Assembly: GCF_013364355.1 (NCBI RefSeq)
Contig: NZ_CP054931.1
Span: forward strand, 2,914,001-2,978,000
Direction: 5' to 3'
Length of the DNA stretch: 64,000 bases
From: Stenotrophomonas sp. NA06056
Lineage (GTDB): Bacteria > Pseudomonadota > Gammaproteobacteria > Xanthomonadales > Xanthomonadaceae
This document shows positions 1-64,000 of this stretch, in pieces (position 1 is the first letter of the stretch; each line of letters begins with the position of its first letter). Made by a program: the position numbers and the translations under genes. The notes under the pieces were generated by a model that ran no database searches, had not been told where the DNA came from, and was given only the letters and a program-made list of their open reading frames with translations.

Positions 1-977
1 GCGGCGATGTCCGCCCCGCGCCGCTGCTGCTCGGCGATGCCCTGCGCCAACCGCTGCGCACTGGCCAGGCCCAGGTTGAAACCATGTGCGGTGACCGGGT
101 GCATGCCCACCGCGGCATCACCGATCAGTGCCGAACGTTCGCCGACGAAGCGCTGCGCATACACTCCGACCAAGGGATAGGCCTGCGGCGTCGCCACCGG
201 CTGCATGCGTCCCAACCGGTGTTCGAAGAATCCGCCGATGGCGTCCCCGAACGCGATCTCGTCCATCGCCAGCAGTTCTTCGATCTGCCGCGGTGGCAGC
301 GTGATCACTGCCGATGCCTGGCCTTCGTTGAGCGGCAGCAGCGCCATGGTGCGGCCGTAGCCGAACCACTCCCACGCGGTGTGGTGATGATCGCGCTCGA
401 CCTGCATGCGGCAGACCAGCATCGACTTGCCGAAGTCACGCATCTGCGCACCGATGCCGAGCATGCGGCGGGTGCCGGAGAAGCGGCTGTCGGCGCAGAC
501 CAGCAGCCGCGCATGCAGCTCGCTGCCATCATCCAGGCGCACCACATGGCCCTGGCTGTCGGCGCGCACCGCCTGCACCTTGCGGCCATCGAACAACTCC
601 AACCCGTCCTGGCCCTGCACTGCCTGCCAGGCCGCGCGGCGGATCAGATGATTGGGCACCAGCCAGCCCAACGGCTGGCCATCGACCTGGCTGCTGGCGA
701 AGGTCAGCGCGAACGGCGAGCCGCCGTTCATCACCCGCGCATCGCGCAGCTCGGCAATCTCGGTGTCGGGCAGGCGTTGCCACAGGCCCAGTTGTTCCAG
801 GCTCTGCCGCGACGCATGGGTCAGGGCGATTTCACGGCCATCGAAGGCGGCCTCGGCCAAGGCCTGGCGCGGCTGCGCCTCGACCAGCCCCACCTGCAGG
901 CCAGTACCAGCCAGCGCGCGCGCGAAGCACAACCCAGCCGGTCCGGCGCCGACCACCACCACGTCCATCCTGCGCAT
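1..977 (-). CDS. FAD-dependent UbiH/VisC/Coq6-type hydroxylase (3' end cut by window)
   Basis: Flavoprotein monooxygenase of the family that hydroxylates the ubiquinone ring precursor (UbiH/UbiF/UbiI/Coq6). About 325 residues are visible; the C-terminus lies outside the window. The N-terminus carries the Rossmann dinucleotide motif VVGAGPAGL, and near the window edge there is the second FAD motif LIGDAAVGMHPVTAHGFN, both diagnostic of the family. I chose the ATG at 977 because AGGAGG lies about five bases upstream; an in-frame ATG at 968 is the alternative. It is probably a cytoplasmic enzyme loosely attached to the membrane Coq complex. Which hydroxylation position it serves cannot be told without the full sequence and its paralogues. 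It lies 80 bp downstream of the MAPEG gene on the same strand. Confidence 0.85.
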   Translation of the reverse strand, partial: MRRMDVVVVGAGPAGLCFARALAGTGLQVGLVEAQPRQALAEAAFDGREIALTHASRQSLEQLGLWQRLPDTEIAELRDARVMNGGSPFALTFASSQVDGQPLGWLVPNHLIRRAAWQAVQGQDGLELFDGRKVQAVRADSQGHVVRLDDGSELHARLLVCADSRFSGTRRMLGIGAQMRDFGKSMLVCRMQVERDHHHTAWEWFGYGRTMALLPLNEGQASAVITLPPRQIEELLAMDEIAFGDAIGGFFEHRLGRMQPVATPQAYPLVGVYAQRFVGERSALIGDAAVGMHPVTAHGFNLGLASAQRLAQGIAEQQRRGADIA

Positions 978-1057
978 GCGCGCCTCCTGCCGTTGATCCA
1001 GTCGCGGCCAGCATAGCGCTGCGTGCCTGACCGGCCTTGATCTGGATCAGCTGCGCG

Positions 1058-1447
1058 TCACAGCAGCGCGAACACCAGCGCCAGGATCGCCAGGATCGAC
1101 ACCAGCCAGACCAGGCTGCGCACATAGGGAATGCCTGCCGCGTACAGCGGCAGGTACACCACACGGGCCCAGAAGTAGACCTGCGCGGCCAAGGCGGTGG
1201 TATCGCTGCCACGCCCGGCCACCACCACCGCGATCGCAGCGGCAGCGAAGAACGGGAAGGTCTCGAAGAAGTTGGATTGCGCCCGCTGCAGGCGCCCTGC
1301 CAGCGGGCTCAGCGGCTTGGACGAGTCGTCGCGTGCCGAGGCGTTCCATTTCATCCCGCGCTCGCGGGTGACCACGGTGGAGGCAGCGAAGATGTAGACG
1401 AAACCCAGCAGCATCGCCCACGCCAGCATCGTCAGTTCGGTGGCCAT
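1058..1447 (-). CDS. MAPEG family inner-membrane protein
   Basis: Small integral membrane protein of 129 residues with four hydrophobic segments and the MAPEG core pattern (the RAQSNFFETFPFF segment after residue 50, then the ARVVYLPLYAAGIPYVRS segment). MAPEG proteins in eukaryotes are glutathione- and eicosanoid-related enzymes; the role of the short bacterial members is mostly unknown, so no reaction is claimed. It starts at ATG 1447 and is 12 bp downstream of the DUF4019 gene, so the two are probably cotranscribed. Confidence 0.85.
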   Translation of the reverse strand: MATELTMLAWAMLLGFVYIFAASTVVTRERGMKWNASARDDSSKPLSPLAGRLQRAQSNFFETFPFFAAAAIAVVVAGRGSDTTALAAQVYFWARVVYLPLYAAGIPYVRSLVWLVSILAILALVFALL

Positions 1448-1459
1448 CGTCGATCTCCG

Positions 1460-2005
1460 TCAGGGGCTGGATGCACGCAGGCTGTAGCCGGCCAGGCGCC
1501 AGGTCTGGTCTTCGTCGAAGCGGAACGACACCAGCTCGCGGACCGGCTGCGCGCTGTTGGCGAAACGGGTCGGGAAACTGACGTTGATGTACAGGCCTTC
1601 AGGCACGGCGGCGCCTGCTGCGTATTTGACCCGGGTGATGGTCGGCTGGCCGCGGCCGGCCATCGCGCCCAGGCGCGTACGGTCCGCCGCAAGCTGGCTG
1701 ACGAAGGCCGCCTTGGGCACCGCGCGGCGAGCCACGGCCGAGGCGCCGTCCCACAACTCACCCGCCCGATTGGCGTCGACCAGTTGCGCGGCCTTCAATG
1801 CGGCGCTGCCCATTTCCGCGTCCTGTTTCTGCACCTGCGCCTGCTGGGCAGCACTCAGCACCGGCGTGGCGGCTGTCGCCGGTTTCGCGGCGGCCGGGGC
1901 GCTCGGCGCGGGGCGCGCCGGCGCCGGAGCGGGCGTGGCCGGTGCAGGCGCTTGCGCCAGTGCAGCCAGGGGCAACAGGGACAGCAGCAGGAGCACGCGC
2001 TTCAT
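1460..2005 (-). CDS. DUF4019 domain protein, exported
   Basis: Protein of 181 residues. A signal peptide (MKRVLLLLSLLPLAALAQA) is followed by a low-complexity Pro/Ala linker of about 35 residues and then a DUF4019-like domain ending in the segment FRFDEDQTWRLAGYSLR. It is predicted periplasmic; the function of the domain is unknown. I placed the start at ATG 2005, where the signal peptide begins; a GTG at 2011 is also in frame. It sits between the ClpP-fold lipoprotein gene and the MAPEG gene on the same strand, compatible with one transcript. Confidence 0.75.
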   Translation of the reverse strand: MKRVLLLLSLLPLAALAQAPAPATPAPAPARPAPSAPAAAKPATAATPVLSAAQQAQVQKQDAEMGSAALKAAQLVDANRAGELWDGASAVARRAVPKAAFVSQLAADRTRLGAMAGRGQPTITRVKYAAGAAVPEGLYINVSFPTRFANSAQPVRELVSFRFDEDQTWRLAGYSLRASSP

Positions 2006-2063
2006 GGACACCGCCGGTTCGATGGAAAGAACCGCAGTCTACGCCAGCGCAGTGAGTGGGCCG

Positions 2064-3218
2064 TCAGCGCGCCTGGACGCTGCCTTCGACGGCGCCAGCG
2101 CCGGCCTGCGCGGCCGGTGCCGCTGGCAGCTGCTCAGCCACTGGCGGCTGCTCCGGCGGTGCCGGCGGCAGCGTGGCCACGTCGATCTCCGACAGCGGAC
2201 TTTCCTCCGGGCACACCGGATCGGGGAAGCCGAAGCGCTGCTTCAGCGACTGGCCACAGCTGTTGATCGATTCCATGTCGGCGCCATCGCGCTTGCATTG
2301 CTGGTCGAAGGCCACCAGGAACGCGTCCTTGCGCTGCACGAAGTCGTCGCCGCAGGCACGCATCTGCTTGATCCGCTCAAGGTCATCCTGCACGGCATTG
2401 GTTCCGTCCAGGCCATACTGGCGAAGCTCTTCGGCCGTCAGCAGGCGCAGGCTGCGGTTGGGCACGGTCATCATCAGGTCGGCCACGCCCACTGCCACGC
2501 CATTGCGTTGCAGGTAGTCCTTCACGTTGTCATAGACCTCGTGCAGCTCGCGGTTGAGCTCCGCGCGCGACGTGGCCTTGGAACTGATGCGCATCATGCG
2601 GTGGATGCCGACCTTGCCGGTCAGCAGGCGGTTGTCACCGGCAGCCAGTACGAACACGCAGGCACTGTGGCAGATCGAGCCCTCGCGCACCCAGATCGTC
2701 CAGCCCGATTCACCGATGCTGTCGCCGGCAACGATGGCCGATTCCACCTGGCCACCGCTGGAATCCAGGTCGAGGATGCGCTTGTGGATCTGCAGTTCGT
2801 CGGCAACCACGGCCAGCCGCCACATCATCTCGGCAAACCCAGGGTTGATCTTGCCGTTGTAGCGCACGCGCAGCAGGCCACGCTCGGCACATGGCGCCAG
2901 CGCCTGCTTCAGCTGTTCGCGCTGCAGCCCTTCCAGTTCGAGGCCATCGCCGCCTTCGCCGGCATAGTCGGTACTGCAGCTGATCCAGGCCTTGCCATTG
3001 TCCAGCTGGCTCTGCGGCCAGGGTCGATCGGCCCTGCTGCGCGCCTGCGGCGGCGGTGGCGGCGCATCAGCAGCATTGATCGACACCATGTTTTCGCCAT
3101 CGCTGGCCGGCGCTCGCGTGGCCTTGTCGGCGGCAGTGACGTTGCCGGGATTCTCCAATTGACTGCAGCCCGCCAGGGCCAGGCACAACAGGGGCAACCA
3201 GCGGAGTTTGGCGGACAT
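2064..3218 (-). CDS. ClpP/crotonase-fold lipoprotein, probable envelope serine peptidase-like protein
   Basis: Protein of 384 residues. It begins with a lipoprotein signal (LPLLCLALAGC, lipobox LAGC), so it should be anchored in the envelope. The central part resembles ClpP/SppA-fold proteins: an LDSSGGQVESA segment, then SICHSACVFVLAAG with a candidate catalytic Ser, then VGIHRM with a candidate His. Cys-rich and Pro/Ala-rich segments follow toward the C-terminus. The start at ATG 3218 is preferred over one 11 codons upstream because only it begins with the signal peptide. Peptidase activity is inferred from these motifs only; a degenerate binding protein is possible. It is first in a minus-strand run with the DUF4019 and MAPEG genes. 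Confidence 0.7.
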   Translation of the reverse strand: MSAKLRWLPLLCLALAGCSQLENPGNVTAADKATRAPASDGENMVSINAADAPPPPPQARSRADRPWPQSQLDNGKAWISCSTDYAGEGGDGLELEGLQREQLKQALAPCAERGLLRVRYNGKINPGFAEMMWRLAVVADELQIHKRILDLDSSGGQVESAIVAGDSIGESGWTIWVREGSICHSACVFVLAAGDNRLLTGKVGIHRMMRISSKATSRAELNRELHEVYDNVKDYLQRNGVAVGVADLMMTVPNRSLRLLTAEELRQYGLDGTNAVQDDLERIKQMRACGDDFVQRKDAFLVAFDQQCKRDGADMESINSCGQSLKQRFGFPDPVCPEESPLSEIDVATLPPAPPEQPPVAEQLPAAPAAQAGAGAVEGSVQAR

Positions 3219-3347
3219 CGGGCAACCAGCATTCGGACAGGTAAGAACCACAGTCTACCTGCCCATGCCACGCATTCAGCGCGTGCCACTGAACCTGTTC
3301 TGACCCTCTGGTTCCATCCGTTTCATTGCAGCTTTACCCACCACTCC

Positions 3348-3610
3348 ATCCACGCATGGCGTGGATCTACCGTGTCGACCAAGGTCGACACCTACCATCA
3401 GCAGCCCCGACAGTTCGCAGGAACCTGTCGAAGGCGGGGTGGGTCCGGTTGCAGGGGCGTGAGCGCCATGGATGGCGCGACCGAGCTTACATGGACGTAC
3501 TTGCAGCGTCCCCTGCAACCGGACCCACCCCGCCTCCCCACAGGAAACCAGCTTCTGCTGTTGCTATTGCTGTTGCTCTGGCCTACGCGGGTGCCGGGCG
3601 CAGCCCGGCC
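3348..3610 (-). repeat. Composite palindromic intergenic element, copy 1
   Basis: This fills most of the gap between 3219 and 3678. On the plus strand it contains, in order: an ATCCACG-type SMAG hairpin (3348-3370, GTAG on the minus strand), a second GTAG hairpin built on GTGTCGACC (3372-3395), a 25-bp perfect inverted repeat (3433-3457 with 3510-3534) around a loop holding the small hairpin GCGCCATGGATGGCGC, a CTG/TTG-rich stretch (about 3550-3580), and the hairpin GTGCCGGGCGCAGCCCGGCC (3591-3610). A second copy lies inverted at 5654-5885. No convincing gene is seen here; short open frames follow from the repeat sequence. Confidence 0.8.
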
Positions 3611-3678
3611 TGACCCCCTTCAGCATCCATGTCCGAATATGGCGAGTACTGTCCCCCGGACGCGCCTAGACTGGCGCC

Positions 3679-5157
3679 ATGGATACCGCCCTCGCCCTCG
3701 ACACAGCCGCCTGCGATCGCGCCCGCCTGGCCCGTGATGCCCGCTTCGACGGCGTGTTCTTCACCGCCGTGCGCAGCACCGGCATCTACTGCCGGCCGGT
3801 GTGCCCAGCACCGCCCCCGAAGCCGCGCAACATCACCTATTACCCCACCGCAGCTGCCGCTGCTTCGGCCGGCTATCGCCCCTGCCTGCGCTGCCGCCCC
3901 GAACTGGCCCCGTTGGCACAACAGGCGCTGGCAGGACAAGCCGTGCAGCGTGCACTGGCGCTGATCCATGCCGGCTTCCTGCAGGACCAGCCGGTGGCCG
4001 ACCTGGCAGGGAAGATCGGACTCAGCGCGCGCCAGTTGCAACGCCTGTTCGTCGAACGGCTGGGCGCAACGCCCGGGCAGATCCACGCCACCCATCGCCT
4101 GCTGCTGGCCAAGCAACTGCTGACCGAAACCACGCTGCCGGTGACCGATGTAGCACTGGCCGCCGGTTACAACAGCCTGCGCCGCTTCAATACAGCCTTC
4201 CTGCAGGGCTGCGGCATGGCGCCTACCGTGCTGCGCCGCCAACACCATCCCCTGGCTGCCGACGATGGCGGGCTGGTATTGCGCCTGGGCTATCGGCCGC
4301 CGCTGGATTTCCCGCGGATGTTGGCATTCCTGCGCAAGCGCAGCCTGCCGGGCATCGAGCTGATCGGCGAAGACAGCTACCAGCGTGTGCTGGGCACGCC
4401 CGAGCGCCCCACCCTGCTGCGCGTCACCGCCGATCCGAAGCGGCCCGAGCTGCGCCTGCAGCTGGGCGCGGTCGACCCACGCCTGATTCCGGATATCGTG
4501 CGCCGCGTACGCCGCGTGTTCGACCTGGACGCCGACCTGCAGCAGGTGCACGCAGCACTGGGCAATGAACCCCTGCTGGCACGGGGCATCGACGAGCGTC
4601 CCGGCCTGCGCGTACCCGGCGGCTGGGACGGCTTCGAGGTCGGCGTGCGCGCGGTGCTGGGCCAGCAGGTCAGCGTGGCGGCGGCAACCACGTTCGCGCG
4701 CCGGCTGGTCGATGCCTACGGCGCGCATCTGCCCGGCATGCCGTCCGAATTCGACCGGCAATTTCCAGCGCCGGACGTACTGGCCGAAGCGCCACTGGAA
4801 TCAATCGGCCTGCCACGCAGTCGCGCCGCCACCGTGCGCGCCCTCGCCGCGGCCTGCGCCGGCGGCCAGCTCGACTTCGGGCCAGGCCAGGCACTGGAGG
4901 ATTTCGTCGCCCGTTGCGTGGCGCTGCCCGGCATCGGCCCGTGGACGGCGCAGTACATCGCGCTGCGTGGGCTTGGCCAACCTGATGCCTTCCCTGCCGG
5001 TGATCTGGTGTTGCAGCAGGTGCTGGGCCACGCCCAGGGCCAGCGCCTCAGTGAGCGTGCCACCGAAGCGCGTTCGCAATCCTGGCGTCCATGGCGCGCC
5101 TATGCCGTGCTGCATCTATGGCACCTGTCCGGCACTTTCGTTGGAGAACCCTCATGA
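3679..5157 (+). CDS. Ada-AlkA fusion: methylation-sensing regulator with 3-methyladenine DNA glycosylase
   Basis: Protein of 492 residues joining two activities. Residues 1-80 form an Ada zinc/methyl-acceptor domain with Cys38, Cys42, Cys69 and Cys72, at the same numbers as in E. coli Ada, where Cys38 takes a methyl group from phosphotriesters. Residues 85-175 form an AraC-type helix-turn-helix. The remainder is an AlkA-like glycosylase: an N-terminal domain, then a helix-hairpin-helix (LPGIGPWTAQYIALRGL) with the expected catalytic Asp at residue 442 in FPAGDL. The family excises 3-methyladenine and other alkylated bases. It overlaps ogt by four bases (ATGA), so direct and excision repair are translated together. 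It may activate its own operon after methylation, as Ada does. Confidence 0.92.
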   Translation: MDTALALDTAACDRARLARDARFDGVFFTAVRSTGIYCRPVCPAPPPKPRNITYYPTAAAAASAGYRPCLRCRPELAPLAQQALAGQAVQRALALIHAGFLQDQPVADLAGKIGLSARQLQRLFVERLGATPGQIHATHRLLLAKQLLTETTLPVTDVALAAGYNSLRRFNTAFLQGCGMAPTVLRRQHHPLAADDGGLVLRLGYRPPLDFPRMLAFLRKRSLPGIELIGEDSYQRVLGTPERPTLLRVTADPKRPELRLQLGAVDPRLIPDIVRRVRRVFDLDADLQQVHAALGNEPLLARGIDERPGLRVPGGWDGFEVGVRAVLGQQVSVAAATTFARRLVDAYGAHLPGMPSEFDRQFPAPDVLAEAPLESIGLPRSRAATVRALAAACAGGQLDFGPGQALEDFVARCVALPGIGPWTAQYIALRGLGQPDAFPAGDLVLQQVLGHAQGQRLSERATEARSQSWRPWRAYAVLHLWHLSGTFVGEPS

Positions 5158-5645
5158 ACCTGTTATTCGATCGCTTCGACACACCGATTGGTGAACTGAC
5201 CATCGCCGGGGGTGAGAATGGCCTGGCCCATGTCCTGTTCCCGGAAAACCGCCATCCTGCGCGCGGCCGCGAGCACTGGCACTACGCGCCCGGCGCACTG
5301 CCCGAAGCGCGCGAGCAGTTGCTGCAGTACCTGCACGGTGAGCGCAGCGATTTCGACCTGGTGCTGGCACCGCAGGGCACGCCGTTCCAGCTGCGCGTCT
5401 GGCATGCACTGGCGTTGATTCCCTTCGGCCAGACCTGGAGCTACCTGCAGCTGGCGCAGCAGCTGGGCCAGCCCACCGCGACCCGCGCGGTCGGCGCAGC
5501 CAATGGGCGCAATCCGTTGCCGATCGTACTGCCCTGCCATCGCGTGATCGGCAGCAACGGCACGTTGACGGGCTTCGGTGGCGGGCTTGAAACCAAGGCG
5601 GCATTGCTGCGGCTGGAGCAGCGACAGGCGCCGTTGTTTGCATGA
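5154..5645 (+). CDS. ogt: Methylated-DNA--[protein]-cysteine S-methyltransferase (Ogt type)
   Basis: Suicide enzyme of 163 residues that moves the methyl group of O6-methylguanine or O4-methylthymine to its own cysteine. The acceptor motif PCHRV is present with Cys128, and the family pattern GAANGRNPLPIVLPCHRVIG is intact. The start ATG 5154 overlaps the stop codon of the upstream glycosylase gene (ATGA), indicating coupling; longer in-frame starts inside the upstream gene are not needed. There is no Ada-type N-terminal domain, because that domain is on the upstream protein. Length is normal for the family. Confidence 0.93.
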   Translation: MNLLFDRFDTPIGELTIAGGENGLAHVLFPENRHPARGREHWHYAPGALPEAREQLLQYLHGERSDFDLVLAPQGTPFQLRVWHALALIPFGQTWSYLQLAQQLGQPTATRAVGAANGRNPLPIVLPCHRVIGSNGTLTGFGGGLETKAALLRLEQRQAPLFA

Positions 5646-5653
5646 GGGTTGCT

Positions 5654-5885
5654 GGCCGGGCTGCGCCCGGCACCCGCTGCAAACCAGAGCAGCGACAACA
5701 GCCGAAGCAACAGCAGGCTCTGGATTGCCTGAGGGTTGGTGGGATGGATCGGGTATGCAGGACACGCCGTAAACCCGTCCATGGGGGCTCGATGGCGCCA
5801 TCCATGGCGCCAACGGTCCTGCATACCCGACCCATCCCACCTCTGACAGGTTCCCGGTGACTGTAGATCCACGCCATGCGTGGAT
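5654..5885 (+). repeat. Composite palindromic intergenic element, copy 2 (inverted)
   Basis: This is the reverse-complement arrangement of the element at 3348-3610 and lies just after ogt. It comprises a GC hairpin (5654-5673), a CAG/CAA-rich stretch (about 5687-5725), a 26-bp inverted repeat with one mismatch (5738-5763 with 5816-5841), and a GTAG-headed ATCCACG SMAG hairpin (5863-5885). The loop holds TGGCGCCATCCATGGCGCCA. Its stem differs at many positions from copy 1, yet both arms change together. Nothing gene-like is seen between 5646 and 6022. Confidence 0.8.
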
Positions 5886-6022
5886 GGAAGCATCCGTCAT
5901 CTGTCTGGAGAAGAGCCCCCTGTTGTTCAAGGGCGCGGGGATAAGGTGAAATGCGTGGACACGCGGCGCCCAAGGGCGCCGCGTGTCTTTGGTACGTCAT
6001 TGCTGGGGCTTATCATTGCCCG

Positions 6023-7282
6023 ATGACTTCCGTACGCCTGACCTGCACGCTGGCGCTGCTGCTGCCCTTGGCTGCCTGCACCACCACGCCTTCGCCTTCG
6101 ACAACCGCTGTGGCAAATGGCACGAACGCGGCCCCGCTCGCGCCGCCGAAGCTGCTGTTGATCTCCATCGACGGCCTGCGCGCCGATGCACTGGATCGCG
6201 GCATCACCCCGAATCTGCAGCGGATCATCGAAGGTGGCGTGCGTGCGCGCTGGATGACACCTTCCTATCCGTCGCTCACCTTCCCCAACCACTACACGCT
6301 GGTCACCGGCCTGCGTCCGGACCACCACGGCATCATCAACAACAGCATGGACGATGCCGCGCTCGGTCGCTTCGCGCTGCACGACCGCACTGCAGTGACC
6401 AACAGCGGATGGTGGGGTGGCGAACCGATCTGGGTGGGTGCCGAGAAGGTCGGCGTGCGCACCGCCACTACGTCATGGCCGGGCAGCGAAGCCGAGATCC
6501 AGGGCACGCGGCCCAGCCAGTGGCGCATGTACGACGCCAAGGAACCCTTGCAGCAGCGTGCGCAGACAGTACTCGACTGGCTGTCGCAGACCGATGCCGA
6601 TGCCCCGCGCCTGACCACCCTGTACATGGAGCATGTGGACAAGGCCGGCCACAACTTTGGCCCGGACTCCAGGCAGTACACCGAGGCCATCGTGGATGCC
6701 GACCGGATCATCGGCCAGGTGCTTGATGGCTTGCAGCAGCACGGCCTGACCGATAGCACCAACGTGATCGTGGTCTCCGACCATGGCATGGCGTCGGTGC
6801 CGGAAGGCCAGGTGATCGCCATTGAATCAATGGTTGATCCCAGCATCGCGCGCAACGTCAGCCCAGGTCAGTCGGTCGGCTTTACGCCGGTGGCGGGACG
6901 TGAGGCAGAAGCCGAGCGTGCCCTGCTCGGTCGCCACGCGCACTACGAATGCTGGAAGAAGGAAAACCTGCCAGCGCGCTGGCACTACGGCACCCATCCG
7001 CGCGTGCCAGCGATCGTCTGCCAGATGGATGAGGGTTGGGACGCGCTGACACGCGAGAAGATTGCCAAGCGCGACCACGTCGAGCGCGGCTCGCATGGCT
7101 ACGACAACGCGTTGCCGTCGATGCGCGCGGTGTTCGTGGCCCGAGGCCCTTCATTCCGGCAAGGCCTGGTGATCGACGGTTTCGACAACGTCGACCTTTA
7201 TCCGCTGCTGGCGCACCTGCTGCAGGTGCCGGAAGCGGCGAACGATGGCAATCCGGAAACGCTGAAGCAGACCCTGCGTTGA
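6023..7282 (+). CDS. Nucleotide pyrophosphatase/phosphodiesterase (NPP, alkaline phosphatase superfamily) lipoprotein
   Basis: Exported enzyme of 419 residues. Its lipoprotein signal ends in LPLAAC. The catalytic core has ISIDGLR (first metal-binding Asp), YPSLTFPNHYTLVTG with Thr86 as probable nucleophile, YMEHVDKAGHNFGP and VSDHGM (further metal ligands), and the late ligand in GSHGYDN. These match bacterial NPP enzymes, which use two zinc ions to cleave nucleotide diesters and related phosphodiesters; a Xanthomonas homologue is the structural model. The true substrate cannot be told. ATG 6023 starts the signal peptide; an upstream in-frame extension to 5951 would spoil it. The gene stands alone and ends before a SMAG pair and a terminator. 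Confidence 0.88.
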   Translation: MTSVRLTCTLALLLPLAACTTTPSPSTTAVANGTNAAPLAPPKLLLISIDGLRADALDRGITPNLQRIIEGGVRARWMTPSYPSLTFPNHYTLVTGLRPDHHGIINNSMDDAALGRFALHDRTAVTNSGWWGGEPIWVGAEKVGVRTATTSWPGSEAEIQGTRPSQWRMYDAKEPLQQRAQTVLDWLSQTDADAPRLTTLYMEHVDKAGHNFGPDSRQYTEAIVDADRIIGQVLDGLQQHGLTDSTNVIVVSDHGMASVPEGQVIAIESMVDPSIARNVSPGQSVGFTPVAGREAEAERALLGRHAHYECWKKENLPARWHYGTHPRVPAIVCQMDEGWDALTREKIAKRDHVERGSHGYDNALPSMRAVFVARGPSFRQGLVIDGFDNVDLYPLLAHLLQVPEAANDGNPETLKQTLR

Positions 7283-7289
7283 ATACGTT

Positions 7290-7347
7290 GTAGAGCCGAG
7301 CCCACGCTCGGCTGCATTGCGCCAGCCGAGCATGGGCTCGGCTCTAC
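7290..7347. repeat. Pair of head-to-head SMAG hairpins
   Basis: Two GCCGAGC-type elements face each other: GTAG plus hairpin on the plus strand at 7290-7313, and the same on the minus strand at 7324-7347. They lie between the NPP gene and the terminator shared with the thx gene. Together they can also fold as one long cruciform. Confidence 0.9.
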
Positions 7348-7362
7348 AAAAACGTGCATAAA

Positions 7363-7389
7363 AAAACGCGGCGCCGAGCGCCGCGTTTT
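7363..7389. terminator. Bidirectional intrinsic terminator between NPP gene and thx
   Basis: Eleven-base perfect stem (AAAACGCGGCG, 7363-7373, with 7379-7389) and a five-base loop. A runs on the left and T runs on the right allow use by both convergent genes. Confidence 0.9.
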
Positions 7390-7412
7390 CTTTGGACCGG
7401 TCGGTCGGCGGA

Positions 7413-7595
7413 TCAGCCGGCCTTGGCCACTGCCTTCTTGGCCACAGCCTTCTTCGCCGGAGCCTTGGCCACGGTCTTCTTGGCAACCGGGGCGGCGGCG
7501 CCTACAGCGACCTTGCTCGCGGTGTGCGAACGGGCGTTGCCGTAGCTGGCGTTGTAGCGCTTGCCCTTGGCGGTCTTGCGGTCACCCTTACCCAT
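7413..7595 (-). CDS. 30S ribosomal protein THX family, with Lys/Ala-rich tail
   Basis: Basic protein of 60 residues. The N-terminus MGKGDRKTAKGKRYNASYGN matches the small THX family, which lies in the head of the 30S subunit. The remaining half is a histone-H1-like series of AKK and PAKKA motifs, absent from the short Thermus protein. Start ATG 7595. It is convergent with the NPP gene and shares its terminator. The tail probably contacts rRNA; this is inference. Confidence 0.85.
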   Translation of the reverse strand: MGKGDRKTAKGKRYNASYGNARSHTASKVAVGAAAPVAKKTVAKAPAKKAVAKKAVAKAG

Positions 7596-7705
7596 GTCAT
7601 CAACTCCTCAAGTGTGAAATCTGGTTACCCCGTTCTGACACGGGTTTGGCGGGACCGTCTTGCTGGACGCCCCCGCGCACGATCGGAAATCCTAGCACGC
7701 CGTGC

Positions 7706-8119
7706 CTAGTGCGCGCAGCTTGCGTCGTGCACGTGCCCGTGGTTCAGGCGCAGATTGACCAGATGCGCGATACCGACCAGCAGCCCGCCCAGGGTCATCA
7801 CCACGGCGTGCGGCACCGCGTTGTGGTGCAGCGGGTCGTACAGCACGCCGGCCCACAACGCGACCAGGCCGGGAATCAGGAACGCGAGCGCACGCAGCGC
7901 GCCATGCCGCCGGTAGCCCCAGACCAGGCTGAACAGGCCCAGCAGGGTCACGAACACCACCAACGCTTTTTCCACACCATCACTGAGCCAGAAAGACAGG
8001 CCCAGCGAGGGTGCAGCGGCCAGCAGCAGCGGAATCACCGCGCAATGCACCGCGCACAACATCGAACCGGTGGCGCCGAAGCGATCGAGCAGGTGGCGCA
8101 GGCGTGAGGGCAAAGGCAT
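7706..8119 (-). CDS. MerC domain membrane protein, zinc-regulon candidate
   Basis: Protein of 137 residues with four predicted membrane segments, the MerC-type N-terminus DRFGATGSMLCAVHCAVIPLLL (with the Cys-x-x-x-Cys pair) and a His-rich end (NHGHVHDASCAH). MerC proteins transport mercury in mer operons, but chromosomal copies outside mer operons often sit beside zinc genes. Here no other mer gene is present, the gene diverges from a ZnuD-like receptor, and the space between them holds Zur-like boxes. Zinc handling is therefore more likely than mercury resistance, by inference. Confidence 0.8.
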   Translation of the reverse strand: MPLPSRLRHLLDRFGATGSMLCAVHCAVIPLLLAAAPSLGLSFWLSDGVEKALVVFVTLLGLFSLVWGYRRHGALRALAFLIPGLVALWAGVLYDPLHHNAVPHAVVMTLGGLLVGIAHLVNLRLNHGHVHDASCAH

Positions 8120-8146
8120 GACTTCCAGCAGGGCGGCGAATCGTTA

Positions 8147-8161
8147 TGGAATAATATAACA
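8147..8161 (-). promoter_or_regulatory. Putative Zur box, merC/znuD divergent region
   Basis: On the minus strand the sequence is TGTTATATTATTCCA, which matches 12 of 14 defined positions of the gammaproteobacterial Zur palindrome TGTTATANTATAACA. It lies 28 bp ahead of the merC-like start and 92 bp ahead of znuD. zur itself is in this window at 15019-15504. Confidence 0.7.
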
Positions 8162-8226
8162 TCCATTCCCGACCCGCACGGTTTCCCTCCCCCTGTCCCG
8201 CCGACGGGATTCGTGCGCCACCCGAT

Positions 8227-8241
8227 TGATACATTGTAACA
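8227..8241 (+). promoter_or_regulatory. Second Zur-like palindrome ahead of znuD
   Basis: TGATACATTGTAACA is a 15-base palindrome with 12 symmetric matches and agrees with the Zur consensus at 11 of 14 positions. It ends 11 bases before the znuD start and directly abuts the AAAGGA ribosome-binding site, so binding could block translation initiation or elongation of transcription. Confidence 0.5.
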
Positions 8242-8252
8242 AAGGACCGCCC

Positions 8253-10451
8253 ATGCCCTCCCACCACCCTCGTTTCAAGCCGCATTCCCTGGCCTTGGCG
8301 CTCGCTGCGCTGCTGCCGTCCGTCGCCTTTGCGGCCTCCGACGATGATTCGCATCGTGACCGCCACCTGACCGAGCTGTCCTCGGTGCAGGTCACCGCGT
8401 CGCCACTGCAGGGGGATGCCGAATCGCTGGCACGCCCGGTTGAGGTGCTGGCCGGTGAGCGCCTGGATGAGCAGAAGGCCGGCACCCTCGGCGACACCGT
8501 CGCCAAGCTGCCCGGTGTGCAGAGCACGTTCTTCGGCCCCGGCGTCGGCCGCCCGATCATCCGCGGCCAGGAAGGCCCGCGCGTGGCCGTGCTCTCCAAC
8601 GGCATGGGCAACATGGACGCCTCCACCGTCAGCGCCGACCACGCCACCAGCATCGAGCCGTTCCTGGCCGACCAGATCGAAGTGCTGAAAGGCCCAGCGA
8701 CCCTGCTGTTCGGCAGCGGCGCGATCGGCGGCGCAGTGAACGTGGTCGATGGCCGCATCGCCCGCGAACTGCCGGACCGTCCGCTCAGCGGCCGCGCCGA
8801 ACTGCGCGGCAACTCGGTCAACGACGAGCGCAGCGGCATGTTCCGCCTTGACGGCGTGAGCGGCAATGTCGTGCTGCACGTGGATGGCCTGGTGCGCAAT
8901 GGCGACGACTTCCGCATTCCCGGCTACGCGGTGATCGACGGCCTGGAAGACCACCACGACGACCACGACCACGCAGGCGAGGAAGGCGAAGAGCCGCGTC
9001 GCGGCCGCCTGGACAACAGCTCGATCCGCACCCGCGCCGGCGGCGTCGGCGCCACCTGGCTGGGCGAAGGCGGCTACTTCGGCGTCTCGGCCAGCACCTA
9101 CCGCACCAACTACGGCATTCCCAACGGCGCCCACGTGCACGCCGACGGCGATGACCACGACCATGGTCACGACCACGACCATGGCGAGGAGGAGGAAGGT
9201 GAAGAGCATGACGTGCGCATCGACATGGTGCAGAACCGCTTCGAGACCAAGGCCGGCATCTACAACCCGGTCTCGTTCCTGAAGAACATCAACGCGCGCG
9301 TGGCCTACACCGACTACGAGCACGTGGAACTGGAAGCCGGCACGCCGTCCACCCGCTTCACCAACCGCGGCATCGAAGGCCGCCTGGAGGCAGTGCAGCA
9401 GCAGATCGGCGGCTGGGACGGCGCCTTCGGCCTGCAGGTCGGCAACAGCGATTTCGGCGCGAAGGGTGAAGAGGCCTTCGTGCCGGATACCGGCACCAAG
9501 AACATCGGCGTGTTCGTGCTGCAGGAAAAGCAGTTCGGTCCGTTCAAGCTGGAACTGGGCGGCCGCCACGACCAAGTCAAGCTGGACCCGACCGGCGACT
9601 ACCAGCGCCGCAAATTCGATGCAACCAACCTGTCGGCCGCCGGCATCTGGAAGCTCAACGATGCAGTCGACCTGCGCATCGGCGTGGACAGCTCCGAGCG
9701 CGCGCCGACCAATGAAGAGCTGTACGCCGCCGGTGCGCACATCGCCACCCGTTCGCTGGAAATCGGTGATGCCAACCTGAAGACCGAGCGCGGCCAGCGC
9801 ATCGAACTGGGCATCCACACCCACAGCGAACGCCTCGATTTTTCCGCCGCGATCTATCAGACCAAGTTCAAGGACTTCATCTACCTGGCTGACACCGGCG
9901 TGACCGAGAGCCTGCCGGTGCGTGCCTGGACCCAGCAGGACGCTGTATTCAAGGGCGCCGAAGCCGAAGCGCTGGTACACCTGTTCGAAGGCGGTGCCGG
10001 CGATTGGGACCTGCGCGTGTTCGGCGACTACGTGCAGGCCAAGCTGGACGGCAACGGCAGCCGCACCCTCGACATCGCCGTGCCGCACGGTGACCACAAC
10101 CACAACTACAGCGTGGAACTGGCCAACACCGGTTACCTGCCGCGCATCGCACCGGCCCGTGTTGGCGCCGACCTGCGCTGGGCGAAGGATGGCTGGCGTG
10201 CCTCGGTCGGCGCGGTGCGTTACAGCCGACAGAAGGATGTGGCGCAGAACGAAGAACCGAGCAACGGCTATACCCTGGTCGATGCGCACCTGGCCTACCG
10301 TTGGGACCGCAGCGACAGCAACAGCTACGAGCTGTTCCTGGACGGCAGCAACCTGACCAACCGCGAGGTGCGTCCGCACACCTCGCTGCTGAAGGATTAC
10401 TCGCCACTGCCGGGTCGTGGCGTCGCTTTCGGCATTCGCGCGTTCTTCTGA
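8253..10451 (+). CDS. znuD: ZnuD-like TonB-dependent zinc receptor
   Basis: Outer-membrane receptor of 732 residues with a signal peptide ending SVAFA, a TonB-box region (LSSVQVTAS), a plug domain (residues about 45-170, including PIIRGQEGPRVAVLSNG and IEVLKGPATLLFGSGAIGG) and a beta-barrel ending in Phe. Two extracellular-loop-like segments are packed with His, Asp and Glu (HHDDHDHAGEEGEE and DGDDHDHGHDHDHGEEEEG). Such loops mark ZnuD of Neisseria and relatives, which import zinc across the outer membrane. Start ATG 8253 follows AAAGGA by six bases. Zur-like boxes upstream and the divergent merC-like gene support a zinc role. Heme or nickel as additional ligands cannot be excluded. Confidence 0.88.
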   Translation: MPSHHPRFKPHSLALALAALLPSVAFAASDDDSHRDRHLTELSSVQVTASPLQGDAESLARPVEVLAGERLDEQKAGTLGDTVAKLPGVQSTFFGPGVGRPIIRGQEGPRVAVLSNGMGNMDASTVSADHATSIEPFLADQIEVLKGPATLLFGSGAIGGAVNVVDGRIARELPDRPLSGRAELRGNSVNDERSGMFRLDGVSGNVVLHVDGLVRNGDDFRIPGYAVIDGLEDHHDDHDHAGEEGEEPRRGRLDNSSIRTRAGGVGATWLGEGGYFGVSASTYRTNYGIPNGAHVHADGDDHDHGHDHDHGEEEEGEEHDVRIDMVQNRFETKAGIYNPVSFLKNINARVAYTDYEHVELEAGTPSTRFTNRGIEGRLEAVQQQIGGWDGAFGLQVGNSDFGAKGEEAFVPDTGTKNIGVFVLQEKQFGPFKLELGGRHDQVKLDPTGDYQRRKFDATNLSAAGIWKLNDAVDLRIGVDSSERAPTNEELYAAGAHIATRSLEIGDANLKTERGQRIELGIHTHSERLDFSAAIYQTKFKDFIYLADTGVTESLPVRAWTQQDAVFKGAEAEALVHLFEGGAGDWDLRVFGDYVQAKLDGNGSRTLDIAVPHGDHNHNYSVELANTGYLPRIAPARVGADLRWAKDGWRASVGAVRYSRQKDVAQNEEPSNGYTLVDAHLAYRWDRSDSNSYELFLDGSNLTNREVRPHTSLLKDYSPLPGRGVAFGIRAFF

Positions 10452-10457
10452 TGGGGC

Positions 10458-10546
10458 ATCCACGCATGGCGTGGATCTACTGGAAAGTGCGTCCACGCAT
10501 GGCGTGGATCTACTGGAAAGTGCGTCCACGCATGGCGTGGATCTAC
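10458..10546 (-). repeat. Three tandem ATCCACG-type SMAG units, 33-bp period
   Basis: Hairpin units at 10458-10480, 10491-10513 and 10524-10546, each ending in CTAC on the plus strand and separated by an identical TGGAAAGTGC linker. They lie between the znuD stop and its terminator, so they would be transcribed as three successive hairpins in the 3' untranslated region. Confidence 0.9.
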
Positions 10547-10580
10547 CGACTTTGACGGCAGCGTGCTGCTGTTCTCTCCC

Positions 10581-10610
10581 GGGGGGCCAGATTGGCCCCC
10601 CGCTTTTTTT
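10581..10610 (+). terminator. Intrinsic terminator after znuD
   Basis: Stem GGGGGGCCA...TGGCCCCCC with a short loop followed by seven T residues (10604-10610). Confidence 0.9.
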
Positions 10611-10700
10611 GAAGCCCCCAATCAGCCATCACGCAAACGTCACAAAGATGTGCGTACGACAACAAGCGGACAATCCCGTCGCCATTCGTCTCTCGCCATC

Positions 10701-10716
10701 CGGACATGTTTGTCCG
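10701..10716. promoter_or_regulatory. Putative TetR-family operator
   Basis: Inverted repeat CGGACA-TGTT-TGTCCG lies 12 bases before the tetR start, with another CGGACA half site about 35 bases upstream (10666-10671). Its position suggests autoregulation of the tetR-MFS-HlyD unit. Confidence 0.55.
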
Positions 10717-10727
10717 AAAATGAAGCC

Positions 10728-11294
10728 ATGACCACCCAACGTGCCGATGCTGCTGCCCGCCGAGCCCTCATCCTCGATGCCGCCGACCATGTGTTCGGCC
10801 AGCATGGGGTCACCGCGCCACTGGACCTGGTGGTCGAGCGTGCCGAAGTCGGACGCGCCACCCTGTACCGCAACTTCCCCGACCGTACGGCACTGATCCA
10901 GGCGCTGCTGCAGCGCACGGTCGACCGCATCCGCCGGCAGATCGAGCAGCTCGGCGACCGAGACGACGCCCTTTTCGAAGTCTTCGAAGGCATGGCCCAA
11001 CGCATCATTGATTCACCCGCATTGGCCGACTACTGGCGCGCGGTCGATTCGGACGTGCCGGCCATGCGCACTGCACGCGAGACCGTGCGCGACCTGCTGG
11101 AAGCGCCCATTGCCCGCGCCAAGGCCGCTGGCTTGTGCCGGCCCGACCTGGAGAAGACGGATATTTCACTGATCTCCGGCATGCTGGGTGCGGCCCTGCG
11201 CGGCAAGACCCGCGATGAGCGCGCCCAGCTGGCCGGGCGTGCCCTGCAGCTGCTGCGCGGGGGACTCCAGGGAGCAGCCACCGGGGAACGTTGA
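10728..11294 (+). CDS. TetR/AcrR family transcriptional regulator
   Basis: Regulator of 188 residues with an N-terminal helix-turn-helix (ALILDAADHVFGQHG, then ERAEVGRATLYRNFPDR) and a helical ligand-binding domain. It is the first gene of a unit with an MFS exporter and a membrane-fusion protein; the exporter start overlaps its stop (TGATG). It most likely represses this unit and releases on binding a drug or metabolite. ATG 10728 is chosen because the HTH begins 12 residues later; a frame opening at 10563 would run through the terminator. A palindrome just upstream is a candidate operator. Confidence 0.9.
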   Translation: MTTQRADAAARRALILDAADHVFGQHGVTAPLDLVVERAEVGRATLYRNFPDRTALIQALLQRTVDRIRRQIEQLGDRDDALFEVFEGMAQRIIDSPALADYWRAVDSDVPAMRTARETVRDLLEAPIARAKAAGLCRPDLEKTDISLISGMLGAALRGKTRDERAQLAGRALQLLRGGLQGAATGER

Positions 11295-12967
11295 TGGTGC
11301 AGCCGTACCTCAAGCCGATTCCGGATTGGGAAGAGCACGAGAAGCCGACCATGCCCGGTTCGGCGTCGATGCCGTGGCACCCACCCTATCGGCGTGCAGC
11401 GTATGCACTGGTGTCGCTGCTGGTGGCCATCACCGGCGGCCTCGGCAACGCGCTGGTAACGGCCAACCTGCCCTTCCTGCAGGGGCAGCTGTCACTCACG
11501 CCCACCCAGGGCAGCTGGCTGGTCGCCGCCTACGCCATGGTCAACGTGACCGCCAACCTGCTGGCCTTCAAGTTCCGCCAGCAATACGGCATCCGCCTGT
11601 TCGCCGAGATCGGCCTGGGACTGTATGCGGCGCTGGCGGTGCTGCACCTGTTCGTCGGCAGTTTCGAGACCACCATGCTGACCCGCGCCGCCAGCGGTTT
11701 CGCCGGTGCTGCCTGTTCGACGCTGGGCACGCTGTACATGCTGCAGGCACTGCCGCGGCGCTTCACCGGCAACCTGCTGGTGGTTGGCGTGGGCCTGTCG
11801 CAGCTGGCGGTGCCGATTGCCTGGATCGTATCGCCGGGCCTGGTCGATACCGGCCAATGGCACCAGTTGTACTCGTTCGAAGCGGGGCTGGCGCTGTGCG
11901 CGTTTGCCGCCGTGGTCCTGCTGAAGCTGCCGCCGGGTGTGCAGGTGAAGGCGTTCGAACCGCTGGACTTCCTCACCTTCGCCCTGCTCGCGCCCGCCGT
12001 CGCCCTGCTGGTGATCGTGCTGGCGCAGGGCTACACGCGGTGGTGGCTCAACACGCCGTGGCTGGGCTGGGCGCTGATCGCCTCCATCGCGCTGACCACC
12101 ACCGCACTGATCATCGAACACTACCGGCGCAATCCGCTGCTGCAGATCCGTTGGCTGTCGACGCTGCCGGTGATGCACTTCATCGTCGGCGCCTTCCTGA
12201 TCCGCTTCCTGACCACCGAACAGTCCTACGGCGTGGTCAACCTGATGCGCACCCTGGGCATGGGGCCAGACCAGATGCGGCCGCTGTTCGTGGTGATCCT
12301 CGCCGGCGTAGTGACCGGCATCGCCGGCGCGGCGATCACCTTCGGCCCGAAGCGGCTGATCGCCCAGCTGCTGATGGCGATCCTGCTGCTGGGCGCGGCC
12401 GCGTTCTTCGACCAGCACCGCACCAGCCTGGACCGTCCGCACGACTTCTACATCAGCCAGTTCCTCGCCTCGGTCGGTGCCGGCATGTTCATGGGCCCGC
12501 TGATCATGCTCGGCATTTCCGCCGCGCTTAAACAGGGCGTGGACCACATGATCACCTTCCTGGTGACGCTGTCGATCACGCAGACGCTGGGCGGCCTGGC
12601 CGGTTCGGCCGTGCTGGGAACGTTCCAGCTGCATCGCGAGCAGCTGTATTCCAGCGCCCTGACCAGCCAGCTCGATCCCGCCGACCCGGTGGTGGCACAG
12701 CGCCTGCGCATCCAGCAGCAGCTGTACGCAGCGCAGATCACCGACCCGGTACTGCGCAGCGCGCAGGGCAGCGCGCAGCTGGCGCAGACCACCCGCCGCG
12801 AAGCCAACGTGCGTGGCTTCAATGATGTGTTCACCCTGAGCGGCTGGCTGGCGATCGGTTTCCTGTGCTGGTTGCTGCTGCTGTCACTGCGTACCGCCGT
12901 GCGCAAACAATGGCGCAAGCGCCATCCTTCCTCCCCCGCTGCGGCTGCGACCGCGGCACCGCGCTGA
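11294..12967 (+). CDS. DHA2 (EmrB/QacA) family MFS drug exporter
   Basis: Integral membrane protein of 557 residues with about 14 hydrophobic segments and the DHA2 signatures SWLVAAYAMVNVTANLLAFKF and TRAASGFAGAACSTLGTLYM. Members export drugs or metabolites by proton antiport and usually work with a membrane-fusion protein, which is the next gene (10 bp downstream). No TolC-like gene follows, so an outer-membrane channel from elsewhere would be needed. The start overlaps the tetR stop by one base, and a second in-frame ATG at 11351 is possible. It is not named emrB because S. maltophilia has several such systems and I cannot tell which this is. Confidence 0.88.
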   Translation: MVQPYLKPIPDWEEHEKPTMPGSASMPWHPPYRRAAYALVSLLVAITGGLGNALVTANLPFLQGQLSLTPTQGSWLVAAYAMVNVTANLLAFKFRQQYGIRLFAEIGLGLYAALAVLHLFVGSFETTMLTRAASGFAGAACSTLGTLYMLQALPRRFTGNLLVVGVGLSQLAVPIAWIVSPGLVDTGQWHQLYSFEAGLALCAFAAVVLLKLPPGVQVKAFEPLDFLTFALLAPAVALLVIVLAQGYTRWWLNTPWLGWALIASIALTTTALIIEHYRRNPLLQIRWLSTLPVMHFIVGAFLIRFLTTEQSYGVVNLMRTLGMGPDQMRPLFVVILAGVVTGIAGAAITFGPKRLIAQLLMAILLLGAAAFFDQHRTSLDRPHDFYISQFLASVGAGMFMGPLIMLGISAALKQGVDHMITFLVTLSITQTLGGLAGSAVLGTFQLHREQLYSSALTSQLDPADPVVAQRLRIQQQLYAAQITDPVLRSAQGSAQLAQTTRREANVRGFNDVFTLSGWLAIGFLCWLLLLSLRTAVRKQWRKRHPSSPAAAATAAPR

Positions 12968-12977
12968 GTCCACCGCC

Positions 12978-14141
12978 ATGCCTCCCGTCCCGCCCCGTCC
13001 AGACGACACCGACGCTGCCGAGAACGTCACCCCGCCACCGCCCACCGATGCGGCGCCCGCGGCGACGCCTGCCGCGCCCGCCGCCGCACCGAAGTACCTC
13101 AAGCCAAGTTCGCGCAGCGTGGTGGTGATGGTGGTGGTGGCGTTGCTGGGCATCGCACTGATCCTGCGCGCCTGGCATCTGTGGCCGTTCACCAGCAGCG
13201 TGATGGTGACCGACAACGCCTATGTGCGCGGGCAGATCACGGTGATGGCGCCACAGGTCAACGGTTACGTCACCGAGGTGCTGGTGAAGGACTTCCAGCA
13301 TGTGAAACAAGGCGAGCCGCTGCTGCGCATCGACGACCGCATCTATGCACAGCGGGTGGCGCAGGCCCAGGCGACGCTGGACAGCGCGCGCGCGGCCCTG
13401 GCCAATTCGGACCAGTCACAGGCGCAGAACCGCGCGCAGATCGCTTCGGCGCAGGCCACGTTGTCGGCCGGCCAGGCCGAGCTGCAGCGCTCGCGCAATG
13501 AAGCCAGGCGCTACGAGGAACTGGCGGCACAGCAACTGGTGTCGATCAACGACCGCGACAAGTTCCGCACCAGCCAGGCCTCGGCGCAGGCCAGCGTGCA
13601 GCAGTCGCAGGCACAGATCCGTATCGCCGAGGAGACCCTGGTCTCGACCCAGGTCGCGCGCAAGAGCCTGGAAGCGCAGGTGGAGAGTGCGCAGGCGCAG
13701 CTGGAACTGGCGCGCATCGACCTGGCCAATACGGTGATCCATGCACCGCGCGATGGCCAGATCAGCGAAGCCAGCGTGCGCGTGGGCCAGTATGTGGCGG
13801 CCGGTTCGCAGCTGCTGTTCCTGGTGCCGGATGCATTGTGGGTGGTGGCCAACTACAAGGAAGGCCAGACTTGGAAGATGGCGATCGGGCAGCCGGCGTC
13901 GTTCTCGGTGGATGCATTCCAGGGCCAGGTACTGCGTGGACGGGTAGAGGAAATCGCACCAGCCACCGGATCGGAGTTCAGCGTGCTGCGCCCGGACAAT
14001 GCCAGCGGCAACTTCACCAAGGTGGTGCAGCGGCTGCCGGTGCGGATTTCCATCAACGGAGAGCAGCAGCTTGCGGCGCGGTTGCGGCCGGGCATGTCGG
14101 TGATCGTGCGGGTGGATACTGCAACGAAGCCGATGGACTAG
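12978..14141 (+). CDS. HlyD/EmrA-family membrane-fusion protein
   Basis: Periplasmic adaptor of 387 residues. A Pro/Ala-rich cytosolic tail of about 40 residues precedes one transmembrane segment (VVVMVVVALLGIALIL). The biotinyl-lipoyl half motifs follow (VMAPQVNGYVTEVLVKD and VIHAPRDGQISEASVRVG) flanking a long Ala/Gln-rich coiled coil (residues about 115-245), then a beta-barrel domain. It links the preceding MFS exporter to an outer-membrane channel. The N-terminal tail is longer than in E. coli EmrA. Confidence 0.9.
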   Translation: MPPVPPRPDDTDAAENVTPPPPTDAAPAATPAAPAAAPKYLKPSSRSVVVMVVVALLGIALILRAWHLWPFTSSVMVTDNAYVRGQITVMAPQVNGYVTEVLVKDFQHVKQGEPLLRIDDRIYAQRVAQAQATLDSARAALANSDQSQAQNRAQIASAQATLSAGQAELQRSRNEARRYEELAAQQLVSINDRDKFRTSQASAQASVQQSQAQIRIAEETLVSTQVARKSLEAQVESAQAQLELARIDLANTVIHAPRDGQISEASVRVGQYVAAGSQLLFLVPDALWVVANYKEGQTWKMAIGQPASFSVDAFQGQVLRGRVEEIAPATGSEFSVLRPDNASGNFTKVVQRLPVRISINGEQQLAARLRPGMSVIVRVDTATKPMD

Positions 14142-14263
14142 GCCCTGGCGTGCTTGGCTGCGCGGCTTCGTCGAAGACCCGGCCACGGTCAGGTTCCGTG
14201 CGCATCAGCCACGTGAATCAAGAGATGAAAATCAAAAGCAGAAGCGCGCGGCCGCGCATTTCT

Positions 14264-14286
14264 GTAGCGTCGAGCCAGGCTCGACT
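14264..14286 (+). repeat. Single SMAG hairpin (GTCGAGCC type)
   Basis: GTAG-headed element with the stem GTCGAGCC/GGCTCGAC. It lies in the 172-bp gap between the HlyD gene and the next gene, which otherwise shows nothing. Confidence 0.85.
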
Positions 14287-14313
14287 GCTTTGCCCCAGGA
14301 ACTGACAACAACC

Positions 14314-14985
14314 ATGAAATTCAACGCACTGGCCCGCAAGGCGGCCAAGGGCCCTGCGCCGCTGGAGCACGGCGGTGCGGTCGAGGTGGAAGACCTGATC
14401 GGCTTCGTACTGGAGCATGGCGTCGAGGGTGCGGCCGAGATTGAACGCCTGTGTGCGCTGCATGGCTGGCGCGAGGCGTTCCAGTACAACGACGATGGCA
14501 CGCACTTCGCGCCGATGGCGCCGTGGGCGAAGGCCTGTGCTGCGTTCGGGTACGGTGGCATTGCGGCGATGCTGCCGCTGCTGGATCAGCAGCGCATGGC
14601 GACCTATGTGATCGGGGTGCTGGAAGAGGTGCGCAGCGAGGACTCTGTTGCGGCCCTGCTGGCGTTCTGCGGACAGGCCGATTTCAGCCAGGACGATCCC
14701 ACGTCAGCGCCGTGGCGGGCGTTGGGCGCGCTTAACATGCTGCTGTCGTTCGACAGGGGGGTGGCAGTGTCTGCGGATATCCAACAGGCGTTGCTGCAGC
14801 GGGTACAGCGCGCGTGGGGCCAAGCGCCGACGCCGCCACGGCAGTGCCTGGCACTGTATGCCGTGCGCGGCGCACACGTGGCCGACGCGTTGGACTGGGT
14901 ACAGTCGCTGGTGCTGGAGGATGCGGAATTGCTCGCCGCGCGCAAGGCCGTGCTGAAGCACCTCAGGGGCCGGATACAGGGTTGA
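14314..14985 (+). CDS. Hypothetical alpha-helical protein
   Basis: I do not recognise this 223-residue protein. It has no signal peptide or membrane segment. The sequence is a series of amphipathic helices (for example EIERLCALHGWREAF and VEDLIGFVLEHGVEGA), somewhat like a HEAT-type helical solenoid, and is acidic in the middle. ATG 14314 is chosen over a TTG at 14290. It stands alone between the exporter unit and the convergent zur gene, with a degenerate SMAG hairpin at its 3' end. Codon use looks like that of its neighbours. Confidence 0.6.
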   Translation: MKFNALARKAAKGPAPLEHGGAVEVEDLIGFVLEHGVEGAAEIERLCALHGWREAFQYNDDGTHFAPMAPWAKACAAFGYGGIAAMLPLLDQQRMATYVIGVLEEVRSEDSVAALLAFCGQADFSQDDPTSAPWRALGALNMLLSFDRGVAVSADIQQALLQRVQRAWGQAPTPPRQCLALYAVRGAHVADALDWVQSLVLEDAELLAARKAVLKHLRGRIQG

Positions 14986-14987
14986 AA

Positions 14988-15010
14988 CTGCCGGCCAGCG
15001 GCCGGCACTC
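14988..15010 (-). repeat. Degenerate SMAG hairpin
   Basis: GCCGGCCAGCGGCCGGCAC hairpin lacking the full GTAG head. It lies between the stop codons of the convergent hypothetical gene and zur, where it could act as a shared transcription end. Confidence 0.6.
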
Positions 15011-15018
15011 CCCTTCCG

Positions 15019-15504
15019 TCAGCCGGCGCAGCGGGCGCAGAGCCCGTGCACTTCCAGCGTCTGTGCCTGCGGCTGGAAGCCGAGTTCCTTGGCGCGCTTT
15101 TCAAGCTGGGTCACGATCTCGCGGTCTTCCAGTTCCACCGCGCTGTGGCAGCTGTTGCAGATCAGGAACGGCACCGAATGGGCTGCACTGCTGGGGTGGT
15201 GGCAGGCCACGAAGGCATTGACCGACTCCAGCTTGTGCACGAAGCCATTGGCCATCAGGAAATCCAGCGCACGGTACACGGTGGGCGGGGCGTCAGCGCC
15301 CACACCCTTGCCGTTGCGCACCCACTCCAGCAGCTCGTAGGCCTTGACCGGCTTGCCGGCCTCGGCGATCAGCTTGAGTACGTTGGCGCGGATCGGGGTC
15401 AGGCGCAGCCCGCGCTCACGCGAGACACGCTCGACCACCGCCACGAAATCCGAAGCGTCGTGGACATGGTGGTGCGGGGCCGTACAGGCGGTTTTGGCGG
15501 ACAT
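15019..15504 (-). CDS. zur: Zinc uptake regulator Zur (Fur family)
   Basis: Regulator of 161 residues: an N-terminal winged helix (LRLTPIRANVLKLIAEAGKPVKAYELLEWV, with APPTVYRALDFL as recognition helix) and a C-terminal dimer/metal domain with the zinc motif FLICNSCHSAVEL and a closing CARC pair. The His cluster HHHVH at residues 11-15 is an extra potential metal site. With zinc bound, Zur represses zinc uptake genes; candidate boxes lie ahead of znuD at 8147-8241. It is 34 bp downstream of gltX on the same strand and is probably cotranscribed with it. Fur itself is excluded by the sequence (TVYRALDFLMANGFVHKLES is Zur-like). Confidence 0.92.
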   Translation of the reverse strand: MSAKTACTAPHHHVHDASDFVAVVERVSRERGLRLTPIRANVLKLIAEAGKPVKAYELLEWVRNGKGVGADAPPTVYRALDFLMANGFVHKLESVNAFVACHHPSSAAHSVPFLICNSCHSAVELEDREIVTQLEKRAKELGFQPQAQTLEVHGLCARCAG

Positions 15505-15538
15505 GCGCGTTCTCCAGTTCGGGCGTAGGCCGGTAGGC

Positions 15539-16942
15539 TCAGGCCGTTGCTACCTTGGTGATGGCCACATCGATGCGTTTCAAGGCCTGCTCGCGGCCGG
15601 CCAGGTACACGGTATGGGAAATGTCAGGACTGACCTGGGTGCCGGTGATGGCCACGCGCAGCGGCTGGGCGACCTTGCCCATGCCCATTTCCAGCGCTGC
15701 GGCAGCATCGTGCAGGGCCACGCCCACGGCTTCGGCGGTCCACTCCGGCAGGGCCGCCAGCAGCTCGCGGGCCTTGCCCAGCGGCAGTTCCGCACCGGCC
15801 TTGAAGTGCTTGGCCACGGCCGCTTCATCGTATTCGTTCAGCGGCTGGTACCAGACCACGGCCTTCTCGGCCATTTCCTTCAGGGTCTGCACGCGTTCGC
15901 GCAGGGCGATCACCACGTCCACCGGCGCCGGGCCAGCGGCCACGTCCAGGCCCAGCTTCTGCAGCTGGTAGACCAGGTGCGGCGCGATCGCGGCCGGTTC
16001 CTCGGTCTTCAGGAAGTGCTGGTTGACCCAGCCCAGCTTGGCCATGTCCAAGCGCGAGGCCTTGGAATTGCAGTCCTTCACATCGAACAGGTCGATCAGT
16101 TCCTGGCGGCTGAACAGTTCCTGGTCGCCGTGCGACCAGCCCAGCCGGGCCAGGTAGCTCAGCAGCGCGTCGGGCAGATAGCCAGCGTCCTTGTACTGCA
16201 TCACATCGGCCGCGCCGGTGCGCTTGGACAGCTTGGCGCCCTGCTCGTCCAGGATCATCGGCATGTGGCCGAACTTCGGCACCGGCGCGCCGATGCCTTC
16301 GTACAGGTTGATCTGGCGCGGGGTGTTGTTGATGTGGTCGTCACCACGGATGACCTCGGAGATCTTCATGTCCCAGTCGTCCACCACCACCGCGAAGTTG
16401 TAGGTGGGGTAGCCGTCCGGGCGGAAGATGACCATGTCATCCAGCTCGCTGTTTGCGATCTCGATGCGGCCCTTGATCAGGTCATCGAACACCACCGTGC
16501 CTTCAAGCGGGTTCTTGAAGCGGATGACGCGGTTCGGGTCGTCCTTGCGCGGCAGGCCCAGCTCGCGCGCAGCGCCGTTGTAGCGCGGCTTCTCCTGCTT
16601 GGCCATGGCGGCCTCGCGCATGGCGTCCAGCTCTTCGCGGGTTTCGTAGGCGTAGTACGCCTTGCCGTCGGCCACCAGCTGCTCGGCCACTTCCAGATAG
16701 CGGGCCACGCGGTCGGTCTGGTAGATCGGGCCTTCGTCGTAGTCCAGGCCCAGCCACTCCATCGCCTCCAGGATCGCGTCGATCGCGCCCTGGGTGCTGC
16801 GCTCGCGGTCGGTGTCCTCGATGCGCAGCACGAACTCGCCGCCACGATGGCGGGCCTCCAGCCAGCAGTACAGCGCGGTGCGGGCGCCACCGATATGCAG
16901 GTAGCCGGTGGGACTGGGGGCGAAGCGGGTGCGGCAGGTCAT
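15539..16942 (-). CDS. gltX: Glutamate--tRNA ligase
   Basis: Class I aminoacyl-tRNA synthetase of 467 residues that charges tRNA-Glu. The HIGH-type signature is HIGG at residues 16-19 within [18 protein letters not shown], and the KMSKS-type signature is KLSKR from residue 237. Length and C-terminal anticodon-binding domain match the bacterial discriminating enzyme. Start ATG 16942. zur follows 34 bp downstream. Ordinary essential gene. Confidence 0.97.
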
Positions 16943-16997
16943 GGAGGACTCGAGGAACGGGTATCCCCCGATTTTACCAGCCCTCCGCCCCCTGCGG

Positions 16998-17095
16998 AAA
17001 AAGGGGCGGAGGGGATCAAGTCGCTATTGCCAAGCTCGTGGAAGGCGCACGGGCGACGGAGGGGAGAAACGACTTGATCCCCTCCGTCCCCTTTT
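16998..17095. repeat. Inverted repeat of the GGGGACGGAGGGGAT family, copy 1
   Basis: Arms of about 25 bp at 16998-17023 (AAGGGGCGGAGGGGATCAAG) and 17070-17095 (complement, CTTGATCCCCTCCGTCCCCT) enclose a 46-bp loop. It lies between the gltX start region and the end of the M28 peptidase gene. The T run of the right arm touches the peptidase stop codon. A second copy is at 59493-59565. Confidence 0.85.
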
Positions 17096-18687
17096 CAGGG
17101 CTCGGGCTTGCGCGGGAACGGCTGCTCGCGCATGGCGGCGTGGTAGGCGAAGGAGGCGACGATGGCGGCGGCCTGCTTCAGGTCTTCCGGTTCGGCATGG
17201 TCCCAGGTGTCCAGGTGGCTGTGGTGGACGTTGCTGAAATAGTCCAGTTTGTCCTGGATGAACTGGAAGCCCGGCAGGCCGATGCGGTCGAAGCTGATGT
17301 GGTCGGTGCTGCCGGTGTTGCGGGTGGCCACCGTGGTTGCGCCCACGTCATGGAACGGGGCGAGCCACGCTTCGAAGATCGGCATGGCCGCCAGGTTTTC
17401 CTGTGCATAGATGCCACGGAAGCGGCCCGAGCCGTTGTCCATGTTGAAGTAGACCTGGAACTTGCCGTAGTCGCGGGTCTTCTGCAGTGCACCGGTCGGC
17501 TCGCGCAGCGAGGCCGGCAGCGCCTTCTGCGCTGGGTCGGTGGGTTCCGGGAAACGACCAAAGTGCTTGGCCACATAGGCCTGCGAGCCGATCAGCCCCT
17601 GCTCCTCGCCGCTCCACAGCGCCACCCGGATGGTGCGCTTGGGCTTGGCGCCAGTAGCCTTGAGGATGCGCATCGCCTCCATCATCACCGCCACGCCGGC
17701 CGCATTGTCGGCCGCACCGGTACCGCTGTGCCAGGAATCCAGGTGCGCGCCGATCATCACCACCTCGTCGGGCCTGCTGCTGCCACGGATCTCGGCCAGC
17801 GTGTTGTAACCGGGCTGGTCGGCCTCGTCGGTGAAACGGGCGGCCACATCCACGCGCAGGCGCACGGTCTGCTTGGCCTCCAGCGCGCGCACCAGCGGAT
17901 TGAAGTGCTCGGCGATCATCGCCAGTTCGGGGATGCCGACCGATTCGCCGGCCTTGCGCGAGCCGCCACCGGCCACGCGGATGATGCCGTTGTCCCAGCC
18001 GCTGATGCTGATCGCGGCCAGCGCGCCTTCTTCGACGAAGAACGCGTTGACCTTCGCCGCCAGCGCCTGCTTCTCCTGGTATTCCTTGACCCGCTTGGCA
18101 CGGTCGGCGGCCGCGTCCTTGTCCTTGGGCAGGGTGAACTCCTGCAGGCCTTCCAGCGAGGTGGCGTCGTGCCGGTGCGAATCGGCGTCGGTGCCACGCT
18201 TGTACTCGCGGGCCTCGCCCAGCAGCAGGATCCTGCCGCGCAGCTTGCCGCGGTACTTCTCGATGTCTTCCGGCTTCTTGATCTCGACCTGCACCAGCTC
18301 GCCTTCGACCGGGCCCTTCGTACCGGGGGTCCAGGCCTTGGGCAGCGCATGCAGCGGCTGCACGCGATCACCCAGCATCTCCACGCTGGCCGAGGTGAAT
18401 TCCCAGCCTCGGCCGAATTCGTCGAAGGCTTCGTCATGGACATTGTCCAGCTTCCATTCGCTGAACTTGCCACGGGTCCAGGCATTGGCGCGACCCATCG
18501 CCGGCGAATTGGTCAGGCGCGGCCCGATGCGTTCGGTGAGGTAGCTGAAGGTGTCCATCACCTGCGATTTGTGGAACGCCTGCTGGCGGATCTTGCCGAC
18601 CATGTCCAGGTCCACCGGCTCGCGCTGCTGCGCCACCGCATTGCCACCCATCGCCAGCGCTACGGCCAGCACGCCCCACTTCAGCAC
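17095..18687 (-). CDS. M28 family zinc metallopeptidase, exported
   Basis: Protein of 530 residues with a signal peptide (MLKWGVLAVALAMGGNAVAQ) and a protease-associated insertion before the M28 catalytic domain. Expected zinc ligands and catalytic residues are visible: GAHLDSWHSGTGAADNAAG (His, then Asp), WSGEEQGLIGS (Glu pair), FNMDNGSG (Asp) and a late His in HHSHLDTWDH. The family consists of aminopeptidases and carboxypeptidases acting outside the cytoplasm. The start is GTG 18687, since the ATG two bases upstream is out of frame and stops at once; AGGGG lies seven bases before it. The stop codon TGA adjoins a repeat arm. Confidence 0.88.
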   Translation of the reverse strand: MLKWGVLAVALAMGGNAVAQQREPVDLDMVGKIRQQAFHKSQVMDTFSYLTERIGPRLTNSPAMGRANAWTRGKFSEWKLDNVHDEAFDEFGRGWEFTSASVEMLGDRVQPLHALPKAWTPGTKGPVEGELVQVEIKKPEDIEKYRGKLRGRILLLGEAREYKRGTDADSHRHDATSLEGLQEFTLPKDKDAAADRAKRVKEYQEKQALAAKVNAFFVEEGALAAISISGWDNGIIRVAGGGSRKAGESVGIPELAMIAEHFNPLVRALEAKQTVRLRVDVAARFTDEADQPGYNTLAEIRGSSRPDEVVMIGAHLDSWHSGTGAADNAAGVAVMMEAMRILKATGAKPKRTIRVALWSGEEQGLIGSQAYVAKHFGRFPEPTDPAQKALPASLREPTGALQKTRDYGKFQVYFNMDNGSGRFRGIYAQENLAAMPIFEAWLAPFHDVGATTVATRNTGSTDHISFDRIGLPGFQFIQDKLDYFSNVHHSHLDTWDHAEPEDLKQAAAIVASFAYHAAMREQPFPRKPEP

Positions 18688-18784
18688 ATCGCACCCCTGC
18701 CCTTCGGCTCGATCATCAACCGGTCGAGTCTAGCCAGCCGGGGCGCGTGGCCCCCGTCCCATCGGTCATGGGCAGGGCAGAGGC

Positions 18785-18841
18785 GTGCGAACCAAGGTTC
18801 GCACCCACCAGAGGTCCAGTAGATCCACGCCATGCGTGGAT
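18785..18841. repeat. Two SMAG-type hairpins
   Basis: A GTGCGAACC-type hairpin at 18785-18808 (head degenerate on the minus strand) and a GTAG-headed ATCCACG-type hairpin at 18819-18841. They occupy most of the 165-bp gap between the M28 peptidase start and the next minus-strand gene; no gene is seen there. Confidence 0.8.
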
Positions 18842-18852
18842 GACCCCCACCC

Positions 18853-19263
18853 TCAACCCTTCCACCCCAGCCACAACTGCGCGCGCTCGGGCAACAACAA
18901 CAGCCAGTGCCGCTGGTCGATGCTGCTGCAGCCGAACACCGCAGCATGCTCCGGCCAGTCCGACGGCAGTCCGTCGATGCCGATCTCCGACAATGCTGCC
19001 GCCCCGGCCTTCCATGGCCGGTAACGCGGCACCCTGCCTGCAAGTGCACCGCGTCCTTGCCGCGCCTCCCGCAACCAGTCCAGCCCACGCCGCTGCAATC
19101 CCTCGCAGGTGACGGCGGCCAACTGGAAGCGGACCAGGCCGGGCGCGATCCGTGCCCCCGGCAAGGCCGCCAGTACCCCATGGGCCTGCAACAGCGCATC
19201 CACTTCCAGCAGGGCGGGAATGCCCTGCCGTGCCCGTTGCTGCAATCCTTGGCGCCAACCCAT
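18853..19263 (-). CDS. Hypothetical protein, cotranscribed with creD
   Basis: I do not recognise this 136-residue protein. It has no signal peptide or membrane helix. It is rich in Leu, Trp and Arg, with a C-terminal segment SIDQRHWLLLLPERAQLWLGW. It begins ten bases after the creD stop, so it is probably the last gene of the creD transcript and would then respond to CreBC. A SMAG hairpin lies just past its end. Confidence 0.65.
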   Translation of the reverse strand: MGWRQGLQQRARQGIPALLEVDALLQAHGVLAALPGARIAPGLVRFQLAAVTCEGLQRRGLDWLREARQGRGALAGRVPRYRPWKAGAAALSEIGIDGLPSDWPEHAAVFGCSSIDQRHWLLLLPERAQLWLGWKG

Positions 19264-19273
19264 GGCGTGCTCC

Positions 19274-20587
19274 TTACTTCTGCTCGGCCAGGGCGTACCA
19301 GTCGACCCGGCGGGTCACCCACATCGCCAGTGCCAGGATCACGAACAGCAGCAGCGACCCCATCAGCAGTGCGTTGTTTTCCGACACCAGCAGCCCATAC
19401 AGCGCGCCATACAGCACAGTCAGCATCGCGGCAAAGCCCAGGCCCCGCTTCCAATGACCCAGCACGTTGGCCAGATACACCGCCTGCAGGCTGATGCAGG
19501 CCAGGGCGGAGACCAGGTAGGCCTGCCAGAAGGCGATGTGCTCGGACAGGCTGATCAGCAGCAGGAAGAAGATCGCCAGCGCCAGGCCGACCATCAGGTA
19601 CTGCAGCGGGTGGATACGCAGCGACTTGATCAGTTCGAACAGGATGAAACCAACAAACGTCAGCACCACGAACAGCACGCCGTACTTGGATGCGCGGTCG
19701 GCCTGGGTATAGGTATCGACCGGGTCCACCAGCGAGACCTGCACCGCCTGCGCATCCAGATCATCGCCCTCGTGCAGTCGCTGCTGCGCGTCCGATGCCA
19801 GCGAGGACACGGCCCAACGTGCATCGAAGCCCTGTGCATCAACACGCCGCTCGTTCGGCAGGAACGCACCGGCAAACGACGGGTGCGGCCAGCTGGAACG
19901 CAGCGCGATCTGATTGTCATCACCCACCGGCACCACCGACAGGGAGCGGCTGCCATCGAGCTGCAGCTCCAGCTCCACGCTGCTGGCCGCCAGGGTGCCG
20001 CCGGTGGTGGCGATGCCGGTGATCGGTGCATGCAGCCCACGCCCCAATGCGGATGCGCCGGCCACGCCCGGCAGCAGCTTGACCTGCTGCCCATCAACCC
20101 GCAGGTTCGGTGTACCGACCAGGCCGCGCGCATCGGACACGCCCAGCGCGATGTAGGCTTTGCCATAGGTCGTGCCATCGTGCTCCGGGTAGTCATCCTC
20201 GCTGAAGGTCGCCTTGAGCTGGCCATTCCAGCTGTACACGGGCACCTTGAACAGGCCGACCGAGCGCTGGCTCGGCAGCAGTTCGCCACTGACCTGCAGG
20301 GTGGCCGGCGGCTGCAGCCAGTAACCCTGCGTGGTCTGCAGCTCGGTCTTCTTGTTGCCCTGCGCATCGACCACCTCCACCAGCTCGCGCTTGGACCAGG
20401 GCACCACGCGCACCGGCCCGACCACGCGCTGGGTGCCGGCACGGCTTTCGGCCACCCGCGAATAGGCCTCTTCGCGATAGGCGCTGCGCTCGGTGATGAC
20501 GCCGCGGATCAGGAACAGCGGGATCAGCAGCAGCAGGATCAGGCCGCCGACAATGGCGAACCGCAGCAGCATCTTCAGGGATTTCAT
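19274..20587 (-). CDS. creD: Inner-membrane protein CreD
   Basis: Protein of 437 residues with an N-terminal membrane anchor (LLRFAIVGGLILLLLIPLFL), a large periplasmic domain (residues about 35-300) and about five C-terminal membrane segments starting at GVLFVVLTFVGFILFELI. This is the CreD family layout. In S. maltophilia and Aeromonas, CreD is a CreBC target linked to envelope integrity and beta-lactam response; its biochemical role is not settled. Start ATG 20587 follows GAGGA. A cre tag lies about 65 bp upstream, at the very end of creC. Confidence 0.93.
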   Translation of the reverse strand: MKSLKMLLRFAIVGGLILLLLIPLFLIRGVITERSAYREEAYSRVAESRAGTQRVVGPVRVVPWSKRELVEVVDAQGNKKTELQTTQGYWLQPPATLQVSGELLPSQRSVGLFKVPVYSWNGQLKATFSEDDYPEHDGTTYGKAYIALGVSDARGLVGTPNLRVDGQQVKLLPGVAGASALGRGLHAPITGIATTGGTLAASSVELELQLDGSRSLSVVPVGDDNQIALRSSWPHPSFAGAFLPNERRVDAQGFDARWAVSSLASDAQQRLHEGDDLDAQAVQVSLVDPVDTYTQADRASKYGVLFVVLTFVGFILFELIKSLRIHPLQYLMVGLALAIFFLLLISLSEHIAFWQAYLVSALACISLQAVYLANVLGHWKRGLGFAAMLTVLYGALYGLLVSENNALLMGSLLLFVILALAMWVTRRVDWYALAEQK

Positions 20588-20651
20588 CGTCCGTCCTCGT
20601 TGGAGAGGACTGCAGGATGGACCGCTGCGGTGAGCAGGGTTTGTGGCGAAT

Positions 20652-20667
20652 TTGAAGCGAGTGTGAA
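20652..20667 (-). promoter_or_regulatory. cre/blr tag (CreB binding site) for creD
   Basis: Reading the minus strand: TTCAC-ACTCGC-TTCAA, nine of ten defined bases of the CreB direct repeat TTCAC-N6-TTCAC. It lies immediately after the creC stop codon and 65 bp before the creD start, so creD can be induced separately from creBC. Confidence 0.8.
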
Positions 20668-20668
20668 G

Positions 20669-22129
20669 TCAGCGCCGCTGCCGTTGACCCGGCATCGCCA
20701 GCGGCAGCCACAGGCTGGCCACGGTGCCACCTTCTTCGCGCGGCTGCAGGCTGGCGCGGCCGTCATGCAGGCGCGCCACTTCCTGCACGAAGGGCAGGCC
20801 GAGGCCGGAACTGCGGCGGCCGGTGCCGGGTCGGGCCAGCGAATAGAAGCGCTCGAACACGCGCTCGCGTGCGTAATCGGGAACGCCCGCGCCCCGGTCG
20901 GCAACCTGCAGGCGTACACCCTGCCCATCCACCTGTGCGTCCAACTGCACCTGTGCGCCGGGATGTGAGAACGCAACGGCGTTGTCGATCAGGTTGTGCA
21001 GCGCTTGCCGCAGCAGATACCCATCGCCCTGCACGCGCAGATCAGGCACCTCGTCGATAAGCAGCTCGACACCTGCGGCCTGCGCGCGAACCTGCGCCGC
21101 CGCCGCGACTTCCTTCAGCAGTGTGGGCAAGGCGATCGGATCACGGGTCTGCAACCAACCGTGCTGCTCGACCTCGGCCAGCGCCAGCAGCTTGTCGATG
21201 GTTTCGGTCAGCCGTTCCTGCTGGTCGACGATGCTGCGTGCGAAATGCGCACGGTCGGCATCGGCCATCGGCTCCTGCAGCAGTTCGGCTGCACCGCGGA
21301 TCGCCGCCAACGGGCTTTTCATCTCATGGGTCAGCGATTGCACGTACTGCTCGACGTACGCCTTGCCTTCCAGCTTGCGCCGCATGGTCTCCAGTGCCTG
21401 GCCAAGCTCGCCGATCTCATCGTTGCGCCGCTTCGGTGGCGGCACCGGTTCGCCGGCGCTGACCGCCCGTGCATAGCGGCTGAGCTGGCCCAGGCCATTG
21501 GTCAGCCACATGGTCACCAGTACGCCCACCAGTGCCGACAGGCCGATCAGCCACGCGCCACGTTCGATGATGGCGCGCTGGCTGGCGGCAATGAACGGAT
21601 CGATGCTGCGGTTGGGCTGGGCCAGGCTGAGCACGCCGATCAGGGTGTTGCCATCGACCGGGTCGTATACCGGCGCGGCCACGTGCATCACCGTATTGCT
21701 GTCATCGCCCGGCGTTTCCGGGCTGGAGCGCGCACCGTACTCGCCACGCAGAGTGCGATAGACATCGTTCCAGCGCGAATTGTCGCGACCCACGTCGCGA
21801 CCCAGCGAGTCGTAGATCACGATGCCCTTGGCATCGGTGATCGTCACCCGGTAGTCCAATGCACGCTTGGGGAAGCGCCAGACCATCGCCTTCAGGTCGC
21901 GCTGCCGGGCCTTGGCCAGGTTGCGGGTGAAGCTGCCATTGCGGATGGTGCCGGCCTTGACGTCGGCCGCGGCCATCTCGGCCAGCACGTTGGCCGCATC
22001 CACCAGCGTCGACTCCATCGCCTGGCGCACGCCGGGCTTCACTTCATTGACGAACACGCGCATCACGAAGAACGCGGCGATGCCCACGATCAGGAAGAAG
22101 CCCAGGAACAGTTTCAGGACCAGACGCAC
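20669..22129 (-). CDS. creC: Sensor histidine kinase CreC
   Basis: Membrane kinase of 486 residues: a transmembrane segment at 5-25, a periplasmic sensor domain (30-180), a second transmembrane segment, HAMP (VTMWLTNGLGQLSRYARAV), an H-box (SLTHEMKSPLAAIRGAAELL) and an ATPase domain with DNAVAFS, DRGAGVP and GLGLPFV motifs. It phosphorylates CreB. The start is GTG 22129, three bases after the creB stop. In S. maltophilia the CreBC pair influences beta-lactamase expression and swimming; here its neighbour creD carries the expected tag. Confidence 0.92.
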   Translation of the reverse strand: MRLVLKLFLGFFLIVGIAAFFVMRVFVNEVKPGVRQAMESTLVDAANVLAEMAAADVKAGTIRNGSFTRNLAKARQRDLKAMVWRFPKRALDYRVTITDAKGIVIYDSLGRDVGRDNSRWNDVYRTLRGEYGARSSPETPGDDSNTVMHVAAPVYDPVDGNTLIGVLSLAQPNRSIDPFIAASQRAIIERGAWLIGLSALVGVLVTMWLTNGLGQLSRYARAVSAGEPVPPPKRRNDEIGELGQALETMRRKLEGKAYVEQYVQSLTHEMKSPLAAIRGAAELLQEPMADADRAHFARSIVDQQERLTETIDKLLALAEVEQHGWLQTRDPIALPTLLKEVAAAAQVRAQAAGVELLIDEVPDLRVQGDGYLLRQALHNLIDNAVAFSHPGAQVQLDAQVDGQGVRLQVADRGAGVPDYARERVFERFYSLARPGTGRRSSGLGLPFVQEVARLHDGRASLQPREEGGTVASLWLPLAMPGQRQRR

Positions 22130-22132
22130 GCG

Positions 22133-22846
22133 TCAGACCTCCAGGGCGTAGCCGAGGCCGCGATGGGTGCGGATCGGTTCACCGCTGGCGCCAGCCGCAC
22201 GCAGCTTGGCGCGCAGCGTTTTGACGTGGGTGTCGACGGTGCGGTCAGCGCTGTCGGCGGCGCTGTCCCAGCCACGGTCCATCAACTGGGCGCGGCTGAG
22301 GATCGCGCCGGGGCGCTGCAGCAGCGCCTCCAGCACGGCATATTCATAGCGGGTCAGGTCCAGCGCACTTCCCTGGAAGCGGATGCGGCGGCCTTCGCGG
22401 TCGATGGCGAAGGCACCGTGCTCCTGCCAGCCGCTCTCGGCACCCGGGGCGGTCGGAGCGGGTGTGGCACGCCGCAGACGGGCGCGCACCCGCGCCACCA
22501 GCTCGCGTGGCGAGAACGGCTTGGCCATGTAGTCGTCGGCCCCCAGCTCCAGGCCCAGCACGCGGTCGAGCTCGTCGTTGCGCGCGGTCAGGAAGATCAC
22601 CGGCACCTGCGCCACCGGCCCCGGCAGGGCCCGCAGCCGGCGGCAGACCTCGAAACCACTGAGGTCCGGCAGGCCCACGTCCAGTACCACCAGGTCGATA
22701 TCGCCGGCCTGCAGCTGCTGCAGGGCCAGCCCGCCCAGCAGGCAATGGCTGGCCGCATAGCCCTCGCTGCGCAGCGCATAGAGCACGGTTTCGGCGATGG
22801 CAGCTTCGTCTTCGACCACCAGGACATGGGTAACAGGCGCTGTCAT
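22133..22846 (-). CDS. creB: Response regulator CreB (OmpR family)
   Basis: Regulator of 237 residues. The receiver domain has the acidic pair in VVEDE, the phosphoacceptor Asp in VVLDVGLPDLSG, and the conserved Lys in DDYMAKPFSPREL. The C-terminal winged helix has RAQLMDRGWDSAADSADRTVDTHVKTLRAKL. It acts with CreC and binds TTCAC direct repeats. I chose ATG 22846 (MTAPVTHVLVVEDE) because longer versions from 22885 add an Ala-rich stretch without family support. It is divergent from rlmJ, with under 50 bp between starts. Confidence 0.92.
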   Translation of the reverse strand: MTAPVTHVLVVEDEAAIAETVLYALRSEGYAASHCLLGGLALQQLQAGDIDLVVLDVGLPDLSGFEVCRRLRALPGPVAQVPVIFLTARNDELDRVLGLELGADDYMAKPFSPRELVARVRARLRRATPAPTAPGAESGWQEHGAFAIDREGRRIRFQGSALDLTRYEYAVLEALLQRPGAILSRAQLMDRGWDSAADSADRTVDTHVKTLRAKLRAAGASGEPIRTHRGLGYALEV

Positions 22847-22893
22847 GGCGCGCAGCATAGCCGCTGCGGCCCTTGCCCCGTACACTGCCGCCC

Positions 22894-23751
22894 ATGAACT
22901 ATCGCCACGCCTTCCACGCCGGCAACCATGCCGATGTCCTCAAGCACATCGTGCAGCTGGCCCTGATCGACAGCTTCAAGCGCAAGGACAGCCCGTTCTT
23001 CGTGCTCGACACCCACGGCGGCGCCGGCCGTTACCTGCTGGCCAGCGAAGAAAGCCGCAAGACCCTGGAAGCCGAATCCGGGGTCATGCGGCTGATGGCC
23101 CAGCCCAAGCTGCCGGAGGTGGTCGAGCGCTACCTGAAGGCCGTGCAGGCCGACAATCCGGTGGGCGCGATGATCAGCTACCCGGGCTCGCCGCTGCTCA
23201 GCGCGCAGGCCATGCGCCCGCAGGACCGCATGGCGGTGTGCGAGTTGCAGGCGGACGAAGCCGCTTCGCTGAAGACCCTGTTCGCCCATGACAGCCGCGT
23301 CGGCGTACACCCCGGTGACGGCTACGCGCTGCTGCGCTCATTGCTGCCGCCCAAGGCCAACGGCGCCAAGATCGGTCGCGGCCTGGTCCTGATCGATCCG
23401 CCCTACGAGGCCCAGGACGCCGAGTACCAGGCGATCCTGGCAGCGCTGGCCGAGACCCTGGCACGCTGGCCGCAGGCGACCTGTGCGGTCTGGTTCCCGA
23501 TCAAGCAGCGCCGCACCATCCTGCATTTCCTGCGCAAGGCCGCCGCATTGCCGGTGAAGTCGGCCGTGACCATCGAGTTCCTGGTGCGCCCGGACGACTC
23601 GCCGCTGCGCCTCAACGGCAGTGGCATGCTGGTGCTCAATGCGCCCTGGCAGTTCGACCGCGTGGTCGGCCCGGCGCTGCCGGCGCTGCGCCAGCACCTG
23701 GGCGAACCCGGTGCCAGCACCCGCCTGGACTGGCTGAAGACGGCCGAATAG
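22894..23751 (+). CDS. rlmJ: 23S rRNA (adenine2030-N6)-methyltransferase
   Basis: Methyltransferase of 285 residues of the RlmJ family, which methylates A2030 of 23S rRNA using S-adenosylmethionine. Diagnostic segments are the N-terminal MNYRHAFHAGNHADVLKH, the SAM site FVLDTHGGAGRYLL, and the N6-adenine catalytic motif LIDPPYE. ATG 22894 starts the family-typical MNYRH; the frame extends seven codons upstream without support. It is divergent from creB. Confidence 0.95.
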   Translation: MNYRHAFHAGNHADVLKHIVQLALIDSFKRKDSPFFVLDTHGGAGRYLLASEESRKTLEAESGVMRLMAQPKLPEVVERYLKAVQADNPVGAMISYPGSPLLSAQAMRPQDRMAVCELQADEAASLKTLFAHDSRVGVHPGDGYALLRSLLPPKANGAKIGRGLVLIDPPYEAQDAEYQAILAALAETLARWPQATCAVWFPIKQRRTILHFLRKAAALPVKSAVTIEFLVRPDDSPLRLNGSGMLVLNAPWQFDRVVGPALPALRQHLGEPGASTRLDWLKTAE

Positions 23752-23846
23752 GCGCCTTCACGAGGCTGTACGACCGTGAGCCTTTCGTTCACGGAATGCA
23801 GCCCCGGTGATGACACAATCGATGGACCACCAAGGAATCACCCGGT

Positions 23847-24392
23847 ATGGCCACTCGCAACCGCATGCCGCCCTGGCATGAGATCTTCAAGGCTCCCAGC
23901 GGCCACGAGCTGCTGATCCGCCCCATCCGCCCGGAAGATGGCGCGCCGCTGCAGGCCGCCTTCAGCCTGTTCGGGCCGGAAGAAATCCGCGACCGTTTCC
24001 TGCAGTCGGTAACCGAACTGTCGCCGGAAACCACCCAGCGCCTGACCCACCCCAACCCGAAGACCGAGATCACCCTGGTCGCCGCCGAGTCGCTGCCGGC
24101 CGGTGAGGCCGTGGTCGGCGCGGTGGCCCGTGCCTCGATCATTCCCGGCACCCGTGAAGCCGAGTACGCAATCCTGATCAGCCGGTTCCTGATCGGCCAG
24201 GGCCTGGGCCGCCAGCTGATGCGCAAGCTGGTGAAATGGGGCCGTGGCAAGTATCTGGACCGCCTGTATGGCGATGTCGCCGCCGAGAACGAGCCGATGA
24301 AGCAGCTGGCCGCCTCGCTGGGCTTCAAGCCGGTACCGCACCCGAACGGGGCCGAAGGCCTGGTGCGGATGGTGCTGGAACTGGACAACTGA
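23847..24392 (+). CDS. GNAT family N-acetyltransferase
   Basis: Protein of 181 residues with a single GNAT fold: an N-terminal strand (LLIRPIRPEDG), the EEIRDRFLQ helix, the core strand AEYAILISRFLIGQGLGRQLM with the acetyl-CoA pyrophosphate loop, and AASLGFKPVPHP near the end. It resembles the small GNAT domain appended to Pat-type protein acetyltransferases, here standing alone. The substrate is unknown. AAGGA lies about ten bases ahead of the ATG. It is a single gene between rlmJ and mfd, followed by a weak GC hairpin and two SMAG hairpins. Confidence 0.85.
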   Translation: MATRNRMPPWHEIFKAPSGHELLIRPIRPEDGAPLQAAFSLFGPEEIRDRFLQSVTELSPETTQRLTHPNPKTEITLVAAESLPAGEAVVGAVARASIIPGTREAEYAILISRFLIGQGLGRQLMRKLVKWGRGKYLDRLYGDVAAENEPMKQLAASLGFKPVPHPNGAEGLVRMVLELDN

Positions 24393-24426
24393 CGGCAGCG
24401 CCGGGCCCTGCCCGGCACGCATTGCG

Positions 24427-24500
24427 GTAGTGCCGGCCGCTGGCCGGCTCCACCGATACCCCGCAGCATCATGAGGCTGCCGGCCAGCGGCCGGCACTAC
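24427..24500. repeat. Head-to-head SMAG pair (GCCGGCC type)
   Basis: GTAG-headed hairpins at 24427-24450 (plus) and 24477-24500 (minus) lie in the 149-bp gap between the GNAT gene and mfd. Each stem is TGCCGGCC/GGCCGGC-like. Confidence 0.9.
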
Positions 24501-24541
24501 CCAGCGGGCTTCGATCGGGCTTCTGCTAAAATCTGCGGTTC

Positions 24542-27500
24542 ATGTCGCGTACTCCCTACCCCGCCCCGCCGCTGCCCCGTGCCGGCCAGCTCCGCGCCTG
24601 GTGGCGCGCCCCCGCATCGCCCACTGCCCTGGCCTGGTACCTGGCCCAGGCAGCGCGCACGCATGACGCCCCGGTCCTGGTGGTGGCCCGTGACAACCAC
24701 GGTGCCAACCAGCTCGAAGCGGACCTGCATACCCTGCTGGGGGGCGACCCGAGCCTGCCGGTGGTGGCGTTCCCGGACTGGGAAACGCTGCCCTACGACC
24801 GCTTCAGCCCGCACCCGGACATCATTTCGCAGCGCCTGTCGGCCCTGCACCGCCTGCCCACGCTGAAGCGGGGCCTGGTGATCGTGCCGGTGCAGACCCT
24901 GCTGCAGCAGCTTGCCCCCCGCAGCTACGTCATCGGCGGCAGCTTCAATCTGGAAGTTGGCCAGCGCCTGGACCTGGAAGCGGAGAAGCGTCGCCTCGAA
25001 AGCGCCGGTTACCGCAACGTGCCGCAGGTGATGGACCCGGGTGACTTCGCCGTGCGTGGCGGCCTGCTTGACGTCTACCCGATGGGAGCCGACGAGCCGC
25101 TGCGGGTGGAGTTGCTGGACGAGGACATCGATTCGATCCGCGCCTTCGATCCGGAAAGCCAGCGCTCGCTGGACAAGGTCGAGTCGGTGCACATGCTGCC
25201 GGGCCGCGAAGTACCGATGGACGATGCCAGCATCGCCCGGGTGCTGGCCACCCTGCGCGAGCGCTTCGATGTCGACACCCGCCGCAGTTCGCTGTACCAG
25301 GACCTGAAATCGGGCCTGGCGCCGGCCGGCATCGAGTACTACCTGCCGCTGTTCTTCGAGCGCACCGCCACCCTGTTCGACTACCTGCCTGCCGGCAGCC
25401 TGCCGGTGGTCTGTGTCGGCGCCGCTGAAGCAGCAGAGACCTTCTGGACGCAGACCGGCGAGCGCTACGAGCAACGCCGCCACGATGTTGAACGGCCGCT
25501 GCTGCCACCGTCGGCGCTGTACCTGTCTCCGGACCTGCTGCGGGAGCGCCTGAACGACGCCCCGCGCATCGAAGTCTGGGCTGCCGATCACGCCCGCATC
25601 GCCGACGCGCATGCGCTCGGCGACCAGCCGTTGCCGCCACTGCCGGTGGCCGCGCGCGAAGCGCCGGCCGCTGATGCACTGAAATCCTTCCTCGGCCATT
25701 ACCCTGGCCGCGTGCTGATTGCCGCCGATTCACCCGGCCGTCGTGAGGCCCTGCTGGAAGTGCTGCAGGCTGCCGAGCTGAAGCCGCCGGTGGTGGCCGA
25801 TCTGCTGTCCTTCCTGGCCAGCGACGAACGCTTCGCCATTGCCGTGGCACCGCTGGAAGACGGCTTCGCATTGGATGCGCCGCACATCGCGGTGCTGACC
25901 GAACGCCAGCTGTTCCCCGAGCGCGCCGGCAGCACCCGGCGCACGCGCCGTGCCGGTCGCGAGCCGGAAGCGATCATCCGCGATCTGGGCGAGCTGACCG
26001 AAGGCGCGCCGATCGTGCACGAGGACCATGGCGTTGGCCGCTACCGGGGCCTGATCGCGATGGACGTGGGCGGCATGCCCGGCGAGTTCCTGGAAATCGA
26101 ATACGCCAAGGGCGACCGCCTGTACGTGCCGGTCGCGCAGCTGCACCTGATCAGCCGCTATTCCGGCGCCTCGGCCGAGACCGCGCCGCTGCATTCGCTG
26201 GGCGGCGAGCAGTGGAGCAAGGCCAAGCGCAAGGCCGCCGAGAAGGTGCGCGATGTGGCCGCCGAACTGCTGGAGATCCAGGCCCGCCGCCAGGCCCGTG
26301 CCGGTCTGGCGTTGCACGTGGACCGCGCGATGTACGAGCCGTTCGCCGCCGGTTTCCCGTTCGAGGAAACCCCCGACCAGCTGGCCGCCATCGATGCCAC
26401 CCTTCGTGACCTGGCCAGCAGCCAGCCGATGGACCGCGTGGTCTGTGGCGACGTCGGCTTCGGCAAGACCGAAGTGGCCGTGCGCGCCGCGTTCGCTGCC
26501 GCCAGCGCTGGCAAGCAGGTGGCGGTGCTGGTGCCGACCACGCTGCTGGCCGAGCAGCATTACCGCAATTTCCGCGACCGCTTCGCCGACTATCCGATGA
26601 AGGTCGAGGTGCTGTCGCGCTTCAAAAGCACCAAGGAGATCAAGGCCGAGCTGGAGAAGGTCGCCGCCGGCACCATCGACGTGATCGTCGGCACCCATCG
26701 CCTGCTGCAGCCGGACGTGAAGTTCAAGGACCTGGGCATGGTCATCGTCGACGAGGAGCAGCGCTTCGGCGTGCGCCAGAAAGAGGCACTGAAGGCGCTG
26801 CGTGCCAACGTGCACCTGCTGACCCTGACCGCTACGCCGATTCCGCGCACGCTGAACATGGCCATGGCTGGCCTGCGCGATCTGTCGATCATCGCCACCC
26901 CGCCACCGAACCGGCTGGCGGTGCAGACCTTCATCACCCAGTGGGACAACGCGTTGCTGCGCGAGGCCTTCCAGCGCGAGCTGGCACGCGGTGGCCAGCT
27001 GTACTTCCTGCACAACGACGTGGAAAGCATCGGCCGCATGCAGCGCGAGCTGTCCGAGCTGGTACCCGAAGCGCGCATCGGCATCGCCCATGGGCAGATG
27101 CCCGAGCGCGAGCTGGAAAAGGTGATGCTGGATTTCCAGAAGCAGCGCTTCAACGTGCTGCTGTCGACCACGATCATCGAATCGGGCATCGACATCCCCA
27201 ACGCCAACACCATCATCATCAACCGCGCCGACCGCTTCGGCCTGGCCCAGCTGCACCAGCTGCGTGGCCGCGTCGGTCGTTCGCACCACCGCGCCTACGC
27301 CTACCTGGTGGTGCCCGACCGTCGTTCGATCACCCCGGATGCAGAGAAGCGCCTGGAGGCGATCGCCTCGATGGACGAACTGGGCGCCGGCTTCACCCTG
27401 GCCACCCACGATCTGGAGATCCGTGGTGCCGGTGAACTGCTGGGCGAAGACCAGAGCGGGCAGATGGCCGAAGTGGGCTTCAGCCTGTACACCGAACTGC

Positions 27501-28006
27501 TGGAACGTGCCGTGCGCAGCATCCGCCAAGGCAATCTGCCCGACCTGGATGCCGGCGACGAAGTACGCGGCGCCGAGGTCGAGCTGAATGTCCCGGCGTT
27601 GATTCCGGACGACTACCTGCCGGACGTGCACACCCGCCTGACGCTGTACAAGCGCATTTCCAGCGCGCGCGACAGCGAGGCGTTGCGCGAGCTGCAGGTG
27701 GAGATGATCGATCGTTTCGGCCTGCTGCCGGATGCGGCCAAGAACCTGTTCGCCATCGCCGAACTGAAGCTGCAGGCCAACACGCTGGGCATCCGCAAGC
27801 TGGACCTGGGCGAGAACGGTGGCCGCATCGTGTTCGAATCCAAACCGAACATCGATCCGATGGCGGTGATCCAGCTGGTCCAGAAACAACCGAACCTCTA
27901 CGCCATGGACGGTCCGGACAAGCTGCGCGTCAAGCATCCGCTGCCGCTGCCCGAAGACCGTTTCAATGCCGCACGCGCGCTGCTGTTGACCCTGGCCCTG
28001 CGCTGA
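24542..28006 (+). CDS. mfd: Transcription-repair coupling factor Mfd
   Basis: DNA translocase of 1154 residues that removes RNA polymerase stalled at lesions and recruits UvrA. Domains in order: a UvrB-like N-terminal region (residues about 10-340), a CarD-like RNA-polymerase interaction domain (about 480-560, starting GAPIVHEDHGVGRYRGL), helicase domains with Walker A GDVGFGKT from residue 636 and DEEQ at 737-740, the TRG region after LGLAQLHQLRGRVGRS, and the C-terminal TRCF domain. Length and motifs are normal for the family. Start ATG 24542, just past a SMAG pair. Confidence 0.97.
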   Translation: MSRTPYPAPPLPRAGQLRAWWRAPASPTALAWYLAQAARTHDAPVLVVARDNHGANQLEADLHTLLGGDPSLPVVAFPDWETLPYDRFSPHPDIISQRLSALHRLPTLKRGLVIVPVQTLLQQLAPRSYVIGGSFNLEVGQRLDLEAEKRRLESAGYRNVPQVMDPGDFAVRGGLLDVYPMGADEPLRVELLDEDIDSIRAFDPESQRSLDKVESVHMLPGREVPMDDASIARVLATLRERFDVDTRRSSLYQDLKSGLAPAGIEYYLPLFFERTATLFDYLPAGSLPVVCVGAAEAAETFWTQTGERYEQRRHDVERPLLPPSALYLSPDLLRERLNDAPRIEVWAADHARIADAHALGDQPLPPLPVAAREAPAADALKSFLGHYPGRVLIAADSPGRREALLEVLQAAELKPPVVADLLSFLASDERFAIAVAPLEDGFALDAPHIAVLTERQLFPERAGSTRRTRRAGREPEAIIRDLGELTEGAPIVHEDHGVGRYRGLIAMDVGGMPGEFLEIEYAKGDRLYVPVAQLHLISRYSGASAETAPLHSLGGEQWSKAKRKAAEKVRDVAAELLEIQARRQARAGLALHVDRAMYEPFAAGFPFEETPDQLAAIDATLRDLASSQPMDRVVCGDVGFGKTEVAVRAAFAAASAGKQVAVLVPTTLLAEQHYRNFRDRFADYPMKVEVLSRFKSTKEIKAELEKVAAGTIDVIVGTHRLLQPDVKFKDLGMVIVDEEQRFGVRQKEALKALRANVHLLTLTATPIPRTLNMAMAGLRDLSIIATPPPNRLAVQTFITQWDNALLREAFQRELARGGQLYFLHNDVESIGRMQRELSELVPEARIGIAHGQMPERELEKVMLDFQKQRFNVLLSTTIIESGIDIPNANTIIINRADRFGLAQLHQLRGRVGRSHHRAYAYLVVPDRRSITPDAEKRLEAIASMDELGAGFTLATHDLEIRGAGELLGEDQSGQMAEVGFSLYTELLERAVRSIRQGNLPDLDAGDEVRGAEVELNVPALIPDDYLPDVHTRLTLYKRISSARDSEALRELQVEMIDRFGLLPDAAKNLFAIAELKLQANTLGIRKLDLGENGGRIVFESKPNIDPMAVIQLVQKQPNLYAMDGPDKLRVKHPLPLPEDRFNAARALLLTLALR

Positions 28007-28088
28007 TTGATCTCCAAGGTGCCGATCCGCCGCGGGCGGCAGACCGGCACCCTTTCCGTTTCCTGCGCCCGCGACAAGGAGTGTTGCC

Positions 28089-28604
28089 GTGAATCGTTTC
28101 GCCCCCCTTCTGCTGGCCACCAGCCTGGGCCTGCTGGCCGCCTGCCACAGCGGCATGAGCAACCGCGATTACCTGCTTGAGAATGTCGCCAGCTGGAACG
28201 GCACGGTCAGCATGGTCGAGCAATGGACCAACGGTCCGAACGGCGAGTCCTTCCATGCGTCGCTGCAGGACGGCAAGAGCATGCAGCAGCATCGCTTCGG
28301 CCTGAAGAACGCGCACAAGGAAATTGCCGACCGGCTGGTCTTCGTCCAACAGTTCACCCATGGCAAGGACGCCGATGCACTGCACCAGAACCTGCTCGAT
28401 TCCCTGAAGAGCACCGAACAGATGTTCGCGGTGATGGAACAGCTGGCCGCGCTGCCCGATGGCTACAGCGAAGAACAGGTCACCCCGCTGCTGCAGACGC
28501 TGGACGAGGCCGTGACCAAGATGGACGAAGACATGCAGACCCTGAGCGATGCGCAGGACGCCTTCGCCAAAGCCCATCGCATCCACCTGCAGACCACCGG
28601 CTGA
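28089..28604 (+). CDS. Hypothetical lipoprotein
   Basis: Protein of 171 residues with a lipoprotein signal (LLATSLGLLAAC) and a largely helical remainder without known motif. The segment NAHKEIADRLVFVQQFTHGKDADALHQNLLDSLKSTEQM suggests an antiparallel helical bundle. I do not recognise the family. The start is GTG 28089, with AAGGAG seven bases upstream. It follows mfd by 82 bp, with a GGTGCCG hairpin between them. Confidence 0.7.
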   Translation: MNRFAPLLLATSLGLLAACHSGMSNRDYLLENVASWNGTVSMVEQWTNGPNGESFHASLQDGKSMQQHRFGLKNAHKEIADRLVFVQQFTHGKDADALHQNLLDSLKSTEQMFAVMEQLAALPDGYSEEQVTPLLQTLDEAVTKMDEDMQTLSDAQDAFAKAHRIHLQTTG

Positions 28605-28611
28605 GCCAGGC

Positions 28612-28639
28612 CGCCCCGGTTGCCGACGCGGCCGGGGCG
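28612..28639 (+). terminator. GC hairpin after the lipoprotein gene
   Basis: Stem CGCCCCGG (28612-28619) with CCGGGGCG (28632-28639), eight bases after the stop codon. There is no T run, so termination is only possible, not sure. Confidence 0.5.
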
Positions 28640-28730
28640 ACGACACGCTGCACGACTGAACGCACGACCCCACGCAATACGGTCGATGCGTCCCGCGAAA
28701 CACCGATGCGGGTACCCTATGCGCCGCCCC

Positions 28731-28752
28731 GGCCCGCTCTCGCGGGCCTTTC
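28731..28752 (+). terminator. Hairpin with short T run ahead of the HD-GYP gene
   Basis: GGCCCGC-TCTC-GCGGGCC followed by TTTCC. It lies between the lipoprotein gene and the HD-GYP gene. The flanking sequence CTTTCCGTTTCCTGCG also occurs after mfd (about 28051), so the two gaps share a motif. Confidence 0.5.
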
Positions 28753-28788
28753 CGTTTCCTGCGCGCCTTCGCCGCGCCGCCAGTTCCG

Positions 28789-29394
28789 ATGCCCCTGCCC
28801 AGACCTCCCGACCTCCTGCACGCGCAGGCCTGCCTGATCGACGCCCTGTCGATGTCGCTGCAGATGCGCGATGCCTATACCCGCCACCACTGCGACCGCG
28901 TGGGCCTTCTTGCACAGCACCTTGCCCTGCATTGCGACCTGGATGAGGAAGCCTGCGCGCAGGTCGGTCTGGCTGCGCGCTTCCACGATATCGGCAAGAT
29001 CGGCATTCCCGATGACGTACTGCTGAGCCCGCGTCGGCACAGCGATGAAGAGCGCGCGATCATGCGCGAGCATCCAGTACGTGGCGAACACATCTTCCTG
29101 GCCACCGGCCGCAGCGATGCGGCACCCGTCGCTCGCCTGATCCGCGCGCACCATGAAGCGTTCGACGGCAGCGGTTATCCCGATGGCCTGCAGGGCGAGA
29201 ACATTCCGCTGGGCGCTCGCATCGTCACCATTGTCGATGCCTACGATGCGATGACCAGTGCACGCCCCTATCGCGCGGCGATGGAGCATGAAACGGTGCT
29301 GCAGATTCTTGATGAGCAGGCCGGTGGTCTGGTCGATCCCTACGTGCTGCAGCGCTTTCACGGCATGCTCAAGCACGAGCCTGCGCTGCTCTGA
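28789..29394 (+). CDS. Stand-alone HD-GYP domain cyclic-di-GMP phosphodiesterase
   Basis: Protein of 201 residues consisting almost only of an HD-GYP domain: the metal-binding HD at residues 66-67 in FHDIGKIGIPD, then the GYP motif at 129-131 in FDGSGYPDGLQGENIPLGARI. HD-GYP proteins hydrolyse cyclic di-GMP through pGpG to GMP, and RpfG is the well-known xanthomonad member. This one lacks a receiver or sensor domain, so its control must come from expression or a partner protein. All visible catalytic residues are present. Confidence 0.88.
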   Translation: MPLPRPPDLLHAQACLIDALSMSLQMRDAYTRHHCDRVGLLAQHLALHCDLDEEACAQVGLAARFHDIGKIGIPDDVLLSPRRHSDEERAIMREHPVRGEHIFLATGRSDAAPVARLIRAHHEAFDGSGYPDGLQGENIPLGARIVTIVDAYDAMTSARPYRAAMEHETVLQILDEQAGGLVDPYVLQRFHGMLKHEPALL

Positions 29395-29427
29395 GGTGCA
29401 CTGCCCGGAGATTGCCGTCGGACTTCC

Positions 29428-29946
29428 CTAGGGGCGCTTGCCGCGGGCGCGCGACCTCAACGGAATGCCCGCCATCGCACTGAAGGCAATCCCGCCCAGC
29501 AATCCAAAGAAGCCGCCCACCGGGAAGCAGAAGATGAGCCCCCAACCAAGGTCCATCAGCAGAATATCCAGGTAGCCCTCTTCCGGCGGCCAGGCGGCCC
29601 GCAGCATCAGCATGATGCCGCCGATCAACGTAGCGCCGACGCAGACCGATACCCAGCCCAGCCGTCGACGCCAGCGAAGCAAGCCGATCCAGAGGCCACA
29701 GGCCAGCACCGCCAGCGTGATCGACACCACGATCTCGGGCAGCACGGCGCGAAGAAGGCCGAGGTAGTACGGGGTCCTGCCAAGGGTCAGCGCGAACACG
29801 ATCAGCACCACCACCAGGCCCACCCAGGGCACGATCGCGCCAATGGTCATGCCCAGCCATAGGGGCCGACGGTGCCCGCACGCCGGCATCGGTGCGACCA
29901 CGGCAGCAGGTGATGTGTTGCTGGATTGGTATGGATTGATGCTCAT
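29428..29946 (-). CDS. Hypothetical inner-membrane protein
   Basis: Protein of 172 residues beginning MSINPYQSSNTSP, a short soluble head of the NPYQSP kind seen on many small membrane proteins of unknown function, followed by four or five membrane segments (for example GMTIGAIVPWVGLVVVLIVF). I chose ATG 29946 rather than the frame opening at 29994. No function is proposed. It is convergent with the HD-GYP gene and separated from the M13 peptidase end by a terminator. Confidence 0.65.
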   Translation of the reverse strand: MSINPYQSSNTSPAAVVAPMPACGHRRPLWLGMTIGAIVPWVGLVVVLIVFALTLGRTPYYLGLLRAVLPEIVVSITLAVLACGLWIGLLRWRRRLGWVSVCVGATLIGGIMLMLRAAWPPEEGYLDILLMDLGWGLIFCFPVGGFFGLLGGIAFSAMAGIPLRSRARGKRP

Positions 29947-30028
29947 GGCCGTCCCTGGGCCCTGTGCAGGGCGTGCGCATCCTAGCGCATTCATTGCGGT
30001 CGATGCCGTTGCAGGCAGGCGGAAACAG

Positions 30029-30054
30029 GAAGGCCCGGCGTTCGCCGGGCCTTC
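30029..30054 (-). terminator. Intrinsic terminator after the M13 peptidase gene
   Basis: GAAGGCCCGGCG-TT-CGCCGGGCCTTC perfect stem. On the minus strand it is followed by CTGTTTCC. It lies 24 bases past the peptidase stop. Confidence 0.85.
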
Positions 30055-30078
30055 TGCATTACGGCCACATGCGATCGC

Positions 30079-32169
30079 TTACCAGATCACCACGCGCTTG
30101 TCGTCGGCGCGCACCATCGCATCACCGGCCTTGCACTGGAACGCCGCGGCATACGACGGCATGTTCGACGGCGCACCGTTGGCACGGAAGTTGGCCGGTG
30201 CGTGCGGATCGGTGTTCAAGCGCACGCGCAGCTCACCGTCGGTGAAGTTGCGACGCCACACGGTGGCCCAGTTCATGAAGAAGCGCTGATCCTGGCTGTG
30301 ACCGTCAACCTCAACGTTCGCCTTCGGGTTTTCCTTCAGCGCCATCTGCAGTGCGTCGTATGCCACGGTCAGCCCACCCAGATCACCGATGTTCTCACCC
30401 AGGGTCAGCTTGCCCTTCACGAACACGCCCGGCACCGACTCGTAGCCGTCGAACTGCGCCACCAGCTGGTCGGTGCGTTCGGTGAAGGCCTTGCGGTCGC
30501 TGTCGGTCCACCAGTTGTCAAAGTTGCCGTTGGCAGCGAACTGGCTGCCCGAGTCGTCGTAACCGTGCATCATCTCGTGGCCGATGACCGCACCGATGCC
30601 GCCGTAGTTCAGCGCCGGATCGGCCTTGGCGTCGAAGAACGGCGCCTGCAGGATGGCGGCCGGGAACACGATCTCGTTCTTGGTGGCGTTGTAGTAGGCG
30701 TTGACAGTCTGCGGGGTCATGCCCCACTCGGTCTTGTCCACCGGCTTGCCGACCTTGTCCAGCATGTAGCGGTAGTTGAACGCACGCGCGGCCTGCATGT
30801 TGCCCAGGTAGCTGTCGCCGTTGGTCTGCAGGCCCGTCCACTCGCGCCACTTGTCCGGATAACCGATCTTCGGGGTGAAGCTGGCCCACTTTTCCAGGGC
30901 CTTCTTCTTGGTCTCTTCGCCCATCCACGGCAGCTGCTCCAGGCGGGCCTTCAGCGCCACCGACAGGTTCTCCACCAGGTGCTGCATGGCCACCTTGGAT
31001 TCGGCCGGGAACACGGCGTCGACATACAGCTGGCCGAGGGCTTCACCCATGCCGCCGTTGACCGACTCCAGCACGCGCTTCCAGCGCGGCTGCATTTCCT
31101 GCTGGCCGCGCAGGGTCTTGCCATAGAACTCGAAATTGGCCTTCTCGAACTGGCTGCTCAGGTACGGCGAGGCATCGTCGATGGTGTGGAAGCGCAGGTA
31201 GGACTGCCAGGTGGCGGCCGGCACGTCGGCCAGCATCTTGTCCATTTCGCTGAAGAAGCCCGGCTGGGCCAGCGAGAACTTCTGCGCGGCCGGCACCTTC
31301 AGGGTGTCGAACAGCGCGGTCCAGCTGAAGTTCGGGGTCAGCTTGTCCGCGTCGGCGGCGCTGAGCGGGTTGTAGCGCTTGGCCGGGTCACGCATCTCGA
31401 TGCGCGACATCGAGGCCTTGGCCAGGCGGGTCTCGAACGCCATCACCGCCTTGGCCTGTTCGGCAGCCTGCGCGGCGTCAACGCCGGACAGGGTCAGCAC
31501 CTGCGCGATATAGGCAACGTAGGCGTCGCGGATCTTGGCCTGCGACTCGTCGAAGTAATAGCCCTTCTCCGGCAGGCCGAGGCCGCCCTGGCCGACGTAG
31601 GCGATGACGTTGGCCGAATCCTTGTAGTCGGCGTTGGCAAACAGCGAGAACAGCGCGCCCTGACCCTGCGCCTGGCTGTCGCGCAGGTACTGGGTGATGG
31701 CGGCCGTATCGTTCAGCGCGGTGATCTTGTCCAGCGTCGGCTGCAGCGGCGCCAGGCCGGCGGCCTCGATCTTCGCTTCGTCGTTGCCGGTCTTCCAGAT
31801 GTCGCCGATCTTGGCTTCCACCGAGCCGGCCTTGGCCTGGCTGGCGGCAGCCTGCTGCACCAGCGCGTGCTGCACTTCCAGCGAGCGCTCGCGCAGGATC
31901 TCGAAGCTGCCCCAGGTGGTCTGGTCGCCCGGCACCGGGTTGGCCTTCAGCCACTTGCTGTTGACGAAGCCGTTGAGGTCGGCGCATGCGGCGATGGACG
32001 GATCCAGGTCGGCGCTGTTGAGCGAGATCAGCGCGGTCTTGATCTGCGACTGGTCGAACGCCGGCTTGGCAGCGTCGGCAGCGGGCGCGGTCTCGTTCTT
32101 GCCACAGGCGGCGAGCGAGGCGGCGATGGCGATGGTCAGGCCCAGCGGGACAAGATTGCGGACATTCAT
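30079..32169 (-). CDS. M13 family (PepO/neprilysin-type) metallopeptidase lipoprotein
   Basis: Zinc endopeptidase of 696 residues. A lipoprotein signal ends in ASLAAC, followed by the M13 N-terminal domain and catalytic domain with NAYYNATKNEIVFPAAILQ, GHEMMHGYD (HExxH at residues 531-535), ENIGDLGGL (third zinc ligand Glu) and the typical C-terminal VVIW. Such enzymes cut small peptides in the periplasm. I placed the start at ATG 32169, six bases after GGAGA and at the head of the signal peptide; the open frame continues 73 codons upstream without support. It stands alone. Confidence 0.92.
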   Translation of the reverse strand: MNVRNLVPLGLTIAIAASLAACGKNETAPAADAAKPAFDQSQIKTALISLNSADLDPSIAACADLNGFVNSKWLKANPVPGDQTTWGSFEILRERSLEVQHALVQQAAASQAKAGSVEAKIGDIWKTGNDEAKIEAAGLAPLQPTLDKITALNDTAAITQYLRDSQAQGQGALFSLFANADYKDSANVIAYVGQGGLGLPEKGYYFDESQAKIRDAYVAYIAQVLTLSGVDAAQAAEQAKAVMAFETRLAKASMSRIEMRDPAKRYNPLSAADADKLTPNFSWTALFDTLKVPAAQKFSLAQPGFFSEMDKMLADVPAATWQSYLRFHTIDDASPYLSSQFEKANFEFYGKTLRGQQEMQPRWKRVLESVNGGMGEALGQLYVDAVFPAESKVAMQHLVENLSVALKARLEQLPWMGEETKKKALEKWASFTPKIGYPDKWREWTGLQTNGDSYLGNMQAARAFNYRYMLDKVGKPVDKTEWGMTPQTVNAYYNATKNEIVFPAAILQAPFFDAKADPALNYGGIGAVIGHEMMHGYDDSGSQFAANGNFDNWWTDSDRKAFTERTDQLVAQFDGYESVPGVFVKGKLTLGENIGDLGGLTVAYDALQMALKENPKANVEVDGHSQDQRFFMNWATVWRRNFTDGELRVRLNTDPHAPANFRANGAPSNMPSYAAAFQCKAGDAMVRADDKRVVIW

Positions 32170-32265
32170 GGCGTGTCTCCAACGGCGAATCGTCCAGCGT
32201 AGCCGCTGCGGCGATGGTGGGGACCGGCCAAAGGTCACAGGGGGAACGTCCGTGATCGCAATCGG

Positions 32266-32330
32266 GTAGGTGCGGACCGTTGGTCCGCACACACCCAGCA
32301 GAGGAATACCCACCGACGGTGGGTATCTAC
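32266..32330. repeat. Head-to-head SMAG pair with different stems
   Basis: GTAGGTGCGGACC-type hairpin at 32266-32290 (plus) and ATACCCACC-type hairpin ending CTAC at 32306-32330 (minus). The second overlaps the end of gpmA (stop at 32327), so it lies at the 3' end of that transcript. Confidence 0.85.
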
Positions 32331-33076
32331 TTCGCCTTGCCCTGGTTGGCGACAGCTTCAGCGGCCTTGCGTGCCGCCTCCGGGTCACCCAGGTAGCGGA
32401 ATGACTTCACGGTGAGGTCGTCGTTCAACTCGAACAGCAACGGAATACCGGTCGGGATGTTCAGCTCGAGGATTTCCTCGCGCGAGACGTTGTTGAGGTA
32501 CTTGTACAGCGCGCGCAGCGAGTTGCCGTGGGCGGTGACCAGCACGGTCTTGCCGTCCTTCAGCTGCGGCGCGATGGCGTCGTGCCAGTACGGCAGCACG
32601 CGGTCCAGGGTGGTGGCCAGCGATTCGGTGCCCGGCAGTGCATTGCGGTCCAGGCCGGCGTAGCGACGGTCATGGATCGGGTGGCCCGGATCTTCCAGGT
32701 CCATCGCCGGCGGCGGGATGTCGTACGAACGGCGCCACACCTTGACCTGGTCTTCGCCGTGCTTGGCGGCGGTCTCGGCTTTGTCCAGGCCCTGCAGGCC
32801 ACCGTAGTGGCGCTCGTTGAGGCGCCAGGACTTGCTGACCGGCAGCCAGTCCTGATCAAGCTCGGCCAGCGCACCCTGCAGGGTGTGGATGGCGCGCTTG
32901 AGCACGGAGGTGTGGGCGACATCGAACTGCAGGCCTTCCTCGCGCATCAGACGGCCGGCGGCAGCCGCTTCCCGGCGCCCCTGCTCGGTCAGGTCGACGT
33001 CGACCCAGCCGGTGAAGCGGTTGTCCAGGTTCCACTGGCTCTGGCCATGGCGCAACAGTACGAGTTTACGGGTCAC
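32327..33076 (-). CDS. gpmA: 2,3-bisphosphoglycerate-dependent phosphoglycerate mutase
   Basis: Glycolytic enzyme of 249 residues converting 3- and 2-phosphoglycerate. The phosphohistidine motif [13 protein letters not shown] is at the N-terminus, and the second His lies in [30 protein letters not shown] is also family-specific. The start is GTG 33076 (protein begins [11 protein letters not shown]), eight bases after GGAG; a longer frame to 33406 crosses the divergent nfi start. It is divergent from nfi. Confidence 0.94.
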
Positions 33077-33170
33077 TGCAGGGTCTCCAACGCGAGGAAA
33101 GGCAGGCGACCATTGTAGCCCCGGCGCCCGCTCACCGCGCCGTGGCTGTGGGGATGCCATCCTGTGGCCG

Positions 33171-33854
33171 ATGAATACCGTGATCGACCCCGGGCGCTGG
33201 CAAGGCAGCGTCAGCGCCGCGCGCGAGCAGCAGAAGCAGCTGGCCACCCGCGTGCAGCGCCAGGACCGTCTACCCACCAGCGTGCGCTGGCTGGCCGGGC
33301 TGGATGTCGGCTTCGAGGAAGACGGCGCGATCACCCGCGCGGCAGCCGTACTGCTCGACGCCCAGAGCCTGCAGCCGGTGGCGCAGGAAATCGCCCGCAT
33401 CCCCACCGTGATGCCCTATATCCCCGGCCTGCTCAGCTTCCGCGAACTGCCGGCGCTGCTGGCGGCATTGGCGCTGCTGCCGCGAACGCCGGACCTGGTG
33501 TTCGTCGATGGCCACGGCATCAGCCATCCGCGCCGGCTGGGCATCGCCGCACACCTGGGCGTGGTGACCAACCTGCCGAGCATCGGCGTGGCCAAGTCGA
33601 AGCTGGTTGGCCGCTTCGTCGAGCCTGGTCCCGAGGCTGGCGCGCATACGCCGTTGATGGATGGCAGCGAGCAGCTCGGCTGGGTGCTGCGCAGCAAGCT
33701 GCGCTGCAAGCCGCTGTTCATCGCCGGCGGGCATCGGGTCAGTGCCGATACCGCGCTGGCCTGGGTGCAGCGCACGCTGCGCGGCTATCGCCTGCCCGAG
33801 CCGACCCGGCTCGCGGATCGGCTGGCCTCGCGGCGCGACGAGCAGAAGAAGTAG
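33171..33854 (+). CDS. nfi: Deoxyinosine 3'-endonuclease (endonuclease V)
   Basis: Repair nuclease of 227 residues that cuts the second phosphodiester bond 3' of deoxyinosine. Catalytic residues are Asp45 (AGLDVGF), Glu92 ([10 protein letters not shown]) and Asp113 (FVDGHG), equivalent to E. coli Asp35, Glu89 and Asp110. The start at ATG 33171 is close to the usual length (E. coli 223). The open frame from 32883 runs antisense through gpmA and is not used. It is convergent with the CDF exporter gene. Confidence 0.93.
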
Positions 33855-33871
33855 CGCAGAGCTGATACCGC

Positions 33872-34846
33872 TCAGCGATGCACGTGACCGCGATGACCCT
33901 GTGCATCGGTCGCTGCATGATCGTGCCCAGCGTGATCGTCGTCCTTCGCCGCCGACGGCTGGCCACAGGCTTCGCCACAGTGGTCGGCTTCGACCTGCAG
34001 GGTCACGTGCTCAATGCCGAAATCATCGTGCAGGCGATCACCGAGTTCACGTCGCAGGCGATCAGCGTCCTCGCCTTCGCGCATCACGATGTGTGCGGTC
34101 AGCGCCGGCGTGCTGGACGCCAGTGCCCATACGTGCAGGTCATGCACATCCAGCACCGCGTCGTGGTCCGACAGGCGCTCACGCACCTTGGCCACATCCA
34201 TGCCCTTGGGCACGCCTTCCAGCAGGACATTGACCGCTTCGCGCATCAGCACGTACGTGCGTGGCAGCACCCACAGACCAATCAGCACGGCCAGGATCGG
34301 GTCGATCGGTTTCCAGCCGGTCCACTGGATCAGCAGCGCACCGGCAATCACCGCCACCGAGCCGAGCATGTCGGCCCACACTTCCAGGTAGGCCCCCTTC
34401 ACGTTGAGGCTCTCGCCACTGCCGGCCTGCAGCAGGCGCATGGAAATCATGTTGATCACCAACCCGGCCGCAGCGATCACCAGCATGCCGGTGGAGGCGA
34501 TCTCCTGGGGTTGGCGGAAGCGACCGATGGCTTCCCACAGGATGTAGCCGGCAACCACGAACAGCATCGCGCCGTTGATCATCGCGCCCAGGGCTTCAAG
34601 GCGTGCATAGCCGTAGGTGCGGCGCGCATCCGGCGGGCGCCGGCTCAGGCGCACGGCCACCAGCGCGATCATCAGCGCCAGGGTGTCGGTGGCCATGTGC
34701 GCGGCATCGGACAACAGCGCCAGGCTGTTGGTCCAGAACGCACCGACCACCTCCACCACGAGGAAGGTGGAGGTCAGGCCGAGCGCCCACCACAAGGGCT
34801 TCTCGTGGCGGATCTCGGATGGCAGGTGATCGTGGTCGTGACCCAT
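33872..34846 (-). CDS. Cation diffusion facilitator, zinc exporter type (ZitB/CzcD)
   Basis: Metal/proton antiporter of 324 residues with six membrane segments, the CDF metal site SDAAHMATDTLAL and a second site in EVWADMLGSV, then the cytosolic dimerisation domain (VLDVHDLHVWALAS). Both ends are His/Asp-rich (MGHDHDHLP and HAGHDHAATDAQGHRGHVHR). Zinc or cadmium export from the cytoplasm is likely. ATG 34846 lies nine bases after AAGGAG. The palindrome TGTTTATAACA about 60 bp upstream resembles half a Zur box, but this is weak. Confidence 0.9.
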   Translation of the reverse strand: MGHDHDHLPSEIRHEKPLWWALGLTSTFLVVEVVGAFWTNSLALLSDAAHMATDTLALMIALVAVRLSRRPPDARRTYGYARLEALGAMINGAMLFVVAGYILWEAIGRFRQPQEIASTGMLVIAAAGLVINMISMRLLQAGSGESLNVKGAYLEVWADMLGSVAVIAGALLIQWTGWKPIDPILAVLIGLWVLPRTYVLMREAVNVLLEGVPKGMDVAKVRERLSDHDAVLDVHDLHVWALASSTPALTAHIVMREGEDADRLRRELGDRLHDDFGIEHVTLQVEADHCGEACGQPSAAKDDDHAGHDHAATDAQGHRGHVHR

Positions 34847-34986
34847 GGCAACAGCTCCTTTGCGATGGAGGCAGGCTACGCCGGCGGGCGTTGGGAAACT
34901 ATCACGGTGTTTATAACATTGCAGGCGTGCACGGCCGATGCCGCCGGGCATGTTCCGGCGCTACCGGTGTGACATTCCCGCCTGCG

Positions 34987-35009
34987 GTAGCGCCAGGCCA
35001 TGCCTGGCG
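34987..35009 (+). repeat. SMAG hairpin (CGCCAGGC type)
   Basis: GTAGCGCCAGGCCATGCCTGGCG element 11 bp beyond the stop of the FepA-type receptor gene. Nothing else gene-like is seen in 34847-35020. Confidence 0.85.
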
Positions 35010-35020
35010 AACGCAGCGGA

Positions 35021-37267
35021 TCAGAACCCGAAACGCAGGCTGGCCCAGTACGCGCGGCCGGGTTCGTTGTAGGTCGCCGCACCGGCATCGCTGCTGTTGG
35101 CCTCGCGGAACAGGCGCTTGTCGGCCAGATTGTTGACGCCGAAGCCCACGCTGACCGTGTCGGTCACCTTGTAACGCGCGCTCACGCCCCAGACGTTGTA
35201 CGCGCCGCGGGTCTGCAGTGCGATCGACGCATCGCAGCTGCCGGTGCAGCGTGGGTCGTTGTTGATGTTGGCCGTGGCCGGCTCCTGCTTGCCGTAGAAG
35301 GTTCCGGTCAGCAGCAGCGACAGCTGCTCGGTGGCCTGCCAGTCCAGCATGGTGTTGACGGTGTACTTGGGAATCACCGACAGCGGCTGGCGCGTGGTCT
35401 TGTTCTCGTTCTCCACCATGTAGGTGAAGTTGTTGCTCCACTTCAAGCGACTGCCCTGCTCGCCCAGCAGCGGAATCACCAGGTTGCCTTCCAGGCCCTG
35501 CACGATCGCCTTCGGTGCGTTCTCCCAGCGGAAGATGCGGCCGCGGCCATCAGCGGTCAGGCCGATCTGGTCGTAGCCGGCCTGGATCTTGTCCTTGTAG
35601 TCGTTGTGGAAGTACGTCAGCGAGGCCTGCCAGCCGCTCTGCGGTGCCCATTCCACGCCCAGCTCCTTGTTCAGGCTGGTTTCCGCCTTCAGGTCAGCGT
35701 TGCCGCGCATGTAGCAACCAGCGCCCAGGCTCGGCAACGCATTCGGGCAGCCGTTGCCGCGGGTGTAATACAGATAATCCGGATTCGACTGGTACAGGTT
35801 CGGTGCCTTGAATGCACGGGCGATGCCGCCCTTCACGACCCAATCGCTGTTGAGACGGAACTGCGCATTGAAGCTCGGGCTGGTGTTGTTACCGAACTGG
35901 CTGTGGTGGTCGAAGCGCAGGCCGGGCGTCACGATCCAGCGCTCACCCAGGTAGATGTTGTCTTCCACGTAGACGGCGGTGGTCTGTGCATCGGCCTTGC
36001 CGCGTGCACGATCGGCCGACAGGCCCGGGAAGCCGCCACCGCTGCTGCTGGATTGACTCATGGAGTAAGGATCGGTCAACCGGCTGTCGAGGTATTCGAA
36101 GCCCAGCGTCCACACATTCCCGGCACCGCCAAGCGTGGTCGGGAAGCTCACTTCGCCGTCCAGCTGGTAGTTGCGCAGGCGCGAGGTCGACCAGTCAGCG
36201 CCATTGAAGCTGCCTTCCGGGCCACCAGCCAGGCCTTCGTTGATGCGCGAATTGTTGACCCCTTCCACTGCTGCCGTCAGCCGCGAGCTGACATCACCCC
36301 AGCGTCCGCGATGGGTGATCGCGCCGGTGCTGCGGTACATGCGGTTGGTCTCGGCCTGCTGCTCGGCCAGCGCGGCCAGGTCGACGCCGGTGGAGGTTCC
36401 GGTGGTGCTGACCGCACGGTCGCCGGCATAGATGTTGCCCTGGCGGCTGGTGCCGGCTTCGAACTCGACCACCTGGTTGGCGGTCACGTCCCAGCGCAGC
36501 AGCGCGTTGACATCACGGTTCTTGACACCCTCGCGGCCCGCCGGCGGCACCGCGTTGGCGGCGGTGGCGAAGGTGCGGTTGAGATCCAGCGAATCGGCAT
36601 CGGTCTTGTTGAGGTTGCCGTACAGCCGGAACGACAGCGTGTCGCTCATCGGCCCGCTCAGCTGCAGGCCAACGCGCTCGCTGCCACCTTCGGCACTGTG
36701 CTCGGGTACCAGGCCGTACAGGTCAACCGCACCGGTCAGGTCGCCGGTCGGGCGCTTGGTGATGATGTTGACCACGCCGCCGGATGCACCCGAGCCATAG
36801 CGCGCCGCCGCCGGGCCGCGCAGCACTTCGATGCGCTCGATCATTTCCGCCGGCACCCAGTTGGTATCGCCGCGCGTATTGCGCTCGCCGCTGCGGCCCA
36901 TACGCACTGCGTCGCGTGCGCCCACGCGCTTGCCGTCGATCAGGATCAGGGTATTTTCCGGGCCCATGCCGCGCAGATCGATCTGCCGGTTGTTGCCGTA
37001 CTGGCCCGACGCGCTGTTGCCGGTCAGATTCACGCCGGGCATCGTGCGCAGCAGTTCGGCGATGTCGTTGACCGGCGGCCGCTTGGCGATGTCCTCAGCG
37101 GTGATGGTGGAAGTACCCAGCGCCTGCCGCGCGATCTGCGAGGCAGTGACATGCACGGTATCGATATCGGTGGCATCGGTTTCCGCATGTGCGGTGACCG
37201 CAGCCGCAGCCAGCAGCGCGGCCACGGCAAGCGCCAGCGGGCGCGGTGAATGAGTGTGTGCAGGCAT
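35021..37267 (-). CDS. FepA-type TonB-dependent siderophore receptor
   Basis: Outer-membrane receptor of 748 residues: a signal peptide (LALAVAALLAAAAVTAHA), TonB box (DTVHVTAS), plug domain (residues 45-175, with the FepA-type NNRQIDLRGMGPENTLILIDGK and VRMGRSGERNTRGDTNWVP segments) and a 22-strand-type barrel ending RFGF. The plug sequence and the PCNALPSLGAGCYMRGN-like loop with two Cys match FepA/PfeA/BfrA receptors for catecholate siderophores. TonB drives uptake. Start ATG 37267. A good Fur box lies upstream. The exact siderophore is not proven. Confidence 0.85.
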   Translation of the reverse strand: MPAHTHSPRPLALAVAALLAAAAVTAHAETDATDIDTVHVTASQIARQALGTSTITAEDIAKRPPVNDIAELLRTMPGVNLTGNSASGQYGNNRQIDLRGMGPENTLILIDGKRVGARDAVRMGRSGERNTRGDTNWVPAEMIERIEVLRGPAAARYGSGASGGVVNIITKRPTGDLTGAVDLYGLVPEHSAEGGSERVGLQLSGPMSDTLSFRLYGNLNKTDADSLDLNRTFATAANAVPPAGREGVKNRDVNALLRWDVTANQVVEFEAGTSRQGNIYAGDRAVSTTGTSTGVDLAALAEQQAETNRMYRSTGAITHRGRWGDVSSRLTAAVEGVNNSRINEGLAGGPEGSFNGADWSTSRLRNYQLDGEVSFPTTLGGAGNVWTLGFEYLDSRLTDPYSMSQSSSSGGGFPGLSADRARGKADAQTTAVYVEDNIYLGERWIVTPGLRFDHHSQFGNNTSPSFNAQFRLNSDWVVKGGIARAFKAPNLYQSNPDYLYYTRGNGCPNALPSLGAGCYMRGNADLKAETSLNKELGVEWAPQSGWQASLTYFHNDYKDKIQAGYDQIGLTADGRGRIFRWENAPKAIVQGLEGNLVIPLLGEQGSRLKWSNNFTYMVENENKTTRQPLSVIPKYTVNTMLDWQATEQLSLLLTGTFYGKQEPATANINNDPRCTGSCDASIALQTRGAYNVWGVSARYKVTDTVSVGFGVNNLADKRLFREANSSDAGAATYNEPGRAYWASLRFGF

Positions 37268-37390
37268 GTTCTGGACCTTCTGGCAGGGCAGCGGAAGCCT
37301 CTGGCATAGGGCACGAGGCGGCGACGGGGGGAGGCGGAACGATCACTGCGGGATGCCCGCAGGTCACTTCCTGCCGTCATTTTTCCACAA

Positions 37391-37406
37391 ATGCGAGTGA
37401 TTCTCA
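37391..37406 (-). promoter_or_regulatory. Fur box for the FepA-type receptor
   Basis: Minus strand TGAGAATCACTCGCAT matches 14 of 16 bases of the core TGAGAATCATTCTCAT. It lies 124 bp before the receptor start and 150 bp before the divergent diguanylate cyclase gene, so it could affect either. Confidence 0.75.
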
Positions 37407-37555
37407 AATGCGTCAACGCATTGCGGCGTCGGCTGGCATGTGCTTTGTCCGCGTTTTTCGCCCTGCATGGCGCTTAAACTGGCTGGCTAACCTGCCATCA
37501 ACCGCCGACAGCTGCGGCCGATACCGTGGTCTGTTGTGCGCCGCTAGAGATCGAC

Positions 37556-38971
37556 GTGGATACACCCCAACTGGACGAAGCCAGCCAACCGCTGGCCCAG
37601 GCCTGGCAGCAGTGCCTGCTGCAGGCCGGCCCCGCCGCCGCCGCATTGCTGCATGCCGTGGCCGCTGATGCACCGCCGACGCTGGCGCAGCGCTTCTACG
37701 AGGTGCTGCTGCAGGACACGCGGGCGCGCCGCTTCCTGTCGCATGAACAGGTCAAGCAGCGCCTGCAACCGGCGATGCAGCGTTGGCTGGCCCAACTGCT
37801 GACCACCGATGCGGATGGAGTCGCCGCCACGGTCGCCGCACAGCGGGTGATCGGCGATGTACATGCGCGGGTCGGCATTCCGGTTGACCTGGTGACACGC
37901 GGTGCGCGTGTGCTCAAGCACGAACTGTTCGTCCGCCTGCGCACCGACGCCACTGACAGCGACACCGCCTTCGCTGCCATCGATTGCCTCAGCGCGATCA
38001 TGGACATCGCTATGGAAGGCATGACCCTGGCCTATACGCACGCCCGTGAGCGCTCGTCGCGCACCGATGCGGCGTACCGGTTGTTCTCGCTGGTGCAGAA
38101 CGTCAGCACCGAGCGCGAGCGCCAGCGTGCCCTGCTGCTGGATTGGGAGAACAGCCTGCTGTACACCCTCGCTGGCCATGCGACAGGCGCCGACAACGCG
38201 AGCCTGGCGACCTCGGAGTTCGGCCTGTGGTTCACCCACAAGGGCATTCCCAGCTTCGGCGAAAGCAGCGAAACACAGCAGGTCGGGAAGCTGATGACAC
38301 GCATCGACAGCAGCCTGCAGCGCGCCACGGATGAAGATCCGGCGCGGCGGCTGACGGCCCTGCCGATGATCCGGGAAGACCTCGCCACCATCCGCAACCT
38401 GATGACCCTGCTGTTCGAACGCATCGGCGAACTGGATGCGGGCAGCGATGCGTTGACCAATCTGCTCAACCGGCGCTTCCTGCCGACCGTGCTGCGCCGT
38501 GAGATCGAATTGTCCACGCGCAACCACACGCCATTCTCGCTGCTGCTGCTGGACCTGGATCATTTCAAGGCGATCAACGATGGCCACGGCCACGACGCCG
38601 GCGACCGCGCGCTGCAGCACGTGGCCGCTCTGCTCGGCCAGCAGACCCGCGGCAGCGACTACCTGTTCCGCTACGGCGGCGAAGAGTTCGTGGTGGTGCT
38701 GGTGGCGGCCAGCGAATCGCAGGCGGAGGTGATCGCCGAAAGCCTGCGCCGGCAGATCGCGCAATCGCCGATCACCTTGCCCAATGGACAGACGCTGGGG
38801 TTGACCGCGAGCATCGGCGTGGCCGGACACGATGGGCATCCCGATTACGAACGGCTGATGGCGCGCGCCGATGCGGCGATGTATGCGGCCAAGCGGCAAG
38901 GCCGCAACCGCGTGGTGGTGGCCGACGAAGCACTGCCCGAAGCACCAGGACGGTGCGCACTGCAACGTTGA
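37556..38971 (+). CDS. Globin-coupled diguanylate cyclase (DosC-like)
   Basis: Protein of 471 residues that should make cyclic di-GMP in response to oxygen. Residues about 5-150 form a globin-coupled sensor domain, with the probable heme-ligand His103 in VHARVGIP (DosC of E. coli uses His98 in a like context). A helical middle region follows (155-305), then a GGDEF domain (310-465) with GGEEF at 374-378 and a canonical inhibitory I-site RGSD at 365-368, five residues ahead. I chose GTG 37556; a GTG at 37526 would add ten residues. It diverges from the iron receptor gene. Confidence 0.85.
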   Translation: MDTPQLDEASQPLAQAWQQCLLQAGPAAAALLHAVAADAPPTLAQRFYEVLLQDTRARRFLSHEQVKQRLQPAMQRWLAQLLTTDADGVAATVAAQRVIGDVHARVGIPVDLVTRGARVLKHELFVRLRTDATDSDTAFAAIDCLSAIMDIAMEGMTLAYTHARERSSRTDAAYRLFSLVQNVSTERERQRALLLDWENSLLYTLAGHATGADNASLATSEFGLWFTHKGIPSFGESSETQQVGKLMTRIDSSLQRATDEDPARRLTALPMIREDLATIRNLMTLLFERIGELDAGSDALTNLLNRRFLPTVLRREIELSTRNHTPFSLLLLDLDHFKAINDGHGHDAGDRALQHVAALLGQQTRGSDYLFRYGGEEFVVVLVAASESQAEVIAESLRRQIAQSPITLPNGQTLGLTASIGVAGHDGHPDYERLMARADAAMYAAKRQGRNRVVVADEALPEAPGRCALQR

Positions 38972-39009
38972 GGCAGCAGCGCGCGCGATGGCGTTGAACC
39001 GCTTCGACG

Positions 39010-40194
39010 CTACGGGGCGGCGTCGCGCGGAATGCGCCACGTCGCCCACCACGCCAAGGCCAGCAGAGCGATGCCCGCTCCCAGCGCGCACACGGCCGGC
39101 CACCCGTAGCGCGCCTGCATCCAGGTGCCTGCGGCAGCGCCCATACCGCTGCCCACCGCATAGAACAGCATGTACAGCGCCACCAGGCGCCCATGCTGTT
39201 CGGCCGGTGCGCGCAGCAGCAGGGCCTGGTTGGACACATGCAACGCCTGCCCGCCCAGGTCCAGCACCACCACGCCCAGCAGCAACAGCGCCAGCGACTG
39301 CGGCAGGCCCAGCAGCGGCGCCCAGGCCACCAGCATCAACAGCAGCGCGCCCAGGCTCACCCGGTGGGCAAAACCACGATCCATCCAATGCCCGACCCTT
39401 GCTGCCAGCAGCGCGCCGATGATGCCCGCCAGGCCCAGCGCGCCGATGCCAGCGGTCGACCAGCTCAGGGGCGGCGCCGACAACGGCAGTGGCACCGCCG
39501 CCCAGAACACATTGAGACCGGCAAACAACAGCAGTGCCAATGGCCCACGTTCGCGCAGTGCCCGATCCTGCAGCAGCATCTGGACCATGGAGCGCAGCAG
39601 CTCGCGCCAGGCCGGCGGCATTGCAGGCACCGGCACGTGCGGCAGCCGCCGCCACAGCAGCAGCGCCAGCGCCGCCATCAGCAGTGCCGACAGCACGTAC
39701 ACCGCGCGCCATCCCGCCACGGCGGCGACCGCCCCGGACACCACGCGTGCCGACAGCAGGCCGATGAAGACGCCGCCCTGGACCATGCCAACCACCCGCC
39801 CGCGTTGCTCCGGTGCAGCGAGGTTGGCGGCGTACGCGATCAGCCCTTGGGTGAGCGCAGTACCGAGCAGCCCTGCCAGCAGCATGCCCGACAGCAGCCA
39901 CGCGGTGCTGCGCGCGGCAGCCAGCCATAGCAGCGCCACCACCAGCGCCAGCAGTTGCGCGCGCAGCAGTCGGCGACGGTCGCCACGGTCGGCCAGCGGC
40001 AGCAACCCGAGCAGGGCCAGCACGCTGCCGGCCTGGGTGGCAGCCAGCAGTGCACCGGCCACCGCGGCATCCAGGGCGAAATCGTGGGCCAGGCGCTCCA
40101 GCAGCGGCTGCGCGAAGTAGACGTTGGCCACGCTGGCACCGGCAGCAATAGCGAGCAGGCCCAACAACGGGCGGGACAGCGAAGGCATCATCAT
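39010..40194 (-). CDS. MFS transporter, YnfM/AraJ-like exporter
   Basis: Membrane protein of 394 residues with 12 hydrophobic segments and the loop signatures [14 protein letters not shown] and [27 protein letters not shown] typical of sugar/drug exporters of the YnfM kind. The substrate is unknown. It is divergent from an HxlR regulator with an almost perfect 9-bp inverted repeat spanning the shared promoter region, suggesting that regulator controls it. Three ATG codons in a row (40194, 40191, 40188) leave the exact start open. Confidence 0.85.
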
Positions 40195-40195
40195 C

Positions 40196-40253
40196 GTGGT
40201 TGCAATTTGAAACTACGTGCACGGTAGCGCCACTGGTTTTAAACTGCAACCAC
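40196..40253. promoter_or_regulatory. Putative HxlR operator between MFS and regulator genes
   Basis: GTGGTTGCA (40196-40204) and TGCAACCAC (40245-40253) form a perfect 9-bp inverted repeat 40 bp apart, with further partial symmetry inside (ATTTGAAACTA against TGGTTTTAAAC). It covers the whole divergent control region. Confidence 0.65.
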
Positions 40254-40270
40254 AATCGAGGACATTCCCC

Positions 40271-40705
40271 ATGCACGCCAACAGCCCCTGCCCCGTGGCC
40301 CGCAGCGCCGATCTGCTTGGCGACCGCTGGGCGTTGCTGATCATCCGCGATGCCTTCGATGGGATCAGCCGCTTCGGCGATTTCCAGCGCAGCTTGGGCG
40401 CGGCGCGCAACATCCTCAGCGACCGCCTGCGGCGACTGGTCGAGGCGGGGCTGCTGGTGCAGCAGCCTGCCGCCGATGGCAGCGTGTACCAGGACTATGT
40501 ATTGACCGCGGCCGGCCAGGACCTGTTCCCGTTGCTGGTCGCGCTGCGCCAATGGGGCGAACGGCATCGCTTTGCCGCTGGTGAGGCGCACTCGCAGCTG
40601 ATCGAATCCAGCAGCCGCCGGCCGTTGCCCTACATGCAACCCCACGGACGCGACGGCCAGCCTCTGCATGCCGCCGATACCCGCGTGCGCAAGCTCAAGG
40701 AATGA
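40271..40705 (+). CDS. HxlR family transcriptional regulator
   Basis: Winged-helix regulator of 144 residues with the HxlR signature CPVARSADLLGDRWALLIIRDAFDGISRF (Cys7 followed by the WALLIIRD helix), then LGAARNILSDRLRRLVEAGLL as the DNA-binding region. Such proteins sense aldehydes or oxidants, often through the conserved Cys. ATG 40271 is chosen since it starts the domain. It most likely controls the divergent MFS gene through the inverted repeat between them. Confidence 0.88.
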   Translation: MHANSPCPVARSADLLGDRWALLIIRDAFDGISRFGDFQRSLGAARNILSDRLRRLVEAGLLVQQPAADGSVYQDYVLTAAGQDLFPLLVALRQWGERHRFAAGEAHSQLIESSSRRPLPYMQPHGRDGQPLHAADTRVRKLKE

Positions 40706-40791
40706 GGCCGGGCCTGATCCGCCCGTTCACGCACACCCGCGGTGCCCTCCGGCGGTTAGCATCGAGCATCCCCTGCCGCTGAACGCCGCCG

Positions 40792-41916
40792 ATGCCGAAC
40801 TCCGCCCGCACCCTGTCGATCCTGCTGCCGCTGGTCCTGCTGCTGGCCGCACCACTGGCCTCGGCCCGCGACGTGGCAGCACCCGCAGAGCACGTGGACA
40901 GCGATGGTCCTTACGTATTCCGTGAAGGCGCGCAACTGAAGGCGCAATGGATCTGCCAGGACAAGGTTGAAACCCACACCGTGCAGGCCGGCACCGGGGG
41001 CACGGATGTTGCCGCGCACTGCGGCTACCCGCATGCGGTGCACGTACTGCCGCCGAACGTGCCATCGGTATCGGTGCTACCGGCCGTGCCACGCATCGTC
41101 GCGGTGTCCGACATCCACGGCCAGTACGCCCTGCTGGTCCGCCTGCTGCGCGCCAACCGGGTAATCGACGCGCAGGACCGCTGGGCGCTGGGCACCGACA
41201 CGCTGGTGATCGCGGGCGACGTGTTCGATCGCGGCCCACAGGTGACCGAAGCGTTCTGGCTGCTGTACGGCCTGCAGCAGCAGGCGGCGGCCGCCGGTGG
41301 CGCGGTGCATTTCGTGCTCGGCAACCACGAGACCATGGTGCTCTATGACGACCTGCGTTACGTCAACCCGAAGTACCTGCGCAGCGCGCAACTGCTCGGC
41401 CGCAGCTATCCGCAGCTGTATGGTGCCGACTCGGTGATCGGCCAGTGGCTGCGCACGCGCCCGGTGCTGCTGCGGATCGGCGACACCCTGTTCCTGCACG
41501 GCGGCATCTCGCCCGATGCCGTGCAGATGGCATTGGACCCTGCCCACACCAACGCCGCCTACCAGGCCTCCCTGGGCATTCCCAAGGCCGAGGTGAAGGC
41601 AGACCCCGCCACCGCGCCGCTGTACGACGGCAAGACCAGCCCGATCTGGTACCGCGGCTACTTCGACGGACGCCTGGATACCGAGGGCGTGCAGGCCGTG
41701 CTCGACCGCCTTCAGCTCAAGCGCATCGTGGTCGGCCACACGTCCATGCCACATGTCAGCAGCTTCCACGACGGCCGCGTGATCGCCATCGACAGCAGCA
41801 TCAAGAATGGTGAGAACGGCGAACTGCTGTTCATCGAGGACGGCAAGCTCAGTCGGGGCCTGCTGGACGGTTCGCGGGTGCCACTGGCCAAGGGCGAGAC
41901 CGGGCTGCAGGACTGA
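40792..41916 (+). CDS. Exported Ser/Thr phosphatase-like metallophosphoesterase (Shewanella-like type)
   Basis: Protein of 374 residues with a signal peptide (LSILLPLVLLLAAPLASA) and an N-terminal extension with two Cys, then a complete PPP-type metal site in order: SDIHG, GDVFDRG, LGNHE, FLHGGIS, VVGHT. The arrangement matches Shewanella-like phosphatases, which have two metals and are found in the periplasm or outer envelope. The substrate, protein or small molecule, is unknown. It is followed by a GGGCCAGC hairpin that may end the transcript. Confidence 0.85.
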   Translation: MPNSARTLSILLPLVLLLAAPLASARDVAAPAEHVDSDGPYVFREGAQLKAQWICQDKVETHTVQAGTGGTDVAAHCGYPHAVHVLPPNVPSVSVLPAVPRIVAVSDIHGQYALLVRLLRANRVIDAQDRWALGTDTLVIAGDVFDRGPQVTEAFWLLYGLQQQAAAAGGAVHFVLGNHETMVLYDDLRYVNPKYLRSAQLLGRSYPQLYGADSVIGQWLRTRPVLLRIGDTLFLHGGISPDAVQMALDPAHTNAAYQASLGIPKAEVKADPATAPLYDGKTSPIWYRGYFDGRLDTEGVQAVLDRLQLKRIVVGHTSMPHVSSFHDGRVIAIDSSIKNGENGELLFIEDGKLSRGLLDGSRVPLAKGETGLQD

Positions 41917-41921
41917 ACGAA

Positions 41922-41942
41922 GGGCCAGCGTCGGGCTGGCCC
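41922..41942 (+). terminator. Hairpin after the metallophosphoesterase gene
   Basis: GGGCCAGC-GTCGG-GCTGGCCC, six bases past the stop. It is followed by CGGTCCCCC rather than T residues, so termination is only probable. Confidence 0.5.
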
Positions 41943-42047
41943 CGGTCCCCCACGCCCGCCACCTGCACCCGGTTTGCCGCTACCCTCGGCAGCCGAGAGG
42001 CCCGCCCTGTCCAGCGGGCGGCCCATCCGCCCCCAGGAGCCCCGCGC

Positions 42048-42719
42048 ATGCGCGTTCTCATCGCAGAAGACGATCCCGACATCGCCTCAGGCCTGTGCGC
42101 CTCGATGCGCCGGCAGGGCCACGTGGTCGACCACGTGGACAACGGCGCGCATGCCGATGCCGCACTGAATTCCACCCAGTACGCACTGCTGGTGCTGGAC
42201 CTGGGCCTGCCCCAGCTGGATGGCCGCGACGTGCTGCAACGGCTGCGCCAACGTGGCGATGGCCTGGCCGTGCTGGTGGTCACCGCACGCGATGGCCTGG
42301 CCGAGCGCGTGCGCGTGCTCGACCTGGGCGCCGACGACTACCTGGTCAAGCCCTTTGCGCTGGACGAATTCGAAGCACGCGTGCGCGCACAGCTGCGCCG
42401 GGTCACCAGCAACGGCAACCCCGACCTGCGCATCGGCCGGCTGCGCCTGGACCTGACCGGGCACCGGGTGTGGATCGACGAGCAGACCCTGGAGCTGACC
42501 GCGCGCGAATTCGGCCTGCTATCCGCCCTGGCGGTGCGTGCCGAGCGCATCGTGTCCCGTGCGCAGTTGGTGGAAGCGCTGTGCGACTGGGGCCAGGACC
42601 TGACCGACAACGGCCTGGACATCGCCCTGCACCGCCTGCGCCGCAAGCTGCAGCCGGGCGGCATGGGCATCCGCACGGTGCGCGGGCTGGGCTACATGCT
42701 GGAAGACGCCGGCGCGTGA
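42048..42719 (+). CDS. OmpR-family response regulator
   Basis: Regulator of 223 residues: a receiver domain with EDDPD acidic pair, phospho-Asp in LVLDLGLPQLDG, and Lys in DDYLVKPFALDEFEARV; a winged-helix DNA-binding domain ending GMGIRTVRGLGYMLE. It resembles the QseB/TctD subgroup. The stop codon overlaps the start of the partner kinase (GTGA). Signal and targets are unknown; the biosynthesis-like cluster that follows on the same strand is a candidate target. Confidence 0.9.
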   Translation: MRVLIAEDDPDIASGLCASMRRQGHVVDHVDNGAHADAALNSTQYALLVLDLGLPQLDGRDVLQRLRQRGDGLAVLVVTARDGLAERVRVLDLGADDYLVKPFALDEFEARVRAQLRRVTSNGNPDLRIGRLRLDLTGHRVWIDEQTLELTAREFGLLSALAVRAERIVSRAQLVEALCDWGQDLTDNGLDIALHRLRRKLQPGGMGIRTVRGLGYMLEDAGA

Positions 42720-44095
42720 TCAGCGGACCGCCCAGCCTGCGCCGGCGCCTGCTCGCCTTCCTGGCGCTGCCGATGCTGGGTCTGTTGACCTTCAACACGC
42801 TGCTGGCGTACTACGTGGCGTTGGACTACTCCAACCGCATCCACGACCGCAACCTGACCGACGACACCGTCTCGTTCGCTCAAATGCTCAGCACGATGCC
42901 GGTCAGCAGCGACCTGTCCCCGCAGGCACGTTTCCTCATCGAGTACGACCCCGACGGTCACCGCTACTTCAACGTCGACAGCAGCCGCCTGGGCACCATC
43001 GCCGGCAATGCCGATTTCAGCGCCTATGCACCATCGCAGGACTGCAGCGGCGTGCATCCGGCGCTGTACGAAGGTGAATTGAACGGCCAGCAGGTGCGCA
43101 TGTCGACGGTCTGCACCCAGACCATGAACGATCCGCAGGACCAGCTGGCGGTGACCGTGGCCGAAAGCATGGCCGACCGCCGCCAGCGCGCTCGCGAGAT
43201 CCTGATGATCGTCATTCCGCTGATGACCATGCTGGCCCTGGGAATGGCGGCGCTGGTCTGGTTCGGGGTCACCCATGGCCTGCGCATCCTGACCCCGTTG
43301 ACCTCGCGCCTGGCCCAGCGCCGCGGCGAGCTGGCACCGATTTCCGATGCCGACGTACCGGAAGAAATCCAGCCACTGATCAGTACCATCGATGGCCTGT
43401 TCGCACGGCAGGCGGAAATGATCACGCTGCAGAACCGCTTCATTGCCGATGCCGCCCACCAGTTGCGCTCGCCACTGGCGGGCATGGCACTGCACGTGGA
43501 CCAGGCACTGGCCCACGGCGATCCGGAGACGGTGCGCGAAGCGCTGCAGAACATCCGCCGGCTCAACCAGCGCACCGCGCGCGTCAGCACCCAGCTGCTG
43601 GCGTTGAGCCGTGCCCAGACCGTGCCGGAGACGGTGGAGGCGCTGGACCTGTCCGAACTTGTGCCGCAATGGGTGGGCATGCGCGTGCCCGAAGCGATCC
43701 GCGATGGCATCGACCTCGGCTATCTGGGCCCGCAGCAGCCCGTGCGGATACTGGGCAACGGCGCCCTGCTGCACGAAGCGCTGGACAATCTGATAGACAA
43801 CGCCCTGCGCTACGCAGGCACGGAGGCGACCGTCACGGTAGGCGTGCAGGCGCTGGACGACAACGATGTCGAGCTGTACGTCGAAGACAACGGCCCCGGG
43901 GTACCTGAAGACGTGATGTCGCGGCTGGGGGAACGCTTCTTCCGCGCGCCCGGCACTGCCGCCAGCGGCACTGGCCTGGGCCTGGCCATCGCTCATGAGG
44001 CCGTCGAGCATCTGGGCGGGCGCCTGGGTTACCTCAACCGCCCCGGTGGCGGCCTGAAGGTGTCCATCACCATACCGTTGCTGAAGGGCCCTTGA
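42716..44095 (+). CDS. Sensor histidine kinase (TctE/QseC-like)
   Basis: Membrane kinase of 459 residues. Two transmembrane segments (residues about 10-32 and 165-190) enclose a periplasmic domain of about 130 residues with two Cys (DCSGVHP and TVCTQTMN). The H-box FIADAAHQLRSPLAGMALH and ATPase motifs DNALRYAG, DNGPGVP and GLGLAIAH follow. The start is GTG 42716, overlapping the regulator stop by four bases. Partner of the preceding response regulator. The sensed ligand is unknown. Confidence 0.88.
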   Translation: MISGPPSLRRRLLAFLALPMLGLLTFNTLLAYYVALDYSNRIHDRNLTDDTVSFAQMLSTMPVSSDLSPQARFLIEYDPDGHRYFNVDSSRLGTIAGNADFSAYAPSQDCSGVHPALYEGELNGQQVRMSTVCTQTMNDPQDQLAVTVAESMADRRQRAREILMIVIPLMTMLALGMAALVWFGVTHGLRILTPLTSRLAQRRGELAPISDADVPEEIQPLISTIDGLFARQAEMITLQNRFIADAAHQLRSPLAGMALHVDQALAHGDPETVREALQNIRRLNQRTARVSTQLLALSRAQTVPETVEALDLSELVPQWVGMRVPEAIRDGIDLGYLGPQQPVRILGNGALLHEALDNLIDNALRYAGTEATVTVGVQALDDNDVELYVEDNGPGVPEDVMSRLGERFFRAPGTAASGTGLGLAIAHEAVEHLGGRLGYLNRPGGGLKVSITIPLLKGP

Positions 44096-44174
44096 TCCAG
44101 CCCGGCCGTTGAAAGGTTGCCGAAAATCGCGCTTGCGATGCTGAGCTTCCCGACTGCCGCGCTGGAGCCGACTG

Positions 44175-45011
44175 GTGCCTGCATCCCATGAGTTTTTCCT
44201 TCCCGGTGGCCCGCAGGGCGTTCTGCTGATCCATGGTCTGACCGGCACGCCGGCCGAGATGCGCATGCTGGGCAAAGGGCTGAACAACGCCGGCTTCAGC
44301 GTGCACGGCGTGCAGCTGCCGGGCCACTGCGGCAGCGTCGAGGACCTGCTGCAGACCCGCTGGGAAGAGTGGTACCAGGGCGTGGAAGATGCGGCGGCGA
44401 ACCTGCGCGGCAAGGTTGACCAGTTGTTCGTCGGCGGGCTGTCGATGGGTGCGGTGCTTGCGCTGGCATTGGCGGCGCGCCGCCCGGACTGGGTCTCCGG
44501 CGTGGGCGTGTACGGCGCCACCTTCCGCTACGACGGCTGGAACATTCCGGCCGTCGCGCGCTTCTCGTTCCTGCTGCCGTGGTTCAAGCGCCTGGGCATC
44601 GGCCGCGACCGCATGTTCATGGAAGAGCCGCCATATGGCCTGCGCGATGAGCGCCTGCGTGCGCAGGTCAGCGCCGCCATGCTGTCCGGTGACAGTGCCG
44701 CTGCCGGCCTGCCGGGCAATCCGTGGCATGCGTTGGCCGAAATGCGTGCGCTGAGCAGCTGGACGCGCCGCCACCTGCACCAGGTCACGGCACCCTGCCT
44801 GGTGATGCACGCCCGCGAAGACGACGTGGCCAGCATGGGCAATGCCGAACTGGTGATCTCACGCGTCAGCGGACCGACCGAACTGGTGGTGCTGGAAGAC
44901 AGCTACCACATGATCACCATCGATCGCGAACGGCGCGAGGTGATCCGTCGCAGCGCGCGTTTCTTCAGCGACATTGGCGAACGTGCGGGCGCGCTGCAGG
45001 CGGTCGCCTGA
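44175..45011 (+). CDS. Alpha/beta hydrolase, Est30/carboxylesterase-like
   Basis: Protein of 278 residues with the alpha/beta-hydrolase pattern: VLLIHGLTGTPAEMR (oxyanion HG), the nucleophile elbow GGLSMGAV with Ser, an Asp in MHAREDDV and a late His in DSYHMITIDRE. This is a full Ser-Asp-His set as in carboxylesterase Est30 and monoglyceride lipases, which cleave small esters or thioesters. No signal peptide, so cytoplasmic. The start GTG 44175 leads directly into the following pair of small membrane proteins (one-base gap), which suggests a shared pathway. Confidence 0.85.
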   Translation: MPASHEFFLPGGPQGVLLIHGLTGTPAEMRMLGKGLNNAGFSVHGVQLPGHCGSVEDLLQTRWEEWYQGVEDAAANLRGKVDQLFVGGLSMGAVLALALAARRPDWVSGVGVYGATFRYDGWNIPAVARFSFLLPWFKRLGIGRDRMFMEEPPYGLRDERLRAQVSAAMLSGDSAAAGLPGNPWHALAEMRALSSWTRRHLHQVTAPCLVMHAREDDVASMGNAELVISRVSGPTELVVLEDSYHMITIDRERREVIRRSARFFSDIGERAGALQAVA

Positions 45012-45012
45012 G

Positions 45013-45372
45013 ATGGGATCGCTTGCCACCCTGCTGTGGCTGGTCAACGTGGTGCTCGACACCGGCGGCCAGCTGGCCTTCAAGGCTGCCGCCAGCGACC
45101 CGCAGGACGGCGAAGGCCTGCAGCGTTGGAAGCACATGTTCGGCCGTCCTTGGCTGTGGCTTGGCATCGCCTGCTACGTGCTTGAGTTCGTCGCCTGGAT
45201 CGCCTTCCTGTCGCTGGTCCCGTTGTCGCAGGGCGTGCTGCTCGGCTCGATCAACATCGTTGCGCTGATGGTCGCCGGCCGCATCCTGTTCCGCGAGCGG
45301 CTGACGCCGTTACGGGTGACCGGCATGCTGCTGGTCAGCGCCGGCGTTGCCGTCGTTGGAGCCGGAACATGA
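45013..45372 (+). CDS. Half-size EamA/SMR-type membrane protein, first of pair
   Basis: Protein of 119 residues with four membrane segments, starting MGSLATLLWLVNVVLDTGGQLAFKAAASD and ending with the VTGMLLVSAGVAVVGA helix. It has the four-helix layout of the SMR/EamA superfamily, in which ArnE/ArnF are heterodimeric flippases of a lipid-linked amino sugar. It overlaps the next gene by four bases (ATGA), and that gene encodes the likely partner. ATG 45013 follows the hydrolase stop by one base; a longer frame from 44974 would overlap the hydrolase gene. Confidence 0.8.
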   Translation: MGSLATLLWLVNVVLDTGGQLAFKAAASDPQDGEGLQRWKHMFGRPWLWLGIACYVLEFVAWIAFLSLVPLSQGVLLGSINIVALMVAGRILFRERLTPLRVTGMLLVSAGVAVVGAGT

Positions 45373-45767
45373 GGCGGCTGTATCTGGTCGGCTTCCCGCT
45401 GCTGATGGCCTTCGACACCTTGGCCCAGCTGTGCTTCAAGTATGCCGGCGACGCCGCGCTGCCGGTGGAGGCCAACACCGCATGGCTGCTGCGCGTGCTG
45501 TCGCAGCCCTGGGTGTACGGCGCGATGCTGGGTTACGTCGGCGCGTTCTTCACCTGGATGAGTCTGTTGCGGCACGCGCCGATCGGCCCTGCATTCGCCG
45601 CTTCTCATCTGGAAGTGATCAGCGTGCTGCTGCTTTCGGCGTGGCTGCTGCACGAGCCGTTGACGCTGCATCACCTGATCGGTGCGGTGCTGATCGTGGC
45701 CGGCATCATCTGCCTGGGCCGTGCCGAGGCGGATGATCCACATGCTGCAACCGAACCAAGCCCGTGA
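45369..45767 (+). CDS. Half-size EamA/SMR-type membrane protein, second of pair
   Basis: Protein of 132 residues with four membrane segments (PLLMAFDTLAQLCFKYAG, VYGAMLGYVGAFFTWMSLL, AASHLEVISVLLLSAWLL, LIGAVLIVAGIICLGR). The AQLCFK and GAVLIVAGI patterns fit EamA/SMR members. It differs clearly from the upstream protein, so the two probably form a heterodimer. Both ends overlap neighbours by four bases (ATGA and GTGA), strong evidence of translational coupling into the aminotransferase gene. The transported compound is unknown; a lipid-linked or soluble amine is a reasonable guess. Confidence 0.8.
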   Translation: MRRLYLVGFPLLMAFDTLAQLCFKYAGDAALPVEANTAWLLRVLSQPWVYGAMLGYVGAFFTWMSLLRHAPIGPAFAASHLEVISVLLLSAWLLHEPLTLHHLIGAVLIVAGIICLGRAEADDPHAATEPSP

Positions 45768-46966
45768 GCCTGCTGTCGCGCGAATTGCCGCCCACCGCCG
45801 GCCTGCCGTTGCAGGCCAGCGATTTTCTTCCCGGCGGTGGCGACCTGCGCACGATTCTCGCCGAACAGCTGGGCACGCCACCGCTGCAGCTGACCTGCTC
45901 GGGCACCCACGCCCTGCTGATCGCCCTGCGCACCCTGCGCAGGCGCGCGCCGCAACGCGATACGGTGATCCTGCCGGCCTATACCTGCCCGCTGGTGCCG
46001 ATTGCCGTGCACAGCCTCGGCCTGCGCATACAGCTGTGCGATACCCGCCGCGACCACTTCGACTTCGACCCGGCTGCCCTGCATGCCACAGCCAATGCGC
46101 GCACGCTGGCGATCATTCCCACGCATCTGGGTGGGCGTATCGCCGATGTCGATCGCGCCTGTGCGATCGCGCACGGCGTCGGCGCGTGGGTGATCGAGGA
46201 CGCTGCGCAGGCACTGGGTGCCCGCGTGGCCGGCAACAGCGTGGGCCTGCGCGGCGATATCGGTTTCTTCAGCCTGGCAGCCGGCAAGGGCCTGAGCCTG
46301 CATGAGGGCGGCCTGCTGCTGACGCATGACGAAGCACTGCGTGCGGCATTGATCGAGCAGGGCGCAGGACACACGCCCTTCAGCCTGCGCTGGGAGCTGA
46401 CCCGCAGCCTGCAGCTGCTGGGCCTGGCGGCCTGCTACCGCCCTTCCCTGCTGTCGCTGGTGTATGGAAATCCGTTGCGGCGTGCCCTGCGCCGTGGCGA
46501 CCTGGAAGATGCGGTGGGTGATGTGTTTCCGTTGGACATTCCGCAGCATCGCGTCAGCCGCTGGCGGCAGAACGTCGGTGCGCACGCAGCGCAGCGCCTG
46601 CCCGCCTTCCTGCAGGCGGCCCGCCTGCGCGCGCTGCAGCTGCGCGTGCAGCTGGAATCACTGCCTGCCGTTGAAGTGGTGGACGGAATGCCTGGCACCC
46701 TCGGCACCTGGCCGATGCTGATGCTGCTGCTGCCCAGCGAACGTGCGCGTGACAAGGCGCTGTCCGCGCTGTGGCAGCGCGGCCTGGGTGTCAGCCGCAT
46801 GTTCATCCATGCCTTGCCGGACTACGCCTATCTGCGTGGCATCGTTGCAGATGCGCACGTACCCAATGCCCGCGACTTCGCCGCCCGCTGCCTGACCGTG
46901 GGCAACAGCCCCTGGCTGACCCCTGCAGACACCCGCGAGATCGTGAAGGTGCTGGCGGCCCAGTAG
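45764..46966 (+). CDS. DegT/DnrJ/EryC1/StrS-family PLP aminotransferase
   Basis: Protein of 400 residues of the sugar-aminotransferase-like family. Visible family features are LTCSGTHALLIALRTL (cofactor phosphate site), ILPAYTCPLVPIAV, VIEDAAQALGARVAG (Asp binding the pyridine N) and FFSLAAGKGLSLHEGGLLLT with the cofactor Lys. Members aminate keto-sugars or cyclitols. The start is GTG 45764, overlapping the upstream membrane protein stop. A 161-bp gap, without a recognised gene, separates it from the HAD gene. Whether the substrate is a sugar nucleotide is not known; no other sugar-nucleotide enzyme is nearby. Confidence 0.85.
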   Translation: MSLLSRELPPTAGLPLQASDFLPGGGDLRTILAEQLGTPPLQLTCSGTHALLIALRTLRRRAPQRDTVILPAYTCPLVPIAVHSLGLRIQLCDTRRDHFDFDPAALHATANARTLAIIPTHLGGRIADVDRACAIAHGVGAWVIEDAAQALGARVAGNSVGLRGDIGFFSLAAGKGLSLHEGGLLLTHDEALRAALIEQGAGHTPFSLRWELTRSLQLLGLAACYRPSLLSLVYGNPLRRALRRGDLEDAVGDVFPLDIPQHRVSRWRQNVGAHAAQRLPAFLQAARLRALQLRVQLESLPAVEVVDGMPGTLGTWPMLMLLLPSERARDKALSALWQRGLGVSRMFIHALPDYAYLRGIVADAHVPNARDFAARCLTVGNSPWLTPADTREIVKVLAAQ

Positions 46967-47127
46967 TGGCTGAAGCCCGGCGAGGCCTGCTTCGCGTCAC
47001 TGGCTGAACGCTTCCCGAGTGCCTCTGTTCAAGCTTTCAGGCGGAAAGGAACGAGAAAGACGGCCTGCCTACATTGGCCCCGTCGCCGGCATCGTGCCAA
47101 CGCCTCTCTTCATCGACGGAGCTGCCC

Positions 47128-47814
47128 ATGCAATGGAGCATCCTGTGTGACTTCGATGGCACCATCAGCCTCGAGGACGTCATCGATTCACTGTTGGAAA
47201 AGTTCGGCCAACCCGGTTGGCAGCAGCTGGAAGATCAGTGGCGCTCGGGTGAGATCGGCTCGCGTGAATGCATGCAGGGCCAGGTCCGTCTGCTGAAGCT
47301 GGATCCGGCCACACTCGATGCACACCTGGACCAGGTACGGATCGATCCGGGCTTTGCCGCCTTCGTCAATCGCGCACATGCGTTGGGCCTGCCACTGCGC
47401 ATCGTCAGCGACGGTCTGGATTACGCGATCCATCGCATACTCGCCAACCATGGCCTGCCGCCGCTGCCCGTAGTGGCCAACCATCTGCGCTGGTGTGACG
47501 GCCATTGGCAGCTGGAATCCCCCTACCAGGCGGAAGGCTGCCGCAGCGGCACCTGCAAGTGCACCTGCGCGGCGCAGGCGCGTGGCGACGAAGCCCCTCG
47601 TGTGCTGATGATCGGTGATGGCGCTTCGGATTTCTGCGTATCCGAACACGCCGATTTCGTATTCGCCAAGCGTCGCCTGATTACCCATTGCGCAAACGCC
47701 GGCATCCCCCACGCCGCCATCGACACCTTCCACGATGCTGCCGCGCTGCTGCCGCGCCTTCTCGACGGCAGCCTGCTTCAGCCCTCGCTTCCGCGGTTGC
47801 TCGCCACCGCCTGA
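47128..47814 (+). CDS. HAD-IB family phosphatase, MtnX/SerB-like
   Basis: Phosphatase of 228 residues: motif I LCDFDGTIS with the nucleophile Asp, motif II Ser in LRIVSDGLDYAI, motif IV VLMIGDGASDFCVSEHADFVFAK. This is the pattern of phosphoserine phosphatase and of MtnX of the methionine salvage pathway, but no other methionine-salvage gene is here. An odd insert with the Cys-rich run GCRSGTCKCTCAAQ between motifs III and IV could bind a metal. ATG 47128 follows GGAG by seven bases. It lies 48 bp before the class III aminotransferase gene. Confidence 0.85.
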   Translation: MQWSILCDFDGTISLEDVIDSLLEKFGQPGWQQLEDQWRSGEIGSRECMQGQVRLLKLDPATLDAHLDQVRIDPGFAAFVNRAHALGLPLRIVSDGLDYAIHRILANHGLPPLPVVANHLRWCDGHWQLESPYQAEGCRSGTCKCTCAAQARGDEAPRVLMIGDGASDFCVSEHADFVFAKRRLITHCANAGIPHAAIDTFHDAAALLPRLLDGSLLQPSLPRLLATA

Positions 47815-47862
47815 TCGCTCCGCCCGTTGCTTCCTTCGAATGTCCTCTCCGGAACCGAACCG

Positions 47863-49263
47863 ATGAATATTTTTGACAAGAACGCCGATGCCGCCATCAC
47901 CGATGCGCAGCTGCTGGCAGACGAAGCCCGCTACAGCTCCTTCGGCGACACCGTGCACTACGTCGATCCGCCGAAGATTTTCCAGCGCTGCGAAGGCAGC
48001 TACATGTTCGATGCCGCCGGCACCCCGTACCTCGATCTGCAGATGTGGTACTCGGCCTGCAACTTCGGTTACGCCAACCAGCGCCTGAACGATGCGCTGA
48101 AGGACCAGATCGACACCCTGCCGCAGGTCGCCAGCCAGTATCTGCACCCCACGCGCGTGCAGCTGGCCAAGACCATCGCGGTGGACATGCACGAGAAGTT
48201 CGGCCTCGACGGCCGCGTGCACTTCAACGTCGGTGGCGCGCAGGCGGTGGAGGATTCACTGAAGATCGTCCGCAACGCGCGCAACGGCAAGAGCCTGATG
48301 TTTGCGTTTGAAGGCGGCTACCATGGCCGCACCCTCGGCGCCTCGTCGATCACCTCCAGCTACCGCTACCGCCGCCGCTACGGCCACTTCGGCGAACGCG
48401 CGATGTTCATCCCGTTCCCGTATCCGTTCCGTCGTCCGAAGGGCATGACCCCCGACGAGTACTCCGACCACTGCGTGCACCAGTTCGAGCGCCTGTTCGA
48501 AAGCGAGTACAACGGCGTATGGGATCCCAAGGTCGGCCAGGCCGAGTACGCCGCGTTCTACGTCGAGCCGATCCAGGGCACCGGCGGCTACGTCATTCCG
48601 CCGCGCAACTTCTTCAAGGGCCTCAAGCGCGTGCTGGACAAGTACGGCATCCTGATGGTCGTCGATGAGATCCAGATGGGCTTCTGGCGCACCGGCAAGC
48701 TGTGGTCCATCGAACACTTCGGTGTCACCCCGGACGTGCTGGTGTTCGGCAAGGCACTGACCAACGGCCTCAACCCGTTGTCGGGCCTGTGGGCGCGCGA
48801 AGAACTGATCAATCCGACCGTGTTCCCGCCGGGCTCCACCCACTCCACCTTCAATTCCAATCCGCTGGGTACGCGCCTGGGCCTTGAAGTGTTGAAGCTG
48901 GGCAAAGAGATGGATTACGAACGCACCGTTCCGGAAAAAGGCGCTTACTTCCTCGACGGCCTGCGCGGCCTGCAGAAGCGCCATCCGGAAATCGGCGATG
49001 TCGATGGCCTCGGCCTGGCGCTGCGCGCGGAAATCTGCGCTGCCGATGGCTTCACCCCGAACCGTGAGCTGCTGGACCGCATGGTCGACATCGGCCTGGC
49101 CGGCGACCTGCTGCACGACGGCAAGCGCATGGGCCTCGTGCTCGATGTCGGTGGCTGGTACAAGAACGTGATCACCTTCGCGCCCTCGTTGAACATCACC
49201 TACGAAGAGATCGATCTGGCGATCACCCTGCTGGACCAGCTGCTGACCAAGGCCAAGGGCTGA
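47863..49263 (+). CDS. Class III (GABA/ornithine-type) PLP aminotransferase
   Basis: Protein of 466 residues. Motifs match class III aminotransferases: FNVGGAQAVEDSLKI, FEGGYHGRTLGASSIT (cofactor site), AFYVEPIQGTGGYVIPPR, LMVVDEIQMGFWRTGKLW (Asp-Glu-x-Gln motif) and the Lys in LVFGKALTNGLNPLSG. Substrates in this class are omega-amino acids or diamines such as GABA, ornithine or diaminobutyrate. The N-terminus is rather unlike the GABA transaminases, so the substrate is left open. ATG 47863 is chosen over an opening at 47827. Confidence 0.88.
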   Translation: MNIFDKNADAAITDAQLLADEARYSSFGDTVHYVDPPKIFQRCEGSYMFDAAGTPYLDLQMWYSACNFGYANQRLNDALKDQIDTLPQVASQYLHPTRVQLAKTIAVDMHEKFGLDGRVHFNVGGAQAVEDSLKIVRNARNGKSLMFAFEGGYHGRTLGASSITSSYRYRRRYGHFGERAMFIPFPYPFRRPKGMTPDEYSDHCVHQFERLFESEYNGVWDPKVGQAEYAAFYVEPIQGTGGYVIPPRNFFKGLKRVLDKYGILMVVDEIQMGFWRTGKLWSIEHFGVTPDVLVFGKALTNGLNPLSGLWAREELINPTVFPPGSTHSTFNSNPLGTRLGLEVLKLGKEMDYERTVPEKGAYFLDGLRGLQKRHPEIGDVDGLGLALRAEICAADGFTPNRELLDRMVDIGLAGDLLHDGKRMGLVLDVGGWYKNVITFAPSLNITYEEIDLAITLLDQLLTKAKG

Positions 49264-49286
49264 GTGGAAATGCGCTGCCGGTTCCC

Positions 49287-50360
49287 GTGCCCCGCATGGA
49301 CATGATTCCGCGTGTATCCAGCACCGCGCTGGAACCGGCCGCGCTGCTGGAGGGCTTCCTGGCCCACCCGCCCCTGGGCTTCGATGCCAGCCGCCTGCCC
49401 AGCGGCCTGCCCAGCTTCCGGGCGCCGCTGGATCTGACCACGACCCTGGACGATGCAGTGCGCTCGCGCCTGCTGCGGCAGCCGCTGTCGCGCCTGTGGC
49501 GGCCGTGGCTGACCTGGCAGACGCGGTTCATCGGCGCCACCAGCACCGAGTACACACCGCTGCCGGCGCACGTGTCGGCGGCGGCCCTGGCCGACGATGT
49601 GCTGCGCCACGGCGTCGGTGACAGCCGGCTGCTGGTGGTCAAGGATCTGGCGATCGATTCCCCGTTGCTGGACGACGCCGCCAACGCGCACAGCCAGGCG
49701 TTCCTGCAGGCGCTGCTGGAACGCGGCTTCATCCAGCTGGAAGGCATGCCGCTGGCATGGGTGGCGATCGATTTCGATTGCATCGACACCTACCTGGCGC
49801 GCCTGTCCACGGCGCGGCGCAAGAACATCCGGCGCAAACTGCGCTCGCGTGCCCACCTGCAGATCGACTGCATCGCTACCGGCGACCCCGCGCTTGCCGA
49901 GCCACGGCTGCAGGCCGAACTGCACGCGCTGTACCTGCAGGTGTATGCGCAGAGCGCGGTGCATTTCGATCAGCTCGACCTGCCCTTCTTCCAGCACCTG
50001 CTGGCGGACACGCAGGGTCAGGGCCGCATGTTCCTTTACCGCCACAACGGCGAGCTGATCGGTTGGAACCTGTGCTACGTGCACGCCGGCAAACTGGTGG
50101 ACAAGTACATCGGCCTGTCCTATCCGCAATCGCGCGACCACAACCTGTACTCGGTCAGCTGGATGCACAACCTGGAGTACGCGTTGCAGCACGGCCTCAG
50201 CCACTACGTCGCCGGCTGGACCGATTCACGCATCAAGGCCGAACTGGGTGCCCGCTTCACCTCCACCGTGCATGCCGTGCACGCGCGTTCGCCCCTGCTG
50301 CGCGCCGCCCTGCGCAGACTGGCACCGCACCTGCAGGGTGAGCCGGATGGAGGGGGCTGA
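49287..50360 (+). CDS. FemAB/GNAT-like acyl- or aminoacyl-transferase (peptidogalycan type)
   Basis: Protein of 357 residues matching the DUF482-like GNAT superfamily: an N-terminal half with LVVKDLAIDSPLLDDA, then FDCIDTYLARLSTARRKNIRRKL, and a C-terminal GNAT-like portion with FLYRHNGELIGWNLCYVHAGKLVDKYIGL and HYVAGWTDSRIKAELGARF. FemAB relatives transfer amino acids from tRNA, or acyl groups, onto cell-envelope or metabolite amines. No membrane segments. The start is uncertain: GTG 49287 or ATG 49296 or 49302; the coding frame is open upstream to the previous stop. The ribosome-binding site is weak, hinting at coupling. Confidence 0.75.
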   Translation: MPRMDMIPRVSSTALEPAALLEGFLAHPPLGFDASRLPSGLPSFRAPLDLTTTLDDAVRSRLLRQPLSRLWRPWLTWQTRFIGATSTEYTPLPAHVSAAALADDVLRHGVGDSRLLVVKDLAIDSPLLDDAANAHSQAFLQALLERGFIQLEGMPLAWVAIDFDCIDTYLARLSTARRKNIRRKLRSRAHLQIDCIATGDPALAEPRLQAELHALYLQVYAQSAVHFDQLDLPFFQHLLADTQGQGRMFLYRHNGELIGWNLCYVHAGKLVDKYIGLSYPQSRDHNLYSVSWMHNLEYALQHGLSHYVAGWTDSRIKAELGARFTSTVHAVHARSPLLRAALRRLAPHLQGEPDGGG

Positions 50361-50363
50361 CCG

Positions 50364-51248
50364 ATGCAACTGCGCCCCCCGCTGATCCTCGACCTTGATG
50401 GTGGCGTACTGCCCTTGCCGCAGGCACGCACGCTCGCGCTGCAGCACTGGCATGATCCGCTGCGCTTCGCCTGCCGCAACGGCACGCTGTCACGCTTCGC
50501 AGATGAAGTTCTGTCGCCGCTGCCGGCACAACTCGGCACGGTGATGCTCGGCAGCGGCGACTTCCATCATCTCAGCCTGCCGCTGCTGCAGCGCCTGCAC
50601 ACGCGTGCCCCGTTCCAGCTGGTGGTGCTGGACAACCATCCGGACAACATGCGTTTTCCCTTCGGCATGCACTGCGGTTCCTGGGTGAACGCCGCCGCGG
50701 CGTTGCCACAGGTATCGCATGTGCACGTGCTGGGCATCACCTCCCGCGATATCGGCCGGGGCCATGCGTGGGAGAACCACTGGCGGCCCCTGCTGGGACG
50801 GCGGCTGACCTACTGGTGCATGGACGTGGATGTGGGCTGGGCCAGCCGCATGGGCATGGCGGGCGCCTTCCGTCGCTTCGAACATCCCGAGGCGCTGGTC
50901 GCCGCGTTCGCCGCCGAACAGGCGCAGTCACCCCGTCCCAGCTATCTGTCTATCGACAAGGACGTGTTCGCTGAAGAGGTAGCGCGCAGCAACTGGGACC
51001 AGGGCCGCTTCCAGCTTGAGCACGCACTGATGGTGATCGAAGCCCTGCGTACCGGTGGACTGGTGGGCAGCGATATCACCGGCGAGGTGTCACTGGCCAA
51101 CTATCAGAGCCGTTTCAAGCGCTGGCTGTCGTCGCTGGATGGGCAACCGGATATCAGCGCTGATGATCTTCCTGTATGGCAGACGCGACACCAGCAGGTG
51201 AACCGCGAACTGCTGGCGGCGCTGGCCGCAGTCCCGACTGCCTGCTGA
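50364..51248 (+). CDS. Arginase/ureohydrolase-fold protein (UPF0489-like)
   Basis: Protein of 294 residues with metal-binding motifs of the ureohydrolase fold: GSGDFHHLS, VVLDNHPDNM (the DxHxD-type motif) and SIDKDVF (the SxDxDxxD-type motif). These suggest a two-metal hydrolase, but the sequence is far from arginase or agmatinase and nearer to the UPF0489/C5orf22 group, whose activity is not established. AGGGGG lies seven bases ahead of ATG 50364. It is the last gene of the cluster and ends directly before the SMAG array. Confidence 0.7.
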   Translation: MQLRPPLILDLDGGVLPLPQARTLALQHWHDPLRFACRNGTLSRFADEVLSPLPAQLGTVMLGSGDFHHLSLPLLQRLHTRAPFQLVVLDNHPDNMRFPFGMHCGSWVNAAAALPQVSHVHVLGITSRDIGRGHAWENHWRPLLGRRLTYWCMDVDVGWASRMGMAGAFRRFEHPEALVAAFAAEQAQSPRPSYLSIDKDVFAEEVARSNWDQGRFQLEHALMVIEALRTGGLVGSDITGEVSLANYQSRFKRWLSSLDGQPDISADDLPVWQTRHQQVNRELLAALAAVPTAC

Positions 51249-51258
51249 TCGCTTTTTT

Positions 51259-51659
51259 GTAGAGCCGAGCCATGCTCGGCTGCTGTTCGCTCTTTTGTAG
51301 AGCCGAGCCATGCTCGGCTGCTGTTCGCTTTCTTGTAGAGCCGAGCCATCCTCGGCTGCTGATCGCTTTTTTGTAGAGCCGAGCCATGCTCGGCTGCTGA
51401 TCGCTTTCTTGTAGAGCCGAGCCATGCTCGGCTGCTGATCGCTTTCTTGTAGAGCCGAGCCATGCTCGGCTGCTGATCGCTTTCTTGTAGAGCCGAGCCA
51501 TGCTCGGCTGCTGATCGCTTTCTTGTAGAGCCGAGCCATGCTCGGCTGCTGATCGCTTTCTTGTAGAGCCGAGCCATGCTCGGCTGCTGTTCGCGGTCCC
51601 CTGAGTAGAGAATGGCTAGACCCTACAGAAGGCGATAGCCGAGCATGGCTCGGCACTAC
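51259..51659 (+). repeat. Tandem array of nine 38-bp SMAG units plus one inverted unit
   Basis: GTAG heads occur at 51259, 51297, 51335, 51373, 51411, 51449, 51487, 51525 and 51563, exactly 38 bp apart. Each unit is a hairpin of AGCCGAGC/GCTCGGCT type followed by a GCTGATCGCTTTCTT-like linker. The first three linkers vary slightly; the middle ones are identical, and unit 3 has CATCCTC instead of CATGCTC. A tenth, inverted unit lies at about 51636-51659. The array fills the gap between the arginase-fold gene and the VOC gene. Confidence 0.95.
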
Positions 51660-51688
51660 ACTGGATTCCCGCCACCGGAGCCACCCTC

Positions 51689-52048
51689 ATGCCCCAGACC
51701 GTCATCCCGCAGCTGCGCATGCGCCATGCCGATACCAGCCTGCCGTTCTATGTGCAGGGCCTGGGCTTCATCATCGACTGGGAGCACCGCTTCGAACCCG
51801 GCTTCCCGCTGTTCGCCCAGCTCACCCGCGAGGGCCAGACGATCTTCCTGACCGAACACACCGGTGACTGCGAAGTAGGCGGTGCGGTGTATTTCATCGT
51901 CGCCGACGTCGATGCCCTGCACCGTGCGTTCAGCGCTGCCGGGGTACCCATCGAGCAGCCGCCACACGATACGGATTGGGGAAGCCGCGAAATGCTGATT
52001 GTCGATCCGGACGGCAACCGCCTGCGCTTCGCCACGGACGCTGGCTGA
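51689..52048 (+). CDS. VOC (glyoxalase/bleomycin-resistance) superfamily protein
   Basis: Protein of 119 residues with one vicinal-oxygen-chelate domain: PQLRMRHADTSLPFYVQGLGFIIDW, then VYFIVADVDALHRAFSAAGVPI and the end EMLIVDPDGNRLRFA. Such proteins form dimers and bind metals or drugs; bleomycin-binding forms lack catalysis. Which one this is cannot be decided. The start ATG 51689 follows the SMAG array by 30 bp. No clear operon partner. Confidence 0.8.
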   Translation: MPQTVIPQLRMRHADTSLPFYVQGLGFIIDWEHRFEPGFPLFAQLTREGQTIFLTEHTGDCEVGGAVYFIVADVDALHRAFSAAGVPIEQPPHDTDWGSREMLIVDPDGNRLRFATDAG

Positions 52049-52070
52049 ACGGCCCGGGCTTGAGTGGCAA

Positions 52071-52085
52071 TATACGTTTCGTATA
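52071..52085. promoter_or_regulatory. Palindromic operator overlapping the promoter of the ParD-like gene
   Basis: TATACG-TTT-CGTATA, a perfect six-base inverted repeat. It lies between a -35-like TTGAGT (52060-52065) and a -10-like TATACG or TACGAT (52082-52089), ahead of the ParD-like start at 52116. Position and AT-richness fit antitoxin autoregulation. Confidence 0.7.
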
Positions 52086-52115
52086 CGATTCATATATTCC
52101 CCGCCGAGAACGCCC

Positions 52116-52328
52116 ATGGGCATCGTCAACATCGATGACACCCTGCACGACCAGCTGCGCCGTGCCTGCACCGTCTCCAACCGCTCGATCAATGCCCAGG
52201 CCACGTTCTGGATCCGGGTCGGCATGCTGTGCGAGATGAACCCGACCCTGAGCTTCCAGGACGTCGTCGCCAGCGAACTGCGCGCCGCCGGCGTGCAGCC
52301 GCAGCTGCTTGCGCCCGGGCGGGCGTGA
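52116..52328 (+). CDS. ParD-like antitoxin (ribbon-helix-helix)
   Basis: Protein of 70 residues, MGIVNIDDTLHDQLRRACTV..., resembling the ParD-like antitoxin family: a beta strand (GIVNIDDTLHDQLRRA), then SNRSINAQATFWIRVGMLCEMN and an Ala/Pro-rich tail. No ParE-like toxin gene follows; instead a methionine aminopeptidase begins four bases after its stop. ATG 52116 lies behind a palindromic promoter. It is not in the usual frame opened at 51999, which overlaps the VOC gene. Binding of the palindrome is inference. Confidence 0.75.
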   Translation: MGIVNIDDTLHDQLRRACTVSNRSINAQATFWIRVGMLCEMNPTLSFQDVVASELRAAGVQPQLLAPGRA

Positions 52329-52332
52329 GTCG

Positions 52333-53121
52333 ATGGCCATGATCAAGCGCCCCGACGAGATCGACCGCCTGGCCGAGTCCGGACGGCTGCTGGCGCAGGT
52401 CTTCGCCATGCTCGACGCACTGCCCCTGCAGGGCCGCAGCACGCTGGAGATCAACGACATCGTCGAACGCATGATCGTCGACGACCTGCAGGCGCGGCCC
52501 GCCAGCAAGGGGCAATACGGGTTCGCGTACGTGCTCAACGCCTCCATCGACAACGTCATCTGCCACGGCATGCCGTCGGCCGATGACGTGCTGCGCAACG
52601 GCCAGATCGTCAACCTCGACATCACCCTGGAGAAGAACGGCTACATCGCCGATTCCAGCACCACCTACCTGGTGGGCGAGGTCGACTACGCCGCGCGCAA
52701 GCTGGTACAGGTGACCTACCAAGCCATGTGGAAAGGCATCGCCGCTGTGCGGCCCGGCGCGCGCCTGGGCGATATCGGCCACGCCATCGCCCGCCATGCC
52801 CGCAGCCACGGCTACAGCGTGGTGAAGGAATTCTGCGGCCACGGTATCGGCCAGGAAATGCACGAGGAACCGCAGATCCTGCACTACGGCCATGCCGGCA
52901 CCGGCATGGAACTGCAGGAAGGCATGGTGTTCACCATCGAGCCGATGCTCAACCAGGGCAAGCCGGCGATCCGCCAGCAGCCCGACGAATGGCCGGTGTA
53001 CACCCGCGACGGCAAGCTGTCGGCGCAGTTCGAGCACACCGTCGCGGTCACCCGCAGCGGCGTGCGGGTGCTGACCCTGCGCCCCGGCGAAACGCCATTG
53101 TGCGCGGTGGATGCTGCCTAG
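52333..53121 (+). CDS. Type I methionine aminopeptidase (paralogue next to ParD-like gene)
   Basis: Cobalt/manganese-type enzyme of 262 residues that removes the initiator Met. All expected residues are visible: His78 (VICHGMP), Asp96 and Asp107 (VNLDITLEKNGYIADSS), His170 (GHGIGQEMHEEP), the Glu in FTIEPM and the Glu in AQFEHTVAVT. Most xanthomonads carry an essential map near rpsB, so this may be a second copy. It follows the ParD-like gene by four bases and its stop overlaps that of the convergent argO. Start ATG 52333. Confidence 0.88.
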   Translation: MAMIKRPDEIDRLAESGRLLAQVFAMLDALPLQGRSTLEINDIVERMIVDDLQARPASKGQYGFAYVLNASIDNVICHGMPSADDVLRNGQIVNLDITLEKNGYIADSSTTYLVGEVDYAARKLVQVTYQAMWKGIAAVRPGARLGDIGHAIARHARSHGYSVVKEFCGHGIGQEMHEEPQILHYGHAGTGMELQEGMVFTIEPMLNQGKPAIRQQPDEWPVYTRDGKLSAQFEHTVAVTRSGVRVLTLRPGETPLCAVDAA

Positions 53122-53732
53122 AGCGGGCGCAGCAGCAACAGCAGCGCCAGGCACAGCATGAAGGCGGCCACGCCTGCATCCAGCAACCGCCATGCGGCCG
53201 CGTTGCGGAACACCGGCTGCAGCAACCTTGCGCCAAACCCCAGCCCGCAGAACCACAGCACGCTGGCCACGCAGGCGCCCGCCGCGAACGCCCAGCGCAG
53301 GTCGCCCGGATAGCGCGTGGACAGGCTGCCCAGCAGCACCATCGTATCCAGGTAGACGTGCGGGTTGAGCAGGGTGAACGCCAGGCAGGCCAGCAGCACC
53401 TGCCGCCGGTTGCCACCACTGGCATCGGCCGCGTCCAGCGCGCTGCCACCGCGCCATGCGCGCAACCCGGCCTGCAGGCCATAGCACAGCAGGAAGGCGG
53501 CCCCGCCGAAGCGCAGCACCTGCAACAGCAGCGGCCACTGCAGTACCAGCGCGCCCATGCCGCCCACGCCGGCCAGGATCAGCGCGATGTCTGCGCCCAT
53601 GCAGGCCAGCACCACCATGCCCACGTAGCGACGCTGCAGCCCCTGCCGCAGCACGAAGGCGTTCTGCGCGCCGATGGCGATGATCAGGCCGGCACCCGCG
53701 AACAGGCCGGCCAAGCCCGCAGCAATCCACAT
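53118..53732 (-). CDS. argO: LysE-family arginine exporter ArgO
   Basis: Inner-membrane protein of 204 residues with about six hydrophobic segments and the LysE signatures IAIGAQNAFVLRQGLQR and FTLLNPHVYLDTMVLLGSLS. The family exports arginine and lysine analogues such as canavanine. It is divergent from an ArgP-type LysR regulator with 104 bp between starts, the same arrangement as in E. coli. ATG 53732 is chosen over a longer frame. Its stop overlaps that of the convergent aminopeptidase gene by three bases. Confidence 0.88.
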   Translation of the reverse strand: MWIAAGLAGLFAGAGLIIAIGAQNAFVLRQGLQRRYVGMVVLACMGADIALILAGVGGMGALVLQWPLLLQVLRFGGAAFLLCYGLQAGLRAWRGGSALDAADASGGNRRQVLLACLAFTLLNPHVYLDTMVLLGSLSTRYPGDLRWAFAAGACVASVLWFCGLGFGARLLQPVFRNAAAWRLLDAGVAAFMLCLALLLLLRPL

Positions 53733-53836
53733 CCGACGCTCTCCACCGTGAAAGGAGGCGCAGGGTGCGACCAACTGACCCATTAAGGCCAGCTGGATTT
53801 TCTTTATCCTATGCAGAAAAACTGAAGAGGTATCGC

Positions 53837-54730
53837 GTGGACCTGGTACATCCGCAGTTGAGCGCCTTCACTGCGGTGCTCGAAGAAGGCAGCTTCGAGG
53901 CCGCCGCACGCCGCTTGTCAATCAGCCCGTCGGCGTTGTCGCAACGGATCAAGGCGCTTGAGGACCGGCTGGGCCAGGTGCTGGTGGTGCGCCAGGCGCC
54001 ATGCCGGCCTACCGCTGCCGGCGAAGTGCTGCTGCGGCGGGTGCGGCCAATGCAGGCGCTGCAGGCCGAAGCGCTGGCCGAACTGCTGCCGGAACGCGGC
54101 AACGATGCCACCCGCACGCCGATCCCGCTGGCCGTCAACGATGATTCGCTGGATACCTGGTTCGTCGCCGCAATCGCCGAGCTGCACCAGCGTCATGCCT
54201 ATCTGTTCGACCTGCGCATGGACGACCAGGACCACACCCTGGAACTGCTGCGCAACGGCAGCGTGCTGGGCGCGGTCACCGCCGAACGCAAACCCCTGAA
54301 GGGCTGCAACGTGCATCCGCTGGGTGCGATGCGTTACCACGCCATCGCCTCACCAGCCTTTGCGAAACGCCACTTCGGCAAGGGCATGCTGGCGGACACA
54401 TTGGCGTCGGCACCGATGATCGTGTTCAACCGCAAGGATGAACTGCAATGGCGCTTCCTGCGCAGGCTGACCCGTGCACGCCTGCAACCGCCCGTGCACT
54501 ACCTGCCCTCCTCCACCGGCTTCGTCGATGCTGCCGCGCGCGGACTCGGCTGGTGCCTTGCTCCGGAGGCGCTGGTCACGCCAGCGGTACAGGCCGGGCA
54601 GGTAGTGGTGCTGGAACCTCGTCGCTGGCTGGACGTACCCTTGTTCTGGCAGCATGCCGCCGTGCGTTCGAGCACGCTGCAGCACATCACCCAGGCGCTG
54701 CGCACCGCCGCTGGCAATACCCTACGTTGA
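53837..54730 (+). CDS. argP: ArgP/IciA-type LysR regulator
   Basis: LysR-family regulator of 297 residues: an N-terminal winged helix (LSAFTAVLEEGSFEAAARRLSISPSALSQRIKALEDRLG), then a two-lobe effector domain. The ArgP family type is supported by LVVRQAPCRPTAAGEVLLRRVRP and by the divergent argO-like gene, which E. coli ArgP activates with arginine. The start is GTG 53837 with GAAGAGG six to seven bases upstream; the open frame extends 24 codons more, into the argO promoter. Confidence 0.85.
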   Translation: MDLVHPQLSAFTAVLEEGSFEAAARRLSISPSALSQRIKALEDRLGQVLVVRQAPCRPTAAGEVLLRRVRPMQALQAEALAELLPERGNDATRTPIPLAVNDDSLDTWFVAAIAELHQRHAYLFDLRMDDQDHTLELLRNGSVLGAVTAERKPLKGCNVHPLGAMRYHAIASPAFAKRHFGKGMLADTLASAPMIVFNRKDELQWRFLRRLTRARLQPPVHYLPSSTGFVDAAARGLGWCLAPEALVTPAVQAGQVVVLEPRRWLDVPLFWQHAAVRSSTLQHITQALRTAAGNTLR

Positions 54731-54814
54731 AAAGAACATGATCCCGACCACCGCAGACCCCGGCTTCACGCACGGACCACTACCGTTTGCCCACTTCTTC
54801 ACTACAGGAACGGC

Positions 54815-56218
54815 ATGCACCTGAGCTGCCCACGGACAAGGATGCACCGCGCGCTCGGCGCTGCCGGCCTGGCCCTGCTGGCAAGCCTGCCGTTGGCCGC
54901 AGCGGCACAGACCAGCACGCCTCCCGCACTGGAATGGGAACAGGCGCGGCAGCGGCTGGAACAGGTCTCCGACGCGCTGGCCGCTGCCGATGCCGGCGTG
55001 CGCAACAAGGAAGAACTGCAGGAAGCCACCCGCCTGCTGCGCCTGCCGGAGATCACCGGCGAAGTACGCCGCCTGCAGTTCCAGAAGACCCTGACCCTGC
55101 CGCTGGGCTCACTGGCACCGGTGGCCGAGGCCTATGGCATCGACTCGCCGCTGTCGTTCACCGAACGCGATTGGCGTACGCGGCCGGTGGTCACCGCGGT
55201 GCTGCCGTTGTACACCGGCGGCCTGATTCCCGCTGCGCAGCGTGCTGCCGGCGCGGCCAGCGAACAGGCCAGCGCCGAGCGCGAAGCGCAGCGGCAGTCA
55301 CTGACCGTGCAATTGGCCCAGGCCTACTTCGGCCAGCGCCTGGCCGAACAGGCGGTGGTCGTGCGCCGCGACGTGCGCGATGGCCTCAACCGCCACCTGT
55401 CCGATGCCGAAAAACTGGAACGCGAAGGCTTCGCCACCCGTGCACAGCGCCTGCAGGCTACCGTCGCCCGCGACAAGGCCGAGCGCGAGTACCAGAAGAC
55501 GCTCAATGACCTGGCCACGCTGAAAGCTGCGCTTGCCACCCTGCTGCGCAGTGGCGGTGACGTGCAGCCGTTGTCGCCGCTGTTCGTGCAGCGCACCCCG
55601 CTGGAACCGGTCACCAGCTTCGAGCGCACTGCGCAGGCGCGGCAGCCGCAGATCGCGCGCCTGCGGGCGATCGTCGCGCAGGCCGAACAGGGCGTGCGCG
55701 TGCAGCAGGCCAAGCTCAAGCCGACGGTGTTCCTGTTCGGCCAGTACGACTTCCGTCGCCGTGACGAAATGCTGACCGATCCGGACTGGGCGTTCGGCAT
55801 CGGCCTGAAGTACACCTTCCTGTCGCCGAACTCGCGACCGGCGCAGATCAGCGCTGCGCGCGCGCAGCAGGACCAGGCCGAGGCCGGTCTGCGCGAGGCC
55901 GAGAACCAGGTGGCGCTGGGTGTGCGCAAGGCCTGGAACGAGCTGGAAACCGCACGCCAGCAGTTCGTGCTGCTGGACAGCAGCATCGCTCAGGCCGACG
56001 AGAACCTGCGCCTGCAGGAGCTGGCCTTCCGCGAAGGACAGGCCACCTCGCTGGACGTGATCGATGCGCGGCTCGGCCTCGGTGGTGCCCGCGTCGAACG
56101 TGCGCAGGCGGCCTACCAATACGATATCGCCTTGGCGCAGTTGCTTGAGGTGAGTGGACAGATGGACCGCTTCGAAGACTATCGGCGGCGTGCAGACGAG
56201 GTGATCGATCATGAGTGA
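54815..56218 (+). CDS. TolC-family outer-membrane efflux protein
   Basis: Protein of 467 residues with a signal peptide (GLALLASLPLAAAAQ) and two outer-membrane-efflux-protein repeats, about residues 45-250 and 270-460, each with a long heptad helix. Such proteins trimerise into channels through the outer membrane and periplasm. It is the first gene of an exporter operon; its last eight bases overlap the next gene (an HlyD adaptor). Start ATG 54815, six bases after AGGAA. Confidence 0.88.
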   Translation: MHLSCPRTRMHRALGAAGLALLASLPLAAAAQTSTPPALEWEQARQRLEQVSDALAAADAGVRNKEELQEATRLLRLPEITGEVRRLQFQKTLTLPLGSLAPVAEAYGIDSPLSFTERDWRTRPVVTAVLPLYTGGLIPAAQRAAGAASEQASAEREAQRQSLTVQLAQAYFGQRLAEQAVVVRRDVRDGLNRHLSDAEKLEREGFATRAQRLQATVARDKAEREYQKTLNDLATLKAALATLLRSGGDVQPLSPLFVQRTPLEPVTSFERTAQARQPQIARLRAIVAQAEQGVRVQQAKLKPTVFLFGQYDFRRRDEMLTDPDWAFGIGLKYTFLSPNSRPAQISAARAQQDQAEAGLREAENQVALGVRKAWNELETARQQFVLLDSSIAQADENLRLQELAFREGQATSLDVIDARLGLGGARVERAQAAYQYDIALAQLLEVSGQMDRFEDYRRRADEVIDHE

Positions 56219-57224
56219 CGTGTTGCACGACGAAGCAACGACGCCCCCGGGCAAACGCCGGTTGGGCCCGATTCTGCTGGTGGTGCTGCTGGTGGCGGTG
56301 GTGCTCGGCCTGTGGCTGGCCTGGCGCAGCCCCGCCGACCAGATCCAGGGCATGGCCGACGCCGACACCCTCAACGTCTCGGCCAAGATCACCGCGCGCG
56401 TGGCTGAACTGAAAGTGCGCGAGGGTGATCGCGTGCAGGCCGGACAAGTACTGTTCCTGCTCGACAGCCCCGAAGTCGCGGCCAAGGAGCAGCAGGCGCA
56501 CGGCGCACTGGCCGCCGCACAAGCGGTGGCCGACAAGGCCAACGACGGCGCACGCAGCGAAGACATCCGCGCAGCCGAAGCCAACTGGAAGCGCGCCGAA
56601 GCCGGCGCCACCCTCGCCGAAGCCACCTACCGGCGCGTGCAGAACCTGTTCAACGAAGGGGTGATGACCCGGCAGAAGCGCGATGAAGCCGCCGCCCAGG
56701 CCACCAGCTCACGTGAACTGGCCCGCGCCGCCCGCGCCCAGTACGACATGGCATTGGCCGGTGCGCGCGAGCAGGACAAGCGTGCCGCGCAGGGCCAGGT
56801 ACAGCAGGCGCAGGGCGCGGTGGCCGAAGTCAACGCCGCACGCGTTGAAGTGGAAGGCCGCGCACCGGTGGCCGGTGAAATCAACAAGCGCATGGCCGAC
56901 CCGGGCGAACTGGTACCGGCCGGCTACCCAGTGTTCACCCTGGTCGACATCGACCGTATGTGGGTGTCGATGAACCTGCGCGAATCGCAGATGCAGGGCC
57001 TGAAGGTCGGGAGCAAGCTGCGTGGCAGCGTGCCGGCGCTCGGCAAGGACGACGAGTTCGAGGTCTACTTCATCAACCCCGCGGGCGACTACGCCACCTG
57101 GCGCACCACGCGCCAGTCATCGGGCTATGACGTGCGCAGCTTCGAAGTGCGGGTGCGCCCGGTACGCCGCATCGAGGGCTTCCGCCCCGGCATGAGCGTA
57201 CTGTTCGCATGGCCGCAGCACTGA
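56211..57224 (+). CDS. HlyD-family membrane-fusion protein
   Basis: Adaptor of 337 residues with a transmembrane segment near the N-terminus (LLVVLLVAVVLGLWLAW), the half-lipoyl motif ADTLNVSAKITARVAELKVREGD, a coiled coil (about 90-195) and a beta-barrel domain. It resembles YhiI/YbhG adaptors of ABC-2 type exporters. It starts inside the end of the tolC-like gene, and its end overlaps the next permease gene by 16 bases, so all four genes are coupled. Confidence 0.88.
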   Translation: MSDVLHDEATTPPGKRRLGPILLVVLLVAVVLGLWLAWRSPADQIQGMADADTLNVSAKITARVAELKVREGDRVQAGQVLFLLDSPEVAAKEQQAHGALAAAQAVADKANDGARSEDIRAAEANWKRAEAGATLAEATYRRVQNLFNEGVMTRQKRDEAAAQATSSRELARAARAQYDMALAGAREQDKRAAQGQVQQAQGAVAEVNAARVEVEGRAPVAGEINKRMADPGELVPAGYPVFTLVDIDRMWVSMNLRESQMQGLKVGSKLRGSVPALGKDDEFEVYFINPAGDYATWRTTRQSSGYDVRSFEVRVRPVRRIEGFRPGMSVLFAWPQH

Positions 57225-58396
57225 ACACCGACCGCGGCGGCTTCGGCGGCTCGTGGCAGCGAGAACTGCGCCGGTTGCGCAGCAGCCGAGCAGACCTGGC
57301 GCTGGTCACGGTGCTGCCGCTGTTGATGCTGGTAGTGATGGCCTGGATGTTCTCCGCATCGGTGATGCGCGATGTGCCGATTGCCGTGGTCGACCTTGAC
57401 CACAGCAGCGACAGCCGCCTGCTGCTGCGCATGCTGGATGCCAGCCCTGGCGTGCGCATCGCCAGCCAACCGGCTGGCATGGCCGAGGCACGCGCGCAGC
57501 TGCGCCGGCTGGAGGTGTTCGCGGTGGTGCTGGTGCCGCGCGATGTGACCCGCCAGGCGTTGCGTGGCCAGCAAGGCACGGTGTTCTCTTATTACAACGC
57601 CACCTACATGACCACCGGCCAGTCCGCCGCGCGGGATATCGGCGACGCGGTAACGGCGTGGAACGCGCGCCTGCTGCGCGAACGCATCGGCCTGCAGGTC
57701 GGGCCGGGCAAGCTGCGTGCCGCGCCCATCGCGGTGCAGTCGGACATCCTGTTCAATCCGGCACGCAGCTACGAGCTGTTCCTGCTGCCGCTGATCTTCC
57801 CGGCGGTGTTGTCGCTGGTACTCGCGCTGGCGGTGGCCGGCAGCCTCGGCCGCGAGATCCGCGATGGCACCCTGCCCGCCTGGCTGGGCCACGCGCCGTG
57901 GTCGGCCATTGCCGGCAAGGTGCTGCCCTATGTGGTGCTGTTCTCGCTGTATGGCGCGCTGGGGGCGGCCTACCTGGCCTGGCTGCGTGGCGACGGCATC
58001 GCCGGCAGCGTGGTGCTGCTGCTGCTCGCGCAGCCGCTGTTCTACCTGGCCACCGCGGCGTACGCACTGTTCTTCGTCGGCGTTACCCGCGACATGGGCA
58101 CCGCCCTGTCCGCCGTGGGCCTGAGCATCGGCACCGCGCTGGCCTTTTCCAGCGCCACCTTCCCGGTGATCGACGCACCGTTGTTCACCCGCGTCTGGCA
58201 CCTGCTGCTGCCGCTCAGTGCCTACATCAAGCTGCAGACCCAGCAGCAGTTCATCGGTTCGCCGCTGCTGGTGTCGCTGTGGCCGCTGGCCACGCTGCTG
58301 CTGATGATCGTGGTGGCCGGCGGCATCGGCGGCTGGCGCCTGCTGGCGTTCGCGCGCACGCCGCAGGCCGCGCAACCGGCCGGGGCTGGCGCATGA
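57209..58396 (+). CDS. ABC-2 type permease, first of two
   Basis: Membrane protein of 395 residues with the ABC-2 layout: one N-terminal membrane segment (LALVTVLPLLMLVVMAWMF), a long extracytoplasmic domain (residues about 45-180) and five or six C-terminal segments. It resembles YbhR/YhhJ permeases. These normally pair with an ATP-binding subunit, but none is encoded in this operon. It overlaps its neighbours at both ends. Confidence 0.82.
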   Translation: MAAALNTDRGGFGGSWQRELRRLRSSRADLALVTVLPLLMLVVMAWMFSASVMRDVPIAVVDLDHSSDSRLLLRMLDASPGVRIASQPAGMAEARAQLRRLEVFAVVLVPRDVTRQALRGQQGTVFSYYNATYMTTGQSAARDIGDAVTAWNARLLRERIGLQVGPGKLRAAPIAVQSDILFNPARSYELFLLPLIFPAVLSLVLALAVAGSLGREIRDGTLPAWLGHAPWSAIAGKVLPYVVLFSLYGALGAAYLAWLRGDGIAGSVVLLLLAQPLFYLATAAYALFFVGVTRDMGTALSAVGLSIGTALAFSSATFPVIDAPLFTRVWHLLLPLSAYIKLQTQQQFIGSPLLVSLWPLATLLLMIVVAGGIGGWRLLAFARTPQAAQPAGAGA

Positions 58397-59520
58397 GCAG
58401 GATCTGGCACAGCCTGCGGCAGACCCTGCTGGCCGTACTCTGCGACCGCTATGCGATCGTGGTGATGGTCGGCGCGGTGATCCTGTACTCGTTCTTCTAC
58501 CCGGCCGCCTATCGCCATCAGGTGGCCGGCAATCTGCCCGTGCTGGTGGTCGATGAAGACCACAGCGCGACCAGCCGTGAACTGCTGCGCAAGCTCGATT
58601 CGCTGCGCGTGGCCCATGTGGTCGGGCAACCGACCGACCTGCAGCAAGCGCGTGCACAGCTGGAAGCCGGCCACGCCGAAGGCATCGTGCTGATCCCGGC
58701 CAACCTGGAACGCGACATCCTGCGTGGCCATCCGGCCAAGCTGGTACTGCTCGGCAACGGCGCCTATCTCGGCCGCGCGAGCTGGGTGCTGGGCAGCGTG
58801 GCCGATGCACTGGGCGCGTTCGGCCGCGAAGCGGCAGTCACCCAGGCCGCGTTCATGGGCGCGCCACAGGCACCACCGGTCACTCTCGTGCAACGGCCGT
58901 TGTTCAACACGCAGGAAGGCTATGGCAGCGCGATCGTGCCCGGCGTGGCCGAACTGATCGTGCACCAGACGCTGCTGATGGGCATCGGCGTGCTGCTCGG
59001 CGGTCGCCGCCTGGTGCTGGGCCGGCGCCTGCAGTTCGACCTGCCCACCCTGACCGGCATGGCCCTCGGCTTCGGCCTGATCGGGCTGTTCGGGCTGTTC
59101 TGGTACGCCGGCTTCACCGCCTGGGTGCAGGACTACCCGCGTGGCGGCAACCCATTCGGCCAGCTGCTCGGCGGCACGCTGTTCATCGCTGCCACGGTAG
59201 CGTTCGGCCTGTTCGTCGGCAGCTTCTTCCGCACCCGCGAACGCGCCTTCCAGTACATCATCGCCACCTCGATCCCGTTGTTCTTCCTGGCCAGCCTGTC
59301 CTGGCCCGCGGTGATGACCCCGCGCCCGCTGGTGTGGCTGGCGCAGCTGCTGCCCACCACGTCCGGCATCAACCTGATGGTGCGCCTGAACCAGATGGAC
59401 GCCAGCCTGGCCGAGGTCAGCCGCGAACTGATCACTCTGGTCGCCCTGCTGGTGCTGTACAGCGCCCTCGCCCTCTGGCGCCTGCACAGCAGAAAGGGGA
59501 CGGAGGGGATTAAGTCGTAA
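58393..59520 (+). CDS. ABC-2 type permease, second of two, with repeat-derived C-terminus
   Basis: Membrane protein of 375 residues with the same layout as the preceding permease (about 25% alike by eye): an N-terminal membrane segment (YAIVVMVGAVILYSFFYP), a large extracytoplasmic domain, then several C-terminal segments. ATG 58393 overlaps the upstream stop by four bases. The final residues RKGTEGIKS are encoded by the left arm of an intergenic repeat, which also provides the stop codon, so the C-terminus was probably changed by repeat insertion. Confidence 0.82.
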   Translation: MSRIWHSLRQTLLAVLCDRYAIVVMVGAVILYSFFYPAAYRHQVAGNLPVLVVDEDHSATSRELLRKLDSLRVAHVVGQPTDLQQARAQLEAGHAEGIVLIPANLERDILRGHPAKLVLLGNGAYLGRASWVLGSVADALGAFGREAAVTQAAFMGAPQAPPVTLVQRPLFNTQEGYGSAIVPGVAELIVHQTLLMGIGVLLGGRRLVLGRRLQFDLPTLTGMALGFGLIGLFGLFWYAGFTAWVQDYPRGGNPFGQLLGGTLFIAATVAFGLFVGSFFRTRERAFQYIIATSIPLFFLASLSWPAVMTPRPLVWLAQLLPTTSGINLMVRLNQMDASLAEVSRELITLVALLVLYSALALWRLHSRKGTEGIKS

Positions 59521-59565
59521 TCGGCGCGAAGGGGGAAAACGACTGGATCCCCTCCGTCCCCTTTT
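59493..59565. repeat. Inverted repeat of the GGGGACGGAGGGGAT family, copy 2
   Basis: Arms at 59493-59517 (AAAGGGGACGGAGGGGATTA) and 59540-59565 (complement, GGATCCCCTCCGTCCCCTTT) with a 22-bp loop. The left arm codes for the end of the upstream permease; the right arm touches the TAA stop of the convergent membrane protein gene. Confidence 0.88.
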
Positions 59566-60934
59566 ACGGTTCTGGTGTGTACCAGAACGGGATGCTGTAT
59601 TCGCGGCGACGGCTGGGGCCACGTTCGCCGCCGTCGGCGTTCCAGACCAGTCGCAGGTCATGCCGGCCCGGTTTCAGGTCCGCCATCGGCAGATAGCCCA
59701 CCAGTCCACGCATGTCGAGGTCGCGGCGTTCCATCGGCACGAAATCGTGCAGGTCGACCTTGCCGCCATCGAGCTGCACCGTCCACAGCAGTGCCATGCA
59801 GTTCACCGCAGCTGTCGCCGCCTGTGGGCCTTGCGCTTCATTGCGGGCGCCACCCGCACAACGCTGCCGCGCCACCGGATTGTCACGCTGCGGACGGTGC
59901 GGAATGAACAGCCGCAGCCGCGATGCACTGATGGTATCGGCCGGAATCATCGGATAGGGCAGCAGCTGGTCGTGCGCCGAGCGCAGCGATTCGTAGTGCG
60001 CGCCCAGCATGCCGTGGTCCACGGCTTCTTCGGTCAGCACGCTGTAGCGGTTGAACAGCGAGAACTTCATCGAGCCATACACCTGCAGGGCGGCGAGCAC
60101 CATCGCCAGCATTACCGCCGATATATAGATCACGGTGAACGAGCGACCGCGCAGGTTGCTCTGCAGGGTCCACTGCATGGTCTGCAGCAGGCGCAGCATC
60201 GGCACCCGCTGCAGCCCCGCCAGCACCGACTGCAGCCGCTTCTCCTGCCGTGCGGTGTCCAGGCCCCGCGCGTGGCGCCGCGCGATCGACTTCTCCAGCA
60301 GCGTCGGCACCATCGCCAGACCGAGCAGGCAGACCATCAGCACCGCAACGATCGCCAGCGTGATGCGATCGACATCGCCGAAGGCGGCACCGATGGCCAT
60401 CGCCACGCCCAGCGAGACAATCGCCACCACCAGCGTGCCGGCCAGGGTCTGCACGCACAGCAGCGTGCTCGAGAACAGCATCGTGGCAAGACGATCCGCG
60501 CGTTCGATGGTGCCGTCGAGCCCGCCGTCGCGCTGCTTCAGCAACGCGCGTGAGAACGGCCCCAGCATCGTCAGTCGATCCCAGTCGATGCCTTTGGGGA
60601 AGTGCGATTTCAGGCCGATCAGGCCGATCCAGTAGCCACGTACCGCCAGGTGGATGATCAAGGCCACCGCCAACACGTAGCACATGCCGACGCCGATGCT
60701 GAAGGCGAACCACAGCGCCTGGAAATAGACCCCTTCGGTGTGCAGGCTGCTACGTGCCCACGCATCGAACAGGTAGCCCGGCACGGCCAGCAGCGCGAAG
60801 GCGAGAAGGCCGGAAATGAACAGCTCAAGCTCGTCGGTGCGGTCGCGCACGCGGGAGTAGCTGGCTGTCGTGCGCGGCACTGCATCGGCAACATCGGACG
60901 GTTCCCGACGGTCTACAGCACTCGACTCGTTCAC
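59564..60934 (-). CDS. Hypothetical multi-pass membrane protein
   Basis: I do not recognise this 456-residue protein. It has about six membrane segments (for example ELFISGLLAFALLAVPGYLF and IALVAVLMVCLLGLAMVP-like), two cytosolic loops with many charged residues, and a soluble C-terminal region of about 150 residues with several Trp and a possible beta-rich end (LVWNADGGERGPSRRREYSIPFWY). The stop codon TAA lies within a repeat arm. Start ATG 60934. It stands alone between the exporter operon and a glycine-zipper gene. Confidence 0.7.
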   Translation of the reverse strand: MNESSAVDRREPSDVADAVPRTTASYSRVRDRTDELELFISGLLAFALLAVPGYLFDAWARSSLHTEGVYFQALWFAFSIGVGMCYVLAVALIIHLAVRGYWIGLIGLKSHFPKGIDWDRLTMLGPFSRALLKQRDGGLDGTIERADRLATMLFSSTLLCVQTLAGTLVVAIVSLGVAMAIGAAFGDVDRITLAIVAVLMVCLLGLAMVPTLLEKSIARRHARGLDTARQEKRLQSVLAGLQRVPMLRLLQTMQWTLQSNLRGRSFTVIYISAVMLAMVLAALQVYGSMKFSLFNRYSVLTEEAVDHGMLGAHYESLRSAHDQLLPYPMIPADTISASRLRLFIPHRPQRDNPVARQRCAGGARNEAQGPQAATAAVNCMALLWTVQLDGGKVDLHDFVPMERRDLDMRGLVGYLPMADLKPGRHDLRLVWNADGGERGPSRRREYSIPFWYTPEP

Positions 60935-61006
60935 TGGCGATTCATCCCTGGAGGTCGGCGCAGTATAGGCATGCGGCCTACTTCACGGAACGGGACCGGA
61001 AACGAA

Positions 61007-61031
61007 GAACGCCGGCACAGGGCCGGCGTTC
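61007..61031 (-). terminator. Terminator after the glycine-zipper gene
   Basis: Perfect ten-base stem GAACGCCGGC/GCCGGCGTTC with a five-base loop. It is followed on the minus strand by TTCGTTTCC. Confidence 0.8.
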
Positions 61032-61071
61032 GGGGGTACAGCAGTGTGGAAGGGGTTATCGCCTGGAGGGA

Positions 61072-61434
61072 TCAGCGGTAGACGCGCTCACAACGGCGCT
61101 CGACCACACGGTCGCCGGTCTTCTGCTGATGGTTGCCCTGGATCTGCCGGCCGGCTGCGCCGCCCGCCACGGCACCGGCGACGGTTGCCAGCTTCTTGCC
61201 GTTGCCGCCGCCTACCTGGTTGCCCAGCAGGCCACCGACCACGGCGCCCGTGGCGGTGCCGGTAATGCGGTTGGGATCGCGGGTATTGCGCTGCACTTCC
61301 ACGTTCTTGCAGACCACGCGGCTGCCGTCGTTGAACTTGCGCCCTTCATCACGCGGGCCGTAATTCTGTGCGCCAGCAACGGACGATGCCGCCAGCAGGG
61401 TGCCCAGCGCCATCAATCGGGTCGAGGTCTTCAT
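61072..61434 (-). CDS. Glycine-zipper 2TM domain protein, exported
   Basis: Protein of 120 residues: a signal peptide (MKTSTRLMALGTLLAASSVAGA), a charged middle region and a glycine-zipper segment ATGAVVGGLLGNQVGGGNGKKLATVAGAVAGGAAGRQIQGN, as in 17-kDa surface antigens and YmgG. It ends with a basic RRCERVYR segment. Probably an outer-membrane or periplasmic protein; its role is unknown. I chose ATG 61434 because AGGAG lies six bases before it; ATG 61440 is too close to that site. Confidence 0.8.
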   Translation of the reverse strand: MKTSTRLMALGTLLAASSVAGAQNYGPRDEGRKFNDGSRVVCKNVEVQRNTRDPNRITGTATGAVVGGLLGNQVGGGNGKKLATVAGAVAGGAAGRQIQGNHQQKTGDRVVERRCERVYR

Positions 61435-61540
61435 GGCCATCTCCTGTGCTCCGGTATGGCGCAATTGTCTGCCTGCGGGTGGCTACTGCAGGTGAAATCC
61501 ACGTCTCCGGGGCCTGAAGGGCCGTCATCGGTTCAGGAAA

Positions 61541-61579
61541 CAAAAATGCGCCCATCGCGACCAGCATCGCGATGGGCGC
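61541..61579 (-). terminator. Terminator after the chemoreceptor gene
   Basis: Thirteen-base perfect stem GCGCCCATCGCGA/TCGCGATGGGCGC with a six-base loop, followed on the minus strand by ATTTTTG. Confidence 0.92.
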
Positions 61580-61594
61580 CGTCTCCCACCCGGC

Positions 61595-63817
61595 TTAGAA
61601 CTCTTCCCAACCACCCGTGTTGGCCGCCAGCGACGGCGACACGCGCGGCGGTACAGACGTCGGACGCCGCATTGGCGGCACGCTGGCCGCCACCGCCGCC
61701 AACATTGGACGGACCACCGCACTGGCTGCAGCAGCCCCGGTGCGGAACACCGACACCGCCTCGCCCAGCAGATTGGCCTGCTCTTCCATCGACCGCGCAG
61801 CCGCACTGGCTTCCTCCACCAGCGCAGCATTCTGCTGGGTGGTTTCATCCATCTGCATCACGGTCTGGTTGACCTGCTCGATGCCGGAACTCTGCTCCTG
61901 CGACGCGGCGGAAATCTCGGCCATGATGTCGGTCACCCGCTGCACGGATGCCACGATCTCGCCCATCGTGGTGCCGGCCTGACGCACCAGCGCCGAGCCG
62001 TCGGACACCTTGCCCACCGACTCCTCGATAAGGCCCTTGATCTCCTTGGCCGCACCCGCCGAGCGCTGCGCCAGCGTGCGCACCTCGCTGGCCACCACAG
62101 CGAAGCCCCTGCCCTGCTCACCCGCGCGCGCCGCTTCCACGGCGGCGTTGAGCGCCAGGATGTTGGTCTGGAAAGCGATGCCATCAATCACGCTGATGAT
62201 CTCAGCGATCTTCTTCGACGACGCTTCGATGGCGCTCATGGTGGTGACCACCTGGCCGACCACCTCGCCGCCCTGCGAGGCCACCCCATGTGCACCGATC
62301 GCCAACTGGTTGGCCTGGCGTGCGTGTTCGGCGTTCTGTTTCACCGTGGAGGTCAGTTCCTCCATCGATGCTGCCGTCTCTTCCAGGTTGGCCGCCTGCT
62401 GCTCGGTACGCCGCGACAGATCGGTGTTGCCCGAGGCGATTTCCCCCGCCGCGAGATTGATGCTGGACGCACTGGTCTGGATGCGGCCGACGATCTGGGT
62501 CAACTGCTCGACGGTGGCGTTGCAGTCGTCGCGCATGCGGGCGAACACACCGTGGAAATCGCCCTGCATGCGCACGGTCAGATCGCCGCGCGAGATCGCC
62601 TGCAGCAGGCTTGATACCTGCACCAGGTTCTCGTCTGTGGTCTGCATCAACCGGTTGAGGCCGGTCACCATCTCGCCGAAATCATGCGCGAAGCGTGTTT
62701 CGTCGCCCCGAAGGCTGAAGTCGCCGGCGGCAGCGGCTGTTGCCAGCCGACGGATCTCGCCGTTGATGGCCGACAGGCTGGACTTGGTCTCGTCCATGGC
62801 CTGGGTGATCGCCGCCTTCTCGCCCGGCAGTCGATCCATGTCCACCGACAGGTCGCCGCGTGCGTAGTGCTTCATCACCTCGATCAGGCGGTTCTGCACC
62901 TGCACGTGCGAGCCCACCAGCGCGTTGGTGTCATGCACCATCCGCCCGTAGTCGCCGGGGAAGGTGCTCTCGTCCATGCGATAGCTCAGGCTGCCGTCAT
63001 CATGCTGCCGCGCCATCTCGCCCTGCGCCGCCATCACCGCCTGCAACTGCCCCTGCATGCGCTGCATGGATTTCAGCAACTGGGTCACCTCGTCATTGCC
63101 CGAGGCATCGATGACGTTGTCCAGGCGACCGTTGGCGATGCCATCGGCCAGCTTCACCGCGCCCGCCAGAGGGCGGGTCAGGCTGCGGGTGATCGCCCAC
63201 GCAGCCAGTGCACCGAGGATCAGGCTGAGCACACCGAAGGCGATGGACAGGGTTCCCGTCCACGCTTCCGTGGCGCGGTACTCCTCACGACTGCGTTCGG
63301 TCAGGGCTTCCTGGTGCCGCAGCAGGCTGGAAATCGCTCCATTCCAGGCCGTGGCCAGACCGTGCTCGGCCAGCAGCTCGGTGGCCGCACCGTCGTAGTC
63401 GCCCGCCTTCATCCGCTCGTGCAATTGCTGGGTGGAGACGTCGGTGGCCTTGCGTGCCGCCGCGATCTGCGCCACCAGCGTATCGCCGGTGGCATCACGG
63501 GGAATCTTGACGTACTTGTCCCAGATGCCGTCGTAGGTATGGCTCAGTTCCTGTGCCCGCTGGTAATCCTTGTCGAACTCCTCGCCGCGCTTGATCACCA
63601 TCAGGCGACGATGCATCAGCACTGCGTTGTTGGTATCGAGCATGTCGTTCAACAACCGCATCTTGACCATGTTCACGCCCACCACCTTCTCGAACTGGGC
63701 GGACTTCAGATGGTTTCCGTACAACACCAGGCCGACGATGGCCAGGATGAACAGCAACAGCAGACCGAAGCCGGCGGACAGCCGGGATCCTACACGGAGG
63801 TTGCGTAAGGCAAGCAT
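61595..63817 (-). CDS. Methyl-accepting chemotaxis protein
   Basis: Chemoreceptor of 740 residues: a transmembrane segment (11-30), a four-helix periplasmic sensor (about 32-190), a second transmembrane segment, HAMP, then three HAMP-like repeats ([46 protein letters not shown]), and the signalling domain with the tip [20 protein letters not shown]. The C-terminus ends GWEEF, like the NWETF pentapeptide that docks CheR/CheB. Ligand unknown. ATG 63817 lies six bases after GGGA. A sigma-28-like promoter lies just upstream and a terminator after the stop. Confidence 0.93.
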
Positions 63818-63847
63818 CTCAATTCCCTTGATTGTGGCCCTATATCG

Positions 63848-63874
63848 GTGGCGGCACGACGGGGGGAAACTTTA
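63848..63874 (-). promoter_or_regulatory. Sigma-28 (FliA)-like promoter of the chemoreceptor gene
   Basis: Minus strand: TAAAGTTT at 63874-63867, a spacer of exactly 11 bases, then GCCGCCAC at 63855-63848. The -35 element is perfect and the -10 matches GCCGATAA at five of eight, including GCCG. It lies 31 bp before the start codon. Confidence 0.7.
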
Positions 63875-64000
63875 AGGAAGTTTTACGCTTCGAATCCTCA
63901 TCAAAGTGAATCCGTTCAAACACTCTTTGATGTATATCGGGCCCGAACGCCTCGCAGGCATGGTAATCCTCAATATTATCCATCCAGGCCAATCACCGCC

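What the first reader, a model, noticed from the sequence alone, without database searches (positions are those of the whole stretch)
44175..51248. Unassigned aminotransferase, transporter and ligase-like cluster; possible new amine-modification pathway
Eight genes on the plus strand: alpha/beta hydrolase, two half-size EamA/SMR-type membrane proteins, DegT-type aminotransferase, HAD-IB phosphatase, class III aminotransferase, FemAB/GNAT-like transferase and arginase-fold protein. The first four are tightly coupled (one-base gap or four-base overlaps). Together they have two PLP enzymes, a phosphatase, a transferase, a possible ureohydrolase and a paired transporter, a set that could make and move an amino compound. 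A two-component system lies directly upstream. I know of no described pathway with this set, though I cannot search. It is the best candidate for an undescribed system in the window.
Basis: partly seen in the sequence, partly recalled or inferred. Interest (0 to 1): 0.72.

Follow-up and report, generated by a model that had tools for sequence, protein, structure and literature searches.

The report
Two-component-controlled amine pathway gene cluster
A block of eight genes in a Stenotrophomonas-type genome, together with the two-component sensor beside it, looks like one jointly inherited and jointly switched-on pathway of unknown product, probably an amine-bearing molecule for the cell envelope, for which no description was found.

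Summary
The eight genes are there as described and form one system. Orthologues stay together across Lysobacterales, partly in rearranged order. In the genus, the arginase-fold gene (ARG), class III aminotransferase (AT3) and DegT occur in the same 36 of 91 genomes; of 398 phylum genomes, all 16 with ARG carry AT3. The borders were too narrow: the upstream two-component system belongs, and many relatives add an acyl carrier protein, a ketosynthase and a divergent MipA/OmpV gene that this locus lacks. A tandem box, GAAAGG-N5-GAAA plus a -10-like element, precedes both operons; the strict pattern occurs exactly twice in the 4.52-Mb genome, at those promoters. In loci classed as having an NtrC-type regulator, a sigma-54-type site replaces the box before the same gene: 8 of 8, against 0 of 79 others. 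Catalytic residues are conserved and dN/dS is below 1 for every gene tested. No NCBIfam equivalog cut-off seen was met, and ten paper searches found no description. The product is unknown; best guess: a sensor-controlled, flipped, amine-bearing envelope compound. A role in cationic-peptide tolerance is possible but unproved.

The parts
42048..42719 (+). OmpR-type response regulator (RR)
   Evidence: ORF; orthologue beside the cluster in many Lysobacterales loci; not itself scanned against Pfam or NCBIfam
42716..44095 (+). sensor histidine kinase (HK), 2CSK_N-HisKA-HATPase
   Evidence: Pfam, as the C-terminal part of the open frame 41807-44095; start about GTG 42716
44111..44142 (+). promoter box for the ABH operon: GAAAGG-N5-GAAA and -10-like element
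   Evidence: one of only two strict matches in the genome; conserved
44175..45011 (+). alpha/beta hydrolase, monoacylglycerol-lipase-like (ABH)
45013..45372 (+). EamA/ArnE-like small membrane protein 1
45369..45767 (+). EamA/ArnE-like small membrane protein 2
45764..46966 (+). DegT-family PLP aminotransferase
47044..47075 (+). promoter box for the HAD operon: GAAAGG-N5-GAAA and -10-like element
   Evidence: second of the two strict matches in the genome; conserved
47128..47814 (+). HAD-IB, MtnX-like phosphatase (open frame from 47074)
47863..49263 (+). class III PLP aminotransferase AT3 (open frame from 47827)
49287..50360 (+). FemAB/GNAT-type transferase
50364..51248 (+). arginase-fold metallohydrolase (ARG)

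Best explanation
This is one dedicated, co-regulated biosynthetic system. An envelope signal is read by the adjacent histidine kinase (in many relatives perhaps with the MipA/OmpV outer-membrane protein). The response regulator binds tandem GAAAGG boxes and switches on both operons. In the cytoplasm the class III and DegT aminotransferases put amino groups on keto precursors, the HAD enzyme removes a phosphate, and the FemAB/GNAT enzyme couples the amine to an acyl or aminoacyl group supplied by carrier-protein chemistry (a dedicated ACP and ketosynthase in many relatives, presumably the housekeeping ones here). The arginase-fold enzyme hydrolyses a guanidino- or amide-type bond, the lipase-like hydrolase trims or remodels the product, and the EamA pair flips the amine-bearing product outwards. 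Shown by sequence: the gene set, its joint inheritance, the two matching promoter boxes, the regulator/promoter switch, conserved active-site residues. Inferred: regulator binding, the order and substrates of all steps, the lipid-type nature and place of the product.
For: All-or-none inheritance: ARG, AT3 and DegT in the same 36 of 91 genus genomes; 16 of 16 ARG-positive phylum genomes carry AT3, one of them on another contig. Rearranged layouts with the same genes. Correlated divergence for the six gene pairs tested (rho 0.76-0.91, 0 of 999 permutations each). Box upstream of HAD in 71 of 87 loci, ABH 56 of 104, ACP 37 of 78, but AT3 0 of 88, ARG 0 of 112, DegT 0 of 91, FemAB 1 of 112; random 330-nt windows 47 of 4000. 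Exactly two strict matches in the own genome, 0 in the two genus genomes without the cluster, 0 for the reversed pattern in all 16. Sigma-54-type site upstream of HAD in 8 of 8 NtrC-type loci and 0 of 79 others. Lipid or envelope hints: lipase-like ABH, ACP and ketosynthase with conserved active-site residues, MipA/OmpV, HlyD/ABC/FtsX/TolC-type genes at L162 and, by eye, at L055, L148 and L169.
Against: No product, substrate or phenotype is known. No glycosyltransferase or acyl-activating ligase was recognised in the set, so the coupling chemistry is guesswork. EamA proteins also move soluble metabolites. ACP, ketosynthase and MipA are absent from this locus; ARG, FemAB and DegT were not found near AT3 in several distant genomes; and three loci (L062-L064) have ARG, FemAB, ABH, EamA, ACP and ketosynthase without HAD, AT3 or DegT nearby, so not every step can be obligatory. 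Eight of the 79 'other' loci have neither promoter type. FemAB had no meaningful solved-structure relative and no structural model was obtained.
Confidence: 0.5

Rival explanations
1. The cluster makes a diffusible small molecule (signal or antibiotic-like metabolite) that is exported, and the two-component system senses that molecule or the need for it.
For: Exporter-type genes beside the cluster in L162 and by eye in L055, L148, L169; ACP and ketosynthase in many relatives; patchy presence, 36 of 91 genus genomes.
Against: No exporter genes beside the window's locus; ArnEF-like small transporter pair, lipase-like hydrolase and MipA/OmpV neighbour fit an envelope product better.
Confidence: 0.27
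2. It is a diverged arn-like route that flips a carrier-lipid-linked amino sugar for LPS, with DegT as sugar aminotransferase and the EamA pair as flippase.
For: DegT nearest solved relatives are sugar aminotransferases; best NCBIfam matches of the EamA halves are ArnE and ArnF; two-component control.
Against: All Arn equivalog cut-offs missed by a wide margin; no ArnA, ArnC, ArnD or ArnT among the 15 window genes scanned; DegT is missing in the distant loci that keep the EamA pair.
Confidence: 0.15
3. Separate ordinary genes (GABA use, methionine salvage, arginine breakdown) that merely lie side by side.
For: Each protein belongs to a large, common family.
Against: Joint presence and absence, shared promoter boxes, equivalog cut-offs not met.
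Confidence: 0.04

Closest known systems
arnBCADTEF (L-Ara4N lipid A modification)
   Same: DegT-type aminotransferase, two small EamA-type subunits, two-component control
   Different: No ArnA, ArnC, ArnD or ArnT recognised; extra class III aminotransferase, HAD, FemAB, arginase-fold and lipase-like enzymes; ACP and ketosynthase in relatives
AlmEFG, glycine addition to lipid A (recalled, from no call)
   Same: A carrier protein used for an amine-bearing envelope modification
   Different: No AlmE-like ligase or AlmG-like acyltransferase recognised; a ketosynthase beside the carrier protein instead
Ornithine-lipid synthesis OlsBA (recalled, from no call)
   Same: GNAT-fold transferase that could acylate an amine from an acyl carrier protein
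   Different: No OlsA-like acyltransferase recognised; aminotransferases, phosphatase and flippase extra
ParRS with MipA-MipB of Pseudomonas aeruginosa (PMC10936184; passages seen)
   Same: Two-component system beside a MipA/OmpV gene; the paper reports polymyxin sensing and a two-component system next to mipA in most loci it screened
   Different: No biosynthetic set in the passages seen; the window itself lacks MipA
Arginase/agmatinase/guanidinopropionase family
   Same: Weak but ordered profile match and metal-ligand pattern
   Different: Invariant NWDQG stretch after the DKD motif where arginases have another loop; no NCBIfam match at E up to 0.001

Membership tests
arn / L-Ara4N system | ArnB, ArnE, ArnF equivalogs above NCBIfam cut-off | tested here: not met
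   DegT: ArnB model 72.8 of 631 bits; EamA1: ArnE 31.1 of 92, ArnF 24.6 of 99; EamA2: ArnE 34.1 of 92, ArnF 30.2 of 99
arn / L-Ara4N system | ArnA, ArnC, ArnD, ArnT in the operon | tested here: not met
   none among the 15 window genes scanned with Pfam (10, 5); the rest of the genome was not searched for them
4-aminobutyrate use | class III enzyme reaches the GABA transaminase equivalog cut-off | tested here: not met
   TIGR00700 195.3 of 506.65 bits
Methionine salvage (MtnX) | HAD enzyme reaches the MtnX equivalog cut-off | tested here: not met
   TIGR03333 91.9 of 303.2; only the subfamily models TIGR01489 (95.1 of 81.55) and TIGR01488 (70.4 of 45) are met
Ureohydrolase (arginase) superfamily | family match and metal-binding residues | tested here: met
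   PF00491 26.4 of 22 bits; His68, Asp90, His92, Asp94, Asp198, Asp200 in 107 of 107; His103 in 105, Glu241 in 97 (Asp in 10); ligand roles recalled
Ureohydrolase (arginase) superfamily | hydrolysis of a guanidino substrate | not testable with these tools
   needs the purified enzyme
FemAB/GNAT-6 transferases | Pfam gathering cut-off | tested here: met
   PF04339 48.9 of 27 and PF13480 43.6 of 22 bits
FemAB/GNAT-6 transferases | donor (aminoacyl-tRNA, acyl-ACP or acyl-CoA) | not testable with these tools
   no structural model obtained
Regulon of the linked two-component system | promoter class matches regulator class | tested here: met
   sigma-54-type site in 8 of 8 NtrC-type loci and 0 of 79 others; box in 0 of 8 and 71 of 79; binding itself not tested
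Polymyxin/cationic-peptide response | induction by, or altered tolerance to, cationic peptides | not testable with these tools
   only indirect: MipA/OmpV neighbour in relatives

The most novel reading that the evidence does not exclude
The cluster is an arn-independent, carrier-protein-based route to a new class of amine-bearing envelope lipid, switched on by its own envelope-sensing two-component system. It would be the missing surface modification that helps arn-less Stenotrophomonas and many other Lysobacterales withstand cationic peptides, with the S. maltophilia complex running a stripped-down version that has lost the dedicated ACP, ketosynthase and MipA.
Probability: 0.2. Interest if true: 0.85.

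Novelty: new variant of a known kind. Interest (0 to 1): 0.62.

Why it matters
A widely conserved pathway with conserved active sites and its own private promoter code, but no name, is a ready target: regulator, boundaries and members are now defined well enough for one deletion series and one lipid/metabolite comparison to reveal the product. One author group reports no arn operon and no pmrD in the released S. maltophilia genome, yet polymyxin B MICs of 32-256 ug/ml for clinical isolates (their unpublished data; PMC4861329, passages seen), so whether this cluster contributes is directly testable. The swap of an OmpR-type regulator and its box for an NtrC-type regulator and a sigma-54-type promoter before the same gene is also a clean natural case of regulator replacement.

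Tried and rejected
Rejected: chance neighbourhood and separate pathways (see rivals). The phosphoesterase gene upstream (40792-41916) was found only in loci of the window's genus, all of the window-type layout (13 of the 80 loci; L051, L052, L174-L176). Of the 14 loci only L051 and L052 share the glyoxalase, ParD-like, methionine aminopeptidase, LysE and LysR genes downstream. All these are left out of the system.

Led nowhere: ten full-text searches, judged by titles and abstract starts (in only 15 of 23 and 15 of 28 papers were listed), gave no paper describing the set; two searches gave leads. Passages of three papers were looked at: PMC10936184, PMC4861329 and PMC9426598 (a polymyxin-inducible two-component regulon of Burkholderia thailandensis that includes a MipA/OmpV gene, but no set like this in the passages seen). 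Promoter/terminator scan: 0 promoter-like sites, 2 terminator-like sites against a shuffle mean of 5.1. The first sigma-54 scan had an indexing error in my script and was redone. The strict box at four places outside the HAD/ABH promoters precedes a PAP2 gene beside the cluster of G328, a formyltransferase-like gene (G050, named by eye), an HlyD-like gene and an unclear place (both G006). A single-sequence ARG search of solved structures found nothing.

Limits: loci include genomes fetched twice (L052/L078, L059/L139, L077/L175 and L131/L146 by equal contig lengths; L145/L169 and L151/L167 are pairs of stretches of one genome) and many close relatives, so the p-values overstate independence. 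Many loci are cut by contig ends, so absence there is weak. NtrC-type loci were classed partly by similarity: L154 and L163 by family models, the others by similarity to these or to each other; L155 was classed with its sister L154 because its own two-component genes were not in the stretch. L164 has an NtrC-type regulator about 3 kb away, was counted as 'other', and has neither promoter type; the other seven with neither are L148, L149, L150, L162, L165, L166 and L170. The 80 loci were chosen by ARG similarity and are the best 80 of 525. Background windows include the real sites. In one search, matches covering under 60% of the reference and translations with a stop were dropped; the reference row is counted, so for ACP and ketosynthase the L059 copy counts twice. 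Residue roles, arginase ligand positions and the sigma-54 consensus are recalled. AT3 and HK rows show only the best 25 of 69 and 78 families; the window's RR was not scanned.
Full report
What is in the window. The window is G000:C1:2914001-2978000 of a 4.52-Mb, one-contig genome. Its genus holds a genome (G098) whose contig length equals that of a [Pseudomonas] hibiscicola ATCC 19867 record, and its closest named ARG relatives are Stenotrophomonas maltophilia and kin (mostly 84-87% identical), so the host is most likely a Stenotrophomonas near the S. maltophilia complex (inference). Likelier starts are ATG 45013 for the first EamA gene, ATG 47128 for HAD (the promoter element overlaps the TTG at 47074) and ATG 47863 for AT3.

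One inherited unit. In 119 family genomes, close ARG relatives (E below 1e-87) occur in 12, close FemAB (E below 1e-100) in the same 12, and close full-length DegT in 11 of them, the twelfth being split over contig ends; three more genomes have distant ARG and FemAB. In 91 genus genomes ARG, AT3 and DegT are found in the same 36 and not in the other 55. In 398 phylum genomes ARG occurs in 16 and AT3 in 26, including all 16; in one genome AT3 lies on another contig and in another about 12 kb away, so the tie is not only physical. In another genus ARG is in 19 of 20 genomes. Six gene pairs tested have diverged in step (Mantel rho 0.76-0.91; 0 of 999 permutations each).

Anatomy across relatives. 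Eighty loci fetched by ARG similarity (best 80 of 525; Stenotrophomonas, Dyella, Rhodanobacter, Frateuria, Luteibacter and others) contain FemAB in 80, DegT 71, EamA2 69, EamA1 68, ABH 67, ACP 61, ketosynthase 61, HAD 53, AT3 52, HK 37 and RR 34 (a few more of HK and RR at low identity), some loci being cut by contig ends. Two genomes of the window's own genus show a convergent layout, RR-HK-ABH-EamA1-EamA2-DegT facing HAD-AT3-ACP-KAS-FemAB-ARG, like that of other genera and so probably ancestral; window-type loci have all genes in one direction and no ACP or ketosynthase between AT3 and FemAB. No dedicated ketosynthase was found elsewhere in the own genome: the best match is 44% identical, as in the ordinary FabF range, against 60-61% between dedicated copies of different genera. 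A MipA/OmpV gene lies divergently just upstream of HAD in 31 loci (two genomes counted twice; one, L174, a weak fragment), and a PAP2 phosphatase takes that place in four others; 122 stretches were scanned. The window has neither. In distant genomes the set changes: Pseudomonas-like and alphaproteobacterium-like loci (names inferred, not given by the tool) have HAD, AT3, ABH, EamA pair, FemAB, ARG, two-component genes and MipA but no DegT match; others show AT3, HAD and ABH, some with ACP and ketosynthase, without ARG or FemAB in the stretch. Against a fixed set, L062-L064 have ARG, FemAB, ABH, EamA, ACP and ketosynthase without HAD, AT3 or DegT nearby. HlyD, ABC, FtsX and TolC-type genes adjoin the cluster in L162, and similar ORFs were seen by eye in L055, L148 and L169 (the L055 efflux protein by Pfam).

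The enzymes look active. Putative metal ligands of ARG (His68, Asp90, His92, Asp94, Asp198, Asp200) are kept in 107 of 107, with His103 in 105 and Glu241 in 97; PLP lysines of DegT and AT3 in 87 of 87 and 80 of 80; HAD catalytic residues in 82 of 82; ABH serine in 98 of 99; ketosynthase Cys-His-His in 78 of 78; ACP serine in 76 of 76. Pairwise dN/dS against four genus relatives is below 1 for every gene (0 to 0.61), and lowest for AT3 in the two more distant comparisons. ABH's nearest solved relatives are bacterial monoacylglycerol lipases, HAD's is MtnX, AT3's are an alanine/serine racemase and GABA-type aminotransferases, DegT's are perosamine synthetases and other, mostly sugar, aminotransferases. 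ARG's profile finds arginase, guanidinopropionase and agmatinase only weakly; FemAB's finds no meaningful relative.

One regulon. Comparing upstream regions showed a tandem box GAAAGG-N5-GAAA with an 11-base period, followed at fixed distance by a -10-like element. With at most one mismatch it lies upstream of HAD in 71 of 87 loci, ABH in 56 of 104 and ACP in 37 of 78, but AT3 in 0 of 88, ARG 0 of 112, DegT 0 of 91, EamA1 0 of 96, KAS 0 of 79, FemAB 1 of 112, RR 1 of 63 and the upstream phosphoesterase 0 of 19; random windows from the same loci score 47 of 4000. The strict pattern was then searched in 16 chosen whole genomes: the own genome has exactly two matches, window 44111-44142 (before ABH) and 47044-47075 (before HAD); the two genus genomes without the cluster have none; the reversed control pattern has none in any. 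Of 30 matches in 14 genomes, 26 are at HAD or ABH promoters of the cluster; of the other four, one precedes a PAP2 gene beside the two-component genes in G328. In the eight loci classed as NtrC-type (see limits), the box is missing and a sigma-54-type site (at least 10 of 12) lies 54-70 bases before the inferred HAD start in 8 of 8; among 79 other loci 0 have such a site and 71 have the box, leaving 8 with neither. Background rates for 150-base windows of NtrC-type loci were 272 of 20,000 for the sigma-54-type site and 60 of 20,000 for the box; for the other loci 131 and 169 of 20,000. A sigma-54-type site also precedes ARG in 3 of 5 loci checked. Regulator type and promoter type have changed together, the strongest sequence evidence that the adjacent two-component system controls the cluster. 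Against it, the regulator's own gene rarely carries the box (1 of 63), so autoregulation is not indicated; binding itself is not shown.

What it does. No step has a known substrate. The lipase-like hydrolase, the carrier protein and ketosynthase, the ArnEF-like halves and the MipA/OmpV neighbour together favour an amine-bearing envelope product, with a diffusible metabolite as main rival. MipA with MipB in P. aeruginosa is reported as a polymyxin sensor acting through ParRS, and a two-component system next to mipA was reported in most loci screened there (PMC10936184, passages seen). S. maltophilia is reported to lack arn and pmrD (PMC4861329, passages seen). These make a cationic-peptide role worth testing but do not show it.

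Known or new. Among the NCBIfam rows shown, no scanned member meets an equivalog cut-off; subfamily cut-offs are met by HAD and by the relatives' ketosynthase. Ten full-text searches listed no paper that describes the set by title or abstract start; most subscription papers are not in that library, so this is not proof of absence. I rate it a new variant of a known kind: a sensor-controlled amine/envelope-type pathway built from known families in a combination not found described.

Noticed in passing
window 52116-52328 and 52336-53121: A ParD-like antitoxin-family gene sits directly before an M24-family (methionine-aminopeptidase-like) gene; the pair is kept in close relatives L051 and L052.
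   Followed up: partly
window 53118-53783 (-) and 53765-54730 (+): LysE-type exporter divergent from a LysR-type regulator, an ArgO/ArgP-like arrangement, about 1.9 kb downstream of the arginase-fold gene; of 14 loci only L051 and L052 share it, so probably unrelated.
   Followed up: partly
L077 and L175: A contig filed as Bacillus subtilis SK7B5 (66,366 bases) carries this cluster; the held genome G578, with a contig of equal length, is classed in the window's genus, so the record name looks wrong or the assembly mixed.
   Followed up: partly
L174 from about 9672: A weak MipA/OmpV match stays divergent from HAD where L175 has a full gene: probably a decaying copy on the way to the window-type locus.
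   Followed up: partly
L209 (G006, about 2,035,000): The strict promoter box also precedes a 424-aa HlyD-like gene far from the cluster, a possible extra regulon member in that genus.
   Followed up: no
L152 9399-9483 and 11325-11409; similar in L153 and L171: Repeated inverted pairs with TGGGAGGGGGCTTGC-type arms around the cluster in the Pseudomonas-like loci, probably dispersed palindromic repeats.
   Followed up: no
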